Of a DNA stretch of 64,000 nt, positions 1-64,000 are shown one piece after another. The notes under the pieces are model-generated. The model saw only the letters and a program-made list of their open reading frames with translations. It did not search any database and was not told where the DNA came from. The first letter of the stretch is position 1; each line of letters begins with the position of its first letter. This DNA is from Pseudoips prasinana (taxonomy: Eukaryota; Arthropoda; Insecta; Lepidoptera; Nolidae). A program made the translations under genes and the position numbers. The DNA is taken from contig OX621255.1 of assembly GCA_951640165.1 (NCBI GenBank), positions 29,362,001 to 29,426,000 on the forward strand, in the 5' to 3' direction.

Positions 1-50
1 TTGTATATGAACATACATGTTATATGAACCTAATATAACAATATAAATTT

Positions 51-277
51 GACGGTCACCGTAGCCTAGTTGGTAGTGAAGAAGCTGGTGGTCCTGGGTT
101 CGAATCCCGGTAAGTGCAAATATTTGTGTGATGAGCACGAATATTTGTTTCTGAGTCATGGATGTTTTCTATTTATTTAAGTATTTATCTATCTATATAA
201 GTATGTATATCGTCGCCTGGTACCCATAGCACAAGCTTAGCTTAGTTTGGGGCTAGGGTGATCTGTGAGACATTGTA
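51..277 (+). mobile_element. SINE-A copy, tRNA-headed
   Basis: The head GTCACCGTAGCCTAGTTGG and the B-box-like GGTTCGAATCCCGG give an internal pol III promoter layout. The shared body runs to GATCTGTGAGACATTGT. Compared with the copy at 793 it lacks about 14 nt between the A-box and B-box regions, so it cannot be an intact tRNA. Confidence 0.8.
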
Positions 278-792
278 AAACAAACAGTATACGATGGAAT
301 TACTCACAAAAAATGTCCGTAACTATAGAATTTAATTCCATAAAACATAAAAATGTTGGACGAGTCTTAAAATCCAGAGAGCATCATGAGGAATATTCTT
401 TTGTGGGAATTGCAGTTATTAATAGGTTGACAACATCGAAATCATAAACGACGAAAACAGAAATTCTTACCTAATATAAATAAGCATTATTTATCAGACG
501 TATAAGCAAGTTTCACAACTAATAAACTGTTAAAAGCAAAGAATGAAGTAATTGCCAATAGGATACTATAAATTACGTAATTATTATTCAATACTTATTA
601 ATAGCTTATAATTACAAATTCCCGGGAAATAAAACAGTTTTGCTGAAGTAAGGTTGTAGAAATTTTAAATTGCTATTCCACTTTTGCTTCTAAATGTTCT
701 AATCGGTGTGGTTTTAGTTCATTAGTTCATAAGCAATGTTAACACTCTGATCTTTTTTAACTAAATCTATAAATATCTGGGGTATATACATT
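278..792. other. No gene; unrecognised AT-rich DNA
   Basis: AT-rich sequence with one 60-codon open frame that shows no family resemblance. No TIRs, tRNA boxes or LINE tail were seen. Confidence 0.5.
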
Positions 793-1042
793 GAAGGTCA
801 CCGTAGCCTAGTTGGTAGTGATCCTGCCTACGAAGCTGGTGGTCCTGGGTTCGAATCCCGGTAAGTGCAAATATTTGTGTGATGAGCACGAATATTTGTT
901 TCTGAGTGATGGATGTTTTCTATGCATATAAGTATTTATCTATCTATATAAGTATGTATATCGTCGCCTGGTACCCATAGTGTAGCTTTGCTTAGTTTGG
1001 GGCTAGGATGATCTGTGTGACATTGTCCCCAGATATTATTAT
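793..1042 (+). mobile_element. SINE-A copy, near full length
   Basis: Full tRNA-like head with A-box-like TAGCCTAGTTGGTAG and B box GGTTCGAATCC, then the same body as at 51 and a tail ending CCCCAGATATTATTAT. This is the best plus-strand reference copy of the family in the window. Confidence 0.85.
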
Positions 1043-1080
1043 ATCAGACAGCGCCATCTAGCCTGGACTAACTAAAGCTT

Positions 1081-1207
1081 GTACAGCACATCCAGCTACC
1101 CCAATCTGTCAAATTTCTTTTATTGATGTTCAACTTCATCACATAAGCATAAGGTTCACTTTCTATTGGGGAATTTTGACAGATTGGGGTAGCTTGATGT
1201 CTGCACA
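1081..1207. mobile_element. MITE-1 copy (palindromic)
   Basis: Inverted ends read GCACATCCAGCTACCCCAAT on the left and ATTGGGGTAGCTTGATGT on the right around a short core with TCACATAAGCATAAGG. Non-coding. The same element recurs at 8993, 16796, 20021, 25465, 30110 and 54481. Confidence 0.8.
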
Positions 1208-1282
1208 TCGTTGGCATCGAATCGGATTGTAAGAAATTGTATATGAGACCTAACTTCTTTCTTCTTAAGCGTATGTGCAATA

Positions 1283-1394
1283 GTTACCCTAGTGTCAGAG
1301 TTGTTCAACTGGCTTTACGGCTGTGGCCTAATGGCTACAACCGGAGCCGACAGCTTAATGTGCCCTCCAAAGCACGGAGACGCTCAGAAATTAC
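1283..1394 (+). repeat. R1 repeat fragment
   Basis: Matches the R1 consensus (TTACCCTAGTGTCAGAGTTG ... AGCACGGAGACGCTCAGAAA). R1 recurs at least seven times here in both orientations. The class is unknown; no coding potential was seen. Confidence 0.7.
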
Positions 1395-1998
1395 TCAAGC
1401 AATGTCCTTGATGTATAATAGGTTGGATAATATTGATTTAAATAAAATCTACTAAACAATTATTTATGTGGCAACACCAAACGGCAACCTTTGAACGGAG
1501 TTTTGGCGCCAATGCGGAAAAAGATGCATCAGGGCATTGTTTCATTTTCAAAAACTGGTGTAAATTCAAGTTGTTAGTGTAAATATGGTGGATTTTTAGA
1601 CATAACATCATGGACAACGTACACAAGTGAAGGAAAGTGCCATAGTGCCGTGAATTGCGATTTTCTGTGTTGAATCTTAAACTCCTTATAAGCCTCTAGT
1701 AAAGTCTCCACTGCTTTACTGGAGTACGACTAGGACTACGTATGACTTGACTGTGACGGAATTTACTTGACATGACGAAAATAAATGAAATAATAATATA
1801 TCTTACTGAAGGCTCATAAGGCCGAAGAAGCCAAAGCCGTAAAACTGAATTTAAAAAAAAACCTTTGAAAGGTAGTCGAACCGTATTGATCGTCACTTTG
1901 CTCTGGAGTGCGGTATGAGTTGGACGTGTCAAAATAATGTGTTAGGGTTATTGTTCTCGATCATAGACATAGTAATAGTTTTGTAATAAATATATAAT
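1395..1998. other. No gene recognised
   Basis: Short open frames on the minus strand (1438-1626, 1696-1932) have no recognisable motif and no splice context. No repeat family was identified. Confidence 0.45.
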
Positions 1999-2250
1999 TG
2001 ACGGCGGTCTTGGGTTCTCGGTTATACCGGACCAATATCTGTCCTGGGTCAGATATTGGTCCTAAGTCGTGATGTAATTATCTATATAAGTATGTAAACC
2101 AGTTAACTGATATAATATACTACATATATTTACTACTTCTAGAGTGAGTCTAGAAGTAGTAAATATATGTAGTATATTATATCAGTTAACTGGTTTCAGT
2201 TCTTAGTTTAGGATCAGATGGCCATGTGTTAATAACGTCCCAGGATATTA
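1999..2250 (+). mobile_element. SINE-B copy rearranged by foldbacks
   Basis: The SINE-B body (GTAATTATCTATATAAGTAT, then GATCAGATGGCC, GTCCCAGGATATT) is recognisable, but the tRNA head is degenerate. Two perfect inverted duplications (2029-2062 and 2097-2195) replace the normal body. Confidence 0.7.
2097..2195. repeat. Perfect foldback, 47-bp arms, 5-nt loop
   Basis: The left arm 2097-2143 is the exact reverse complement of 2149-2195, around the loop GTGAG at 2144-2148. Arm sequence derives from the SINE-B body (motif ATCAGTTAACTGGTT). Confidence 0.95.
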
Positions 2251-2718
2251 TATAATAACCAATATATACCTACGGAGTTTTCATACATAAGGTTAACCAC
2301 ATAATTATGTATTAGCTTATAAACATAAAGCAACAATATTAACAAAGGCCGATGTCCGCCTATTAATTTATTGCAATGTCACGGACATATCATCAGCTTG
2401 AATAATCCTCATGTTTGCCCAATAAACTGTTTATTAATAGACAAATTTATTATGTTCTGTGGGTCACGTTCGTAGCTATTGCGGAAGCCGCCATTAGATC
2501 CTCCTCAGTATAATTGCGGTAGTAATCGACTTTGTAGTGTTTGTATCTATATAATAGATATAATACATTGTCTCATGTGCACCAGTAGAGAGGGTAGCCG
2601 TCAATCTGGCAGTCTGGCGTTAGACGCGGTGCGGGTTGGACGTGCGCCTGATAGTGATCACTACAGACTTGATGTAAAAAAGGCTTTTTTAATGGATATT
2701 AATAGATACTTATTAATG
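2251..2718. other. No gene recognised
   Basis: Includes an open frame at 2479-2751 (+) that runs into a MITE and has no recognisable domain. No other structure was seen. Confidence 0.45.
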
Positions 2719-3195
2719 GATGTAATTTCTGTCCGTCCATACAACATGTAACTTAATTAACGCAATATCCTCAAAATAGTTTGTTCAGGATCGTTTACTG
2801 AATCGATTTCTATATATAATTTTTTTATATAAGTAATTTTTTATTCCAAAAATAAATATTACGGAAATTATTGTCATATCAACCCTGTGCAGTCGAAATA
2901 AATTGTAATTGTCAAAGTAATAAGACTTTTAAAATCGCAGTTTTATTTGTATTCATACAAATTCCACCATTCAATACAAAATAAAGGAAAATAAACTTTA
3001 TCCCAAGAAACTAATTTAGTATATAATAATGCATATAAATGTTAAATGAAAAAATCTGTGTATGTATTACGATTATCACATAATGTTTTAATTGGGGTGT
3101 TTGAGGGTGTGCGTTAATTACGTTACATGTTGTATATGTTTGTAAAGTACCCCGCGACCGCGACACAGGGATTACATTCCCTAGTGCGGGCGTTG
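2719..3195 (+). mobile_element. SINE-C fragment split by MITE-2
   Basis: SINE-C body GGATGTAATTTCTGTCCGTC on the left, then TATGTTTGTAAAGTACCCCG and GTGCGGGCGTTGTTT on the right. A MITE-2 copy separates the two halves. The tRNA head is missing. Confidence 0.75.
2742..3132. mobile_element. MITE-2 copy, TA target duplication
   Basis: The ends CAACATGTAACTTAATTAAC and GTTAATTACGTTACATGTTG are inverted and flanked by TA on both sides, as for Tc1/mariner-type elements. Length 391 bp, non-coding. A 382-bp relative lies at 51394-51775. Confidence 0.8.
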
Positions 3196-3313
3196 TTTAA
3201 AAAAATATTTTAACATAACTTACTAATTACTCATACAATCTTGAAAACATGCACATGAATATTAGAATATGATATAATTTAAAGTCAACCTAAAAGAATT
3301 AATAATGTAAATA

Positions 3314-3382
3314 TCATCATCATCATATCAGCCGAAAGACGTCCACTGCTGGGCAAAGGCCTCCCCCATAGATCTCCACAAT
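3314..3382 (-). mobile_element. RTE-type LINE 3' end
   Basis: Reverse complement of the RTE C-terminal coding end and TGATGATGATG tail (CATCATCATATCAGCCGAAA then GACGTCCACTGCTGG). Only the last residues and the microsatellite tail remain. Confidence 0.65.
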
Positions 3383-3540
3383 TTACAATGTAAATATAAT
3401 TAATAATTAATTAGCTGATTCGAACGAATTTTACAGTTTGTCGAGGCAACTTACACTGCTTCACCGGAAAATAAATGGGGGCTTGTAGTTAGACGGCAGA
3501 CCGTACCACCTTTAGGGGCTGGAACCTCTACTCAGGGCGG

Positions 3541-3854
3541 TTTGTGTAACTGTCGCTCTACGTTTATTTTTCTTTACAGAAAAGTCCCCAAATTATACAC
3601 TTTTAAACTTTCGCGTATCATAATTATATATGAACATTGTAAACAGGTATTAACGCGACTAACCTTATTGTTATTTTCCCGACGTTTCGACCAAGTTGCA
3701 TTGATCGTGGTCACGGGATCCCGCGTTAATACCTGTTAACAATGTTCATATGTAAGTCCCCAAATTATTTTAGGCCCGATCCGGTATTTGAACCTACGCT
3801 CTCATTATCCGCGTTTAACACACTACCGCGAGACCGACGAGGCAATCTAATAGG
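3541..3854 (-). mobile_element. SINE-D fragment split by an insertion
   Basis: The SINE-D tRNA-like head lies on the minus strand at about 3770-3854 (GGTATTTGAACC ... CGAGACCGACGAGGCA). Body sequence AAGTCCCCAAATTAT appears twice, at 3582-3596 and 3754-3768, as a 15-bp direct repeat around a 157-bp insertion. Confidence 0.6.
3597..3753. mobile_element. 157-bp insertion with inverted ends
   Basis: Carries inverted segments ATGAACATTGTAAACAGGTA (about 3628) and TACCTGTTAACAATGTTCAT (about 3730) around TTTTCCCGACGTTTCGACC. A 15-bp direct repeat of host SINE-D sequence flanks it. A related core occurs at 19157-19230. Confidence 0.6.
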
Positions 3855-4104
3855 GTGTAGTCAGGCTGTCAATAGAATAGACAGACGAAGGCTTAACAGA
3901 AACGAATCGACCATAAACAAGAGAAGTTATTGCAAGACCTTGGCTACAAGTAAGAAACACGTTGGTAAATAAGTTACAACATTAACATTCCTTGAAAAAC
4001 TCGTGCGCATTTTTCCTTGTAAGTAGAATTACATTATTAATGTTATTTCTGTATTCTATACATACATAGGACCCAAGAAAAAGAATAATAATAATAATCA
4101 CTTT

Positions 4105-4908
4105 GACAGTAACTTTAATAAGCTAGCTAAGTAAGTAAATCATTAAAGTCATAAGTTTTATGTTATTTCTAAATGATGTTATACAAACCGCAGAAATAAG
4201 TAAGTATCTATATATACCTGGAAATAGTTTTGTAAAGTTAACTGTGTTACTGTTTGTAGTAATATATTTAACTATACATACAATAACTTAAATAAGCTTG
4301 CTAAGTAACTGAATCATTACTGCCATAAATTTAATGCGATTTCTAAATGATGTACAAACCGCAGTTTTAAGTATCTATATATTTTATTTTTTTTTATTTT
4401 ATTTATTTATTTGCATTAAATGTGGTACATATAGTTGGTAAAAAAATCTTTACAATCAGTACAAATACACATTTGCCATTATTAAAAAAGCATGCAAAGC
4501 TATGGTTGAGTCACAAAAGTATTTAAATTGATATAATATGTCAGCTTATACATTTTAAATTAATTTAACTAGAAATCATATTAAGTTGGGTTTATACCAA
4601 CATTTACACACATAACACCACAAGTCAAGAAATAACGAAGAAAAAAAATACATAATATTATAAACTAGTCAATAAGAAATTGGAATGAATTGTACAGTAG
4701 ATTAACCTGTCTAATATTTTACTAATTACATTAAAAACTTATTAATTACAACAATTGTTATTATATTATATACCTGGAAATAGTTATGTAAAGTTAACTG
4801 TATTACTGTTTGTAATAATATATTTAACAATACTTAATTGACAATAACTTAAATAACTTTGCTAAGTAACTGAATCATTACTGTCAATAATTTAATTGTA
4901 AATGATCT
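4105..4908. repeat. Diverged tandem triplication with insertion
   Basis: Three copies of a roughly 170-bp AT-rich unit (markers: GCTAAGTAACTGAATCATTA; CTGGAAATAGTT; AAATGATGT then ACAAACCGCAG). Copies two and three are separated by a T-rich insertion at about 4379-4754 that resembles a minus-strand LINE tail. Confidence 0.65.
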
Positions 4909-5460
4909 GACGGGTTGGCGTGGTTTCTAAATGCTTGCCTTTCACGCCACAGGTCGTCAGTTCGATTCCCGACCAGGAAAGACATTTGTGTGCATAAACA
5001 TGTCTGTTTGTCCTGAGTCTGGGTGTAATCTATACATATAATAAAATCCTAGGAAAGTCAAAACTGTACATTGAATAATTTTTTAAAAGCATACCTGGGG
5101 CGTGATCTGCAATCGATATCGAATCCAAAAATATAGTTTTTAGAATTTTTGTCTGTTTATCTGTTTGTCTGTATGTATGTCCGGGCTAAACTCAAAAAGT
5201 ACTGCATGGATTTACTTCAAATTTTGCATGAATATTACTTAGATGTCGGGTCAACATATAGGCTACATATTATCACGCTATCACCTACGAGGTAGGAGCT
5301 GTGATATTTTAAAGTTTAACGCGGGTAAAATCGCGGGGCACAGCTAGTTATTTATCTATATAAATTAGTATTTACAAAAGAAATGTAGTATAATATGAAG
5401 TATATCAGTTATCTGGTTTCCATAGTACAAGCGCTGCTTAGTTTGAGATCAGATGGAAAA
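4909..5460 (+). mobile_element. SINE-B copy split by Helitron-1
   Basis: Head GACGGGTTGGCGTGG with B box AGTTCGATTCCC, then GTCTGGGTGTAA. It resumes after the Helitron at 5348 with TTATTTATCTATATAAATTA and continues through GATCAGATGG. The break falls in the sequence GTGTAA/TTATC. Confidence 0.85.
5029..5347 (+). mobile_element. Helitron-1, non-autonomous, 319 bp
   Basis: Starts TCTATACATATAATAAAATC and ends in a short GC hairpin (GCGGGTAAAATCGC) followed by CACAGCTAG. It sits between host A and T without a target duplication. These are Helitron hallmarks (5' TC, 3' hairpin plus CTRR, AT target), similar to lepidopteran Lep1-type elements. Confidence 0.85.
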
Positions 5461-5810
5461 AAACCTTCTGGTTAGTATAAAAGCCTGATCTCATTGAGTT
5501 TCCCCGCCATTTTACCTATACCTTCATATCGCATATCATTCAGGTACACAACTACGCAAGCGCGGATAGAACTTGTCTATGCTTATAGCCATAAAGATAA
5601 CTGTTATCTGCGATCAATAATCGGCTTTTTTCCATTGGTTTAGAGTTGTATTTCTATTGCAGTGCCAAGTTATGAATAAGCAACCTATGAATGTGGTTTA
5701 TGAATAAAGTAGCGCATTTTTTATGAATATTGTGGAAATATGTTACTTAGTTTATGGTATCTATTTATCTGGTTTATGGTATGCGCCGGTTTTAAAAGAC
5801 AGTTACAAAC
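5461..5810. other. No gene recognised
   Basis: AT-rich sequence with no coding frame above threshold and no repeat family recognised. Confidence 0.45.
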
Positions 5811-5981
5811 TAAGGGCCAATTTAATAGATCATTTTTGACATCTGTAAATCGTAATTTTAAATATTAAGTAATTGTGCAGTTCTAACTAAGAAAATATAA
5901 ATAATATTCTATGCCGGCCGGATAAAGTTACGTTGTTGAATTTTGATGAAGTGTCAAATGTGATCTATTAAATTGGCCTTA
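5811..5981. mobile_element. MITE-10, 171 bp
   Basis: Inverted ends TAAGGGCCAATTTAATAGAT and ATCTATTAAATTGGCCTTA. A terminal TA on both sides is consistent with a TA target duplication. Non-coding, single copy in the window. Confidence 0.65.
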
Positions 5982-6170
5982 CTTTAAACATATATATTGA
6001 ATTATTAGGTACTTCACTCTTAACTTTTGAGTAATGCAATGAGTTTTTAAGCGCCATAGTCTACAATAGTCGTTTCTCATCAAGTTGTATACTTGTACGA
6101 CGGTTTGGTTCCCAAAATAAGGCAATCAATCAATCAAATAAATTAAATACCCTCATTTTTTAACTTTTTT

Positions 6171-6335
6171 CATTGACCTATATGTATTCTACTAGACGCG
6201 CAATCTCATATTAAGAATTTGCTCACTGCACAGCAATTTTGGCCGCCTCGCCCGCGCCCCTCACCTCGCGCACAGCCGGACTGGGACAGAGTTTTTATTC
6301 GAAACAGCGTGTCTAGTTATAAATATAAGTCAATG
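6171..6335. mobile_element. MITE-6 copy, 165 bp
   Basis: Ends CATTGACCTATATGTATTCT and CATATAAGTCAATG-like are inverted. The core contains CGCACAGCCGGACTGGGACA. The second copy at 15128-15319 carries an extra internal foldback. Confidence 0.75.
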
Positions 6336-6403
6336 CTTTTTTTAAACCAATTTAGACTTTGTTCTGTAACAAAGTGAGTGAGAGTAAAAAGGTGAGTTAC
6401 TAT

Positions 6404-6650
6404 GCCGTGAGGTTTCTAGCCTAAAAAGAATATTAGAGCCACCCAATACCATTCCGTCGGTGTCGTAAAAGAAGACTAAGTGATACAGCAGGTAGTCGTG
6501 CAGCAGCGTCTTCTGGGTACTAGCTACCACCTAACTGCAGTCGACAACTCGCATGCCAAGCGCGGTGACTAAGGCAAACCTCTCCAAGTTGGAACGTTAT
6601 AGTAACTTTTGGGAGAGGCGTATGTACAGCAATGGACGACATCATGTGCA
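6404..6650 (+). repeat. R4 repeat copy
   Basis: Shares GTGAGGTTTCTAGCCT ... GTCGTAAAAGAAGACTAAG ... CCAAGCGCGGTGACTAAGGC ... GGACGACATCATG with copies at 21867, 33535, 35226 and 47935. Its end resembles the RTE tail, so it is probably a LINE 3' region. Confidence 0.65.
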
Positions 6651-6679
6651 TAATAAGAGTAAAACTTGATTAATATTGT

Positions 6680-6945
6680 GACAAAGGCCTCCCCCAAGGA
6701 TCTCTACAATAGCCGGTCCTGCGCTGCCCGCATCCAGCGGCTTCCCGCGACCCGCACAAGATCGTCGGTCCTACCGTGTAGGGCGCTTGCCCACGCTGCG
6801 TCTTCCGGTTCGTCTGCCCCATCGGCCGTCAGTTCTACGAGCTATGTGCCCTGCCCACAGCCACTTCAGTTTGGCAATTCTTTGGGCTATATCGGTTACT
6901 TTGGTTCGCCTGCGGATCTCAGCATTTCTGATATTTATGCTTTAA
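6680..6945 (-). mobile_element. RTE-type LINE ORF2 C-terminal remnant
   Basis: The minus strand encodes the degraded RTE C-terminus (motifs resembling AGSRWMRAAQDR and QWAGHIARRTDGRWG). The plus-strand open frame at 6666-7058 is its antisense shadow. Confidence 0.65.
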
Positions 6946-7403
6946 TAAAACCAAAAATATTAATATTTAGTCGTTATGTGTCTTGGTTTTCTTCCTTCTC
7001 GTTTTCACACTATTCTACATTTAACAACTTATTAAATGTTTTCTCCATTTGTTACTAATCAGTAAAGCAATCGTCTCGAAGAAATCCCAACACTTCCTCC
7101 AAAAAACTTACTCAACAGAGAATTGAAAATGTCAACAAAAAAATTAGCGTTAACAACGCAACCGCCACGTAACTGGTTGCGGTTTTGCAAGCCCCGGGTT
7201 TGAGTCCCGTTAGCGTGAAAGTGACAACGCGTTCGTGCGGCATTTTGTAGTTTAGGTCGCGGCTTCGATTACCGCCTCGGGGTTACAGCTTGAAAAGTAG
7301 GAGTTTTCCTTGAGACAAGTGATTGCCGTTGTAAAGTTATATTTGCAACTAAATTATTTACGTGTAGTCATATCCCAGTCTGACATATAATAATAATAAT
7401 AAT
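6946..7403. other. No gene; possible tRNA-like remnant
   Basis: About 7140-7215 has a B-box-like GGGTTTGAGTCCCG but no clear tRNA fold or repeated body. The rest is unrecognised, with an AAT microsatellite at about 7388. Confidence 0.35.
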
Positions 7404-7649
7404 AATATGTAGGGACAATGTCACACAGATCATCCTAGCCCCAAACTAAGCAAAGCTTGTACTATGGGTACCAGGCGACGATATACATACTTATATAGAT
7501 AGATAAATACTTAAATACATAGAAAACATCCATGACTCAGAAACAAATATTCGTGCTCATCACACAAATATTTGCACTTACCGGGATTCGAACCCAGGAC
7601 CACCAGCTTCGCAGGCAGGAGCACTACCAACTAGGCTACGGTGACCGTC
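7404..7649 (-). mobile_element. SINE-A copy, full length
   Basis: Minus-strand copy with intact head (GGTAGTGCTCCTGCC, GGTTCGAATCCCGG) and body. Bases at the left edge form an AAT microsatellite tail. Confidence 0.85.
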
Positions 7650-7670
7650 GGTACATGTAACTATTGTTTT

Positions 7671-7908
7671 GACGCGCCGGTTGGCATGGTTAGATACTTG
7701 CCTTTCACGTCGTAGGTCGTGGGTTCTATTCCCACCCACGACAGATATTTGTGTGCATGGTTTGTCCTGAGTCTGGGTGTAATTATCTATATAAGTATGT
7801 ATTTACAAAAAAAGTAGTAAGTATATGTAGTATATCAGTTATCTGATTTGTATAGCACAAGCTCTGCTTAGTTTGGGATCAGATGTCCGTGTGTAAATAT
7901 GTCCCAGG
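7671..7908 (+). mobile_element. SINE-B copy
   Basis: Head GCGCCGGTTGGCATGG, B box GGGTTCTATTCCC, then the family body through GATCAGATGTCC and GTCCCAGG. Confidence 0.8.
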
Positions 7909-8274
7909 AGAGATGCGAAAATTCCCCGAACCTCTAATTTTGCGGGTATTTAGATTCTATCTTACACAATTGACATAGAGTTAATTATGCTATTGTTAGA
8001 TCAAGGTCTTAAACTCTGTAAAGCAATTGGATTACTTAAATAATTATGGATTTATTGTCACACCAACTTATTATCACTTCTTGACAACCGAAAATATATT
8101 TCTTCTTCACTGACAGTTTCTGTAGTGTTGCCACTCATAATAATAGAAATATGGAGGTATCGATATTTGTATCAATACCAAATATCGATACTATTCAAAT
8201 CTAGAATTAAATAATTAATAAATAAACATTGGGTTCTGAATTATTATACAAAATTCGCTTCAATTGATAACGCG
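7909..8274. other. No gene recognised
   Basis: Unrecognised sequence. A 13-bp inverted pair (GTATCGATATTTG / CAAATATCGATAC) lies at about 8159-8194. Confidence 0.45.
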
Positions 8275-8395
8275 GTAGTGTAAATTGAGGCATTAGGCTG
8301 TAGGACCTGGTTGTAGTCTTTCGAGAACAGACGTTATTCCATGTCAGAGACCTTCTGGGCGGCTTAGACAACTCTTGCTACTAAGTTTAGCACTG
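8275..8395 (-). repeat. R1 repeat fragment
   Basis: Minus-strand, diverged R1 match (GTCAGAGACCTTCTGGGCGG). Confidence 0.55.
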
Positions 8396-8772
8396 ATATA
8401 ATCAAGATCTGACATTGTGTATACCAAATCCAAATGGCTTCCTCTAAATTCCACAATTATATAGGCAGTAAAAAGTAACATTATGTATACTAAAATGAAA
8501 AGGGCTATAAAAAGAAATGTATATCTAATTTAATGTTAAAACCAACCAGCTGTTATATCGTTATGTAAATAAAATTATACATAAGATACGCTTTCGAATA
8601 GGCAAGCCATCTCATACACCGTTAATAGTTTAAACAAGATGTGAGTTACAGGTTTTTTTATAAGATTTATGTTAGAAAACTGGATTTAAACGCGGTTTGG
8701 GAAAACCGATTACATAATCTGCGTGTGAGCTTCAACCTGTTGCTTGGAAAATAAAGTCTCTTAAAACATATA
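8396..8772. other. No gene recognised
   Basis: AT-rich and unrecognised. Confidence 0.45.
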
Positions 8773-8967
8773 ATACTAGCTGCGACCCGCGGTGTCATCC
8801 GCGGTAAACTTTATAAATAATATCCTATGTGTTATGCGGATATATACGCTATATTACTACAAATTTTATCAAAATCAGTTCGGCAGTTTTTGCCTGGAAG
8901 AGAAACAAACATCCATACATCCATCCATACTCACAAACTTTGTCATTTATAATATTAGTAAGATTAA
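8773..8967 (-). mobile_element. Helitron-2 copy
   Basis: Read on the minus strand it starts near CTTACTAATATTATAAATGA and ends with a GC hairpin and CAGCTAG. The body carries the family motif CCGAACTGATTTTGAT in place of CGAACGGATTTTGATG. Confidence 0.75.
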
Positions 8968-8992
8968 GTTAAAGATGTTCTGAGTTCGGGAT

Positions 8993-9116
8993 GTACGTTG
9001 TCTGTCAATTATCAAATTTCTTTTATAGATTTAAACTTTATCACATAAGCATAAGGCTAACTTTCAATTGGGGTAATTTGACAGATTGGGGTTGCTTGAT
9101 GTTCTGATGTCTGTAC
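8993..9116. mobile_element. MITE-1 copy
   Basis: Bounded by GTAC on both sides. The right arm GACAGATTGGGGTTGCTTGA is intact and the left arm is eroded. Confidence 0.75.
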
Positions 9117-10048
9117 AATCTTAATATGTTCATAGTTCTTTATACCTATTACGCTATTGCATAGCTTCTATCGTGGGCCTTGAGCGTGCGGACCGAATCC
9201 AGAAATTCCGTAACGAAAAATACCTAACACACCCAACTCCGACCGCCATCTATCGATAAATACCAGAATATTTAATGACTTTTTGAAATATCACGCTTGT
9301 CTCTTTAGTTCAGCAACCCGCCTTTAGGTGGCATTGGTTGTATTGGAAAACTACCGTAATCAGCTGTTTGTGAGAAAGTATATAGGTGTATAGGTATTTA
9401 TCATCTACGTACAACAGTGATATATACTCGTATAATTTGTGTATAAAGTGATTTAAATGTGAATAAACAAAGTGCATTTATTAATGAAGAAAGTCACGAA
9501 AAAATAGTGTAAGAAAATGTGTTAGTACTCTATATACATTCATTTATTTATTATTATCACAAATGCAGTATTATAAAATATATAAATAATTATAATTGCA
9601 TAAGTTGATAAAAATGCTATGCAATAGCTTTACCGCGGCAGTCTCCGAGTGCCACACGTCTTTTTATTTTTATTATATTTTTGGTGTACAATAAAGAGTT
9701 ATTTACTCACGCTGTCACCAATATTTTCAGACTCCACGATTTTCAGAGAGTAAAAATACAGATTACAAAAGTGTTTATATTTCCTGTATGGCCACTAAAA
9801 GAGCCGTGTCCAACACTTTCGCTTGTATACGATTTGATCATAATTCTGAGTGTATCTCGCTACTCTCTGTGTTATTATTCAACGAATAATGTGTAATTAT
9901 AAAGCGATAATTGCAACGTTCCGAACGAATAACTTTCTTTTTGTGAAAAGATTTATATGATATATGATCATTTCGACGTATAAGTTCGTTAACTTGAGTG
10001 CCTACTTTTTTAAGAGAATGTTAAGCAACGCGTTAATAAGTCGGGTTT
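9117..10048. other. No gene recognised
   Basis: Segments at about 9165 (CTATTGCATAGCTTCTATCG) and 9614 (GCTATGCAATAGCTTTACCG) share a motif and may be ends of one old repeat. An open frame at 9681-9896 has no recognisable domain. Confidence 0.4.
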
Positions 10049-10310
10049 GACGGGCCGGTTCGCGTGCTTGGTAAACGCTTGCCTTTCACGCCGCCGGTCG
10101 TGGGTTCAATTCCCATCCAGGACAGATATTTGTGTGCATGAACATGTCTGTTCGTCCTGAGTCTAGGTGTAATTATCTATATCACTATGTATTTACAAAA
10201 GAAAAGTAGTATATGTAGAGGTACTATATCAGTTTTCTGGTTTCCATAGTACAAGATCTGCTTAGTTTGGGATCAGATGGCCGTGTGTAAATAATGTCCC
10301 AGGATATTAT
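10049..10310 (+). mobile_element. SINE-B copy, full length
   Basis: Head GACGGGCCGGTTCGCGTG, B box GGGTTCAATTCCC, full body to GTCCCAGGATATT. A good reference copy. Confidence 0.85.
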
Positions 10311-10789
10311 TATTAAGTAAAAGTTACGTTTATCTTCGTGTTTATTTCCAATTTATGATAACTTGAGGATGTTTTACTACTTATTAATCGTTTTCGCTGA
10401 TTATTACTATTTTTAATTATTTAAATATGTGGAGCTAGTTGTCATGCGTGGCCGGTGTTGCCACTATCATCATCAAGAATTGGATGAAGCAAACTTCTAA
10501 GCACCCACGCACTTTCGAGGTCAATACACACCACCCGAACTCACTCTCAAGCACGATCGTTCTAGAAAGCCATTACTTCTTTAACTGAATCGACTGGGGT
10601 TTCAGGCTAGGCAAGTCAAAGGCTAGTAGAAACTCTTGAGACAGTGTTTCGTGAGAGTAAACTCAGGGACGCGCTGCGCCCATCAACACCATCCACAGTC
10701 CTTCGACAGCAATTAAAGTAATAAATTCAGTAGAGCAGCTTCGCTTTGCGCGTAGTAACGTAGACTGACAGTTTATTGAATGTCTGATT
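10311..10789. other. No gene recognised
   Basis: Moderately GC-balanced stretch at 10440-10740 with no frame or repeat recognised. Confidence 0.4.
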
Positions 10790-10925
10790 TCGGTATAATT
10801 TCTGAGCATCTTCGCGATTCGGAGGGCACGTCAAGCTGTCGGTCCCGGTTTGTAGTCTTTGGACAACAGCCATGTAAGAGGCCTACTGGGCGGCTTAACT
10901 CTGACACTAGGGTAACCACTGCCCA
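10790..10925 (-). repeat. R1 repeat copy
   Basis: R1 on the minus strand; contains GGAGGGCACGTCAAGCTGTC and GACACTAGGGTAACCACTGC. Confidence 0.7.
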
Positions 10926-11024
10926 TACGAAAAAGTTAATACTCTAACTTTACACGCACTTGGAAGCTGACAAACTTTAAAAAGCATTGCAGATTCAAAA
11001 CTCTTTGAAATGCCTATTTTCTGC

Positions 11025-11110
11025 CACAGCGACCATCGATTCTACGAGCTATGTGCCCCGTCCACTGCCACTTCAGTTTGGCCATTGGCCATGGCCATTC
11101 TTTAAGCATT
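11025..11110 (-). mobile_element. RTE-type LINE short fragment
   Basis: Contains TTCTACGAGCTATGTGCCCC and CCACTTCAGTTTGGC, the antisense of the RTE C-terminal coding region also seen at 6680-6945. Confidence 0.55.
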
Positions 11111-11433
11111 GGTATTGGTATTTTGTCCCAAAATGATCCAATTAACTCTAAATTAATTTTGTAATGTGGGTAGAAATAAATTACTTCACCAACTTCAAGC
11201 GACTATATTTGTTTATATGTATTTTACACGTTTTCAACCGTTTACGTGTGCGTGTACGTTAATCAATTTTGATACTTGATTTTTTAATTCGGTAGGAATG
11301 CTTTCCGAATGGACCCATATAAAACTTGTACCAATTTTCAAAATTTGGAACTAGTATCATTTGGGTTAATTGGTCCAAGTAGAAAACTTAAAATGGGGTC
11401 TATGTTATTTAAACTGTAAACAATTATTAAAAT
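11111..11433. other. No gene recognised
   Basis: No repeat or frame recognised. Confidence 0.4.
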
Positions 11434-11770
11434 GAATATTATGACATTGTATTTTGTTTGTTATGTAGTAGTTAAAGATTGAAAACGCTATGCTTAGGTG
11501 GTTTGGCCATTTAGAAAGGATGAATGAAAGAAGATTGACAAAAGAAGTATACCTGGCCTGTATGAATGGTAAAACCGGAAGGGAAGACCTCGTCGAACAT
11601 TCTCTGACCAAATCGCAGACGTTCTCAAGAAAGGCCAGGTCAGAAGTACCCTAAACCGGCGAGCATGTATGAAGAATATAATGACAGTAAAGGAGGCAAA
11701 AGAGGTGTGCAAAGATCGTGACAAATGGCAATCCGTTATCTCTGCCTACTCCTCAGGAAAACAGGCGTGA
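11434..11770 (+). pseudogene. LINE ORF2 C-terminus, broken
   Basis: The plus strand encodes LRWFGHLERMNERRLTKEVY and a downstream block ending near SSGKQA and a stop, with a frameshift and internal stops between. This is the usual C-terminus of RTE-like lepidopteran LINEs. Related broken copies lie at 12400 and 20632. Confidence 0.7.
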
Positions 11771-12059
11771 GTATATGTATGTATTTTGACACTTCTGACC
11801 TCAATCAAACAAGCCGTCCAATATCTTCTCTATAAAGGACGTGATCAATAATAAGTATTGGAAAACAAAACAATTGTTTGTTTATTCTCGAGCAATCGCT
11901 AATTATCTTCTGGCCAGCGAAGCGAAGCCGCATTAAACACAATAGCCTGTTATATACTTAATAACTATCGCTGCAACTCAATTATGTACAAACAATGACC
12001 TATTTATTCGGTTTGTTTGTTTTAGTTTCGATCGATATGAATACTTGAGGCAGATAATG

Positions 12060-12310
12060 ATAATATCCTGGGACATTATTCACACACGGCCATCTGATCC
12101 CAAAACTAAGCAAAGCTTGTACTATGGAAACCAGATAACTGATATACTACATATGCTACTTTTCTTTTGTAAAAACATAATTAATATAGATAATTACACC
12201 CAGACGCAGGACAAACAGACATGTTCATGCACACAAATATCAGTCCTGGGTTGGAATCGAACGCACTACCTCCAGCGTGAAGAGAAAGCATTTGCCAACC
12301 ACGCCAACAA
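12060..12310 (-). mobile_element. SINE-B copy
   Basis: Minus-strand copy from the TAATATCCTGGGACATTATT tail to the tRNA head (CAACCACGCC). The B box is mutated (GGTTGGAATCGAACG on the plus strand). Confidence 0.8.
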
Positions 12311-12399
12311 TAATATATGTATCTACTTGCATTTCGGATGGGTTGAATTCAGAGCGCTGCCATTGCGCTTGCACATTTGGAGGTTTATAAGCTGCAATA

Positions 12400-12660
12400 T
12401 GTTGAAAGAAGATTGACAAAAGAAGTATAACTGGCCTGTGTGAATAGTAAAACCGGAAGGGGAAGACCTTGTAGAAGATTCTCTGACCAATTGGAGATGT
12501 TCTCAAAAAAGGCCAGGTCAGAAGACCCTAAACCGGGGAGCATGTATGAAGGATATAATTACAGTCAACGAGGCAAAAGGTGTGCAAAGATCGTGACAAA
12601 TGGAAATCTTTTGTCTCTGTCTACCCCTCTGGAAAACAGGCGTGAGTCTATGTATGTATG
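12400..12660 (+). pseudogene. LINE ORF2 C-terminus, broken
   Basis: Second copy of the C-terminal region at 11434 (GAAAGAAGATTGACAAAAGA; GGAAAACAGGCGTGAG), frameshifted and lacking the first part of the block. Confidence 0.65.
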
Positions 12661-12689
12661 TAATATGTAGAACCGCAGATTCGCACAAT

Positions 12690-12805
12690 GTACACACGGC
12701 TACACATCAGTATAAGCTGATCCCGCATTGTATAGGATTTTCACACAGTGAGAGGTCAGCTTATAGTGGAAATGTACCTATAGCTTGATATGTAGCCGTG
12801 TGTAC
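12690..12805. mobile_element. MITE-5 copy, 116 bp
   Basis: The inverted ends GTACACACGGCTACACATCA and TGATATGTAGCCGTGTGTAC surround a palindromic core. A second copy lies at 26661-26791. Confidence 0.8.
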
Positions 12806-13532
12806 CACAGATCTAAAGCTTCAGAGACCCTTGCGAAACTTCTGTCAGTAATTTTACACTGGCAGTCTGTGGATAAACCATACGCGGTGGGCACTGAGGA
12901 CAGTATTAGAATCCCAGGACTGCGGTGCTTCCGCAATGTTTGATCGATCACTTCCTCTACATCATCAGGAAAATAACTATTTGTGATTGAACCGATCTCG
13001 GGTTTAACAGTAAGGGTGGTATCAGTAAACCAACAGGTTTGTGCCGTATATATGGCATGTTCTGTTTGCTGTGCATGTAAAGCCGTCGGTCCTTTATCTG
13101 ACCTCTTTACGGTCGTGTCTCTAGTATTTCCATCGGATCAATTTCAATGTATTTATTGCTTTCATGGGTTTTACATAGGTATTTAAGATTATAATACAGT
13201 ACCAGACATGAACCCCGTAAGGGCACTGCAACAATACAATATACAAACAAATAATTTTTGTCAAAACTTCTCATGTTAAACTTAAATTAAAATGAATACA
13301 ATAAAATAGCATTGTCAATATCTGTAAAGTGTGCTTTTTATGATTTTTCTTTATTGAATAGGCAGCGATGTAATAATGTTATTAAAAGAATATATTATTA
13401 TGAAGGGAATTATTAATTAGGATTTATTTTCTTACTGACCACTGTATCTTATTAGTGTTTACATTATTTATGTCAAAAATTTTGTAACTATTTCAACTGG
13501 ATAGATTTTATAAATAGTTTAATAAATATTTA
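12806..13532. other. No gene; SINE-D scrap and LINE 3' UTR
   Basis: About 13080-13142 matches the SINE-D body (AGCCGTCGGTCC, GGTCGTGTC). The AT-rich stretch before 13533 is probably the 3' untranslated part of the adjacent minus-strand LINE. 12830-12970 is unrecognised. Confidence 0.45.
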
Positions 13533-13811
13533 TTACATAGTTTTATCATTTAAATATTCATTTATAGAATAATAACTTTTATGTATGAGCAACAATTTTA
13601 ACTTTTTTATAAATTTGAAATTTTTTTGTTCATTTTTTATACAGTCTGGTAGTTTATTATATAGCTTTACCGACATAGCAAGGGGGCTACAAGAGTGCAT
13701 TTTTATTCGTGACATCGGAAGATCATGAGAGTAAAGGAATAAAAAGGCCTGTACACTACAATATGTCCCGCCCAGATGGCTACTCTCCATTAAGACTGAC
13801 TGCCGTGGCAT
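13533..13811 (-). pseudogene. LINE ORF2 C-terminal fragment
   Basis: The open minus-strand frame encodes VKLYNKLPDCIKNEQKNFKF followed by a KKLKLLLIHKSYYS block. This is the C-terminal 'YNKLP ... YYS(I/V)xEYL' motif of Jockey/CR1-like LINE reverse transcriptases. The N-terminal part of the frame is antisense SINE-D-like sequence. Confidence 0.65.
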
Positions 13812-13860
13812 AAATTCTGCTAGGAGGATTTTACAGCATGTTATATATATCAGGCAGTGA

Positions 13861-14219
13861 ATTTAATCCGCCTTACTATATAACATATTTTTTACTACTA
13901 ATTTGCCTACAAAGTCGATGTCATTGATAGCAACGGCAGGAATGTTAACCGGTTCTATGTAGGCTTTGTCCTCGCTCAACACTCGCCCAATTTTATCACG
14001 CCTTGTTCGATGAGGTTGGAATTAGTAAATATCAAGGATAGAAGTTAAGTTTTGGTGCAGCTTCCGCGGTACAGCTTCGCTTAAGACGCTGACTAGGCAC
14101 AATTTTGTCTAACGTGTTAGGTGCCGCCCTCATATGCTATCAAACAGATTAAACAAAAAACTATCAACTGAGGCACGGTAATAATATAATAATATTTAAT
14201 AATTCATTACTTGTATGGT
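13861..14219. other. No gene recognised
   Basis: No repeat or frame recognised. Confidence 0.4.
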
Positions 14220-14400
14220 GACAGCGTAGAACTCATCACCCCATCTCGTCCCGGGGGCGTAGAAATCGTTCTGAGACAATACCTACCAGGAAACGGGCAG
14301 CGGGTTTTCTGTGAAATTTGACAAGTCTGTGTGTCTGCCAAGCGTGGCGATTATGGCATCCTATGGGGAGGCTTTGTCCAGCAGTGGACGTCATTCCGCG
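14220..14400 (+). repeat. R5 repeat copy
   Basis: Shares CTCATCACCCCATCTCGTCC, GGGCGTAGAA, GGGCAGC, AAGCGTGGCGATTATG and GTCCAGCAGTGGACGTCATT with copies at 23270 and 47700. Probably a LINE 3' end. Confidence 0.65.
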
Positions 14401-14415
14401 GTCATGATGATGAAT

Positions 14416-14614
14416 ATAATAATATCTTGGACATTATTCACACACGGCCATCTGATCACTAAGCAGAGCTTGTAGTATGGAAACCAGATAACTGATATAT
14501 TACATATACTACTTTTGTTTTGTTCACGCATACTAATATCTGTCCTGGGTGGAAATAGAACCCTCGAACTGCGGGTGAAAGGCAAGTATTTACCAACCAA
14601 GCCAACCGGCCCGA
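14416..14614 (-). mobile_element. SINE-B copy, internally deleted
   Basis: Tail and head are present; the middle (the TGTGCATGAACATGTCTG stretch) is lost. Confidence 0.75.
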
Positions 14615-15127
14615 ATTGTACAAAGTGCAATTCATAAAATATTTGCATGTTTAACTCAGAAGATTGTACAGAATATATTTGTAGAGACTAATTTTATATA
14701 TAAATACAATCTAAGCAAACAAATAAATAATTCATTTGTTCATTTAGTAATACCTCACATATCCTTATGCTTTCCTATGAATATTGACGTAATAATAACG
14801 TTCTCTTTGCTAATTCCATCTAAATACATCCACGTTGCCGCATTAGATATTAACAACTACAATTATTTATAATTTTCTTATCAATGTTTATAAACACACA
14901 TATTTACATCACATTATTGCGTTGTTAAATCCATTACATTTCATTTAAAATTATTAATATTACTTTCTTGGTTAACAATAAAATCCTGGTCGAAATCTGA
15001 CCATGGCCACCATGGTATTCTCAATGGATCGTACATTTATTATTCTGACCTTAATAATGAATTACGAATAAATGCACTTCTTTGAAACATTCAGAAGGCA
15101 TCCCTTCGGGAAAGTTTTATATTAAAG
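14615..15127. other. No gene recognised
   Basis: Strongly AT-rich with no open frames or repeats recognised. Confidence 0.45.
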
Positions 15128-15319
15128 CATTGACCTATATGTATTCTACTAGACGCGCAATCCCATATTGAGAATTTGCTCACTGAGTTGCAGCGCCCGC
15201 GCTGCAACTCAGTCAATTTTGGCCGCTGCGCCCGCGCGCGTCCCTCAACTCGCGCACAGCCGGACTGGGACAGAGTTTTTATTCGAAACAGCGTGTCTAG
15301 TTATACATATAAGTCAATG
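15128..15319. mobile_element. MITE-6 copy with internal foldback
   Basis: Same ends and core as 6171-6335, but with a perfect 15-bp-arm foldback at 15182-15213 (ACTGAGTTGCAGCGC, CC loop, GCGCTGCAACTCAGT) that the other copy lacks. Confidence 0.8.
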
Positions 15320-15384
15320 TATTATAGGAGTCTTTTCTTCATTTAAGATGTTCATGTTAAAATATAAAAAAAATATTTAACATA

Positions 15385-15640
15385 AAATTTTAGGCGGGCC
15401 CGGGATTTGAACCCATGGCCTCATTATCTTCGGTTTAACACGTTTACACTAGTAGAAAATATTTCGGTATGTTTACTCAAAGACATCTTTCATTATATTT
15501 CTTCGGTCTTGACGGGGTCTTTATATTTTCATACGGGCGTAATACACCGCCAAATTCCGGAGTCTGGGATGCTTTGCAGAATCCAGAACCTAATCTATAG
15601 TGGAAACGCTACCACTAGACTAACGAGGTATCAATCATAA
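15385..15640 (-). mobile_element. SINE-D fragment, degraded
   Basis: GGGATTTGAACCCATGGCCT at the left and CCACTAGACTAACGAGGT at the right are halves of the SINE-D tRNA-like head in antisense, separated by about 140 bp of unrecognised sequence. Confidence 0.5.
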
Positions 15641-15750
15641 CGTTGAAATAATAAATCAGTTTTCAATAACTCAATACTTTTGATAGTTTGAGTGGTGTTA
15701 TCAATATTACATGATCTTTCAGATGCAACTATGCACCTATCAGTCAGATA

Positions 15751-16005
15751 TAATAATAATATCCTGGGACATTATTCACACACGACCATCTGCTCCCAAG
15801 ATAGAGCATGTACTATGGAAACCAGATAACTGATTTATTACATTAACCACTTTTTTGTTAATACATACTTATATAAATAATTACATCTAGGCTTCAGGGC
15901 AAACAGACAAGTTCATGCATACAAGTATCTATCCTGAGTTAGAAACGAACCCACGACTTGCGGCGTGAAGGGCAAGCATTTACCAACGACGCCAACTGGC
16001 CCGTC
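15751..16005 (-). mobile_element. SINE-B copy
   Basis: Minus strand, full span from TAATATCCTGGGACATTATT to the head complement GACGCCAACTGGCCCGTC. Confidence 0.8.
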
Positions 16006-16594
16006 AAACATGCTTCTAGAAATAAAGCTGATGGTGAAGACATATATCCTCCAACGGGGTTTTTGCAAAGGAATCATGAATTTTATCTACCAGTGTGTAT
16101 CGTTAGTAGCCGAAAAGCAGAGTGCCAACCGGATTGGCAGAAGGATACTGGTTCGTCCCCTGCTGATAACAGTATAAAGTGAAGTCGTAAAGTTTCAATT
16201 TAAATTAAGATTACGTAAAAGTAAGACCAAAATAAAATGTTAAGTCACGGTTAAGTTACTTCCGTTGCCAACTGAAGAGTAGCACAAAGACTTTACAAGC
16301 AAAATCGTTGATTATTTCGGCTGAAAAAACAGTATAACATTACCCACTTAAAGCTAACTTGAAAGTAACTTTAAATGTATAAATTGTTCATGTAAATTCA
16401 CTTTCTTTTGCCCATTGCTCAAATGAAACCTGCCAATTTCGACTGCACTTTCGCTGTAAAATACAATTGCCCACTTTATCGTGTTTTTAATACAGCTTAT
16501 GGTTTAAATAGCCAATAAAAAGACCTTGTTACACGTTATTAAGCTGGTAATACGTAGCTCTGTGGTACAGTTACAAATTATAGCATACCTACTG
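16006..16594. other. No gene recognised
   Basis: Two overlapping short frames near 15958-16182 start inside SINE-B and have no domain. The rest is AT-rich and unrecognised. Confidence 0.45.
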
Positions 16595-16795
16595 TTCTAT
16601 AAAACCAAATGTCCGTGTCTCGCCGAACTTCAATTAACGATAACGGAGTTGTATGTCAACGTGGTGTTAGGGCTGTCAGCTGTCAACTGTCAGTGACAGA
16701 AGTGTCATTATAGATTTATAGTTTACTTTAGATAGATAACTCTTTATTGCACACCAAAGACATAAATTAGAGTAAAAACTTACTTAGTGGAAATA

Positions 16796-16890
16796 GTACA
16801 GACGCCAGCACATCCAGCTAGCCCAATCTGTCAAATTTCTTTTATAGATTTTCAACTTTATTACAAAAGCATAAGGTTCACTTTCAATTG
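16796..16890. mobile_element. MITE-1 copy, right end missing
   Basis: Left arm GTACAGACGCCAGCACATCC and core are present; the element breaks off after TTCACTTTCAATTGGG. Confidence 0.75.
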
Positions 16891-17159
16891 GGAGACCAGA
16901 ACTGTTAGTGAATAGAAAGATGGGGGTAGTAGGTGGTGTACAGAATAGAAGATGGCTGAATATACTGAAGTTACATTCAATGGCAGAAAATTAATGATAA
17001 CGGAGTTATATGTCATCGTGGTGTTAGAGCTGTCAGCTGTCAACTGTCAGTGATAGAAGTATCATTATAGATTTATTGTATGGGCAGTGATTACCCTAGT
17101 GTCAGAGTTTTTCAAGCCGCCCAGCAGATCCTCACATGGCTTATCGACTGATGTCTAAC

Positions 17160-17312
17160 TGGGACATTATTCACACAAGAGTTTGTACTATGGAAACCAG
17201 ATAACTGATATATTACAAACATATACTACTTTTCTTTTATAAATCCATAATTATATAGATGATTACACCCAGACTCCGGGCAAACAGACATGTTCATGCA
17301 CACAAATATATG
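17160..17312 (-). mobile_element. SINE-B fragment without tRNA head
   Basis: GGGACATTATTCACACA to TGTTCATGCACACAAATAT on the minus strand; the promoter half is absent. Confidence 0.7.
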
Positions 17313-17451
17313 TCATCTCTATAAAACCAAACGTCCGTGTCTCGCCGAACTTCAATTAATGATAACGGAGTTTTATGTCAACGTGGTGTTAGGGCTGTCA
17401 GCTGTCAACTGTCAGTGACAGAAGTATCAATATAGATTTATTATTTACTTT

Positions 17452-17645
17452 ATCGTATGGGCAGTGGTTACCCTAGTGTCCGAGTTGATCAAGCCGGCAA
17501 GTAGGCTGACATGGGATCGACTGATGTCTAACAACTATAACCGGAACCGACAGCTTAACGTGTTCTCCGAAGCACGGGGGCGCTCGGACCACTTTGGCGG
17601 CCACCCATCTATAGACTGACCGCGTGCCCAGGTGCTTAACGTCAC
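17452..17645 (+). repeat. R1 repeat copy
   Basis: TATGGGCAGTGGTTACCCTA through ACTTTGGCGGCCACCCATCT and GACTGACCGCG. It faces a minus-strand R1 copy at 17685-17932. Confidence 0.75.
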
Positions 17646-17684
17646 GCTTGCTCCCCAAGGCAATCATGCGTAAAGAAGTTTTAC

Positions 17685-17932
17685 TTCAAAATAAACTAAG
17701 CAGTTATCTGATGATTCATAGCCAGTTACACTCACGCAAGTGATCGGCGAGGGAAAACACCTAGGCGTGCGGTCAGTCCATAGATCACTGACCAACTGAC
17801 TCAAAATGGTTTCATTTTTTTGAGCATCTACATGGCACGTTAAACTGTCGGTCCCGGTTGTTCTTGTTAGAAGACAGTCGTTAAGCCATGTCAGAGGCGT
17901 ACTGGGCGGCTTGAACAACTTTGACACTAGGA
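17685..17932 (-). repeat. R1 repeat copy, head-to-head partner
   Basis: Antisense R1 (GCGGTCAGTCCATAGAT ... GACACTAGGATGAG). Together with 17452-17645 it forms an inverted pair about 40 bp apart. Confidence 0.7.
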
Positions 17933-18798
17933 TGAGAAAGTAACTGGTTATGAGAGACAGAACGAAAATGTGTACTCGCACTTCTTTCTTACCCCTACTG
18001 TAATAATATACGGAACATAACTCTCTCTTTCTATCACCAACTTATATCTGCCTCTCAACTTCCGTTCGCCTCACCCGATTACACTTTTCATAACGCATTC
18101 GTCATTCACCAGCTTATTTATTTATTTTATTTATTTATTCTTGTACACACAAAACATACAATAAATAGATAAAAGTGCGAAGAAATGAATAGTACAAAGG
18201 TGCTGCTTATTTCCAAGAAATTTCTTCCAGCAGACCCGCTACAGGAAAATTTTTACACAGCTATAATGATGTGTGTAGGTCTATAATACACTTACATACT
18301 AATAAATTGCATACATACTTAAATACATATAAATACTATATCCAATTTAGACTTAACAATACACCAAATACTAATAATACATTCTATGAGGATGAAATTG
18401 AAAGATAGTGATTTTTCACTAGTCTTTTAAAAGTGTCAATAGTTTTGCAGTTTTGTATGCTTACTCCCCAAGTCAAGTGTTCGTAAAGAAGTTTTACTTC
18501 ACAATAAACGAAGCAGTTGCCAGATGACTAATGCCATGTTTTGACAGCTGGCATCCATAGCCCCGTGCCAATCAATGTAGCGGTAACGTTGCCACAGTTC
18601 TAAGTTACATTACTTAACAACTGACTAGACAATTATGTTAAGTTAGTCAGCCATTTTTTACCGTTCGAACCTGGGAATACCTACTTACGAGTACCTAGTG
18701 ATGACAATAGAATGTTATCGGGATTCTTGCGTTTTTTATGAGTGTATGAACTGTTGATTTTAATTAAGTTATGATGCCATATTATACTTATATCGCGG
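17933..18798. other. No gene; LINE tail and repeats
   Basis: About 18116-18480 begins T-rich and resembles an antisense LINE 3' region. 17940-18110 has short TCTCTCTTTCT tracts similar to 57050-57170. No intact frame. Confidence 0.4.
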
Positions 18799-18900
18799 GA
18801 AGCCGCTGGATGCGGGCAGCGCAGGACCGGCTATTGTGGAGATCCTTGGGGGAGGCCTTTGTCCAGCAGTGGACGTCTTTCGGCTGATATGATGATGATG
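18799..18900 (+). mobile_element. RTE-type LINE 3' end
   Basis: The plus strand reads GSRWMRAAQDRLLWRSLGEA, then FVQQWTSFG and a stop, and passes into a GATGATGATGAT tail. This is the C-terminus and typical microsatellite tail of an RTE-clade element, heavily 5'-truncated. Confidence 0.8.
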
Positions 18901-18913
18901 ATTATAATTATTA

Positions 18914-19097
18914 TCTCACTAATATTATAAATAGTTTGTGAGTATGAATGGATGTATGGAAGCTTGTTACTCTTCCACGCAAAAACTACCCAACGGATTT
19001 TGATGAAACTTTGTAGTAATATAGCTTATACATCCGAATAACGCATAGGCTATAATTACTAAATTTTAACGCGGGTAAAGCTGCGGGGCACGGCTAG
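18914..19097 (+). mobile_element. Helitron-2, complete short copy
   Basis: TCTCACTAATATTATAAATA at the 5' end; 3' hairpin GCGGGTAAAGCTGC then GGGCACGGCTAG. Flanks are A and T. 184 bp, non-coding. Confidence 0.8.
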
Positions 19098-19102
19098 TAT
19101 TA

Positions 19103-19156
19103 TGATAATATCCTGAAACATTTACACACGGTCATCTGATCCCATACTAAGCAGAG
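19103..19156 (-). mobile_element. SINE-B tail fragment
   Basis: GATAATATCCTGAAACATTT and ACACGGTCATCTGATCCCAT only. Confidence 0.6.
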
Positions 19157-19239
19157 ACAGCCCGTGACCACGATCATTGCAATTTGGTCGAAAAGTCGCG
19201 GCGGGAAATTAACAATAAAGGATAGTCGCGTTAATAAAA

Positions 19240-19640
19240 TAAATAATAAAAAAGGTTTTTATTCACGTAGACCTTTAAAAAGCGCTTGTAAATAGTCAGA
19301 ACATGTTCGTAGTAATATATAATTAATTTATAATGATTTCTAGGTACATATAGATATTTAGGTACACGGATTGTAGGAAATAATTTACAATAAGATTTAT
19401 TTTATAACAGTAATGATATTTAACTAACTTAAATTAAGTTATTATCAAGGATCATCTTGTAGGTTTAATTACCTAAATTTTAAATTTTAGCTTAATTTTT
19501 ACTTCATATTGTCTGAATGGTTCTGTCTATATTAAGGTACGAATTAAATGTTATTATTATGGCGGTCCTTGTGTTTATAACGACGGTCGCGCTTTAATGC
19601 TACCACCGGATCCAAAGCAGATGCGGCCTGTTATTATGGT
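19240..19640 (-). mobile_element. LINE 3' region (GTGAATAAAAACC tail)
   Basis: The minus strand ends in CTACGTGAATAAAAACC. Copies share AGTCAGAACATGTTCGTAGT, GGTTCTGTCTATATTAAGGT and GGTAGCATTAAAGCGCGACC (or its complement). Relatives lie at 22132, 28178, 33700 and 34655. Confidence 0.65.
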
Positions 19641-19689
19641 ATTCCCAGTTGAGGCCAACTGAGAAGACCAGTAACTGTAAACAATGTTG

Positions 19690-19970
19690 TCTATCTAAGC
19701 AACTTGTAGTATGGAAACCAAATAAATAATTTACTACATATACTACTTTTCTTAATTAATTTTTAATTGAATAGTATATATCTTAGAACAATTAACACAC
19801 TTCCATGCGATCGCAATCTAGGCACAGCGTGTACTTTGGCAACCGGGCCACTGATAAACATACTCATATATTTTCTAAATACATACATATTATAGATAAA
19901 TTACACCCAGACACAGAACAATCGTGTTCATCGTACAAAGATTTGTTCTGAGTGATGTTTGAACCCTTCT
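19690..19970 (-). mobile_element. Two old SINE-B remnants
   Basis: 19690-19755 keeps GTATGGAAACCAAATAAATA. 19770-19970 keeps TGTACTTTGGCAACCGGGCC and ATTACACCCAGACACAGAAC. Both are strongly diverged and headless. Confidence 0.55.
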
Positions 19971-20020
19971 AATATAATCTCTACAACTGGCCAGTCTACA
20001 TAAAAGAAAAATGTGTTTTA

Positions 20021-20160
20021 TATAGACGCCAGCACATCCAGTTACCCCAATCTGTCATATTTCTTTTATAGATTTTCAACTTTATCACAAAACCTTAAGA
20101 TTCCCTTTCAATTGGGGAAATTTGACAGATTGGGGTAGCTCGATGTGCTGGCGCCTGTAC
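20021..20160. mobile_element. MITE-1 copy, full length
   Basis: Left arm AGACGCCAGCACATCCAG, right arm GATGTGCTGGCGCCTGTAC, core TATAGATTTTCAACTTTATC. 140 bp. Confidence 0.85.
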
Positions 20161-20631
20161 ATATTCAGCTTATCCAGTGTTCTTAAAGAAACAGAACCCT
20201 AAAAAGGTTGTATTAAAAGTTGAAGTGCTGGAAGTGGAAGTGTACAATAAAATATCATAGTTTAGAGTCACTTTAAAAACTCTTTCCAACTCTCTATATC
20301 TGACTTAAATAAACTCATCTACATTATTACGTGGCTATTTGAAATCATTGTCAACAGACTAGCCGGTCGACGTGGTTGTGTGAATTGTATAATAATCATA
20401 AAATTATTCAAAACATGTCCTTAATGGAATTCTTGACTTTGACCCCAGTCTGGTGTTACAACATTTGTGTTATAAAACTTAAGAATGTTTATTTAATTTA
20501 ATATTTATTCTGTTGATTCGGAAATAAGCTTCGATATCAAGGTTAATGTTTTTTTTCACCAGAGGCCGCATCTTGTAGACTAGCGTCTGTTCCCAATCTA
20601 TTCGCGTGGAATTGATCGGATTTAAGATTGA
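20161..20631. other. No gene recognised
   Basis: AT-rich and unrecognised. Confidence 0.4.
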
Positions 20632-20880
20632 AAAACGTATGCTGAGATGGTTTCGGCATTTAGAAAGGATGAATGAAAGAACATTGACAAAAGAAGTATA
20701 CCTGGCCTGTATGAATGAGGAAATAAACCTCGTAGAACGTTCTCCAACCAAATTGGAGATGTTCTCAAATTGATATTCCAAACAGAGCTTGATGAAACTT
20801 GGGCGTAAAATTGTGGAGATCTTTGGGGGAGGCCTTTGTCCAACAGTGGACGTCTTTCGGCTGATATGATGATGATGATG
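20632..20880 (+). pseudogene. Chimeric LINE remnant
   Basis: 20632-20770 matches the LRWFGHLERMN-type C-terminus, with a frameshift after GAATGAGG. From about 20810 the sequence switches to the RTE GGAGGCCTTTGTCCAACAGT end with a GATGATGATGATG tail. Two LINE families are joined. Confidence 0.6.
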
Positions 20881-21599
20881 ATGACGGTCGTAAAATAACT
20901 TATAGACCCGATTTTTTTTTTATTTTGTTTTATTGGGACATCGAACAGTTACACATTAATACTTAATTTTAAACAGACTGATAAAGAGCGTAGTAAACGT
21001 GTAACCCACACCAATGTCCGCGAAATAATGTTAAGTGCGTAGTTAAGAATACTCGCGCGATTTAATGAAGAGCGGGATAAGGTAATTTAGATATTATATT
21101 TTAATAAATCATTAGCCATTTTTTTAAATTTTGACTTGGAAAGTGAAGCGAATAACACATAGGTTATAATGTATAAAGTTTAACGCAGGTATAACCGCAG
21201 GGCACAGCTAGTCTATAATGTTACGAAATGTAAGTAAGTTGTCAGTTGTCATAGCACAGGCTCTGCTTAGTTTGGGATCAGATAGCAGTATGTTAACAGT
21301 CTCAAGATACCTATTTTATTGAATGTTTTCATTTTATATGAGTACAATTTTATATTTTTAACTCTAGTGTGTAGTGCGTAATTGTTATTTACACAATACA
21401 TATGAATATTAAAAGGGGTCACCTCATTTGAGCGACACGTGAACAAACGAGCAGACAGAAAAAACAAATATTAGTCAACTCTCCACTTACATTCAATATT
21501 TAGAGACACTCGTTGGGTAATCACTTCTCTTTTAAAATAAATAAATTCAAAATAAACACCATTCCCATTTCACTGAACGTGATAATTTGACGATAGTTA
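20881..21599. other. No gene; Helitron and SINE scraps
   Basis: 21141-21211 is a Helitron 3' end (GCAGGTATAACCGCAGGGCA, CAGCTAG). 21243-21300 is SINE-B tail sequence. The rest is unrecognised. Confidence 0.5.
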
Positions 21600-21858
21600 A
21601 CGGGCCTGTTGGCGTGGTTGGTAGATACGCTGCTTCTCACGCCGGAGGTCGTGGGTTCAATTCCCACCCAGGACAAATATTTGTGTGCATGAACATGTCT
21701 ATTTGTCCTGAGTCTGCTTGTAAATTATCTATATAAGTATGTGTTTACAAAAGAAAAATAGTATATGTAGTATATCAGTTATCTGGTTTCCATAGTACAA
21801 GCTGTGCTTAGTTTGGGATCAGATGACCGTGTGTGAATTATGTCGCAGGATATTATAA
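21600..21858 (+). mobile_element. SINE-B copy, full length
   Basis: Head CGGGCCTGTTGGCGTGG, B box GGGTTCAATTCCC, full body to GTCGCAGGATATT. Confidence 0.85.
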
Positions 21859-21866
21859 TTAGCCGT

Positions 21867-22125
21867 GTGGTTTCCGGCCTAGAAAGGATAAAAGGACCAC
21901 CCTAACCATCCCGTCCATCCCGTGGGTGCCGTAAAAGGCAACTAAGAGATACAATTCAACAAGAACTCCCAGCAGCGCCTCCTGTATGTATACTATAGCT
22001 ACCACCTAACTACGGTCGCCAACTCGGACGCCAAGCGTGGTGACTAAGGCAAACCCATCCAAATGGCAACGTTGTAGAAACCTTTGGGGAGGCTTTTTTC
22101 CAGCAGTTGACGATATCATGATAAT
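21867..22125 (+). repeat. R4 repeat copy
   Basis: Contains GTGTGGTTTCCGGCCTAGAA, GGGTGCCGTAAAAGGCAACT and CAAGCGTGGTGACTAAGGC. Ends GACGATATCATGATAATAG. Confidence 0.65.
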
Positions 22126-22131
22126 AGAATA

Positions 22132-23165
22132 AAATAAAAAAAGGTTTTTATTGACGTGGACTTTAACAAAGTGCTTTTAAATAGTCAAAACATGTTTGTA
22201 GTAAAATATAATTAATTTATAACGAAACGTTTGATTGACGCTTCCCGTGACCAGAGAGCTGGCCTTTTTTGGGTCAAAGAATCAGCATTGCCATACAGCA
22301 TGGCAATGCGGCCAGACTTCTGGGCACCTTACCTCCCGACGATGCGGAGGAATTCTACGACGCCCTATAACTTAGTTATAGTAGTTAGGTATTATAGTTA
22401 ATTTAGCTGATATATTTTTGTTCCTTATAAATTAAGTTAATTATTTAAATATGTATTTCTTTATTTTCATATAATAATTGAATAAACAATAATTAGTATT
22501 TCTAGGTACATATAGATATTTAAGTACACGGATTGTAGGAAATAATTTACAATAAGATTTATTTTATAATAGTAACGATATTTAGCTAACTTAAATTGAG
22601 TTATTGTCAAGGATCATGTGTAGGTTTAATTATCGAAAATTCAAATTTTAGCTATATTTTACTACATATTGTATAAATGGTTCTGTCTGCTTAACTTGCC
22701 GTATGATAAATTTAAACTGACTATCAAGCATATTTTAACAAAAAAGGCTTACTACTCCGTTAATGATTATTTGAATGATAACGACGCTTGGTGTTTACCA
22801 AGCCGAATATAACAAAATTATAATATTGACATTTTGTGACATTTAATATTAATATTTATTATAGTAAATTACTTGGACTTTTTTAATGGATGTTTTTAAA
22901 TTTTATTGCATTTGTTATATTCTGTATATATATATTATGTTATCTACCTACCTAGCTTCTATTTTAAGTTTTAATTTATTTGCTGTATTGTGTATAATTT
23001 TAATTATTGACGTGCATAAGTGTACCATGTGTTCCTAAGTGCAATAAATATTTCTGATTTCTGTCTATATTAAGGTACGAATTAAATGTTATTATTATGG
23101 CAGACCTTGTGTTTACAACGACGCCACGACGGTCGCGCTTTAATGCTACCACCGGATCCAATGCG
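22132..23165 (-). mobile_element. LINE 3' region carrying two nested insertions
   Basis: Same family as 19240-19640, split into three blocks by insertions at about 22219-22496 and 22689-23058. Block order and orientation are preserved. Confidence 0.65.
22689..23058 (+). mobile_element. 5'-truncated LINE insertion with TSD
   Basis: Encodes YDKFKLTIKHILTKKAYYSV followed by NDYLNDNDAW and a stop, then an AT-rich 3' UTR with AATAAA near 23044. Flanked by TTCTGTCT at 22681-22688 and 23059-23066, a target-site duplication. Confidence 0.8.
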
Positions 23166-23269
23166 CCCCAACTGAAGAGACTGAATACAATGATCTTAAT
23201 AACTGACATCTGTATGGAAACGTGTATTCTCTCGCTAAAAAAGGAAATGTCGCATATCAGAGGCATAGA

Positions 23270-23750
23270 ATATCGCCACCCCATCTCATCCCGTGAGCGG
23301 CGTAGAAGTCATCCGAATATCTATAATATCTATAATAATATCTGGGGACAATGTCACACAGATCATCCTAGCCCCAAACTAAGCAAAGCTTGTACTGTGG
23401 GTACCAGGCGACGATATACATACTTATATAGATAGATAAATACATATATACATAGAAAACATCCATGACTCAGAAACAAATATTCGTGCTCATCACACAA
23501 ATATTTGCACTTACCGGGATTCGAACCCAGGACCACCAGCTTCGTAGGCAGGAGCACTACCAACTAGGCTATGGTGACCGTCGATTCAGAGATCGGGCAG
23601 CAGTGTGTCTCACTGCGATCGACCCGTCTGCCAAGTCCGTCTGGCATATGCCTATAAATGATAGACACAACACCATTGTGGAAATCTTTTGGGGAGGCTT
23701 TTGTCCAGCAGTGGACGTCATTCTGCTGACATGATGGTGATGGTGCTTTT
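23270..23750 (+). repeat. R5 repeat split by SINE-A
   Basis: Left part CACCCCATCTCATCCCGTGA; right part from CGGGCAGCAG through GTCCAGCAGTGGACGTCATT. A minus-strand SINE-A sits between. Confidence 0.65.
23331..23581 (-). mobile_element. SINE-A copy, full length
   Basis: Intact minus-strand head and body, inserted in the R5 repeat. The frames at 23363-23563 and 23465-23734 run over it and are not genes. Confidence 0.85.
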
Positions 23751-24679
23751 CACAATAAACTTTTTACATACCACCAATCTGTGCAATCAATTAACTGCGA
23801 AAGTATTTCCGGTCCGGTATGACATGGCAACCTTCAACCTTAAAGGCTAACCTTATTTATTTCTTAAAGGCCACATGGCCATGTATTAGTTGTCCCTAGA
23901 TCTTAAAAATAAAATATATTAAAAAAATATTATTTCGTTCACTTTGGCGGAGGCATTATATCTTTTTCCCGCTTTTTGTGGAGAGAGAAAATGCCGCTTA
24001 ATGGACTCGATTGCTAATGTTATCAGAATTATCAGGCTGTGTTACTGGATTTGATCGTCGGATCGTAAGAGCTCATGTGAAAGGGGAAAATTTTGGCAGC
24101 ATGTGACTAATGCCAAGTGTGTTCCAAGCGTTATAAGCTAAGATAACCACAAGCAATCAGTTGAGTCGTAAACTAGTATGCCGACTTGATAGTAAAAATA
24201 ATATCGTTACAAAGCACATTGACCGCAAATCCGCGTGGGACTCTTAAAACAACCTTCCACCGAGAAGTCTTGTATTAACTCTTATCACAACGGATTAAGG
24301 TCTATTTTTTACAATGAAAGGGACATTAAAAGCAAAGTTAATTCTAGCAGTCACTACAGCTTTTATTTCAACAGAATAGAGTTCAATTTGGCTTGTTTTA
24401 ATGTGTTTGTAAGTTGTACAAGTGTGACAATGTCAGTCTCAGGCTTTATTACGGGCCTAAAGTAAAGTAGTGCAGTGTAACAGCGTAAATGTTCAAGTTT
24501 TATTAAATTGTCTTAGTTCACGGCTGTTGACTGGGGATCAAAGGTTAATTGGAAGACAGACAATTTACGACTTTACTTTTAGGACTTTAGTTTCAAAATG
24601 TATTGGTCAATTGCGTCGTAAATAACTTAGTATAGTAATATAATATAGTAATAAATAAGTATAAATAATATGATTTAAC
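23751..24679. other. No gene recognised
   Basis: One 76-codon frame (24235-24465, +) has no recognisable motif or splice context. No repeat recognised. Confidence 0.45.
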
Positions 24680-24862
24680 CTCCGCACTAGGAATCTCTTA
24701 CCTGTGGCGCGGGGTACTTTACAAACATAAAAAAGATGGACACAAATTACATTCAGACACAGAACAACTGTTTATGGGTCACACAAATAGTTGTCCGGCG
24801 TGGGACTCGAACCTGCGACACGAAGCGGCGAAGCGACTATCTTAGCCGCTGCGCCACATGAC
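24680..24862 (-). mobile_element. SINE-C copy, full length
   Basis: Minus strand: head complement GCCGCTGCGCCACATG, B-box complement GGGACTCGAACC, body complement AGGAATCTCTTACCTGTG. Confidence 0.8.
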
Positions 24863-24879
24863 TAGGACTATGACTATCA

Positions 24880-25218
24880 TCTATACATATAATAAAATCG
24901 TAGGAAAGTCAAAACTGTACATTGAATATTTTTTTAAAAGGATACTTGGGGCTATACTTCGGCTTCGATATCGATTGTGATCTACAATCGATATCGAAGC
25001 CAAAAATATAGTTTTTAGAATTTTTGTCTTAGTGTCTGTTTGTCTGTAAGTATGTCCGGGCTAAACTCAAAAAGTACTGCATGGATTTACTTCAAATTTT
25101 GCATGAATAAGAGGTCGGGTCAACATATAGGCTACATATTATCACGCTATCACCTACGGGAGAGGAGCTATGATAATTTATAAAATTTAACGCAGGTAAA
25201 ACCGCGGGGCGCAGCTAG
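24880..25218 (+). mobile_element. Helitron-1, 339 bp, with foldback
   Basis: TCTATACATATAATAAAATC start and GCGCAGCTAG end, between A and T. Longer than other copies because of an 18-bp-arm foldback at 24961-25001. Confidence 0.85.
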
Positions 25219-25464
25219 TATTATTTATACTTATTGAACAAGGAGGAGACAATTTAATAAAGGAGGACTTTACTTTAGGAGGACTCGTTAGCGCAACGAC
25301 ATTCTAATCTATACAAAAGAGTTCAACGCGTGCACTATGTGAACCAAAAATATTATATATTTTTGTGATTTCACATGACGAAACTAATTTAAATCGTTAC
25401 ATCTCTTTCTATCCATAGCTCGTATGAAAAGAACGAAGCATACACAGAACAATCGACCTATTAA
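25219..25464. other. No gene recognised
   Basis: Nothing recognised. Confidence 0.4.
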
Positions 25465-25616
25465 GTACAGAAGCCAGCATATCAAACTACCCCAATCTGC
25501 CAAATTTCCCCAGTTGAAAGTGAACCTTATGTTTTTGTGACCTTATCTTTTATATACCTTAAGTATATAAAAGAAATTTGGCAGATTGGGGTAGCTGGAT
25601 TTGCTGGCGTCTGTAC
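25465..25616. mobile_element. MITE-1 copy, inverted core
   Basis: Ends GTACAGAAGCCAGCATATCA and GATTTGCTGGCGTCTGTAC. The core runs in the opposite direction to the other copies (CCAGTTGAAAGTGAACCTTA). Confidence 0.8.
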
Positions 25617-25995
25617 AATTTATGAATTATTCGTCACAAAATTTGGTTAAACCAAGGGTTTTGGAGTTTATTACGGAATGAGGACAACAAAATGTTTAAT
25701 ACCCAAATATTTAATGCAGTTCCTTTATTGAGACAAGCACCTAATATTAATTATTATAGGAGCTAATAAAAAACGAGTGTAATTTCGACCGCAAAACTGA
25801 AGTAAAACTTAGATACGAAACGTGAATAAGAGGAAGAGAGAAAGAAAATTGGTGCTGGCACCTCTCTCTCTTGCCCCTACAGTAATATACGAACAGTAAT
25901 TCTCTCTCATTTTTTATTATATTTTATTTTTACATAAATTGTGGAAGAGTTTCCAGTACAATCTACCCTTGACACAAAACACATTAAAGATAATT
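25617..25995. other. No gene recognised
   Basis: Contains CTCTCTCTCTTGCCCCTAC, also seen near 17980, suggesting an old shared repeat. Confidence 0.4.
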
Positions 25996-26425
25996 GCACG
26001 TGTGGCGCAGCGGTTCGCCACTTCGTGTTCCGGGTTCGATTCCCGCGCCCTAAAACTATTTATGATTGTTTGTTTGTTTTAAAAAGACAACCCGCATTAG
26101 GGAAATTAATCCCTGTGTCGCGGGGTACTTTACAACACAAATTAGATCCAGACTCAGAATAACTATTTATGGCTATATATAATCCCGCGCTGGATAACTA
26201 TTTGCGTGAGCAAATAGTTATCCAGCGCGGGATTCGAACCTGTGACACGAAGCGGCGAGGCGACTGTCTAAGCCGCTGCGCCACACGTGCAGTTAATACT
26301 TGTTCTGAGTATGTGACCCATAAATAGTTGTTCTGAGTCTGGATGTAATTTGTCCGTCTATTACATATTTGTAAAGTACCCCTCGACACAGGGATTAAAT
26401 TCCCTAGTGCAGGCGTTGTTTAAAT
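25996..26425 (+). mobile_element. SINE-C interrupted by an inverted SINE-C
   Basis: Plus head at 25996-26055 (GCACGTGTGGCGCAGCGG, GGTTCGATTCCCGCGCC). Plus body resumes at about 26305 (GACCCATAAATAGTTGTTCT) and ends CAGGCGTTGTTT at 26420. A minus-strand copy occupies about 26085-26293 between them. Confidence 0.75.
26181..26234. repeat. Perfect foldback, 25-bp arms, 4-nt loop
   Basis: 26181-26205 is the exact reverse complement of 26210-26234 around GTGA. Arms are SINE-C sequence spanning the B box end and the CAAATAGTT segment. Confidence 0.95.
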
Positions 26426-26660
26426 AAAAAACGAATATTATAATTATATAACATATAAATATTTATATATCAGAGTTACATCATTGAATACATTCTTATA
26501 TTAATGGTGAATGCTTGCACAATTCTTTTATTATGCAAAAAAAGATTGTATAAATTAGCGTATTTAATTGAAGAGCATGCAAAAAATTAAGTTAAGATAG
26601 CATCAGTTCCCACGTAACTTGAAGTTAAGTAAGTTACTTGTTTATAAATCGGAACCAATT

Positions 26661-26791
26661 GTACACACAGCTACATATCATATATTATATATATTTCCAA
26701 TATAAGCTGACCTCTCATTGTATTGAAATCCTATACAATGCGAGATCAGCTTATAGTGGAATTGTATAGCTTGATATGTAGCCGAGTGTAC
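26661..26791. mobile_element. MITE-5 copy, 131 bp
   Basis: GTACACACAGCTACATATCA and TGATATGTAGCCGAGTGTAC inverted ends, core AATATAAGCTGACCTCTCAT. Confidence 0.8.
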
Positions 26792-26912
26792 GATAAAAGT
26801 AGTTCACTCATTCATTCGTATGAGGAATCATCGTACGGTGTTCTATACCAAATCGAATGCGGAATAATCGAATATCAATTAATTGACCACAATAATCGTA
26901 TTTCCAAATATT

Positions 26913-27025
26913 CATCATCTCAGCTGAAAGACGCATACTGCTGGACAAAGGCCTCTCCCAAAGATCTCCACAATTGCTAGTCTTGCGTTATCCGCATCCA
27001 GTGACTTCCAGCAAGATCATCAGTC
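26913..27025 (-). mobile_element. RTE-type LINE 3' end
   Basis: Antisense of the RTE C-terminal end: CATCATCTCAGCTGAAAGAC, CTGGACAAAGGCCTCTCCCA, ATCCGCATCCAGTGACTTCC. Confidence 0.65.
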
Positions 27026-28177
27026 CGTTTATAATATCGAATGGTTAATTAATCGAATATTCGCCACTAGAAAAGTGGGTTGGGTTTGAAATGCGACCAT
27101 ACAACGCACGAGCCGAGTAAAAGAAGCGAGGTTGTGGCCGCGGCTGGCGAGTGCCAGAAGCCAATCAATCGTGTATAGCTTAAGGATACATTAGATTGAA
27201 TGTTCGATTATTAACCATACAATATTATTGACTTCACTGTGTAAATAGCATTTCAAATGTCACATTTCATATTCAAATTATGTTATTTCTCACCCAATAA
27301 TGAGTCTATATAACAAAGAAACCTTTAAATTCAGATTTGTGTATTTAAAAAATTTTGTAATTTTTTCTTTGAGTATATAAATATTTTCTCGAATATTTCC
27401 ACCTATCTGTAGATTAAGTAACTTCTTCTGCTCAATCGTTACTTTAGAGGAGAGCAATTTGACATTTGTCTAGTACAAAATCAGCTATAACTTCTTACAT
27501 AATATACACATACATTTTCTAGCAATATAGGTTCATTAAATAATTATTTATTTTTAAAGCTGTATACAACCTTATAATATATAACTGTTGACTTGATTAA
27601 AAACCATTTATGTAAATCTCTACCTGATTAAAGATGGCAAGGTCTAAGTCCTTTCCAAGCAAGGTTACTTAGTTGAGTTAAGGTTTTTAAGTTTTTGCAT
27701 GCCAGCAGGTAAAGTATGGCTCGACTTTTATTTTTATTCAATAACATGCACCATGTATCCATACTTGCGAAATAAAACATCTGTAACCCGAAATACTTGC
27801 ACTCCTTCCTTTTATCATAATTTGGTCATTCGCAGAACCTCTTGTTTGTAATTCTTCGTAAAGTTATAGTGAGTATATACCTGCTTATCCCCTGCAGAGA
27901 ACTAGCGTGTTATTTACAAGATGTCACAACCGAGGCAGTGCGGTAACGTCGATTAGCAGCAGTCAAACCAGTTAAAACATGTCGCCTCTAAGGTTGCCTC
28001 GGAGAAATTGAGAGGAACATATTTAACCCATTCTACTGAGCGAAAGATGCAGTTAATTTTCTAAATGTGCTCGTAGACAGGTGATCATGGGGGTTAAGTA
28101 CCGACTTGCGTAGTAAATCTCTTGATGGGTGGCAGCATATGTTTATTGCTAAGCATCTCCGTGATTTGGAGGGCAAA
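27026..28177. other. No gene recognised
   Basis: Long AT-rich stretch with no open frame or repeat recognised, except a short R1-like scrap at about 28145-28172 (CTCCGTGATTTGGAGGGCA). Confidence 0.45.
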
Positions 28178-28930
28178 AAAAAAAGGTTTTATTCACGTAG
28201 ACTTTAAAAAAGCGCTTGTAAATAGTCAGAACATGTTTGTAGCAATATAGTTGTATACATTATTTTTTCTAGTAACACAGATATATAGGTACACGTTGTA
28301 TTGATTGTATGAAAACATTTATAAAATTTATTGTATTATAGCAATGTTATTAAGCTAGCTCGTATCAAGTTATTGTCAAGAGATTATGTTTAAATATCTA
28401 GTTTAAGTCTAATATTTTTACTACATATTGTCAATGGTTCTGTCTATATTAAGGTATTATTATTATGACGGACCTTGTGGTAATAACGACAGTCGCGCTT
28501 AATGCTACCACGTTAATATAGCACATAGCACGTTAATATAGCTGGCCACTTGAAATAATGTATAAGTAACTATGTTACTACAAATATGTTCTGACTATTT
28601 ACAAGCACTTTTTAAAGTTCCGTATCCAAACAGGATCCTATTACTAAGACTTCGCTGTCTGTCTATCCGTCTATCACCAAGCTGTATCTTATGAACCGTG
28701 ATAGTTAGACAGTGGAAATTTTCGCAGATGATGTATTTCTGTTGCTGCTATAACAATAAATACTAAAAAAAAACAAAATAAAACAAATATTTAAGGGGGC
28801 TCCCATACAACTAACGTGAGTTTTTTGCTCGTTTTTATAGATCATGGTACGGAACCATTCGTGCGGGAGTCCGACTCGCACTTGGCCGGTTTTTTAAAGT
28901 CTACGTGAATAAAAATCTTTTTATTTTATT
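28178..28930. mobile_element. Inverted pair of LINE 3' regions
   Basis: 28178-28555 is a minus-strand copy of the GTGAATAAAAACC LINE tail. 28560-28617 plus 28888-28930 is a short opposite-strand copy ending ACGTGAATAAAAATC. An R2 element splits the second. Confidence 0.6.
28618..28887 (+). mobile_element. R2 element with 9-bp target duplication
   Basis: Runs from TTCCGTATCCAAACAGGATC to GACTCGCACTTGGCCGGT. TTTTTAAAG lies at both junctions, and the interrupted LINE tail reads continuously without it. R2 recurs at 40302 and, in a longer form, at 42546. Confidence 0.7.
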
Positions 28931-29214
28931 TAAATTATTTTATTTAAAATGTTTATTTTGTAAGGACGAAAGGCCTAGGGGAATAAATTAGAGGAATAAA
29001 TTAACTACATCGTTGATTTTGCGGTAGAATTCACCCGTAGATATTGTTATCTACGGGTGTATGCTACCGCTACCTCATGGTCCTGTGTCCAAACTCCGAG
29101 TCTGGTCAAAGAGTAATATTATGATATTTTTGTTAATAATAGTTCTCAGTATCAACTGAGAGTTTCAGAGGTAGTGTCAAAATTCAAGCAGGTAGTGTCA
29201 AAAAGCAGTGAAAC
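28931..29214. other. No gene; small hairpin
   Basis: An 11-bp inverted pair (CACCCGTAGAT / ATCTACGGGTG) lies at 29032-29059. The rest is unrecognised. Confidence 0.4.
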
Positions 29215-29372
29215 ATCCTCCCGAACGACGTGTTTCCAGAATCCTTTAACATGGATTATTCAAGGCTAGAGTGAACAGGCATCTTATGGGTACGCGCGGT
29301 CCACCTTCGACCACATCTTCACTTACCATCAGGTGAGATCGTGGTCAAGCGCATACCCATCTAGCATAAAAT
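29215..29372 (+). mobile_element. LINE 3' fragment, CR1-like
   Basis: Contains CCGAACGACGTGTTTCCAGA, GAACAGGCATCTTATGGGTA and CTTACCATCAGGTGAGATCG, resembling the degraded C-terminal and 3' end of CR1/R4-like lepidopteran LINEs. Family assignment is tentative. Confidence 0.45.
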
Positions 29373-29528
29373 ACTTGAGAGGTGTCAAGGGACACCCGGA
29401 TGGAACGAAGTTATTTCTTATTATTTATTATGTACAAAAAACCTGTATACACTCAACAAAAATAATCGTCGCAACACCACACTGTTCAATGCGAAATATA
29501 AATGAAAATATCTGGCTTGCTTACTATA

Positions 29529-29561
<33 letters not shown>

Positions 29562-29672
29562 GAAAAATGCGCACGCCGCACAGCTGCAAAAAGTGTCGTG
29601 AAAACTTTTCGTAAGATTTTTTTCCGTCCAACCCCCTTTCACAAAGCGCGATAAGGAACTTCGTTCCAATAA
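29373..29672 (+). mobile_element. R3 element
   Basis: GAGGTGTCAAGGGACACCCG to GGAACTTCGTTCCAATAAA. Short inverted motif GGAACGAAGTT / AACTTCGTTCC near the ends, internal (AG)n at about 29528-29552. A nested copy lies at 40472. Frames over it are not genes. Confidence 0.7.
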
Positions 29673-30109
29673 AATTCGGGTATGGCCAAAAAGTAATATT
29701 ATGATTCGAAAAAGTTCTAATCTATGAAAAGTTCTCAGTATAAACTTTTAGCTGTATCGTCAAGTTTAGACTCTGGGCTATTCTAGCAGTCAGCCCTGTA
29801 CCCGACCAATTTCCGATTTGTGCTAATCGACCCATCATATCATGAGAAGGAATAGAATATTGCCTGTGTTCACGCAGATTGACGCTCTATGATATAGCCC
29901 GCGGACACCCCTATGGCCAAAACCCGACCAGAAAGACAAAATTATTAGAATTAATAATCATCATCGGCGTTAACACTACATACCACTGAAGTAAACTACA
30001 ACTCAAATATAAATATTTTAATTAATTTAAACTAAATAAAACAGACAATAAGAAAAGTTAATAATAAACAAAGTATAAAATAGTGTCAAAAATTTATCCG
30101 CATTGACAC
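29673..30109. other. No gene recognised
   Basis: 29683-29745 resembles 29101-29155 (AAGTAATATTATGAT; AGTTCTCAGTAT), a diverged direct repeat flanking the R3 region. Confidence 0.45.
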
Positions 30110-30235
30110 GTACAGACGCCAGCACATCCAGCTACCCCAATCTGTCAAATTTCTTTTAAAGATTTTCAACTTTATCGCTTTTAATTGGGGGAATTTTATA
30201 GATTGGGGGGTAGCTTGATGTGCTGGCGACTGTAC
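30110..30235. mobile_element. MITE-1 copy
   Basis: GTACAGACGCCAGCACATCC and GATGTGCTGGCGACTGTAC, with a deletion in the core. Confidence 0.85.
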
Positions 30236-30240
30236 ATCTA

Positions 30241-30344
30241 GACTTAGGACTAGTATTTATGGGTCACACTAATAGTTTTCCTGCACGAGAATCGAACCCG
30301 GGAGTGGCGAGGCGACTGTCTTAACCGCTGCGCCACCGTACACG
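30241..30344 (-). mobile_element. SINE-C head fragment
   Basis: Minus strand: AACCGCTGCGCCACCGTACA, GAATCGAACCCGGGA, GGGTCACACTAATAGTT. Confidence 0.7.
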
Positions 30345-30480
30345 TCTCTTTAATTTAATTATGAACTCATACGTATAAGATTAGGTCACCTATCAAATAA
30401 GAATCATATTTGTTGCGTGATTGTTCTAACCTTCATATTTATTTTTTACAATCAAGTATCAATATTCAGTCGATACATAT

Positions 30481-30712
30481 TTATCGTATGGGCAGTGGTT
30501 ACCCTAGTGTCAGAGTTGTTCAAGCCGCCCATTAGGTCTCTGACATGACTTAACGACTGCGGATACTACCGGGACCGACAGCTTAACGTGCCATTGGAAG
30601 CACAGAGACGCTTATAAATGAAATCTCTTTGGCGGTCACCCATCTATGGACCGAGAGCCTTACGTCGTCGCCAATAACTGAACGACTGGTGAGAGCATCT
30701 GGTTATGAGCGC
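30481..30712 (+). repeat. R1 repeat copy, near complete
   Basis: TATCGTATGGGCAGTGGTTA to GAACGACTGGTGAGAGCAT, with all internal R1 landmarks (CAAGCCGCCCATTAGG, GGCGGTCACCCATCTATGG). Confidence 0.75.
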
Positions 30713-30732
30713 CTTACTCAGTCTCAGTCTAT

Positions 30733-31126
30733 TTAATAATATCCTGGATCATTATTCAGACACGGCCATTTGACCCCAATCTAAGCTTGTACTCTGGAAA
30801 CCAGATAACTGATGTACTACATACTATTCTTTTGTAAATACATACTTATATAGATAACTAGCTGTGCCCCGCGGTTTTGCCCGCGTTAAACTTTATTAAG
30901 AATAGCCTATGTGTTATTCGGATATATGTACATATAAACTATATTACTACAAAGTTTCATCACAATCCGTTCGGTAGTTCTTGCGTGAAGAAGTAACAAA
31001 CATACACACTCTTACACTCACAAACTTTCGCCTTTATGATATTAGTGTGATTACACCCAGACTGGGGACAAACAAACATATTCATGCAAACTAATATCTG
31101 TCCTGGATGGGAATCGAACCCACGAC
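30733..31126 (-). mobile_element. SINE-B copy split by Helitron-2
   Basis: Tail side 30733-30857 ends TATAGATAA; head side resumes at 31051 with TTACACCCAGACTGG and stops at GAATCGAACCCACGAC. The interrupted site is the same GTGTAA/TTATC point as at 5029. Confidence 0.8.
30858..31050 (-). mobile_element. Helitron-2, complete
   Basis: Minus strand: starts TCACACTAATATCATAAAGG, ends with the hairpin GCGGGCAAAACCGC and GGGCACAGCTAG. A/T flanks, no TSD. Confidence 0.85.
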
Positions 31127-31574
31127 TTTTAATAGTGTGTTTCCAGGTAAGACAGAACTTTAAGGAATAGCTCATTAGTCTAATGAGGTCCTGGGTACAA
31201 ATCCTGCAGCCTGAAAGTATCATTATATTTTTCTTATTCGAAAAATACCGAGTAGCAACTGAAGTCTGGACTATGTTCTTAGTCCACGCCACTATTGCCT
31301 CAGGGAGCAGATAAAAGCTGTCGTTCTTGCATCTGGCCGTAGTTCAAATATCGGCGTAACAGCCCTATGCGCTGACGCAACTGTAGTTTGTTGAACTAAA
31401 TGCGTACAGGAGTTGGCGACGCAATGAAATCACCGACTACTATCTAATGTGGATGCCACTGATTCTCACCCGTTATATTTTAGAAAATACATTTGTAAAA
31501 TAGGCAGATATTTTAACTACCCAAGTCGCGAACAAGATACGGTGCATCTACAATAATTAGCGATGGCGCGCGCA
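31127..31574. other. No gene; possible SINE-D-like scrap
   Basis: ATTAGTCTAATGAGGTCCTG and GGGTACAAATCCTG at about 31170-31210 resemble a mutated SINE-D head. The rest is unrecognised. The frame at 30960-31292 overlaps SINE-B and Helitron-2. Confidence 0.35.
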
Positions 31575-32030
31575 TGTATAACAAAATACCCTCAGAAATA
31601 AAAAATGCTAACTCAATGAACGTTTTTAAAAGAGCTAGAGCTAGCGAGAAAAGGCTAGCAAATTACATAAAAACAAAAATACCTCTCTGATTATAATGAT
31701 AAATGAACTTTATACAGCATCTAGATACCTACACTCATTCTCCTCAAATTTTTGTCTTATTTTAACTTGCTAAATATTACCTGTCATTTAATTTTAACTT
31801 TTAGCTTTACACCTAGATAAGTTTAACATTGTTTAAGTTTGTTATGATTAGATCCACGAAGCATAAATTGTCATTATGTTTTTACTTTTCGTCTTGTGTT
31901 CATTTTAATTTTTATCTTTTACTATGTATGTACCTATGCCAACGAAAATATATTATTATAATTTTGTTTATATATAAGTTCTCATTTAAGTGACGTATGT
32001 CTTAATGAGAATAAATGTCTTTAAACTTTA
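31575..32030 (+). mobile_element. 5'-truncated LINE, C-terminus and 3' UTR
   Basis: MYNKIPSEIKNANSMNVFKR at the start is the LINE ORF2 C-terminal motif. It is followed by an AT-rich 3' UTR and AATAAATGTC near the end. A related 3' UTR lies at 62960-63096. Confidence 0.6.
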
Positions 32031-32190
32031 TAAATTAAAGCCTATGTGTTACTCGGATGTATAAGCTACATTACTATAAAGTTTCATCAAATTCCGTTTC
32101 GTAGTTTGTAGGTGAAAGAGTAACAAATATCCATACATCCACTCATTCATACTCATAAACTTTCACATTTATAATATCAGTAGGAAGGAT
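32031..32190 (-). mobile_element. Helitron-2 fragment
   Basis: GCCTATGTGTTACTCGGATG through CACATTTATAATATCAGTA. The CTAG terminal hairpin is missing. Confidence 0.65.
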
Positions 32191-32207
32191 AAAGCATTAT
32201 ATAACTG

Positions 32208-32256
32208 TACCATAAGTACTACGCAACACTTACCGTGTTGCGTAGTACTTATGGTA
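32208..32256. repeat. Perfect foldback, 22-bp arms, 5-nt loop
   Basis: 32208-32229 is the exact reverse complement of 32235-32256 around TTACC (arm core AGTACTACGCAACAC). Confidence 0.95.
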
Positions 32257-32430
32257 ATCATCTGGGGTTCGATTTCAGTCGAGGACAATGTGAGTTTTGA
32301 ATGCCTCGTTGGTGGTGGTAACGTGTTCAACCACAAATAATGTGTTCATATCCCGGGTCGGGCCAAATAGAAAATTTGGGGATTATTCTTTTAAGAACAT
32401 TTCTCAGTATCAGCACGAAGTCTGAGAGTA
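32257..32430 (+). mobile_element. SINE-D head fragment
   Basis: AATGCCTCGTTGGTGGTGGT, CATATCCCGGGTCGGGCC and TTTCTCAGTATCAGC are the plus-strand SINE-D head and adjacent body, diverged. Confidence 0.6.
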
Positions 32431-32678
32431 CAGAACCACTTACAGACCAAAATACATTGTAATGTTATTAGTTTACATAATAGGATACAACACAGTAAGT
32501 ATGTAAGTATATAATTGACACTCTGGTATCCAAAGTAAGATTTAACTTGTGTTATGGATACCAGGTCTCTCAGAATCACCAACAGAAAAATTCAACCTAT
32601 TAGGTAGATGCTTAAGTTAAGTGGTTTTACAATTTCAAACATTAAATATTTTTAACTTATACTTAATTGTATTTAATA
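32431..32678. other. No gene recognised
   Basis: Nothing recognised. Confidence 0.4.
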
Positions 32679-32983
32679 CTAGCTGTGACCCGCGGTTTTA
32701 CTCGCGTTAAATTTTATTTATTATCACAGCTCCTCCCCCCCCCCCCCCCCCCCCGTAAGAGATAGCGTGATAATATGTAGCCTATATGTTGACCCGACCT
32801 CTTAGTAATATTCATGCAAAATTTGAAGTAAATCCATGCAGTACTTTTTGAGTTTAGCCCGGACATACATACAGACAAACAGACACACAGACAAAAATTT
32901 AAAAAATTATATTTTTGGCTTCGATATCGATTGTAGATTACACCCCAAGTAACCTTTTTAAAAGATTTTATTATATGTATAGA
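32679..32983 (-). mobile_element. Helitron-1 copy with C homopolymer
   Basis: Minus strand TCTATACATATAATAAAATC to CAGCTAG. A run of about 20 C (plus strand, about 32734-32754) replaces the CTCCCCCGTAGG motif. Confidence 0.85.
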
Positions 32984-33090
32984 TTAACAAACAAAAACCA
33001 TTAACAAAAAATAAACTAAAAGTTATCCAAAACAGCCTTTATTATTATGTGAATATGTGTAAGAAGCAAGACCGAATGTAAAAATGCGTG

Positions 33091-33226
33091 TGAGAGTGAT
33101 GGAATAGAAAGTGCCCCTGTGTTTGCGCACACACTTGTGCACTATAATATGTCTTGCGCAATTGGCTAGTCTCCATTAAGACTGGCCGCCGTGGTCGAAA
33201 TACGGTCGGGAGGACATCATCATCGT
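33091..33226 (+). mobile_element. SINE-D 3' part
   Basis: GATGGAATAGAAAGTGCCCC, TTTGCGCACACACTTGTGCA, CTGGCCGCCGTGGTCGAAAT, GGAGGACATCATCATC. The tRNA half is absent. Confidence 0.7.
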
Positions 33227-33529
33227 AGTTTAAAAAAAAATAGTTTTACACAATTATTCAAATTTGAAATCAAAATTCAACATTTTAACCCACCAAACTG
33301 CGCAACAGTATACTTGTTGGTTCTTTCGCCGTAATAGTTTTTGACTGAGGGTCGAATAAATTTTTGTTCTCGTACACGCCTGGTGTTATAATTGTTATTT
33401 ACCCGTACCTTATATTGGTCACTATAGAATGTATATGAGTCACATATTTATAAAAAATATTTCCCTAGTGCGTTCGTTACTTTTTTTTCTATGAAAAAAA
33501 ATGCACAAACACAGGGTTGTTGGGAAATT
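33227..33529. other. No gene recognised
   Basis: Nothing recognised. Confidence 0.4.
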
Positions 33530-33765
33530 TTTCCGTAGTCACCGCGCTTGGCATGCGAGTTACAGACCGCAGTTAAGTGGTAGTTAGTACCCAAAAGGTG
33601 CTACTGCCCGACTACCTGGCGTATCCCTTAGTCGCCTTTTACGACAATTACAACCCTGTTATTCATTCTGGGCCCGAAACCACACGGATAAAATACTATA
33701 GTCTGCACGTGTGGTAAGTTTACGTGAATAAAAACCTTATTTATTTTATTCATTTTATACAGTGG
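33530..33765. repeat. R4 (minus) then LINE tail scrap (plus)
   Basis: 33530-33690 holds antisense R4 (CCCTTAGTCGCCTTTTACGA, GAAACCACACGG). 33710-33765 reads TTTACGTGAATAAAAACCTT. Confidence 0.55.
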
Positions 33766-33778
33766 TCCCATTTTTTGA

Positions 33779-33985
33779 CTGCATGTGTGGCGCAGCGGCT
33801 AAGTCAGTCGCCTCGCTGCTTCATGCCCCGGGTTCGAGTCTCGCGCCGGACAACTATTTGTGTGACCCATAAATAGTTGTTCTGAGTCTGAATGTTATTT
33901 GTGTCTGTCTATTATATGTTTTTAAAGTATCCCGTGACACAAGGATTAGACTCGATAGTGCGGGCGTTGTCTTTATAAAAAAAAA
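33779..33985 (+). mobile_element. SINE-C copy, full length
   Basis: GCATGTGTGGCGCAGCGG, GGTTCGAGTCTCGCGCCGGA, full body to GTGCGGGCGTTGTCTT and an A tail. Good reference copy. Confidence 0.85.
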
Positions 33986-34249
33986 TAACTGTTTAATAAG
34001 GTTATTAGAATCTAGTCGGTAGTCTGTGTACAATCTTACTTCTTTAAAATTATTTATTGTTGATGTAATCTAATGACTCACAACACCGTCACGTTCGTCT
34101 AAGACATGCAAAAAATTGTTTACATGGATATTGTAATGCACAATGTCATAATATCATCAGTAGGAGTTCTAGTAAAAAATGTATCTTTGTTTTTCATTCA
34201 GTCATGCTTGAACTAAACAACATATTTTGATTAAGGTTTGTCGTAGATC

Positions 34250-34425
34250 GTAGAACCGACGGCCGATGGGGCAGAAAGGTTCTTGAGTGCCGACATGGAA
34301 CCAGAAGACGCATCATGAGCTCTCAAGATGAACCGATGATCTTGTGCGGATTGCTGGAAACCACTGGAACATGGTGTAAAAGGCAGAGCAGCATACCCGC
34401 ATGAGGCCCCAAGAGAAGTCCACGG
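34250..34425 (+). pseudogene. RTE-type LINE C-terminal remnant, frameshifted
   Basis: CCGACGGCCGATGGGGCAGA encodes the degraded TDGRWG motif, followed by out-of-frame relatives of the RTE end. Several frameshifts. Confidence 0.5.
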
Positions 34426-35225
34426 CAGGTTAGGTTTAGTAACTTTTTGCGGGTGGCATGCGTATGCATTACCCCTGCCTTATAAATAAAAAAAAAAAAC
34501 CCTCCCTTCTCTATTTTCACAAGTTTGACACTTAGTTTAGAAGAGGGAATACAAAAGACTATCCTGTGGGTATTTTTTTGATAGCCGTAAAAACGTTGTA
34601 GACTGCATACATTAAATATTTAAGTGGATTGCAAAATATTGTAAAAAATAAAAAAAACGCTTGTAAATAGTCAGAACATGTTTGTAGTAATATAATTAAG
34701 TATACATTATTATTTCTAGTTACATAGATATATAGGTACACGGGTTGTATGAAAACATTTATACAATTTATTTTATAATAGCATTGATAGCTAGCTTGTA
34801 TTAAGTTATTGCCAAAGAGATTATGTTTAAGTTTAATTATCAAAAATTATAGTTTTTGCTAAATTTGTCAACATTGTTGTATATTTCAGCTATATTTGTC
34901 ATAAATGTCACATATTACAATTATAATTTTAAGACCTTTTTTAAATCAATAATAAAAATATATATAAAGTTTAACGGTGGCGCACAACTAATAAATTAAT
35001 ATGAATAAGTGGTATATTTTAATTAATCATTATATCAGTATGTACTTGCAAATCAAGATGAGATATACGTTAAGCAGAATAGTTAGATAACCACGTATTG
35101 TATTTGTAAGAAACACGTTTTGAGACCTTTGACTCGTGAGGAGGCACGCCTATACGTTGAGTAAAGCCTTACTATATGACGTATCTGTGCTGTACATGTA
35201 TTTTCTGTAATTTACGTATAATTAA
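34426..35225. other. No gene; LINE tail at 34655-34860
   Basis: 34655-34860 (minus) matches the GTGAATAAAAACC LINE family (AGTCAGAACATGTTTGTAGT, AGATATATAGGTACACGGG) but lacks the terminal tail. The flanks are unrecognised. Confidence 0.45.
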
Positions 35226-35410
35226 CCGTGTGGTTTCTGGCCTAGAAATAACAGGACCCCTTACCATCCCGTGGGTGTCGTAAAGGCGACTTAGGGATAC
35301 ACCAGGCAGTCGAGCAGCACCGCTATACGACCTAACTGCGTTGAAAAGGCAACGTTGTAGAAACCTTTGGGCGAAGCCTATGTCCAGCAGTGGACGATAT
35401 CAGGTTGATA
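35226..35410 (+). repeat. R4 repeat copy, deleted
   Basis: CCGTGTGGTTTCTGGCCTAG, CCCGTGGGTGTCGTAAAGGC, GTCCAGCAGTGGACGATATC. Confidence 0.65.
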
Positions 35411-35419
35411 ATGTGAACG

Positions 35420-35523
35420 ACGGGCCGGTTAGCGTGGTTGGTAAATGCTTGTGGGTTCGATTCCCACTCAGGCCAGATAGTTGTGTGCATGAACGTGTCT
35501 GTTTGTCCTGAGTCTGGGTGTAA
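35420..35523 (+). mobile_element. SINE-B head half, broken by a Helitron
   Basis: GACGGGCCGGTTAGCGTGG with GGGTTCGATTCCC; an internal deletion removes part of the anticodon region. It ends GTCTGGGTGTAA exactly where Helitron sequence starts; no 3' half follows. Confidence 0.75.
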
Positions 35524-35935
35524 TCATACTAATATTACGAAGGCGAAAGTTTGTGAGTGTGTATGTTTGTTACTTCTTCACGTCTAAACGGCTGGATCGA
35601 TTTTAATAAAATTTGGTATGGAGTTAGCTGACACCCTAGATTAACACAAAAGACCCTTGAGGGTTAAACTTTTACAAACTTTAAATGTCATATTTATTTA
35701 TATCGAATCAGCAACCTCAAGGATAAGTTTCAAGTTTCTTGCTCTAAAAATGACGATACTTCCGTGCAACTTTTCATCCCCTCTTTCAAACCCCTTAAAC
35801 CCTTTTTTCCTTAAAAAGTAGCCTATGTTTGTCAGGCTCTAGACTATCTGTATACCAAATTTCATTTATATCGGTTCAGTAGTTTTCGCTTGAAAGAGCG
35901 ACAGACAGACATACCTATACACAGCCCTTAAGTTC
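35524..35935 (+). mobile_element. Helitron-like element, 3' end not found
   Basis: Starts TCATACTAATATTACGAAGG like Helitron-2, then diverges (CGGCTGGATCGATTTTAATA; CGGTTCAGTAGTTTTCGCTT; GACAGACAGACATACC). No CTAG terminus recognised. Confidence 0.5.
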
Positions 35936-36176
35936 CTCTAATACTTTTGACCAATGAAACCGCAGTATTGTCTATTGTATTTTTCTTAGAAAGTTAATGT
36001 TGTCTATGGTAGAGACAAAAAGAAGGAAAATAACACACCATTCTGCTGACAGATTATAATTACGGATAAGGTCGTATATATTATTTTACTCTTTGATAAG
36101 GACAGATAGAAATACAGTGGTTATAACACGTTTATGTCCAATCAAGTAGATATACTTATAATAACTGTATATTATA

Positions 36177-36486
36177 CTAGCTGTGCCCCGCAGTTTTACC
36201 CGCGTTAAACTTTATAAATTATTACAGCTCCTCCCCCGTAGGTGACAGCGTGATAATATGTTGACCCAACTTCTTAGTAATTTTCATGCAAAATTTGAAG
36301 TAAATACATGCAGTACTTTTTGAGTTTAGCCCGGACATACATACGGACTAACAGATAAACAGACTAAAATTCTAAAAACTATATTTTTGGCTTCGATATC
36401 GATTGCAGATCACGCACCATGTATCCTTTAAAAAAAATATTCAATGTACAGTTTCGACTTTCGTAGTATGCTATTATATGTATAGA
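36177..36486 (-). mobile_element. Helitron-1 copy
   Basis: Minus strand: TCTATACATATAATAGCATA to GGGCACAGCTAG; 310 bp. Confidence 0.85.
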
Positions 36487-36861
36487 TATTATAGACGTAC
36501 AGTTAAATACGTTTGAATTACTGCCTGAGGTCATACAATGACACCTTTACTGATATTTATAAAGATTATGTACGTACAGTATAATTTTGCAACAGCTGCG
36601 CAAAAAATGCTCATCACGCGCTGAACATTGGCGAATTAAAGGCAAAGGTACGTATAACAATATTTTACCTTGTTTTATTGCGCAAGATTCCTTTGAGATG
36701 TGGTTGAAATCTTTTTGTTTACATGTATTTTCTGTGTGTTATTTCGTGGTTTGTGAAAAGAGAAGACTTTTTGAAAAGTTCGTGTTTTTTAAATCCTACC
36801 TGTAATCCATTTCCAACTTAGAATCTACAAAGTTATACAGTAAAATATTTTTGTAAGACAA
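36487..36861. other. No gene recognised
   Basis: A 72-codon frame (36587-36805, +) has no recognisable domain. Confidence 0.4.
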
Positions 36862-37050
36862 TGTACCGCACTAGAGAAATGAATCCTTCTATCGCGGGGT
36901 ACTTTACAAACATATAATTGACAGACACAAAGTACCTACATCCAGACTCATGTCATGACATCTACATACAGGACACACAAATAGTTTTCCCGTGCGGGAA
37001 TCGAATCCGGGATACGGAGCTGCGAGGCGTCTTTCTTAATCCATGCACCC
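36862..37050 (-). mobile_element. SINE-C copy
   Basis: Minus strand, diverged head (AATCCATGCACCCTATGTG) with B-box complement GGAATCGAATCCGGG and body complement CGCGGGGTACTTTACAAACA. Confidence 0.7.
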
Positions 37051-37209
37051 TATGTGTAGTCATAGTTTTATCCTTTGCTCATACGGAGCTTCATTACATC
37101 TTCAAGTAAATGTAAGACGATCAAAATTTCTCCAAATTCCTGTTAATTCCCATTTCCATCCTTATTTTCCCGAAGCGGACATCATCTTAGATTCAAATCT
37201 CACTATTTC

Positions 37210-37432
37210 GGGGTAGATAATTGTCTCTCACACCGCAGGTTGTGGGTTCGATTCCCACCCAGGATAGATAAATGTGTGCATGAACATATCTGTTTGTCGT
37301 GAGTCTAGGTGTAACTATATATTTAAGTATCTATTTACAAAAGAAAAGTAGTTGATGTAATATATCAGTTACAGTACAAGCTCTGCTTAGATCAGATGAC
37401 CGTGTGTGAATTATGTCCCAGGATATTATTGT
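37210..37432 (+). mobile_element. SINE-B copy, 5' truncated
   Basis: B box GGGTTCGATTCCC, body to GTCCCAGGATATTATT; the A-box half is missing. Confidence 0.75.
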
Positions 37433-38064
37433 CTGGTCGAACAGTGCCTCTTAACTGTAAACGTCGTCATGTTAAAAAAATATTTATTGTAAATTGTTCA
37501 AGATGTGTAGTTTGAACGTAGGAATTATGTGATGCACACGTATTACATTAAATATATAATTATCCGGTGCTAACAAAGATAGATAATAGTTAAAAAGCCC
37601 GTGTAATTATGTTAATAAAATAAATTTTATTACTCAGGTCATCCATGTTGTCTTGAGCTGAATAAACTCCTTTAAATACCGGCCACCGAGCGTAACGAGC
37701 AAAGATCACGACCCTTCGTCGACATTACAAGGAGAAAGCCGCTGTTTATTCGATTGACCCCACAGTATGAACAATGTTGTATATTAATATAGTACCTACC
37801 CAGTTTTTGCAATAAGCTGGCGATATGCAGGCATATATGCACACTACCTGTTATTATTAAAGGGGTCTGTAATTTTGAAACAAACCAAGCCTTAAATATT
37901 GAGATTGTTGCAAAGTTATTGCAGCGTACATTTTCAGTGAAACTAGAGGTTGCTATAATCATTTCGTACACAATTGGCTTCAGTAATTATTCTACAAATT
38001 TAATCTTATTTAAATTAACATCGCCAAATTTAGCGTGGTTTTATTAAACTTATATAAAACTCAC
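37433..38064. other. Intron start of the PTB gene; no repeat recognised
   Basis: Starts (on the minus strand) with GTGAGTTTTATAT at 38064. AT-rich, with a non-homologous 99-codon minus frame at 37672-37971. Confidence 0.5.
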
Positions 38065-39261
38065 CTCGGGCGGAGCTGCGAACTTCAAGTTGGCGAGAGA
38101 TCCGTGTGACCTGCTCCGGTGCTCCTGTCGGATGCTGTAGGAGAAAGCACGCTCGTTCATATGGCCCTTCTTCCTGTATATACCGCCCGCGTCGTCTGTC
38201 GCCTCCAGCCCCGACCCCATGCTCTGCGCCGCCTTTAGTGCGCCTGGCGGGGGCTTAGAGCGGCGAGGGTCCACCGTTGCGTATTGCAACCTCGCGCGAC
38301 CTCCAGGTGGGCCGGGGGGTCCTGGGGGCCCCGGAGGATAAGGTCCGGCGGCTAGAGCTGCAGGCACGCGGCCTCGGTGCCCTAAAGTTGCAGGACGGGC
38401 GTGAGGTAATGTAGCGGCTGGGTGGGCAACCAGCACCATGGGGTGCGCCCAAGCGGGCGGTGCCCTTCCGAGGGACCGACCGTTCATAGCGGCGGTGCTG
38501 CCTGCATATAACTCGTCAGCTGACGCGGAAGACTTTTTCTTTGTTTTCTTGGCGGTGGCAGTCTTCTTCTTGGGCTCTTCGGGAGGCGGTGGTGGTGGTG
38601 GCACTGAGGCGGGCCGCGTGATCTGTCGAGGGCGTGGCGCACGCGCAGGGTGCGGGATGTCATCGCTGGCGTCGTCCCGCTCGTCACCGACCCACACTTT
38701 GTGATTCTCGTCACCATCGTACACCTCCAGCTCCTCATCGGCGTCCGGGGGCGCCTGCAGCGGCGAGCGCTCGGCCTCCAGCCGCTTGGCGTACGAGCTG
38801 TCGGCGTAGGCGTGGAAGCAGCAGCGCACCAGCGCGTTGGCAGCGGCCTCGCGGCGGCAGATGAAGGCGTGGCACTCCAGCACCTTGATGCCGTGCGTGC
38901 GGCGCAGCACGGCGGCGAACAGCGGCGGGCGGCGCGGCGTGGGCGCGCGCGCGAAGGGCGAGTCGAGCGGCAGGAAGCGCGCCGCGCCCTCCACGGCCAC
39001 GCGCCGGACGGCGGCGCAGTAGTGCAGGCTGGCGATGGGGAAGAAGCGCGCCACCCGCGAGCCGCTCTCGTCTATGTTCTCGAGCAGGATACCGTTCGAC
39101 CACACCGATAGCCACGAGTCGATGCCACCGCTCGTCGCGCCCTTCTCCGGGTACAGCTCGCGCAGGGGCTCCTGGATGCCCTGCAGCCCATCCTTGCTCT
39201 GCTGCGGCACCGCCGAGCCCAGGTACAGCACGCGGCACCGACAGATCGGCGTCGACTCCAT
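38065..39261 (-). CDS. PTB/PID domain protein, first coding exon
   Basis: This exon encodes residues 1-399 and ends in phase 0 at GAG|GTGAGT (intron from 38064); the frame otherwise reads only four more codons. The ATG at 39261 is preceded by GACGCA and follows a GC-rich upstream zone, so it is taken as the start. Residues about 8-162 look like a PTB/PID domain: RCRVLYLGSAVP at the first strand, WLSVWSNGILLEN, FFPIASLHYCAAV, and the final helix HAFICRREAAANALVRCCFH. Then come an acidic stretch (173-202), seven prolines (221-227), a lysine-rich segment (230-243), PPGPPGPPGPP (310-320) and a basic serine-rich end (GHMNERAFSYSIRQEHRSRS). Such proteins are usually cytoplasmic adaptors binding NPxY-like or phosphotyrosine peptides. 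It recalls the uncharacterised Drosophila CG12581-type PTB family, from memory and unverified. Third positions are strongly GC-rich, unlike the flanks. The remaining exons were not found to the left. Confidence 0.85.
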
Positions 39262-39640
39262 TGCGTCACTACACTGTCACAACATCACACTGGATCACTT
39301 CGAAAACACAAATATGTCGCGGATCGGTCGCTCGCGAAGGTACGTGCGGCGGGCGCGAGTCGGGCGCGGGTCTGAGTGAGCGGAATTCAAGATGGCGAAC
39401 GCGGCGTGCGGGGGGGAGGGCCGACCTGCGCGCACGCACCTGCGAGACGCGCCGGGGAGCGGGTGCCGATGTGCCGATGAACCGGCATTGTGTCAAACGT
39501 ATCGTCGCGAATTCGGCCGCGTTTCTCTCTCCGCGTCACCACATCACCGACGTGACGGAATGCCACACTCTCGTCCTGCTGGTGAAACTTGAAGGTCGAC
39601 CGATAGCAGATAGCTATTTCCCTTGCGACTACATTTTATG
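39262..39640 (-). promoter_or_regulatory. GC-rich 5' leader and probable promoter of the PTB gene
   Basis: CpG-dense sequence immediately upstream of the PTB start. A YY1-like AAGATGGCG lies at 39389-39397 on the plus strand. No TATA box or clear initiator was identified and the transcription start is unknown. Overlapping short frames on both strands reflect GC richness. Confidence 0.5.
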
Positions 39641-40301
39641 AGGACGTGCATCCGTCAGTGCAATGTCAGATTTCCCATGCACTTGTAGTATTGTTTATAA
39701 TTTCAGTTCTTAAATACCTTATCACATGAATGGGTTAGTTACTAATGCAGTTTACTCATTGTTGTGAGAACATTCGCGAGTACAATGCAGTTGATAAGCA
39801 CACAGATCACTGGAACAAACACCTAAAACAATGCATTATTTCTTCAATTGTTGCACAAATTAAAATCGCTCTGGTCGTTAAAATTCTTTCACGTTATAAT
39901 GACCTGTTTTTATTGAGGTGAAGGAAAATAAAACAATATTATTACTCCATTACTTAATAATGTTTATAGCGACTTGTTTGGTAGCTGGTCTTAATAAATA
40001 CGTAGTATAAGACTTGTACATCTGCCCCGTCCTTTTAATAGGCGTACCTAGCGGAACAAGTTAGTTAGCATTACTTAGATAACACAGGGTTTGCACTGGA
40101 ATAAGCTTGAGAACTGGATATATCAGTGTTCTACCTATATAGTTAGCAGGTTTAGTTAAAGATTACTTTAGTGATTTCAATTCATGGACGACGCTATAGG
40201 TATAGGAAATAGCAAATTGTAAAATTAGCTATAACCTCATTGACTATAAAAATAATCCTCTCTATGGTCATATTTTTCCAGGTAGATACATAATTCTTTT
40301 T
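39641..40301. other. No gene recognised
   Basis: AT-rich stretch upstream of the PTB gene with no frame or repeat recognised. Confidence 0.45.
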
Positions 40302-40862
40302 TTAGGATTCCGTACCCAAAGGGTAAAACGGGACCCTATTTATTACTAAGACTTCGCTGTCAGTCACCAGGCTGTATCTGATGAACCGTGATAGTTAGAC
40401 AGTTGAAATTTTTACAGATGATGTATTTCTGTAGCCGCTATAACGACAAATACAAAAAACTAAATAAAAAACTTGAGAGGTGTCAAGGGACACCCGGATG
40501 GAACGAAGTTATTTCTTATTATTTATTATGTACAAAAAACTTGTATACACTCAACAAAAATAATCGTCGCGACACCACACTGTTCAATGCGAAATAGAAA
40601 TTAAAATATCTGGCTTGCTTTCTATAAGAGAGAGAGAGAGAGACAGACAGAGAAACATGCGCACAGCTGCAAAAAGTGTCGTGACAACTTTTCGCAAGAT
40701 TTTTTTCCGTCTAGCCCCCTTTCACAACGCGCGATAAGGAACTTCGTTCCAATAAATATTTAAGGGAGCCCCCATACAACAAACGAGAATTTTTTGCTCG
40801 TTTTTATAGATAATGGTACGGAATCCTTCGTGCGCGAGTCCACCTCGCAATCGGCCGGTTTT
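40302..40862 (+). mobile_element. R2 element split by an R3 element
   Basis: R2 left part (GGATTCCGTACCCAAAGGGT ... AAACTAAATAAAA), then R3 at 40472-40757, then R2 right part (ATATTTAAGGGAGCCCCCAT ... AATCGGCCGGTTTTT). Compare the uninterrupted R2 at 28618. Confidence 0.7.
40472..40757 (+). mobile_element. R3 element nested in R2
   Basis: ACTTGAGAGGTGTCAAGGGA to AACTTCGTTCCAAT with a shorter internal (AG)n than the copy at 29373. Confidence 0.7.
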
Positions 40863-40924
40863 TCTTTTATCAACAAACAGCGTCTAGTAGCTTATAATAC
40901 GCGATTACCATAGCCTAGATGCTC

Positions 40925-41166
40925 ACAGCTACATACTCCCACCGGTCCGTAACTGATTAGCGAGGTCAAGCAACTAGGCTCGCGGTCAGTCCATAGATGG
41001 GTGACCGCCAAAGTGGTTGAATTTCAGAGCGTCTCCGTGCCTCGGAGGGCATGTTAATTGTCGGTCCCCGTTATAGCCACTAGGCAACAGCCGTTAAGCC
41101 ATGTCAGAGGCCTAATGGGCGGCTTGAACAACTCTGACACTAGGGTAACCACTGCCAACACGATAA
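40925..41166 (-). repeat. R1 repeat copy
   Basis: Antisense R1 with GCGGTCAGTCCATAGATGGG, CATGTCAGAGGCCTAATGGG and GACACTAGGGTAACCACTGC. Confidence 0.75.
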
Positions 41167-41309
41167 GTAAGTACCATAGCCTAAAATACGTCCAAACTAG
41201 TCTAGGAAAGAGAATAAATCCTGCTCTCGAATACTTAACGGATCAACATCAGGAGGCCATCGAAGCAAATACCATATTAAAAAAATACAAATAAAAACAA
41301 AAACAATGA

Positions 41310-41780
41310 ATTCAATTCAATCTTTATTGCAATCATGTGTACATAAGTCTTACATATTAAAAGTTTCAACATGATACCCTGTTAATCCACGGCAACATTA
41401 AATAATTAATAACAATTAAATTCAGCATGCAATTTTCACGTATTGGTAGGTATGTCAAAACATTATAACAATATCTATTGTATTATATTTTCAATTATGA
41501 TATATGTAGTATTTAATTAATAAGTTGTCAATATAAAAACATAAAATAACATTATTATTTGAAATTATTGATATACCCTATACATATATACAACACTAAC
41601 CTACTTACATTATTTAGTTTTTGTCATTATAGAACTCCTGCAGGTTGTAGTAGATTTTATGTATTAGGAATTCTTTCAGTTTCTTAACAAAAGGATGGAA
41701 CCGTTCTTCATCTTTGATGTATTTTGTAATTCGTTGATGATGGGAGGTCTATTTCCCTTGCCTATGGGTCATTATAATGA
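41310..41780 (-). mobile_element. LINE C-terminus and 3' UTR remnant
   Basis: Begins TCAATCTTTATTGCAATCAT, so the minus strand ends in GCAATAAAGATTGA like a LINE 3' end. At 41630-41745 the minus strand has relics of the 'F(L/V)KKLKEFLI' C-terminal motif. Confidence 0.5.
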
Positions 41781-41984
41781 AATGTAATGTATACTTATCG
41801 GCTGCAACGCAGGTAGCAAATTTATTGCGTACCAAAGTATTGGTCATCTTTCGACATTTATGTGATTTACGAGCCATGTTGTCAGTTTTAATGGCGCAGG
41901 TAGCCCGGGTTACCATCACCGAAGTTTATTTCCGAACACAGTTATCTTTACGTTCGCAAAATGTTTATTTTTTTATTATATTAC

Positions 41985-42186
41985 TGGCTGACCCGGCAGA
42001 CTTTGTACTACCTCAATCGATAAATAAAACACATAAACTTTTGTTTTAGAAAACGTTTATATGGGAAAAAGTCGAATTTTAAACCTTTTAAACCTTTGCT
42101 AGACCTCCACGAACATTTCAAGACCAAGATAAGATAAATCCGTTCAGCCGTTCTCGTGTTTTAGCGAGACTAACGAATAGCAATTG

Positions 42187-42231
<45 letters not shown>

Positions 42232-42234
42232 TTA
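41985..42234 (+). repeat. Dispersed repeat ending in an (AT)n tract
   Basis: TGGCTGACCCGGCAGACTTT, ATCCGTTCAGCCGTTCTCGT and GTTTTAGCGAGACTAACGAA, then an AT microsatellite at about 42188-42230. I recognise it as a common lepidopteran repeat of uncertain class. Confidence 0.5.
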
Positions 42235-42545
42235 TGTATTATATATCATCCTATATTCATAAAGATGATGAGAAGTACGATTTTTGTTTTTATTTATTTG
42301 GATCTCCAACAAAGAATACACCTTATGCTAATAATACAAAGGTGCTCCTTTAATTATAGGAGACCACATCATGCAATTATATATCACCGCAGACATCATC
42401 GGATTTGTACTTAATTTAATATAATTTAATACTTAATTTAATATATTTTTAATACTTAATTTAATGTAACTCCGTGACAACACTAATAACTGTTCTATAA
42501 GGAATCATAACACAATCTTAACGTTGACACTGCACTATTAACAGC
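42235..42545. other. No gene recognised
   Basis: Nothing recognised; the 42184-42414 frame starts inside the AT tract. Confidence 0.4.
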
Positions 42546-43057
42546 TTTTTAGGGTTCTGTAGCCAAATGGCAAAAAACGGAACGCTTATAGATTCGTCAT
42601 GTCTGCCTGTCCGTCCGTATGTCACAGTCACTTTTTTCCGAAACTAAGTAGTAAGTCGATGTATTCTGTGAACCGCATTATGATTTTTACACAAAGATAG
42701 AAGCAGAACAATAATTTTGGAGGTTCCCCATACATAGAACTAAAACTCAAAAATTTTTTTTTCATCGTACCCATACATGTGGCTTATCTATAGATAGGTC
42801 TTCAAAAATGATATTGAGGTTTCTAATATCATTTTTTCCTAACTGAATAGTTTGCGCGAGAGAAACTTCCAAAGTGGTAAAATAAGTGTCCCCCCCCCCC
42901 CCCCCTACCATGTAACTTCTAAAATAAGAGAATGATAAAACGAAAAAAATATATGATCTAAGTACATTACTATGCAAACTTCCACCGAAAATTGGTTTGA
43001 AAGAGATCTAGTAAGTAGTTTCATGGGCAAGTCCGACTCGCACTTGGCCGGTTTTTT
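42546..43057 (+). mobile_element. R2-related element, long form
   Basis: TTTTTAGGGTTCTGTAGCCA to CCGACTCGCACTTGGCCGGT followed by T. It contains GTTTGCGCGAGAGAAACTTC and a C14 run at about 42891-42905. It shares both ends with the shorter R2 copies but has a different middle. Confidence 0.65.
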
Positions 43058-43808
43058 TTTATAACGGAGCAAACGGTAATAGACTGTTCGGTAATGACGT
43101 TACGGTTATCATATTTTAAATAAATAAATGCATATCAAACTATTAGATTTTAGTTTTAATTTATTAGTATTAAGGTTCACCCATGTACGACTCGATTTTG
43201 TCATGGTGTTACGGTTCGTGCTTCGGTGAACTTAAACCCGGTTTGTCTTATCAGATAATTTTATATTCTGTCCTGCGTCACTTCTACTTCCACACAAATT
43301 GTCAAGCTGTGTACACTTTTTTAGGAATACTGTCTAATGCTAAGCCTTAATGTATACCTCGCTGTCATGTATTGATAGTACTCTGTTTTGTGTGTCAATT
43401 AAATTGAATATCGTAGGACTACTAACACACTGCCATCTGGTGGCACACTAGGCACAGCCTGTATTATGGAAACCAGACAACTGATAAACGTACTATTTAT
43501 TTCTAAACACTATCTTACACACAGACTTGTGTGACTTACCATTCAGGGTCACTAAGACCAACAAGCTTACAAGCAAGATTATCGTAATCGTGATCGGCGT
43601 TCAAATAGATAAAGGTTAAAAATAAAAATCATTCGATTCTTTAACGATGAAAATTGATTCGGGACCATTCATGACGTCACATGTGCTCCTGGAAACTGAT
43701 TGAAAAAATGATTTAGTCATTTTTCAGCTTCATGTATTCGAACGCCGATCACTATTATAATAACCGGCGACATAGACGGTAGCTCTCCCTGGTTGTTCCA
43801 ATATACAT
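43058..43808. other. No gene; old SINE-B and a small inverted repeat
   Basis: 43405-43540 is a decayed headless SINE-B (minus). 43580-43600 and 43730-43752 hold inverted GTGATCGGCGTTC / GAACGCCGATCAC, possibly a small MITE. Confidence 0.45.
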
Positions 43809-44394
43809 ACAATCTATTTTTCCTTACTTGTCTTATTTGGTAAACAAATATGGCGTACTGGTAACCAAAGACAATTGATAGAGTTGGGAAATTATCGAAT
43901 GAAGGACTGAACTCAAAAAATTTCACTTGTCAAAATAATACTTTTAGTCTACGACCAGTTACAACAAAAACTTAAGTTTTCAAAAATAATGCCTTACATT
44001 ACCATACACACATAACTTGATATATATATAAACATTTGCTTTATTATTTAGTTTTTTACATTAAAATTATACAGTTCACACTGGTCAGAATCATTCATTC
44101 ACTTTTCCCTTCTCTAAGTTCCAAAGACAAACTAGCATTTTGAAATGTCAAATTGCCAATATAATTTTTAATCTGTGGAAATGGATTCTTATATTATTTT
44201 GATTTTAAGAGAATTAATGTGTTTGGATGGTTAATTTGAAGCAGTTTTTGGTGTTATTTATATAGTATGTATTTCTTCCAACAATCAAGATGTTCATACC
44301 TAACTAAAAGTGCGTGATTGATGACGAAACTAGTGATTTTCGTACCGAGTAGTGTTTGTTAACCAAATAAGACAAGTAAGGAAAAATAGACTGT
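43809..44394. mobile_element. MITE-3 (hAT-like), 586 bp
   Basis: Inverted ends of more than 30 bp: CTATTTTTCCTTACTTGTCT and AGACAAGTAAGGAAAAATAG. Almost identical along its length to 52220-52805. No clean target duplication at this copy. Confidence 0.8.
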
Positions 44395-44483
44395 ATCTGC
44401 ACTACGGGATTACCATACAAAAGAATTAAACGCGCACCGTGCTTCCTCAGTGTGCCAGTAATTAATATCTATCCATACATCTT

Positions 44484-44564
44484 CATTTATTACATTTATT
44501 GGTAGGTTATATATCCGAATAACTTATAAAGCTCAAAGCGAGTAAAACCGCGGGGCACAGCTAG
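44484..44564 (+). mobile_element. Helitron-2 3' end
   Basis: CCGAATAACTTATAAAGCTC, then GCGAGTAAAACCGCGGGGCA and CAGCTAG. Confidence 0.65.
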
Positions 44565-44752
44565 TTACTTATAATAAACATGGATCAGTTTGGGAACACT
44601 ACTCAACAAATGCCAGACCGGACGGATTGCTTTGAAATATATATATATATATATATATATGTAATTATGTGTTTTATTATATATAAAACTGAAGAAATGT
44701 ATCTGTAATATTAGCAAAGGGTGGCCTTAGCTGTGGTTACTTGATGTTATCT

Positions 44753-45240
44753 TACTAATTTTATAAATGCAAAGGTTTGTGAGTATGAATGGATATATGG
44801 ATGTATAGAGCTATAAATGCACGTGTCGCGCAGCGGTTAAGACAGTCGCCTGGCCGTTGCGTATCGCGGGTTCGAGTCCCGCGCCGGACAACTATTTGTG
44901 TGACCTATAAATAGTTGTTTTGAGTCTGGATGTAATTTGTATACGTCTATTATATGTTTGTAAAGTACCCCGGGACACAGTAATTATATTCCCTAATGCG
45001 GGCGTTGTCTTATATATATTTTTATATTATATATAAATGTTTGTTCCTCTTTCTCACCAAAACTACCGAACGGATTTTGATGAAGCTTTTAGTAACATAG
45101 CTTATATAGCTGAATCACACATCATGTTTGTTACTTCTTCAAGTCTAAATGGCTGGAGCGATTTTAATAAAATTTTGTATGGAGTTAGCCGACACCCTGG
45201 ATTAACACATGGGCTATAATTTATAAAGTTTAAAGAAAAG
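44753..45240 (+). mobile_element. Helitron-2 split by SINE-C
   Basis: Left part CTTACTAATTTTATAAATGC, GTTTGTGAGTATGAATGG. Right part from about 45024: CTACCGAACGGATTTTGATG, then a second related block (GGCTGGAGCGATTTTAATAA) as at 35524. No CTAG end. Confidence 0.65.
44815..45020 (+). mobile_element. SINE-C copy, full length
   Basis: GCACGTGTCGCGCAGCGG, GGTTCGAGTCCCGCGCCGGA, body to TGCGGGCGTTGTCTTAT. Inserted in a Helitron-2. Confidence 0.85.
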
Positions 45241-45572
45241 ACTGCGTGCTTAAATCATTGCTGAAAGTAACATGTACTTAATTTTTTTTTATTAATATAT
45301 TTTAACTAGGTGTACCCACGACTTCGTTCGCGTGGCTGTCGAAAACTAAACCTAGACATTTAAATAAGATTAAGAAAGCTAAAAGTGGGTAATTGACGCC
45401 ACGTACGTATAAAAACAATGCAAATTAAGGGCTTATAACTTTATTCAATGAGACACTTATTTTAATGCTTCTCTATATAGTATGTTAACGGTGGATTCAC
45501 CTGGAGCATATACAAAAAGGTTAGGGGGATAGGAGTGCTCAAAAGGTAATCTAGTACCAATCGAAATGACAA
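45241..45572. other. No gene recognised
   Basis: At about 45307 CTAGGTGTACCCACGACTTC with a short CCACG/CGTGG hairpin may be another Helitron end on the minus strand; its far end was not found. Confidence 0.35.
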
Positions 45573-45952
45573 CATGATGATGTCCTCCCGACCGATTTCG
45601 GCCACGGCGGCCAGTCTTAATGGAGACTAGCCAATTGCGCAGGACATATTATAGTGCACAAGTGTGTGCGCAAACACAGGGGCACTTTCTATTCCATCAC
45701 TCTCATGATCCGATGGGACGCCTAGCGACACGACCGGAAAGAGTTCAGGTACAGGACCGACGGCTTTACGTGCTCTCCGAGGCACGGGGGTGTAATACCG
45801 CCAACTTCCAGACTTCGGGCTGATACTGAGAAATTTCTTTTTACGGAAAAATCCCAAAATCACTTTTTTTGGCCCGACCGGGGATTTGAACCCAGGACCT
45901 CATTATCTGCGGTTGAACACGGTACCGCTAGACCAACGAGGCAGTCAACATA
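45573..45952 (-). mobile_element. SINE-D copy, full length
   Basis: Minus strand: head GCCTCGTTGGTCTAGCGG, B box GGGTTCAAATCCCCGG, long body with GTCGGTCCTGTACCTG and GTGTTTGCGCACACACTTGT, 3' end CGGGAGGACATCATCATG. About 380 bp, the longest SINE family here. Confidence 0.8.
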
Positions 45953-46088
45953 TCATACAAACAACACGATGCCACATTCCATACATTGTGCAGCTTAATT
46001 GAATTTAACACAAAGCTAAAAAACTTTCGTGAGAACTAGATGTGTGAATCACAACGGCAACTAAACGCAATAAACTTACTTTATTCTA

Positions 46089-46398
46089 TATAGCTGTGCC
46101 TTGCGGTTAAACTTTATAATTATCACTGCTCCTCCCCCGTAGGCGATAGCTTGATAATATGTAGCCTATATGTTGACCCAACCTCTTAGTGTTATTCATG
46201 CAAAATTTGAAGTAAATCCATGCAGTATTTTGTGAGTTTAGCCCGGACATACATACAGACAAGCAGACACACAGACAAAAATTCTAAAAACCATGTTTTT
46301 GGTTTCGATATCTATTGAAAATCACGCCCCAAGTATCCTTTTAAAAAAATATTCAATGTACAGTTTTGACTTTTCTACGATTTTATTATATGTATAGA
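46089..46398 (-). mobile_element. Helitron-1 copy, eroded 3' end
   Basis: Minus strand TCTATACATATAATAAAATC intact; the 3' CTAG is mutated and the hairpin partly deleted (CTGTGCCTTGCGGTTAAAC on the plus strand). Confidence 0.75.
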
Positions 46399-46480
46399 TT
46401 CAATCATGGCCGCCTCCAGACACAACCTTTCAAACAAGCGTTCCTTTAATAACCGAATTTTGAAAGTTCTTTTTATAGCT

Positions 46481-46712
46481 CACTATCTGTGCCCCGCGGT
46501 TTTTCCCGCGTTAATATTTATAAATTATAGCCTACATGGTGTGCCCCGCGGTTTTACGCGCGTTAAACTTTGTAAATTATCCTATTAGCCTATCTGTTAT
46601 TCGGATATATAAGCTATATTACTTCAGTTTCATCAAAATCCGTTCGGTAGGTTTTGCGTGAAAGAGAAACATACACAGTCACAAACTTTCGCCTTTATAA
46701 TATTAGTGTGAT
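46481..46712 (-). mobile_element. Helitron-2 with duplicated 3' terminus
   Basis: Plus-strand view: CTGTGCCCCGCGGTTTTTCC at 46488 and GTGTGCCCCGCGGTTTTACG at 46540 are two successive 3' hairpin ends. The element then runs to AATATTAGTGTGA (5' TCACACTAATATT on the minus strand). Confidence 0.7.
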
Positions 46713-46838
46713 TACAGCCTAACACGGGACTAAGAGACATGTTCATGCACACAAATATCTGTCCTGGGTGGGAATCGAACCCACGGCCTGCGGCGTGGAA
46801 GCAAGCATTTACCAACCACGCCAACTGGCCCGTCAAAT
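46713..46838 (-). mobile_element. SINE-B head half
   Basis: Minus strand from the head complement ACCACGCCAACTGGCCCGTC and GGGAATCGAACCCACGG to the GTGTAA-equivalent junction with Helitron-2. The tail half is not present on the other side. Confidence 0.75.
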
Positions 46839-47019
46839 AGCGGTTAATATTCATAAATAAATTCAGATGAAGGTTTAGGGGGCCGCTGAAAGATATAATT
46901 CTTGAGAGAAGGTATAGGATTTATTTCCGAATAAAACACACGTACAATTCAGCTCTCACATAATATATTTACAAATAAGTAATACATACTAATGTGCATT
47001 ACGCGCTAGCACTTCACTA

Positions 47020-47600
47020 CAACACAAAGTGTCTAAATGCACTATGCCAAAGTTATGGGGCCGAAGTTCGGCATGTTTTATCTGCAGTACTTATTGAAGT
47101 ACGAAACATCACATATTATACCGAAATTACGTTGCACTATAGCGTACAGCCTAACTTCGGCCGGGCGTAAGTTCAACGGCATCTTACTCCATAGAGCACC
47201 CCGATCGAAGTTCGGATCCATTACGACTGTCCAAGTGTCTAAACACACTATGCCGAAGTTCCGCGACTGATTTTACGTTCCAACGTATTCGTCCGATATG
47301 ACACACCATAAGTGCCGAACTTACGCAGCAGAAATTCAGTAGCGCAACTTTGTGTGTATTCAGTGTCTCGAGCGATTTCGTGGCGTAGTGTCGTGTGTTA
47401 TCTAAACAGTTGGACAGTTGCAACTTCGGTCGCATATAATGTGTGCTCTACAAAATAACTTACGCCCGGCCGAAGTTAGGCAGTAATTCAAATAGCATTG
47501 CAGACGTAATCATGCCAAACTTCGGTTGCGTACCTTCGGCATTCAGTTTTGACACTAAATCCGCAATTACGCATCCAAGTTTACACCGACGAGGCAATAA
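47020..47600. repeat. Cluster of CCGAAGTT / AACTTCGG motifs
   Basis: About ten copies of CGAAGTT or its complement occur in both orientations (near 47055, 47153, 47209, 47255, 47315, 47425, 47470, 47518, 47535). They include GCCGAAGTTCGGC and an inverted CTTCGGCCGGGCGTAAG / CTTACGCCCGGCCGAAG pair. The phrase AAGTGTCTAAA...CACTATGCC recurs at 47027 and 47231. No coding evidence. Confidence 0.7.
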
Positions 47601-47635
47601 GTAATTAAAACATAATAATGTTAGACTATTATGCT

Positions 47636-47686
47636 GTATCAGACAGTTATGCTGTGTGGTCACCACACAGCATAACTGTCTGATAC
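47636..47686. repeat. 51-bp near-perfect palindrome
   Basis: 25-bp arms at 47636-47660 and 47662-47686 around a single C (arm core AGACAGTTATGCTGTG). Immediately followed by CGCGAAGCGAAGCGA. Confidence 0.95.
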
Positions 47687-47699
47687 GCGAAGCGAAGCG

Positions 47700-47895
47700 A
47701 ATATCAGAATCTCATCACCCCATGTGATCCCGTAGGGGGCGTAGAAGTCGACCAGAGGACGGGCAGCAGCTTCCTTCTGTGTCCTATGGCCATCATACTG
47801 CGATCGCCAACACGTCTGACAAGCGTGGCGATTATGCCATATCCTCCCAAGATCATTCTTGGGGGAGGCTTGTTCAGCAGTGGACTTCCTTAAGC
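47700..47895 (+). repeat. R5 repeat copy
   Basis: TCATCACCCCATGTGATCCC, GACGGGCAGCAGC, CAAGCGTGGCGATTATGCC, GTTCAGCAGTGGACTTCC. Confidence 0.65.
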
Positions 47896-47929
47896 TGTAA
47901 TTATGAATGTTTGAGACATGTAAAAAAAT

Positions 47930-48160
47930 TCACATCACATCACCAGCCCGAAATCGTTCACTGCTGGATATAGTCCTCCCCAAAGGTTTTTATAACATTG
48001 CCATTCGGAGGGGTTTGCCTAGGCTCGTGCAGTGTCGGTGGTAGCTAGTACAAAGTCGCGCTCCTGCCCGACTACCTGGTGTATCCCTTAGTCGCCTTTT
48101 ACCCACGGAATTATATTGGGTGGTCCTGATATTCTTTCTAGACCGGAAAACACACGGCGC
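47930..48160 (-). repeat. R4 repeat copy
   Basis: Antisense R4: TATCCCTTAGTCGCCTTTTA, GAAAACACACGG, CTCCCCAAAGGTTTTTATAA. Confidence 0.6.
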
Positions 48161-48356
48161 AAAAAGAAATACCTACACATTACTTGTTTATTTACAAATA
48201 TGATTATGAATCAAAATAATAATAATGGGAGAAACTTATGGAGGGCTATATACCCATAAAACTGAACAGATTAAACTCAACCAGTTTTTGAAATGCATAA
48301 ATTATATTTTTGGTTCCCCACAATAATAATAGTAATAAAATCCCACAATAAAAATA

Positions 48357-48791
48357 TACAGACTCGCCGAGGAGTTGACGTTCAAACGCAAAATTTAGAT
48401 ACGTTATGATGAAGAGTACCGGAATCACCCCCATGAATGTTATACGATTTTGCGTATTTTTGATACTTTGAAAATTTGAGTCTTGAGGTCAAACCCTAAT
48501 TTAGAAATTTTGAATAAATTCTAAGTCAGTTCTGCAATGATTAGATAAACCATACTTTCTAGGGTGTTAGGTTAAACTATGGTTATTAGTTATCACAAAA
48601 AAACTGAACCAGAAATGTTCAACAGAACGAAAATTGATGTCAGGAGAAATTTACGAAAAAATATAATTAAAAAAAAATCTATCTCGAAAACTACGCAAAA
48701 TCGTAGAACATACATGGGTGTGATTCGGATACTCCTCATCATAAAGTATCAAAATTTTGCGTTTAAACGTCAACTTCTCGGCCACCCTGTA
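48357..48791. mobile_element. 435-bp element with long diverged TIRs
   Basis: About 105 bp at each end are inverted relatives (GAGGAGTTGACGTTCAAACG / CGTTTAAACGTCAACTTCTC; CGATTTTGCGTA / TACGCAAAATCG). Ends near TACAG/CTGTA. Arms differ by about 20%, so the element is old. The frames at 48246-48434 and 48579-48929 lie over it. Confidence 0.65.
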
Positions 48792-49100
48792 TTTATTTGC
48801 CAGAAACATGGTTACATGTTTTATAAAATTTTACAGCATATTACGCCGATCAGTAGATCGTTATTCTTGTATGGTAACTTAACGCAATTTTTCAGTATTT
48901 TGTATATTTATAAACTATGCATGGTTTAGTTTAATAGAATCCACTATTCAAGTTAAACCTTGTATACGAAAGTATAGTTATAGGCACGCCATTTTTCAAT
49001 GCTTCCTTTTAATCCGATTCTATTTCTTAAATAACATGGAGTGAGCTACATCTGAGGATATGTTGTCTTAGCGAGTACTTGTTAATAGACAGTAGAATAA
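48792..49100. other. No gene recognised
   Basis: Nothing recognised. Confidence 0.4.
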
Positions 49101-49800
49101 AGTGCGCTCGCAAAGCAGGAAGAATTTCGTTCATATTCATTTTATTACTTGTCTGTCGTTTCTGCATACGCATAACGATCGCAAAGATACTATTACCACC
49201 GACTCTTTAAAAAAAGGCCCCAGCGGCCAGTCTCAATGGAGATATTCCATCAGTCTCATGATCCGATGGGACGACTAGCGAACAAAAATGTTTGTGATTG
49301 CTGTCAGAGGGTTAAGAGGTCGATGTACGAATTTCTTCCTGATCTGCGACCACACTTTAGATAAAGCAAAGCTTATGCTAACCCTAATATCTGGGTTATG
49401 TAAACATTGATATTAGGGTTAGCACAATGATAGCACAAACACTGTTATCACCGTCTCTTTAAAAAAATTGCAGAGTAACTCTCACTCGAAACAAAAATGT
49501 CTGTGACAACTGTCAGAGGGTTAAGAGGTCGTTGTACGAATATCTTCCTGCTCTGTGACCGCACTTTAAGGCTCTAGACAGACGGACCGCATTTCAACTG
49601 CAACTGCACGCCGACTGCAATTGAACTGCAATCGGACTGCGCGTTTGTTCCATTACAACTCAATTACAAGTCAACTGCATTCAAACTGCAATTTGCGGTT
49701 GAATTGCAGTTGAAATGCGGTCCGTCTGTGTAGAGCCTAAATAAAGCAAAACTTGTGCTAACCCTAATATCTGGGTTATGTAACATTGATTAGCATAAAT
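49101..49800 (+). repeat. Duplicated block containing a MITE
   Basis: GTCAGAGGGTTAAGAGGTCG, CTTCCTG, then CTTTA and ATAAAGCAAA..TTGTGCTAAC occur at 49278-49430 and 49490-49795. The left flank (AAGTGCGCTCGCAAAGCAGG, 49111) is an inverted relative. 49377-49426 has inverted GCTAACCCTAATATC arms. Confidence 0.65.
49570..49737. mobile_element. Harbinger-like MITE, 168 bp, TAA duplication
   Basis: GGCTCTAGACAGACGGACCG and CGGTCCGTCTGTGTAGAGCC ends, internal CTGCAACTGCA-type repeats, TAA at 49567-49569 and 49738-49740. PIF/Harbinger elements typically duplicate a 3-bp TWA. The paralogous block at about 49362 is the unfilled site. Confidence 0.8.
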
Positions 49801-49901
49801 AAGATGATTTTTACGCAATAAGACGCAAGCGTGTATCGTCAATGATGGCTACAGTGCGCGGCAGCAGCAGTGACATTCTGAAGATAATTTCTAGTAAATA
49901 T

Positions 49902-50901
49902 TAGACATGTGTAGGTAATGCGCGTAATATTACTCGGGTGATATTACTTCACAATGTGATGCCATATTACGCATTACGCGACGAAAACTAACATCACACC
50001 ATCACCCGCGCATTTCCTATAATAGAAGAGTGCGAGTGTGAGGAGTGATGAAGTGATGTTTGATGTAATGTTCGTTTCTGGAACGTAATTTCTCATTCTG
50101 TTCTGCCTATCGAATCGACTTAGCGCGGCGCGCGGTAGAGTGAGACAGATGGACGTTGTTCCACAAGTTAGATAGAGACACGAGATAAGGCGAAGACATG
50201 AAACGTTCCTGACGGATTTTAAGCCGTAAGTTTTTATGAGAAGGTTTATTTTTATTTAGCCGGGTTTTTACCTATGATCACTTGCATTGTTTAAATTTTT
50301 TTGAGTCAGAACTATGTAGTTGGCGAAATGCATTTTGTTGGCTAGATATTCTTTAAAATTCTTTTAGTTACTTCCTAATAACTTTATATATTATAAGTGC
50401 AGTTTATTTAAATTGTAAAAAGTTATGTAAACTTACATAATCCGTCTTTATTCGGTGTAACGTAATATATCGGGCTTAAGTATGAAGGAAAATCAACTTT
50501 ATCCACATAATAATTTCGATAATCGGTAATCAGCGTTACAGTATTTATTAATCGTCAAAAAACAATCAATAGGTATGGTCAAACTAAAACACAAGACCTT
50601 CTATCTAAAAAAATATTCATCATTTAAATACACCGTGTGAAAATTTCATGTCAAGGTTTTCAAGTAATATGATCAAAATAAACTTTTTCTAACTGAAAGC
50701 TAAATGTATTACGGCAGTGCAACAAGTAATACGTATCACTTCAAAGTAATAGTACAGTCGATGTGTACAAACATTATCAGATCGTTCGAATACGTCGCGT
50801 AATGTTTCGAGTAATGCGTAATGTTATCGAGTAATATCACCTGACCGAAAAAGTAATGTTGCATCACATTACTTCATAAGGTGATGTTTTGCGCATGTCT
50901 A
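49902..50901. mobile_element. hAT-like element, exactly 1000 bp, non-autonomous
   Basis: Ends TAGACATGTGTAGGTAATG and TTTTGCGCATGTCTA (inverted TAGACATGYGYA). 8-bp target duplication GTAAATAT at 49894-49901 and 50902-50909. Subterminal GTAATATTACTCGGGTGATA-like repeats at both ends. No open frame of 60 codons or more, so the transposase must come from elsewhere. Confidence 0.85.
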
Positions 50902-51089
50902 GTAAATATCAATGTCCGATACACTCGCTCTGGGTAAGCATCGTAGTAGGGACGGCAAAATAAAATAATTTAATGTGTGTTTAGTGTAATGTATATTTAA
51001 GTTATTTACTAACATAGTTTATAAGCTCCTGTTGTTACTAATCATATAGGATCATGTTATCTGATAATAAATAAATAATAATAATAATA

Positions 51090-51205
51090 AATGTGACCCA
51101 TAAATAGTTGTTCTGAGTCTGGATATAATTTGTGTCCGTCTATTGTGTATAAAGCACTCCGCGACACAGGGATTAGATTCCCTAGTGCGAGCGTTGTCTT
51201 TTTTT
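51090..51205 (+). mobile_element. SINE-C body, headless
   Basis: GTGACCCATAAATAGTTGTT to GTGCGAGCGTTGTCTTTTTT. The promoter half is absent. Confidence 0.7.
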
Positions 51206-51214
51206 TGTCTTTTT

Positions 51215-51375
51215 AAAAGTGCGGTCGCAGAGCAGGATGGAATACCTACGTCTCTTTAACCTTCTGACAGTAGGTACAGACATTTAATGTACAGGTTGCG
51301 AGTCAATATGCAATTTATGAATGAACAGTAGGTAAAAGCTTTGCCATCCTTTAAGAGGGCGGTAATAGTGTCTGT
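51215..51375 (-). repeat. Inverted relative of the 49101 block
   Basis: AAGTGCGGTCGCAGAGCAGG and TCTCTTTAACCTTCTGACAG are the reverse complement of the 49490 copy; GGGCGGTAATAGTGTCTGT marks its far end. Confidence 0.55.
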
Positions 51376-51393
51376 AACATAGAGCGGGCTATA

Positions 51394-51775
51394 CAACATG
51401 TAACTTAATTAACGCACATCCTGAAAATTGTTTGTTCAGAATCGTTTACTGAATCGATTTATATCATTTTTAATATAGGTAATATTTTATTCCAAAATAA
51501 TTAAAACTACGGAAATTATTGTCATATTAATCCTGTACAAAACAAATTGAAAAGTCATAGTAGTATAGACTTTTAAAATCGCAATTATACAGTATTCATA
51601 CAAATTCCATCATTCAATACAAAATAAAGAAAAATAAACTTTATTCCAAGAAACTAATTTAGTAAATAACAATGCATATACATGTTAAATTAAAAATTCA
51701 GTGTATGTATTATAATTACAACATAATATTCTAATTGGGGTGTTTGAGGGTGTGCGTTAATTACGTGACATGTTG
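51394..51775. mobile_element. MITE-2 copy, TA target duplication
   Basis: CAACATGTAACTTAATTAAC and AATTACGTGACATGTTG inverted ends, TA on each side, 382 bp. Confidence 0.8.
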
Positions 51776-51899
51776 TATATGGTACAGTGCGTAGGAGGTC
51801 TTATTCCAGCTACTTAACATTGCACCCAAAATACCTATCACGCTTGTCCTCACGACTCATGATTACAACTCGCTTACAAAAGTAGTTATTATAACGACA

Positions 51900-52150
51900 T
51901 TCCAAATTTTATACATGTGTTCTACACTGCACACTATACAAACACCTCTTCAAGATTGGCGTCACAGACTGCCCCCAGTGCAGAGGAAGCATTGAATCTG
52001 AAGAAACACCGGCACACGTACTGCTACACTGCAATAGCGTTGCCAGCCAACGGGCAAAGTTCCTAAACGATCCGAAGACACAGCAGGAAGTACTCAAGCC
52101 AAGCTTTCGAGGCCTCTTGGACTTCTGGATGGAACTAAAATGGTTTGAGT
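51900..52150 (+). pseudogene. LINE ORF2 C-terminal zinc-knuckle fragment
   Basis: The plus strand encodes YKHLFKIGVTDCPQCRGSIE, then a (TP)AHVLLHC block and a stop after MELKWFE. The CxxC...HxxxxC arrangement matches the C-terminal end following RNase H in Jockey/R1-type LINEs. 5'-truncated; a MITE lies just downstream. Confidence 0.7.
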
Positions 52151-52219
52151 AGCCAAATAAGTTCACGTACAATGACCCAATTAGGACGCTACGTGCGGAA
52201 ACCAATCGCCCAACTAACT

Positions 52220-52805
52220 ACAGTCTATTTTTCCTTACTTGTCTTATTTGGTAAACAAATATGGCGTACTGGTAACCAAAGACAATTGATAGATTTGGGA
52301 AATTATCGAATGAAGGACTGAACTCAAAAAATTTCACTTGTCAAATAATACTTTTAGTCTACGACCAGTTACAACAAAGACTTTAGTTTTTAAAAATAAT
52401 GCCTTACATTACCATACACACATAACTTGAGATATATATAAACATTCTGCTTTATTATTTAGTTTTTTACATTAAAATTATACAGTTCACACTGGTCAGA
52501 ATCATTCATTCACTTTTCCCTTCTCTAAGTTCCAAAGGCAAACTAGCATTTTGAAATGTCAAATTGCCAATATAATTTTTAATCTGTGGAAATGGATTCT
52601 GATATTATTTTGATTTTAAGAGAATTAATGTGTTTGGATGGTTAATTTGAAGCAGTTTTTGGTGTTATTTATATAGTATGTGTTTCTTCCAACAATCAAG
52701 ATGTTCATACCTAACTAAAAGTGCGTGATTGATGACGAAATTAGTGATTTTCGTACCGAGTAGTGTTTGTTTACCAAATAAGACAAGTAAGGAAAAATAG
52801 ACTGT
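52220..52805. mobile_element. MITE-3 (hAT-like), 586 bp, 8-bp duplication
   Basis: ACAGTCTATTTTTCCTTACT and GTAAGGAAAAATAGACTGT ends, AACTAACT directly outside both ends (52212-52219 and 52806-52813). Non-coding. It lies 61 bp past the Red stop codon, so it is in or next to the Red 3' UTR. Confidence 0.85.
52451..52583 (-). terminator. Candidate Red polyadenylation signals inside MITE-3
   Basis: On the minus strand ATTAAA is at 52583-52578 and AATAAA at 52456-52451, respectively about 285 and 410 nt past the Red stop. No AATAAA lies in the 61 bp between the stop and the MITE. Use of either is inferred, not shown. Confidence 0.4.
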
Positions 52806-52866
52806 AACTAACTATACATGTGTTCTTTCCAACTGTATACTCCAAGATGCTAAGTGCAGGTAAGTG

Positions 52867-52941
52867 CTAGTATTTCGAAGACTTGTAGGACGGCTCGTCG
52901 CTCGGTTGCGGCGCCTTGCGCTTCTGAATTATGTTTTGGAT
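52867..52941 (-). CDS. Red: Red/IK, last coding exon (24 residues and stop)
   Basis: Encodes IQNIIQKRKAPQPSDEPSYK, then SSKY and TAG. Acceptor TTGTTTCAG|ATC, phase 0, following EWQQ of the previous exon. The family likewise ends in a basic segment and a short K-Y tail. The stop is at 52867-52869. The 3' UTR probably enters MITE-3. Confidence 0.9.
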   Translation of the reverse strand: MQNIIQKRKAPQPSDEPSYKSSKY

Positions 52942-53106
52942 CTGAAACAATTGGATTAGGTTAGAACATGGATAGATATGTATTTCTTTCTTTAGCTCTT
53001 TGACCACAACACTCATGATAAACTAGCCTATTGGTCTAGTGCTCAGTGACCCAGACTGCTAAGCGAGAGGTCGCGGTTTCTTTCTCCACACGTGACAAAT
53101 GTTTGT

Positions 53107-53538
53107 GGGTCGTTCTTCTTTTAAACCTATAATTTGAAGAGCATTTTTGGAATTTCTCGGATTTTTTAACATCTATTATATAATAACCTTAAAAAAATAA
53201 AATTTAACTTTTTATAAGTTGCCAGAAGACTACTTAATGCTTCATTGTAGGTTAGCAACGTATTGCGTTTTGTTGTGGTTTACTAGTAAACATTGTGACA
53301 GAGTGGTCGTTTTCTTCGGAGACAGTATTTCACTTTACCACTCTGTCACAATCGTTTGTGACCAAAGATTCGGTATTTTTACATTCACTAACAGGGAATT
53401 TGACAAGTATACTGTGTTGATTATTTAAAGCCAATTCTGGACATCGACTTCCTCTAGGCAATATAAACAATAGCATTCTAAAGGGACGCTTGTTTCAATG
53501 AAGGACAAATCATTGTAGGTAAAAAAGAAGAACGACCC
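53107..53538. mobile_element. MITE-9, 432 bp, TTGT duplication
   Basis: GGGTCGTTCTTCTTTTAAAC and AAAAAAGAAGAACGACCC ends. TTGT at 53103-53106 and 53539-53542; joining the flanks restores a normal SINE sequence. Internal 13-bp inverted pair TGTGACAGAGTGG / CCACTCTGTCACA. Confidence 0.75.
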
Positions 53539-53591
53539 TTGTGTGTTGAGCAAGATTATTTGATCTGCGCCTAAGGGTAATTTATGTATAA

Positions 53592-53904
53592 CTAGCTGTG
53601 CCCCGCAGTTTTACCCGCATTAAACTTTATAAATTATCACAGCTCTTCCCCCGTAGGTGATAGCGTGACAATATGTAGCCTATATGTTGACCCGACCTCT
53701 TAGTAATATACATGCAAAATTTGAAGTAAATCCATGCAGTACTTTTTGAGTTTAGCCCGGACATACATACAGACAAATAGACAAAAATTCTAAAAACTAT
53801 ATTTTCGTCTTCGATATCTATAGTAGATCACGCCTCAAGTATCCTTTAAAAAACAAATTCGATGGACAGTTTTGACTTTCCTACGATTTTATTACATGTA
53901 TAGA
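53592..53904 (-). mobile_element. Helitron-1 copy
   Basis: Minus strand TCTATACATGTAATAAAATC to GGGCACAGCTAG. 313 bp, in a Red intron. Confidence 0.85.
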
Positions 53905-54054
53905 TATGTATATGTATAGATCACAGCTCCTCCCCCGTAGGTGATAGCGTGATAATATGTAGCCTATATATGTTGACCTGACCTCTTAGTAATATAATAA
54001 AGTTTAAAAATTATAAACGGAAAAAACGCGGGTAAAACCGTGGGGCACAGCTAT
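53905..54054. mobile_element. Rearranged Helitron fragment
   Basis: Minus-oriented middle (CACAGCTCCTCCCCCGTAGG ... CTTAGTAATAT) joined to a plus-oriented 3' end (ACGCGGGTAAAACCGTGGGG, CACAGCTA). Confidence 0.6.
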
Positions 54055-54132
54055 TAATTCTATAAGAATAATAATTACAAGGCCATTAAAATCTCTCAAC
54101 TAAATAACCAATACTTTCATAATTATACAAAC

Positions 54133-54299
54133 CTGCTGCCACTCTCTGTCTAGCTCCGCCTTCTCGCTCTTATCCTTGGTCTTCCTTGTCTTGCGTCCGT
54201 CTTGCGTCTTGACTCCGTACTGGAAGGCGGCTTTAGGCAGTGCTTCCTTACTGCTCATGTAGGCTGAATATTCTTCTTGTGTGTCAAAGTCCCAGCGAC
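54133..54299 (-). CDS. Red: Red/IK, penultimate exon
   Basis: Completes a split glycine codon, then RWDFDTQEEYSAYMSSKEAL, the PKAAFQYGVK block and an R/K/E-rich stretch ending EWQQ. This is the most conserved C-terminal block of RED proteins. Acceptor TTTATTCTAG|GTCGC, donor CAG|GTTTGT. The open frame extends into flanking intron on both sides, which is not coding. Confidence 0.95.
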
Positions 54300-54480
54300 C
54301 TAGAATAAAGAGAAATTCGGCATTAAAGTCATCAATATGGATAACAAGTCTAGTAGACACGTGGATTCGACATATTGCTTCAGAGATTTCAGAGTTGTGC
54401 CCCACACCATAGATAGATAGAATTCTCTTTATTGTACACACTCAAACAGAATGAAATTACATCGGATATAAAGAAAATAA

Positions 54481-54714
54481 TGACGCCAGCACATCCAGCT
54501 AACCCAATCTGTCAAATTTATTTTTTAGATTTTCAACTTTATCTCTTCTGGTTTAAAATCTTTATTCCTCAAAATAATACCATTCACTTATATGAGAAAC
54601 ATATTTAACAAAGTAAACAAAAATTTCTTAAATATTAATCTCTTAAGCATAAGGTTCACTTTCAATTGGGGAAATTTGACAGATTGGGGTAGCTTGATGT
54701 GCTGGCGTCTGTAC
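54481..54714. mobile_element. MITE-1 copy with about 100-bp insertion
   Basis: TGACGCCAGCACATCCAGCT and GATGTGCTGGCGTCTGTAC ends. The core is interrupted at about 54543-54645 by AT-rich sequence absent from the other copies. Confidence 0.75.
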
Positions 54715-55384
54715 AACGGGCGATCTCTTCCAGACAACCTTTGGGTGGATGAGAATTGTAAGTAAAGTACACAGCAGCAGGAGTGCAACAAATAAATTAT
54801 ACTAAGGAACTGTGATTTAAATATATTGCAGACAAAATAATTAGTATGACTTTAAAAATAAAAGTATGTTAATAAACATATCATATACTGATTATATTCA
54901 GGTGTCAAGTAATTATGAACATAGGTAGTGATCCTTAACAAGCTCGTTGAACGTAGGGAGAGTCTGGGCACGAGATCAAAGGTCGGCAGAGCATTCCACA
55001 ATCAAACAGCTTGCACAACAAATGACTTATCCATGAATATGGTAGAATGTGTAGGTATATGCAGCTTCAAGTCATTTGCTGACCTTAGGAATCGCGAAAA
55101 AATTTAGTATTTCTATCTAGATTGTCGGCTCTTAGACGCAAGTGCCCACTATCCGCGCACAGCTATCGACTGACTATCGCGACCGCGCGTGCGCAAGAGA
55201 TGACATAATGCTTCCTTCTCTTTCACTCACAGACACTAGTGTGTTACTTGTAAAACACCAACAACCTCGCACGACTATATAGCTAATATTATAAGCAACA
55301 ACTTTTGTTTTACGAATTCGGACAAAACTCAATACATGAAAAAAATATTAAAAGTTTTTTTTTTGTACCGTCGTAACATTTCTA

Positions 55385-55724
55385 GGTCTATGTTTCATTC
55401 ATACGACGCTCGGCTCACGTGCTGCTAATAATACAAACACTATCTTCTCCAGATATTTATCTAGTTCATTTCACGGCTTGGCGTAGGTAAATATGGAAAC
55501 CTAATTGCATATTGGCGGCAGTAATTTCTGCGAGGCGCGTAGAGTTATAAACATTCAAAGGGGAAACTAAATTAATACTTATTTTTGTACGAAAATAAAA
55601 TTTAATCCAATTATCAAATACAATTTTTCACAAGCCGTCAAGTTAACTAGATAAATAACTGGAAGAAAGTGTTTTTATTATTAGAAGCGCGCGAGCGGAG
55701 CGTCGTATGAATGAAACATAGACC
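55385..55724. mobile_element. MITE-8, 340 bp, TA duplication
   Basis: GGTCTATGTTTCATTCATAC and GTATGAATGAAACATAGACC ends, flanked by TA at 55383-55384 and 55725-55726 (mariner-like). It abuts the SINE-D tail. Confidence 0.75.
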
Positions 55725-55726
55725 TA

Positions 55727-56104
55727 ATAATAATGTCCTCCTAGCCGAATTCGGCCACGGCGGCCAGTCTCAACAAAGATTGGCCATCAGCGCGGGACAT
55801 ATTATAGTGCTCAAGTGTGTGCGCAAACACAGGAGCACTTTCTATTCCATCACTATCATGATCCGGTGGGACGCCTTAGCGACACGACCGGAAAGAGGTC
55901 AGGCTCAGGACCGACGGCTTTTCGTGCTCTCCGAGGCACGGGGGTATAATACCGCCAACTCCCAGACAAAGTCTGGGAGTAGGCTGAGAAATTTGTCTTT
56001 TTACGTAAAAGTCCCAAAATCACTTTTGGCCCGACCCAGGATTTGAACCCAGGACCTCATTAACTGCGGGTGAAAACGCTACCGCTAGACCAACGAGGCA
56101 GTCA
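55727..56104 (-). mobile_element. SINE-D copy, full length
   Basis: Minus strand head GCCTCGTTGGTCTAGCGG, B box GGGTTCAAATCCTGG, body with the self-complementary CTCCCAGACTTTGTCTGGGAG hairpin-forming region, tail CTAGGAGGACATTATTATT. The frame at 55711-56046 is antisense. Confidence 0.8.
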
Positions 56105-56289
56105 AACAACATAGACCTACAAACGTTACGACAATACAACAGAATTTTTTTTTGTTAATTATAATATATTGAGTTATGTCCGAACCCATAGAACAAAAGT
56201 TGTTGCTTATAGTGTTACCTTTATATTCCTGCGAGCTTGTTGGTGTTTTACAAATAACCCTGTCTATGAATATTTATAATAAACGTTAC

Positions 56290-56484
56290 CAATGGGCCCC
56301 TTCTTATTCCCAGCATCCATCTTGGTATAGTCCACTTCATCATCAGAGTCATCGATAGCGTCATCCATTTCCCTCAGGCCGGGGTAGCACTCGGCGTAGC
56401 CCTCGGGCTCCGCAGCCAGTCGGGACAGCAGCGCTGCAGAACGACGGGACCGGTCTTCCACCCCACGACCGGGACCGCGAATTT
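56290..56484 (-). CDS. Red: Red/IK, exon with YAECYPG block
   Basis: Acceptor TTTTTCAG|AAATTC. The first two bases complete a glutamate codon begun in the previous exon, which fixes that exon's donor. Encodes an arginine-rich start, then GYAECYPGLREMDDAIDDSD, a DDEVDYTKMD acidic block and NKKGPI, the hallmark segment preceding RWDFDTQEEY in the family. Donor ATTG|GTAACG, phase 1. Confidence 0.95.
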
Positions 56485-57290
56485 CTGAAAAAGAAAGACA
56501 TACAGCTTAGATACGATTGAAATCAAGATCAATAGTCATTTATTCCGTTAAAATATTACATTTGTGTGGAATCGACATTTTTTTTTACCCTACCGTGCAG
56601 TGCATGACGTACCAGCTACTGAGAAACACTGCCAGAAAATTCAGTAGGAATCCTTTTTTAAAATATTTATTTCTTACATAAAATGACATTGTATTGAAAT
56701 GTGTTAATTTAGAGCGACTCAATCCCAAGCTGTTTTGTCACTTAAATAATCAGAAGTTTTGTAGTAAGCCCTGCTACACAATTTGGCTTTTATAATTCTT
56801 TTAAACTTATTCATAGACATTTCTCGGATATCACTGGGAAGTTTGTTATAGAATCTTATTGAGAAAAGATCTTCAAAGAAGGAGGTTTACAGTTTACAGG
56901 TGTTCACCGTGAGTTATTCAACCTAACCATAAAGTTCCATTACACCATCTTTTAAATGTAAAAAAAATTCGGAAACATAAACGTGTAATTTCTTTAAGAA
57001 CGAAAACTGCAATAATTTGCTGACATTTTTTTAAATAATCCTTTTTTACGTGACGAGAACGTTAGGAAGTGCGATCAGGCGATGCGAACAGAAGTTGAGA
57101 GGGAGATATAAGATAGTGAAAGAGATATAGAAAGATAGTTACAGATTTTTTCTTTCTCTCATAGCCAGTTACATCTCGTATATCTAAGTTCTACTTCAGT
57201 TCTAAAGGACTATAATTTAGCACATATAGTGGCGGTATTTCCAATAATCTTTCCTCAGTTGAAGCCTATAACATTAAATATAGTTATTAT
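56485..57290 (-). other. Red intron, 3' half
   Basis: 56719-56880 (minus) is a LINE ORF2 C-terminal scrap: FYNKLPSDIREMSMNKFKRI and a YYKTSDYLSD block ending in a stop. 57050-57170 is rich in AGA/GATA tracts. The rest is unrecognised. Confidence 0.55.
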
Positions 57291-59134
57291 CGGCTTGTCG
57301 AAGTACCCGCTCGTGTCAGTACATACAAGTGTGTCGTGCGCTACCTTCCTGCGTGTCGTGCGCCGGCTTGTCGAAGTACCCGCTCGTGTCAGTACATACA
57401 AGTGTGTCGTGCGCTACCTTCCTGCGTGTCGTGCGCCGGCTTGTCGAAGTACCCGCTCGTGTCAGTACATACAAGTGTGTCGTGCGCTACCTTCCTGCGT
57501 GTCGTGCGCCGGCTTGTCGAAGTACCCGCTCGTGTCAGTACATACAAGTGTGTCGTGCGCTACCTTCCTGCGTGTCGTGCGCCGGCTTGTCGAAGTACCC
57601 GCTCGTGTCAGTACATACAAGTGTGTCGTGCGCTACCTTCCTGCGTGTCGTGCGCCGGCTTGTCGAAGTACCCGCTCGTGTCAGTACATACAAGTGTGTC
57701 GTGCGCTACCTTCCTGCGTGTCGTGCGCCGGCTTGTCGAAGTACCCGCTCGTGTCAGTACATACAAGTGTGTCGTGCGCTACCTTCCTGCGTGTCGTGCG
57801 CCGGCTTGTCGAAGTACCCGCTCGTGTCAGTACATACAAGTGTGTCGTGCGCTACCTTCCTGCGTGTCGTGCGCCGGCTTGTCGAAGTACCCGCTCGTGT
57901 CAGTACATACAAGTGTGTCGTGCGCTACCTTCCTGCGTGTCGTGCGCCGGCTTGTCGAAGTACCCGCTCGTGTCAGTACATACAAGTGTGTCGTGCGCTA
58001 CCTTCCTGCGTGTCGTGCGCCGGCTTGTCGAAGTACCCGCTCGTGTCAGTACATACAAGTGTGTCGTGCGCTACCTTCCTGCGTGTCGTGCGCCGGCTTG
58101 TCGAAGTACCCGCTCGTGTCAGTACATACAAGTGTGTCGTGCGCTACCTTCCTGCGTGTCGTGCGCCGGCTTGTCGAAGTACCCGCTCGTGTCAGTACAT
58201 ACAAGTGTGTCGTGCGCTACCTTCCTGCGTGTCGTGCGCCGGCTTGTCGAAGTACCCGCTCGTGTCAGTACATACAAGTGTGTCGTGCGCTACCTTCCTG
58301 CGTGTCGTGCGCCGGCTTGTCGAAGTACCCGCTCGTGTCAGTACATACAAGTGTGTCGTGCGCTACCTTCCTGCGTGTCGTGCGCCGGCTTGTCGAAGTA
58401 CCCGCTCGTGTCAGTACATACAAGTGTGTCGTGCGCTACCTTCCTGCGTGTCGTGCGCCGGCTTGTCGAAGTACCCGCTCGTGTCAGTACATACAAGTGT
58501 GTCGTGCGCTACCTTCCTGCGTGTCGTGCGCCGGCTTGTCGAAGTACCCGCTCGTGTCAGTACATACAAGTGTGTCGTGCGCTACCTTCCTGCGTGTCGT
58601 GCGCCGGCTTGTCGAAGTACCCGCTCGTGTCAGTACATACAAGTGTGTCGTGCGCTACCTTCCTGCGTGTCGTGCGCCGGCTTGTCGAAGTACCCGCTCG
58701 TGTCAGTACATACAAGTGTGTCGTGCGCTACCTTCCTGCGTGTCGTGCGCCGGCTTGTCGAAGTACCCGCTCGTGTCAGTACATACAAGTGTGTCGTGCG
58801 CTACCTTCCTGCGTGTCGTGCGCCGGCTTGTCGAAGTACCCGCTCGTGTCAGTACATACAAGTGTGTCGTGCGCTACCTTCCTGCGTGTCGTGCGCCGGC
58901 TTGTCGAAGTACCCGCTCGTGTCAGTACATACAAGTGTGTCGTGCGCTACCTTCCTGCGTGTCGTGCGCCGGCTTGTCGAAGTACCCGCTCGTGTCAGTA
59001 CATACAAGTGTGTCGTGCGCTACCTTCCTGCGTGTCGTGCGCCGGCTTGTCGAAGTACCCGCTCGTGTCAGTACATACAAGTGTGTCGTGCGCTACCTTC
59101 CTGCGTGTCGTGCGCCGGCTTGTCGAAGTACCCG
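57291..59134 (-). repeat. 73-bp minisatellite, about 25 copies, spanning a Red splice donor
   Basis: GGCTTGTCGAAGTACCC recurs 26 times at exact 73-bp spacing from 57292 to 59117, with no differences seen between units. On the minus strand each unit is 37 nt of Red exon 3' end plus 36 nt of intron start, so each contains GGAAG|GTAGCG. Each unit also has an internal near-duplication GCGCACGACAC. The 5'-most copy (59097) is the functional exon end; 24 further donors follow in the intron. The plus strand has no stop in the unit, so long open frames run in all three phases. Confidence 0.97.
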
Positions 59135-59241
59135 CCAGCCCGCGGTCGCTCGTCGCGCCGCTCGTGCCGCTCGCCTGCTGTGTACTCGCCGATCTCGCCG
59201 TAGATCGACTCGTCCTGACGACCCTTTTCTGTTGGTTTGTC
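59097..59241 (-). CDS. Red: Red/IK, exon whose donor seeds the minisatellite
   Basis: Acceptor ATATTTCAG|GAC, phase 0 after KLKKTK of the previous exon. Encodes DKPTEKGRQDESIYGEIGEY, an arginine/glutamate-rich segment (GERHERRDERPR), then GGYFDKPAHDTQE and the first base of a split codon. RED proteins of other animals carry RE/RD repeats about here; this version keeps only a short remnant. The donor GAAG|GTAGCG is weak at +5 and +6. Reading past it gives a TGA after 30 nt. The adjacent out-of-frame 87-codon frame is not real. Confidence 0.92.
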
Positions 59242-59515
59242 CTGAAATATAAACGCAATTAGACAAAATCATAATGGTAACAATTCTCTTTAACAGGAAT
59301 CTGAAAAAGAAAACACGCTGAACATCGCACCGGTCGGCTAAGTCTACTGAAAAAAGGCATAACCAAATTAGAGCTCTCGATGGGGTTGAACCAATACTGA
59401 TGTAACAAATTAAGCATTTGTTAGTTTAGTATTCGATACGTATGCACGTAAATCGGCATGTAATACACACATACTTAGTACTAACGAATGCATAGTTATC
59501 AAAATATAATTAACA

Positions 59516-60005
59516 TATCCTTAAATAGCCAATACACACATACTTATCAAATACTAACAAACTGATGTCTTCGTATCGAATATTTAACACTATTTAACAA
59601 TCTTTTACACACACTAATGTAAATGTATTATTATAGGACAATTTGCATACCATGCCCTGATTGGTTTGTTACCGATTCACATACACAAATACTACTTATG
59701 TGTGCGTTGGTGCCTGGTATGGATATCTTTTATGCTTTGTATACTTATAGAATTGTAACAAACGAGTGCTATCGCATCGTATATTTATTTAAGAAACCCT
59801 TAAATAGAGTATACACAATATTTATCGAATACTAACAAACTAATGCCATCGTATCGAATATTTAACTAACAAATCCTTCAATAGCGAATATACACGTACT
59901 TATCGAATACTAACAAACGAATGTCATCGTATCGAATATTTAACCAACTAATCCTTAAGTAGCTACTTATCGAACGCACTTATCGTATACTTAACTATCA
60001 AATCC
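59516..60005. repeat. Decayed 77-bp tandem repeat
   Basis: Units at 59516, 59796, 59873 and 59950 share CCTTAAATAG, ACTTATCGAATACTAACAAA and ATCGTATCGAATATTTAAC. The last three are contiguous at 77-bp spacing; the first is about 200 bp away. Unrelated to the 73-bp array. Confidence 0.75.
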
Positions 60006-60390
60006 TGAGAACGCGTTTGCTCATGTAATGAATGAACATTTAATAGGGAATTCTGGTAAGTAATCGCCTCAGATTAGACTAAAGATAGATTAGTATAAAT
60101 TTAGTTTTTTTTAATTTAGTAGAATTTTTGTAGCGCTTCCAGGATGTTCACCGAGGCCAGGGTTGATGGTTTTCATGCAATTATACGGAAACGGTGCGCT
60201 TCTGTTCTCGGTAGAATAAGTGCTAGCTCCCACAGCATCCTGAGTGTATTGTGTGATAGATGGGACAGCCCCATGCTGGCTCACTGGATACGGCTGCACA
60301 CGTAGATGTCAGTCGTTTCAAGTTTATATTATATTATTATAAAAGACACTCTTAAACAAAAGTATAAGAGTGTCTTTTACTAACACTTTA

Positions 60391-60790
60391 GTCTTTTCGC
60401 CATAAGATGAGTTCCCTGACAGTTCATTTTTTTCGGTGGAACGCATACTACTTTAGACGAATAAAAAATTAACTGGCAAAAAATTTAAAAAATAAATGAT
60501 TAAGAAAATATTGCCTTTCGTAAATTACTAAGAAAATTATTGTAGTTATAATTAACTGTTAATAAATTAAGTAAATAAAATAAAAAAGTATAAATCTTAA
60601 AAATGTCTAATGCGTTGAACGGAACGTCGGCCAATAGAGATTGACGCTACTCATAGATTGACACTAATCCGATTCCATTTTCTTTGCCAACTGAATCGAT
60701 ATTATAAAAAATCGATTATATTTCGTTAGGTCACGTCACTATAATTGTCAGACAAGAACTGTCAGGGAACTCATCTTATGGCGAAAAGAC
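60391..60790. mobile_element. MITE-7, 400 bp, perfect 34-bp TIRs, TA duplication
   Basis: GTCTTTTCGCCATAAGATGA... on the left and ...TCATCTTATGGCGAAAAGAC on the right are perfect inverted copies over 34 bp, flanked by TA (60389-60390, 60791-60792). Mariner-like, non-coding, recent by TIR identity. Confidence 0.85.
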
Positions 60791-60906
60791 TATAGGTTAA
60801 GACTTACTAACAATAAATGGATTTGATCTGAAATAAACTAATTAATAATAATAAAATGGGAAAAGAGATCTCGTAGCTGAGAAAACTCATGTAACTGCCA
60901 ACTTAC

Positions 60907-61150
60907 CTTAGTTTTCTTGAGCTTCCTATGTCTCCCATGCCTTAGGTAAGAGAAGATCTGCGCCAACTTATCCAGCACCACATCATTAGCGCTAGAGGCG
61001 GAACTCCTCTCATCCATCTCGGGCACATCAGCTTTACTTCGGGTAAGAGTAGTGGGGATATCGCTATCTATGGTCCCTTCTTCGTCCAACTCCACTACAT
61101 AAGCCATGCGGCCAGGCGCGAACATCTCGTTACGAATCACTTTTTTAGCC
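60907..61150 (-). CDS. Red: Red/IK, exon with the FAPGRMAYVV core
   Basis: The first base completes a lysine codon. Then AKKVIRNEMFAPGRMAYVVE, DIPTTLTRSKADVPEMDE and LDKLAQIFSYLRHGRHRKLK. The R(N/E)E(M/L)F-PGRMAYVV and DIPTTL-RSKAD motifs identify RED/IK unambiguously. Acceptor ATTCACAG|GGC, donor AAG|GTAAGT, phase 0. Confidence 0.97.
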
Positions 61151-61224
61151 CTGTGAATATTTAAGACATTCTAATACCAGCCAGTTCAGAATAAAATAAT
61201 ATGTATGTCATCTCAAAGACTTGA

Positions 61225-61425
61225 CTGCACGTGTGGCGCAGCAGCCAAGACAGTCGCCTTGCCGCTTCGTGTCGCGGATTCGAGTCCCGCGCCGGACTAC
61301 TATTTGTGTGACCCACAAATGGTTGTTCTGAGTCTGGATGTAATCTGTGTCCGTCTATTGTGTTTGTAACGTACCCCGCGACACAGAGACTAGAATCCCT
61401 AGTGCAAGCGTTGTCTTTAAAAAAA
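61225..61425 (+). mobile_element. SINE-C copy in a Red intron
   Basis: GCACGTGTGGCGCAGCAG, GATTCGAGTCCCGCGCCGGA, body to GTGCAAGCGTTGTCTT and an A tail. Antisense to Red. Confidence 0.85.
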
Positions 61426-61749
61426 AACAAAGGTGGCGATGCAGTTAGGCGAGTAAAACACCAGCATTTCAATGTATTTTTTTAAGAGGTCATCTGAACG
61501 AGGTCAGAGGAAAGAGACATACCAGAAAACAACATCTACAATCATCACAATACTGGAACGGCCACGGTTCCCAAAATTCCCCGCTCCAGACGACCGCATA
61601 TCGGAACAATGTGTCAAATTCACGTTGCCGAACAGCGCGTCACCGCAGCGCAACTTATAACGCCATGCCGTACCATACTGCGTGCGTATCCAGCACCCGT
61701 TTGATGACCTTTGTGCCAACATTTATTGAGTTTAATCAAAATCGCTTAC
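61426..61749 (-). other. Red intron, GC-balanced and unrecognised
   Basis: Open frames occur on both strands (61472-61660 +, 61504-61722 -) but show no RED homology and lack fitting splice phases. Confidence 0.45.
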
Positions 61750-61814
61750 TTTTGTTCTTGGATCATGTTGTAAATGTTCTTTCCCATTGTTGTGTTAAAC
61801 AGCATCTCTTCTTC
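61750..61814 (-). CDS. Red: Red/IK, 65-nt exon
   Basis: Acceptor GTATTTTCAG|GAA. Encodes EEEMLFNTTMGKNIYNMIQE, then Q and two bases of a lysine codon. Donor AA|GTAAGC. It matches the (K/R)xGRN(V/I)Y region that precedes the NEMFAPGRMAYVV block in the family. Too short to stand out as an open frame; supported by both splice sites and phase. Confidence 0.9.
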
Positions 61815-62002
61815 CTGAAAATACATAGAAAAATGTTTTTCATTTACTAACATTTTATATAAAAACATTGATATCAAACAAAATATTTGGAGTCCAATAA
61901 ATAGTAGCAAAAATGCATTCAGCAGCCAAATATTGTCTACTGCAGTACATTGTTAAATCATTGCCCACTCTTTCAACATTAATCTATATTTCTTTAACTC
62001 AC

Positions 62003-62110
62003 CACGGGTGCCACTTCCTTCTTCTCCTTGACAGGTTCGACGGGCGCGGAGACCAGGCGCTCCATCTCGGCCTCTTGCTCCTGTTCCCTTGTCTGTATCT
62101 CTGACCGGAC
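62003..62110 (-). CDS. Red: Red/IK, most 5' exon in the window
   Basis: Encodes VRSEIQTREQEQEAEMERLV and a P/E/K-rich end (EKKEVAPV), 36 residues, phase 0 at both ends. It corresponds to the family's LLQKVRAEI-like coiled and acidic segment. Acceptor TGATCAG|GTC, donor GTG|GTGAGT. Upstream exons (the N-terminal RED half) lie beyond the right edge. Confidence 0.92.
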
Positions 62111-62959
62111 CTGATCACAAAGGTTAAATATTACGAAAATAACTATTGCTCTTTTTGTAAAAGGGTGGACATATTTCCTAATATAACTGTATGCCAAAAG
62201 TGCCTTAAGGCAGTAAGGCATTTTTGGAATAACCAAACCAACTATAGTCCATATGAGACATGCGGCTCATGTAGGCTGTAGGTAAATTTTGATTTAGCTA
62301 CAGCCTACCTTTAAACTTGACACGTAAAGTTAACCTTGGCAATAAATTGGCTAGAATATTCTGCGTCTATTTTAAATTTGTCTGAATATTTAAATTAATT
62401 TAACAATTCTTTCTTTTATATAGTATCCAGTGATCTCACTTCTCTAGTTTTAAAAATATATATTTAGTGTACTTAATTTTAACCTTGTTATATTAGTGGT
62501 AGTTTCTATCTTTAATTTAGTTAGAAAATATTAAATTCTAGGTAATATAGTGCTTATAGGTTTTTGTTTTGTAATAATATTGTAAGTGTTGTATGCACCT
62601 GTAAAGGCAAATCACACAGAACTTGTCTATATTAATAATATCGTCAAGGGGTACGGTAGACTCGATCTAAACCTTATATGAATAATAAAACATAAATAAA
62701 TATTGATTTTGAGGCGACTACATAATATTCATTCTCTATAATCCGCAAAATTCGGATTATAGAGAATTTCGTTAAATTATTATGGTACTGACAAACAAAC
62801 CACGGTTGCTATCCAAACAAACTACAGTCGCCATCTTGAGTAGTTAATAAACGTTCCGTTTCGTACTAGCTCATAGATAAATGTATTCAAAACCCGATTA
62901 TTTCAATATGTACAACAATCTTACATAATATCTTAACCTCGGGCAAGTGGGTACATTAG
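62111..62959 (-). other. Red intron, no exon recognised
   Basis: AT-rich. A 15-bp-arm inverted pair (ATTCTCTATAATCCG / CGGATTATAGAGAAT) lies at about 62731-62767. AAGATGGCG on the minus strand at about 62831-62839 is YY1-like but intronic. Confidence 0.45.
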
Positions 62960-63096
62960 ATGAGTACCACACCTTATCATAAGAATAATGTATGTACTTA
63001 GGGAAACTACGAACTCGACCTTATGTAATTTATTATTTATTGTTCTCAAGTAAGTGACTTATTTGTTTTTATTGAGAATAAAGAATCTTTAAACCT
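62960..63096 (+). mobile_element. LINE 3' UTR scrap
   Basis: GTTCTCAAGTAAGTGACTTA and GAGAATAAAGAATCTTTAAA match the end of the LINE at 31575-32030. Confidence 0.5.
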
Positions 63097-63221
63097 ATAC
63101 AACTCGCCAATCAACAGATCGCGTGCATCGCGCCTAAAAAGTATTAATCACCAAGAACTGTGACTCATGTGACTGTGTAAAACGAAACATCTTGCCGGAA
63201 ACATGGAGTGAATAATAATAA

Positions 63222-63272
63222 TAATATCTAGGGACAATATCACACAGATCCTCCTAGCCCTAAACTAAGCCA
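63222..63272 (-). mobile_element. SINE-A tail fragment
   Basis: AATAATATCTAGGGACAATA and CCTCCTAGCCCTAAACTAAG only. Confidence 0.65.
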
Positions 63273-63465
63273 ATATTATTCAGTCGTTGACGTTTCGTGA
63301 AAATATTGCTTTTGACACTTTTTTAAGATATACTCTTTGCGATAACAACCATAGAAAAAAAACTAACCATAACCATAAAACTAGGTTTTAGTTCAAATCA
63401 GGCAAAGGAACTGACTATAAGCGACTTCTTAGAAACTATGAATATACTGAGCAAAAACTTACTTA
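63273..63465. other. No gene recognised
   Basis: Nothing recognised. Confidence 0.4.
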
Positions 63466-63690
63466 CTTATCGTATGGGCAATGGCTACTCCGGTGTCGGA
63501 GTTATTCAAGCCGCCCAAAAGGCCTCTGAAATGGCTTAACGACGGTTGCATAATGGCAAGCGACATCTTAACGTGACCTCCAAAGAACGGAGAAGCTCAG
63601 AAATTTAACCACTTTGGCGGTCACCTATCTATGGACTGACCGCAAGCCAAGTTGCTTACCCTCGCCAATCACTAACTAACTAAGATAGTT
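63466..63690 (+). repeat. R1 repeat copy
   Basis: TATCGTATGGGCAATGGCTA through GGCGGTCACCTATCTATGGA and GCTTACCCTCGCCAATCAC. Confidence 0.75.
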
Positions 63691-64000
63691 TGTGTCCGTC
63701 TATTATCTATACATATAATAAAATCGTAGGAAAGTCAAAACTGTACATTGAATATTTTTTTAAAAGGATACTTGGGGCGTGATCTACAATCGATATCGAA
63801 ACCAAAAATAGAATTTTTAGAATTTTTGTCTGTTTGTCTGTATGTATGTCCGGGCTAAACTCAATAAGTACTGCATGGATTAACTTCAAATTTTGCATTT
63901 ATATTACTAAGAGGTCGGGTCAACATATAGGCTACATATTATCACGCTATCACCCACGGGGGAGGAGCTGTGATCTTATCTATACATATAATAAAATCGT
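63691..64000 (+). mobile_element. Head-to-tail Helitron-1 copies in a SINE-C scrap
   Basis: 63691-63705 is SINE-C (TTGTGTCCGTCTATTA). A Helitron-1 starts at 63706 (TCTATACATATAATAAAATC), runs to GGAGGAGCTGTGAT and lacks its 3' end. A second copy starts at 63979 and leaves the window. The 63707-63898 minus frame is not a gene. Confidence 0.8.

Follow-up and report, generated by a model that had tools for sequence, protein, structure and literature searches.

A perfect 73-bp minisatellite repeats a 5' splice site of the Red gene 25 times in the moth Pseudoips prasinana

Introduction

How does a gene go on making its protein when one of its 5' splice sites stands 25 times in a row? The question arises at a locus of the nolid moth Pseudoips prasinana, in a 64,000-nt stretch of contig OX621255.1 (assembly GCA_951640165.1, positions 29,362,001 to 29,426,000, forward strand). 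We refer to this whole stretch as the window, and positions are given within it unless otherwise indicated. A preliminary description, made from the sequence alone, had reported a minisatellite across the end of an exon in the gene for the splicing protein Red, and had proposed that the array acts as a sink for U1 snRNP, that it tunes productive Red mRNA through nonsense-mediated decay (NMD), perhaps under the control of Red itself, or that it is kept harmless by use of the first donor. Here we describe the gene, the array and the consequences of splicing from each donor, and we weigh these readings along with several others.

Results

We built the model of the Red gene (Red/IK) from the window together with 10 kb of adjoining sequence outside it. 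The gene lies on the minus strand of the window and has 11 coding exons of 64-244 nt, whose stop-free join encodes 493 amino acids. That it encodes Red, as first proposed, is borne out by the Pfam domains RED_N (E = 8.7e-94) and RED_C (E = 3.7e-53) in the predicted protein and by its match to human Protein Red (E = 3.7e-118). A homologue search matched 1815 proteins among 7991 candidates scored, of which 120 were listed; Red of Mythimna separata was the top match among those listed, with 91% identity. When the moth's own genome (1.126 Gb in 56 contigs) was searched with the protein, all 10 matches fell within positions 29414870-29435437 of contig C21 and represented one gene. No second copy of Red was found among the 12 best candidates scored in this genome, and on that basis we rejected a pseudogene or duplicate copy of the gene. 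The features of the locus are collected in Table 1.

Table 1. Features of the Red locus and its tandem array, in window coordinates.
Feature	Position	Strand	Basis
Red gene, part within the window (coding exons 5-11)	52867..62110	-	gene model; exons 1-4 outside the window
Red exon 8, 145 nt, ends in phase 1	59097..59241	-	gene model, frame, exon-by-exon match in own genome
Red intron 8 with donor 1, 2612 nt	56485..59096	-	gene model
Red exon 9; acceptor with 15/20 pyrimidines	56290..56484	-	gene model
73-bp minisatellite, 25 perfect units + 20 nt, across exon 8/intron 8 boundary	57291..59135	-	TRF, exact match, maximal periodic stretch
Adjacent 22-bp boundary duplication inside the unit, probably older: 59115-59094 (exon end + GTA) and 59093-59072, 17/22 identical	59072..59115	-	shuffle test
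Donor 1 (first 5' splice site, keeps the frame), GAAG|GTAGCG; exon 8 ends at 59097	59091..59100	-	only frame-keeper of 25 donors
24 further identical donors, AG|GTAGCG, 73-bp spacing	57339..59025	-	motif matches and frame test
In-frame TGA ending any transcript from donors 2-25, codon 358	59068..59070	-	frame test
CTGAC, branch-point-like by consensus, with its A at intron +29; recurs at 73-nt intervals	59067..59071	-	

TRF gave a period of 73, 25.3 copies and 100% matches over 57291-59135, and the maximal exact period-73 stretch covered the same 1845 nt. The exact unit occurred 25 times on the minus strand and in 0 of 100 dinucleotide-preserving shuffles, confirming the original count of 25 units at 73-bp spacing without differences. 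The boundary motif GGAAG|GTAGCG was present 25 times in the array, and the sequence AGGTAGCG 26 times in the window, with 25 of the 26 occurrences inside the array. The unit had been described as 37 nt of exon plus 36 nt of intron, in an array ending at 59134. That it spans exon and intron was correct; we measured a split of 39 exonic and 34 intronic nt, with the last 39 nt of exon 8 forming the first part of the array, and an end at 59135. All 13 genome matches of the unit lay within the array, in a search that scores the best candidates and skips very common words, and a 28-nt piece of the unit had 0 matches among viral contigs.

At its far end the array terminates 20 nt into a 26th unit, and this partial unit abuts unrelated intron sequence. 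One simple duplication does not explain such an end, which hints at a template switch or at a deletion that came later. Directly after the array, at 57266-57290, the sequence TAATAAC...TTATAG resembles a weak acceptor, with 10/20 pyrimidines. A second minisatellite, diverged and with a 77-bp unit (2.9 copies, 82% by TRF), occupies 59741-59963 within Red intron 7, a short way before exon 8.

The unit also contains a duplication of its own. The last 19 exonic nt plus GTA make up a 22-bp segment that is followed directly by a diverged copy; the identity of the two copies was reached in none of 200 single-base and none of 200 dinucleotide shuffles of the unit, in which the maxima were 14 and 16 matches. 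The exon 8 boundary has thus probably been duplicated at least twice, with an old 22-bp step that would have preceded a recent 73-bp amplification. Since the 25 units show zero differences, the array has either grown recently or is continually homogenised.

Only one of the 25 donors keeps the reading frame. The frame was preserved when exon 8 ended at 59097 and continued into exon 9, and 59097 as last exon base agrees with the donor first assigned; every one of donors 2-25 led instead to the TGA at codon 358 (24/24), which lies at intron +27 to +29 relative to donor 1. The preliminary description had predicted a premature stop from all later donors, which is what we found, and its reason, that 73 is not a multiple of three and that a TGA lies 30 nt past the first donor, was not quite complete: every third donor (4, 7, 10 and onward) lengthens the exon by a multiple of three and fails as well, because the in-frame TGA precedes them all. 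By arithmetic, exon 8 would grow from 145 nt to between 218 and 1897 nt with the later donors, and intron 8 would shrink from 2612 nt to 860 nt with donor 25. An mRNA spliced from a wrong donor would have three exon junctions 3' of the stop, the nearest 44 nt away in the case of donor 2. A stop codon with exon junctions downstream should trigger NMD, and the shared stop of all 24 products supports the earlier view of NMD as a plausible fate of later-donor transcripts.

It had also been argued that the split codon between exons 8 and 9 proves donor 1 to be the right one. Donor 1 is indeed alone in keeping the frame; the split codon by itself is not proof, and some support is added by lepidopteran proteins. 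This comparison used gene models only, with the query aligned to a set of 41 of the 120 listed proteins. Model P0042 of Diatraea saccharalis reads past the exon as ...EKEEGNVSFFY, as would be expected for read-through of a G|GTAAY donor, and model P0040 of Papilio machaon, which lacks the next exon and has an odd stretch elsewhere, reads ...EKEEGRWDF. Each of the two readings fits a phase-1 break at the corresponding site, which would lie one codon farther from the invariant YF than it does in P. prasinana. In Plutella xylostella, model P0037 carries two copies of most of exon 8, separated by a short stretch, whereas the sequence P0038, 98-99% identical to it, has one copy. The second copy in P0037 may be an annotation effect or real, and would be another kind of tandem duplication of the same exon.

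Donor 1 is a weak site. It matches 5/9 consensus positions, tied with the donor of intron 9 for the lowest value among the gene's ten, and by U1 duplex energy (-6.2 kcal/mol) only two of the ten are weaker. We also counted matches to SRSASGA, a human SRSF1 consensus, and found four in each unit, a number that 0 of 3000 dinucleotide shuffles reached (28 of 3000 reached three) and that is not evidence of binding; two of the four come from the paired copies of the 22-bp duplication and are not independent. The 11 coding exons hold four such motifs in total, three of them in exon 8.

We rejected the idea that RNA structure hides the later donors. For the first, second and last copy, the mean unpaired probability over the donor was 0.56, 0.53 and 0.45 with 60-nt flanks and 0.50, 0.47 and 0.46 with 150-nt flanks. 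Donor 1 is slightly more open, by too little for a choice among sites, and a 220-nt piece of three units folded worse than its own shuffles (z +2.2).

We also determined how often comparable arrays occur in this genome. The sample comprised 20 random 10-kb stretches (200 kb), the first 20 of 120 sites picked at random from the initial 20 Mb of contigs C1-C28, and we counted TRF arrays with a period of 30-150 bp, at least 4 copies and at least 98% matches. Three arrays qualified, with periods of 113, 105 and 126 bp and 98-100% matches, which puts their density at about 3-44 per Mb (Poisson 95% range). Arrays of lower identity, for instance one of 38 bp with 6.9 copies at 87%, fell outside the count. 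The 113-bp array (stretch L027, 8552-10000) is perfect, has at least 12.8 copies and runs to the end of its stretch. With an assumed, not measured, number of about 100,000 donors per genome, a unit of the size studied here would hold a donor about 0.65-1% of the time, and tens to hundreds of donor-spanning arrays would be expected without selection. Because arrays over donors would be expected by chance, the location of the array on a donor is not in itself evidence of function.

On the plus strand opposite Red, all three frames are open through the array, with 0 stops per frame and ORFs of 677, 638 and 624 aa within 57229-59262. Two Pfam families passed the whole-protein cut-off on these ORFs (Integrin_B_tail, 49.3 bits; HisG_C, 28.1 bits) and no single stretch passed, the pattern expected from repeated weak matches. 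On this basis we rejected, by judgement, an antisense coding gene, and note that an antisense strand open in three frames could mislead gene predictors.

Elsewhere in the window, a GC-rich ORF of 403 aa at 38050-39261 on the minus strand, in a 2-kb bin with 59% GC, had no Pfam match and is possibly an exon of another gene. ARAGORN called only a tRNA-Glu at 21603-21675. Two Rfam tRNA matches on the minus strand, at 7581-7638 and 23513-23572, were not called by ARAGORN and are possibly tRNA-derived SINEs.

Discussion

The explanation that we consider likely is that the array is a young minisatellite and a bystander in the Red gene, with the first donor used for the most part, some transcripts leaking to NMD, and a net effect between neutral and slightly costly. 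The region of the exon 8 donor would have been duplicated locally more than once, by a 22-bp step and then by amplification of the 73-bp unit to 25 copies, so that a weak 5' splice site was copied along with its upstream exonic sequence. Most splicing would most likely be from donor 1, since transcription reaches it before the others and it completes the normal 145-nt exon. Use of a later donor would end translation at codon 358 and probably lead to NMD, which is why we expect the array to be close to neutral. The identity of the units (25/25) supports a young bystander, as do the similar arrays in the genome sample, which show that such arrays are not rare, and an exon 8 whose length with donor 1 falls within the gene's exon range. 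Given that no second copy of Red was found among the best candidates scored, correct mRNA must presumably be made, if Red is essential. Among the roles suggested at the outset, an array kept harmless by presumed use of mostly the first donor is the likeliest. Two observations count against a passive array of this kind: the weakness of donor 1, and the SRSASGA motifs in each unit, which could favour late donors, SRSF1 being reported to promote use of the intron-proximal site (PMC5585400).

A functional role is unlikely. In such a role, a regulated share of later-donor use would set the level of Red protein through NMD, possibly by way of Red itself, and the same premature stop from 24/24 later donors is in its favor. 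So is the report that Red regulates alternative splicing and is needed in longer introns too (PMC6692369), and the lower activity reported with higher repeat number at the human CBS locus (PMC5188458). The perfect identity of the units, in contrast, points to youth or homogenisation rather than to long selection. The requirement for Smu1 and RED is reported to lie mainly in introns with a short distance from 5' splice site to branch site, with a peak at 50-70 nt (PMC6692369). With intron length taken as a stand-in for that distance, intron 8, at 860-2612 nt from donor 25 to donor 1, lies outside the short-intron range, as do the 29 nt within one unit. A short-intron role of Red could not tell these donors apart, and self-regulation by Red, as suggested before, is possible and has no specific support.

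Nor is it probable that the copy number is an artefact of assembly, with a true allele of few units or of some different number. Assemblers do err at perfect repeats; against this, an assembly of 1.126 Gb in 56 contigs, with no N in the 284 kb checked, suggests long reads able to span 1.85 kb, and other near-perfect arrays were present in our sample of the same assembly.

Quite improbable, too, is a harmful allele, in which the later donors would be used often enough to make this Red copy a hypomorph tolerated in one haplotype. What is reported on competing donors leaves room for it: SRSF1 favors the intron-proximal site and hnRNP A1 the intron-distal one, and the effect of SRSF1 can go either way by position (PMC5585400). 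The weakness of the first donor speaks for it as well. The gene does not look decayed, however, since its 11-exon reading frame is intact, and the 12 best candidates scored included no second Red copy.

We regard as very unlikely a further possibility, in which recursive splicing or re-splicing would take units out of the array step by step as GT...AG pieces, either ahead of the main splice or following it, and correct mRNA would result from any donor. In each of the 24 later-donor products, the extra sequence starts with GT and ends with AG, and taking it out recreates the junction of exons 8 and 9 exactly. Copying an AG|GT boundary has this result as a matter of form, and intron gain by tandem duplication builds on the same idea (PMC4974935). 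Upstream of the AG in question, at a distance of 44 nt, is the branch-like A of CTGAC. Introns are reported to have arisen from AGGT segments duplicated in tandem, and one in fission yeast extends over four 24-bp copies (PMC4974935). The rating is low because of the poor acceptor and the short branch distance: the array's AG is preceded by 8/20 pyrimidines, compared with 10-15 at the gene's ten acceptors, and the one-unit distance of 29 nt from 5' splice site to branch site is below the roughly 50 nt said to be needed (PMC6692369), with the two-unit distance of 102 nt allowed. Were stepwise removal to occur, a splicing-factor gene would tolerate, or even use, 25 competing donors through an array that erases itself.

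The proposal of a U1 snRNP sink acting in trans can practically be dismissed: there are 25 donors in a row, but each is weak in its U1 match (5/9, -6.2 kcal/mol), nothing specific supports titration, and a single gene could not plausibly deplete so abundant a snRNP.

The young-bystander reading places the array beside a known human case. In CBS, the VNTR c.1444_1467+7(16_21) has a 31-bp unit of 24 exonic and 7 intronic nt in 16-21 copies (PMC2630376; the VNTR also appears in a table of PMC1395315). As there, a minisatellite in Red covers exon end, donor and intron start, so that the 5' splice site is multiplied. The CBS units are 31 bp, carry substitutions and are a known polymorphism, whereas those of Red are 73 bp and all identical, and we claim no common origin. 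The Red array is a new, clean example of this kind rather than a new kind. A duplicated splice junction is also shared with CBS 844ins68, an intron/exon junction duplication of which one copy is reported to be strongly preferred (PMC2630376).

The array further resembles cases of intron gain by tandem AGGT duplication (Rogers 1989, Hellsten 2011, the fission-yeast 24-bp repeats and potato RdRp, as described in PMC4974935), in that tandem AG|GT copies bound each insert by GT and AG (24/24). It differs from them in that the segment copied here already held a donor, where an intron already began, and any new intron would be hypothetical. In having a GT donor immediately behind an AG acceptor, the array resembles the recursive-splicing ratchet points of Drosophila (PMC8605326). 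Unlike ratchet points, which have a pyrimidine tract before the AG|GT, the Red array is poor in pyrimidines before the AG, and its units are 73 nt apart. The available text of PMC12783039 describes repeats inside earthworm metallothionein genes and no donor-spanning array, and none of the papers listed in our literature searches was seen to report a donor-spanning array in an insect. New here are the internal 22-bp boundary duplication and the exact GT...AG insert in every wrong-donor product.

The value of the Red array is as a natural experiment on the choice among identical splice sites. Its 25 identical donors stand at equal spacing and nearly all in the same context, as in a duplicated-5'-splice-site experiment carried out by nature, and since little but position varies among them, junction counts alone would reveal, in a living insect, the rule by which position matters. 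The array also illustrates how a splice junction can give rise to a minisatellite, and it raises the question of what makes such arrays tolerable.
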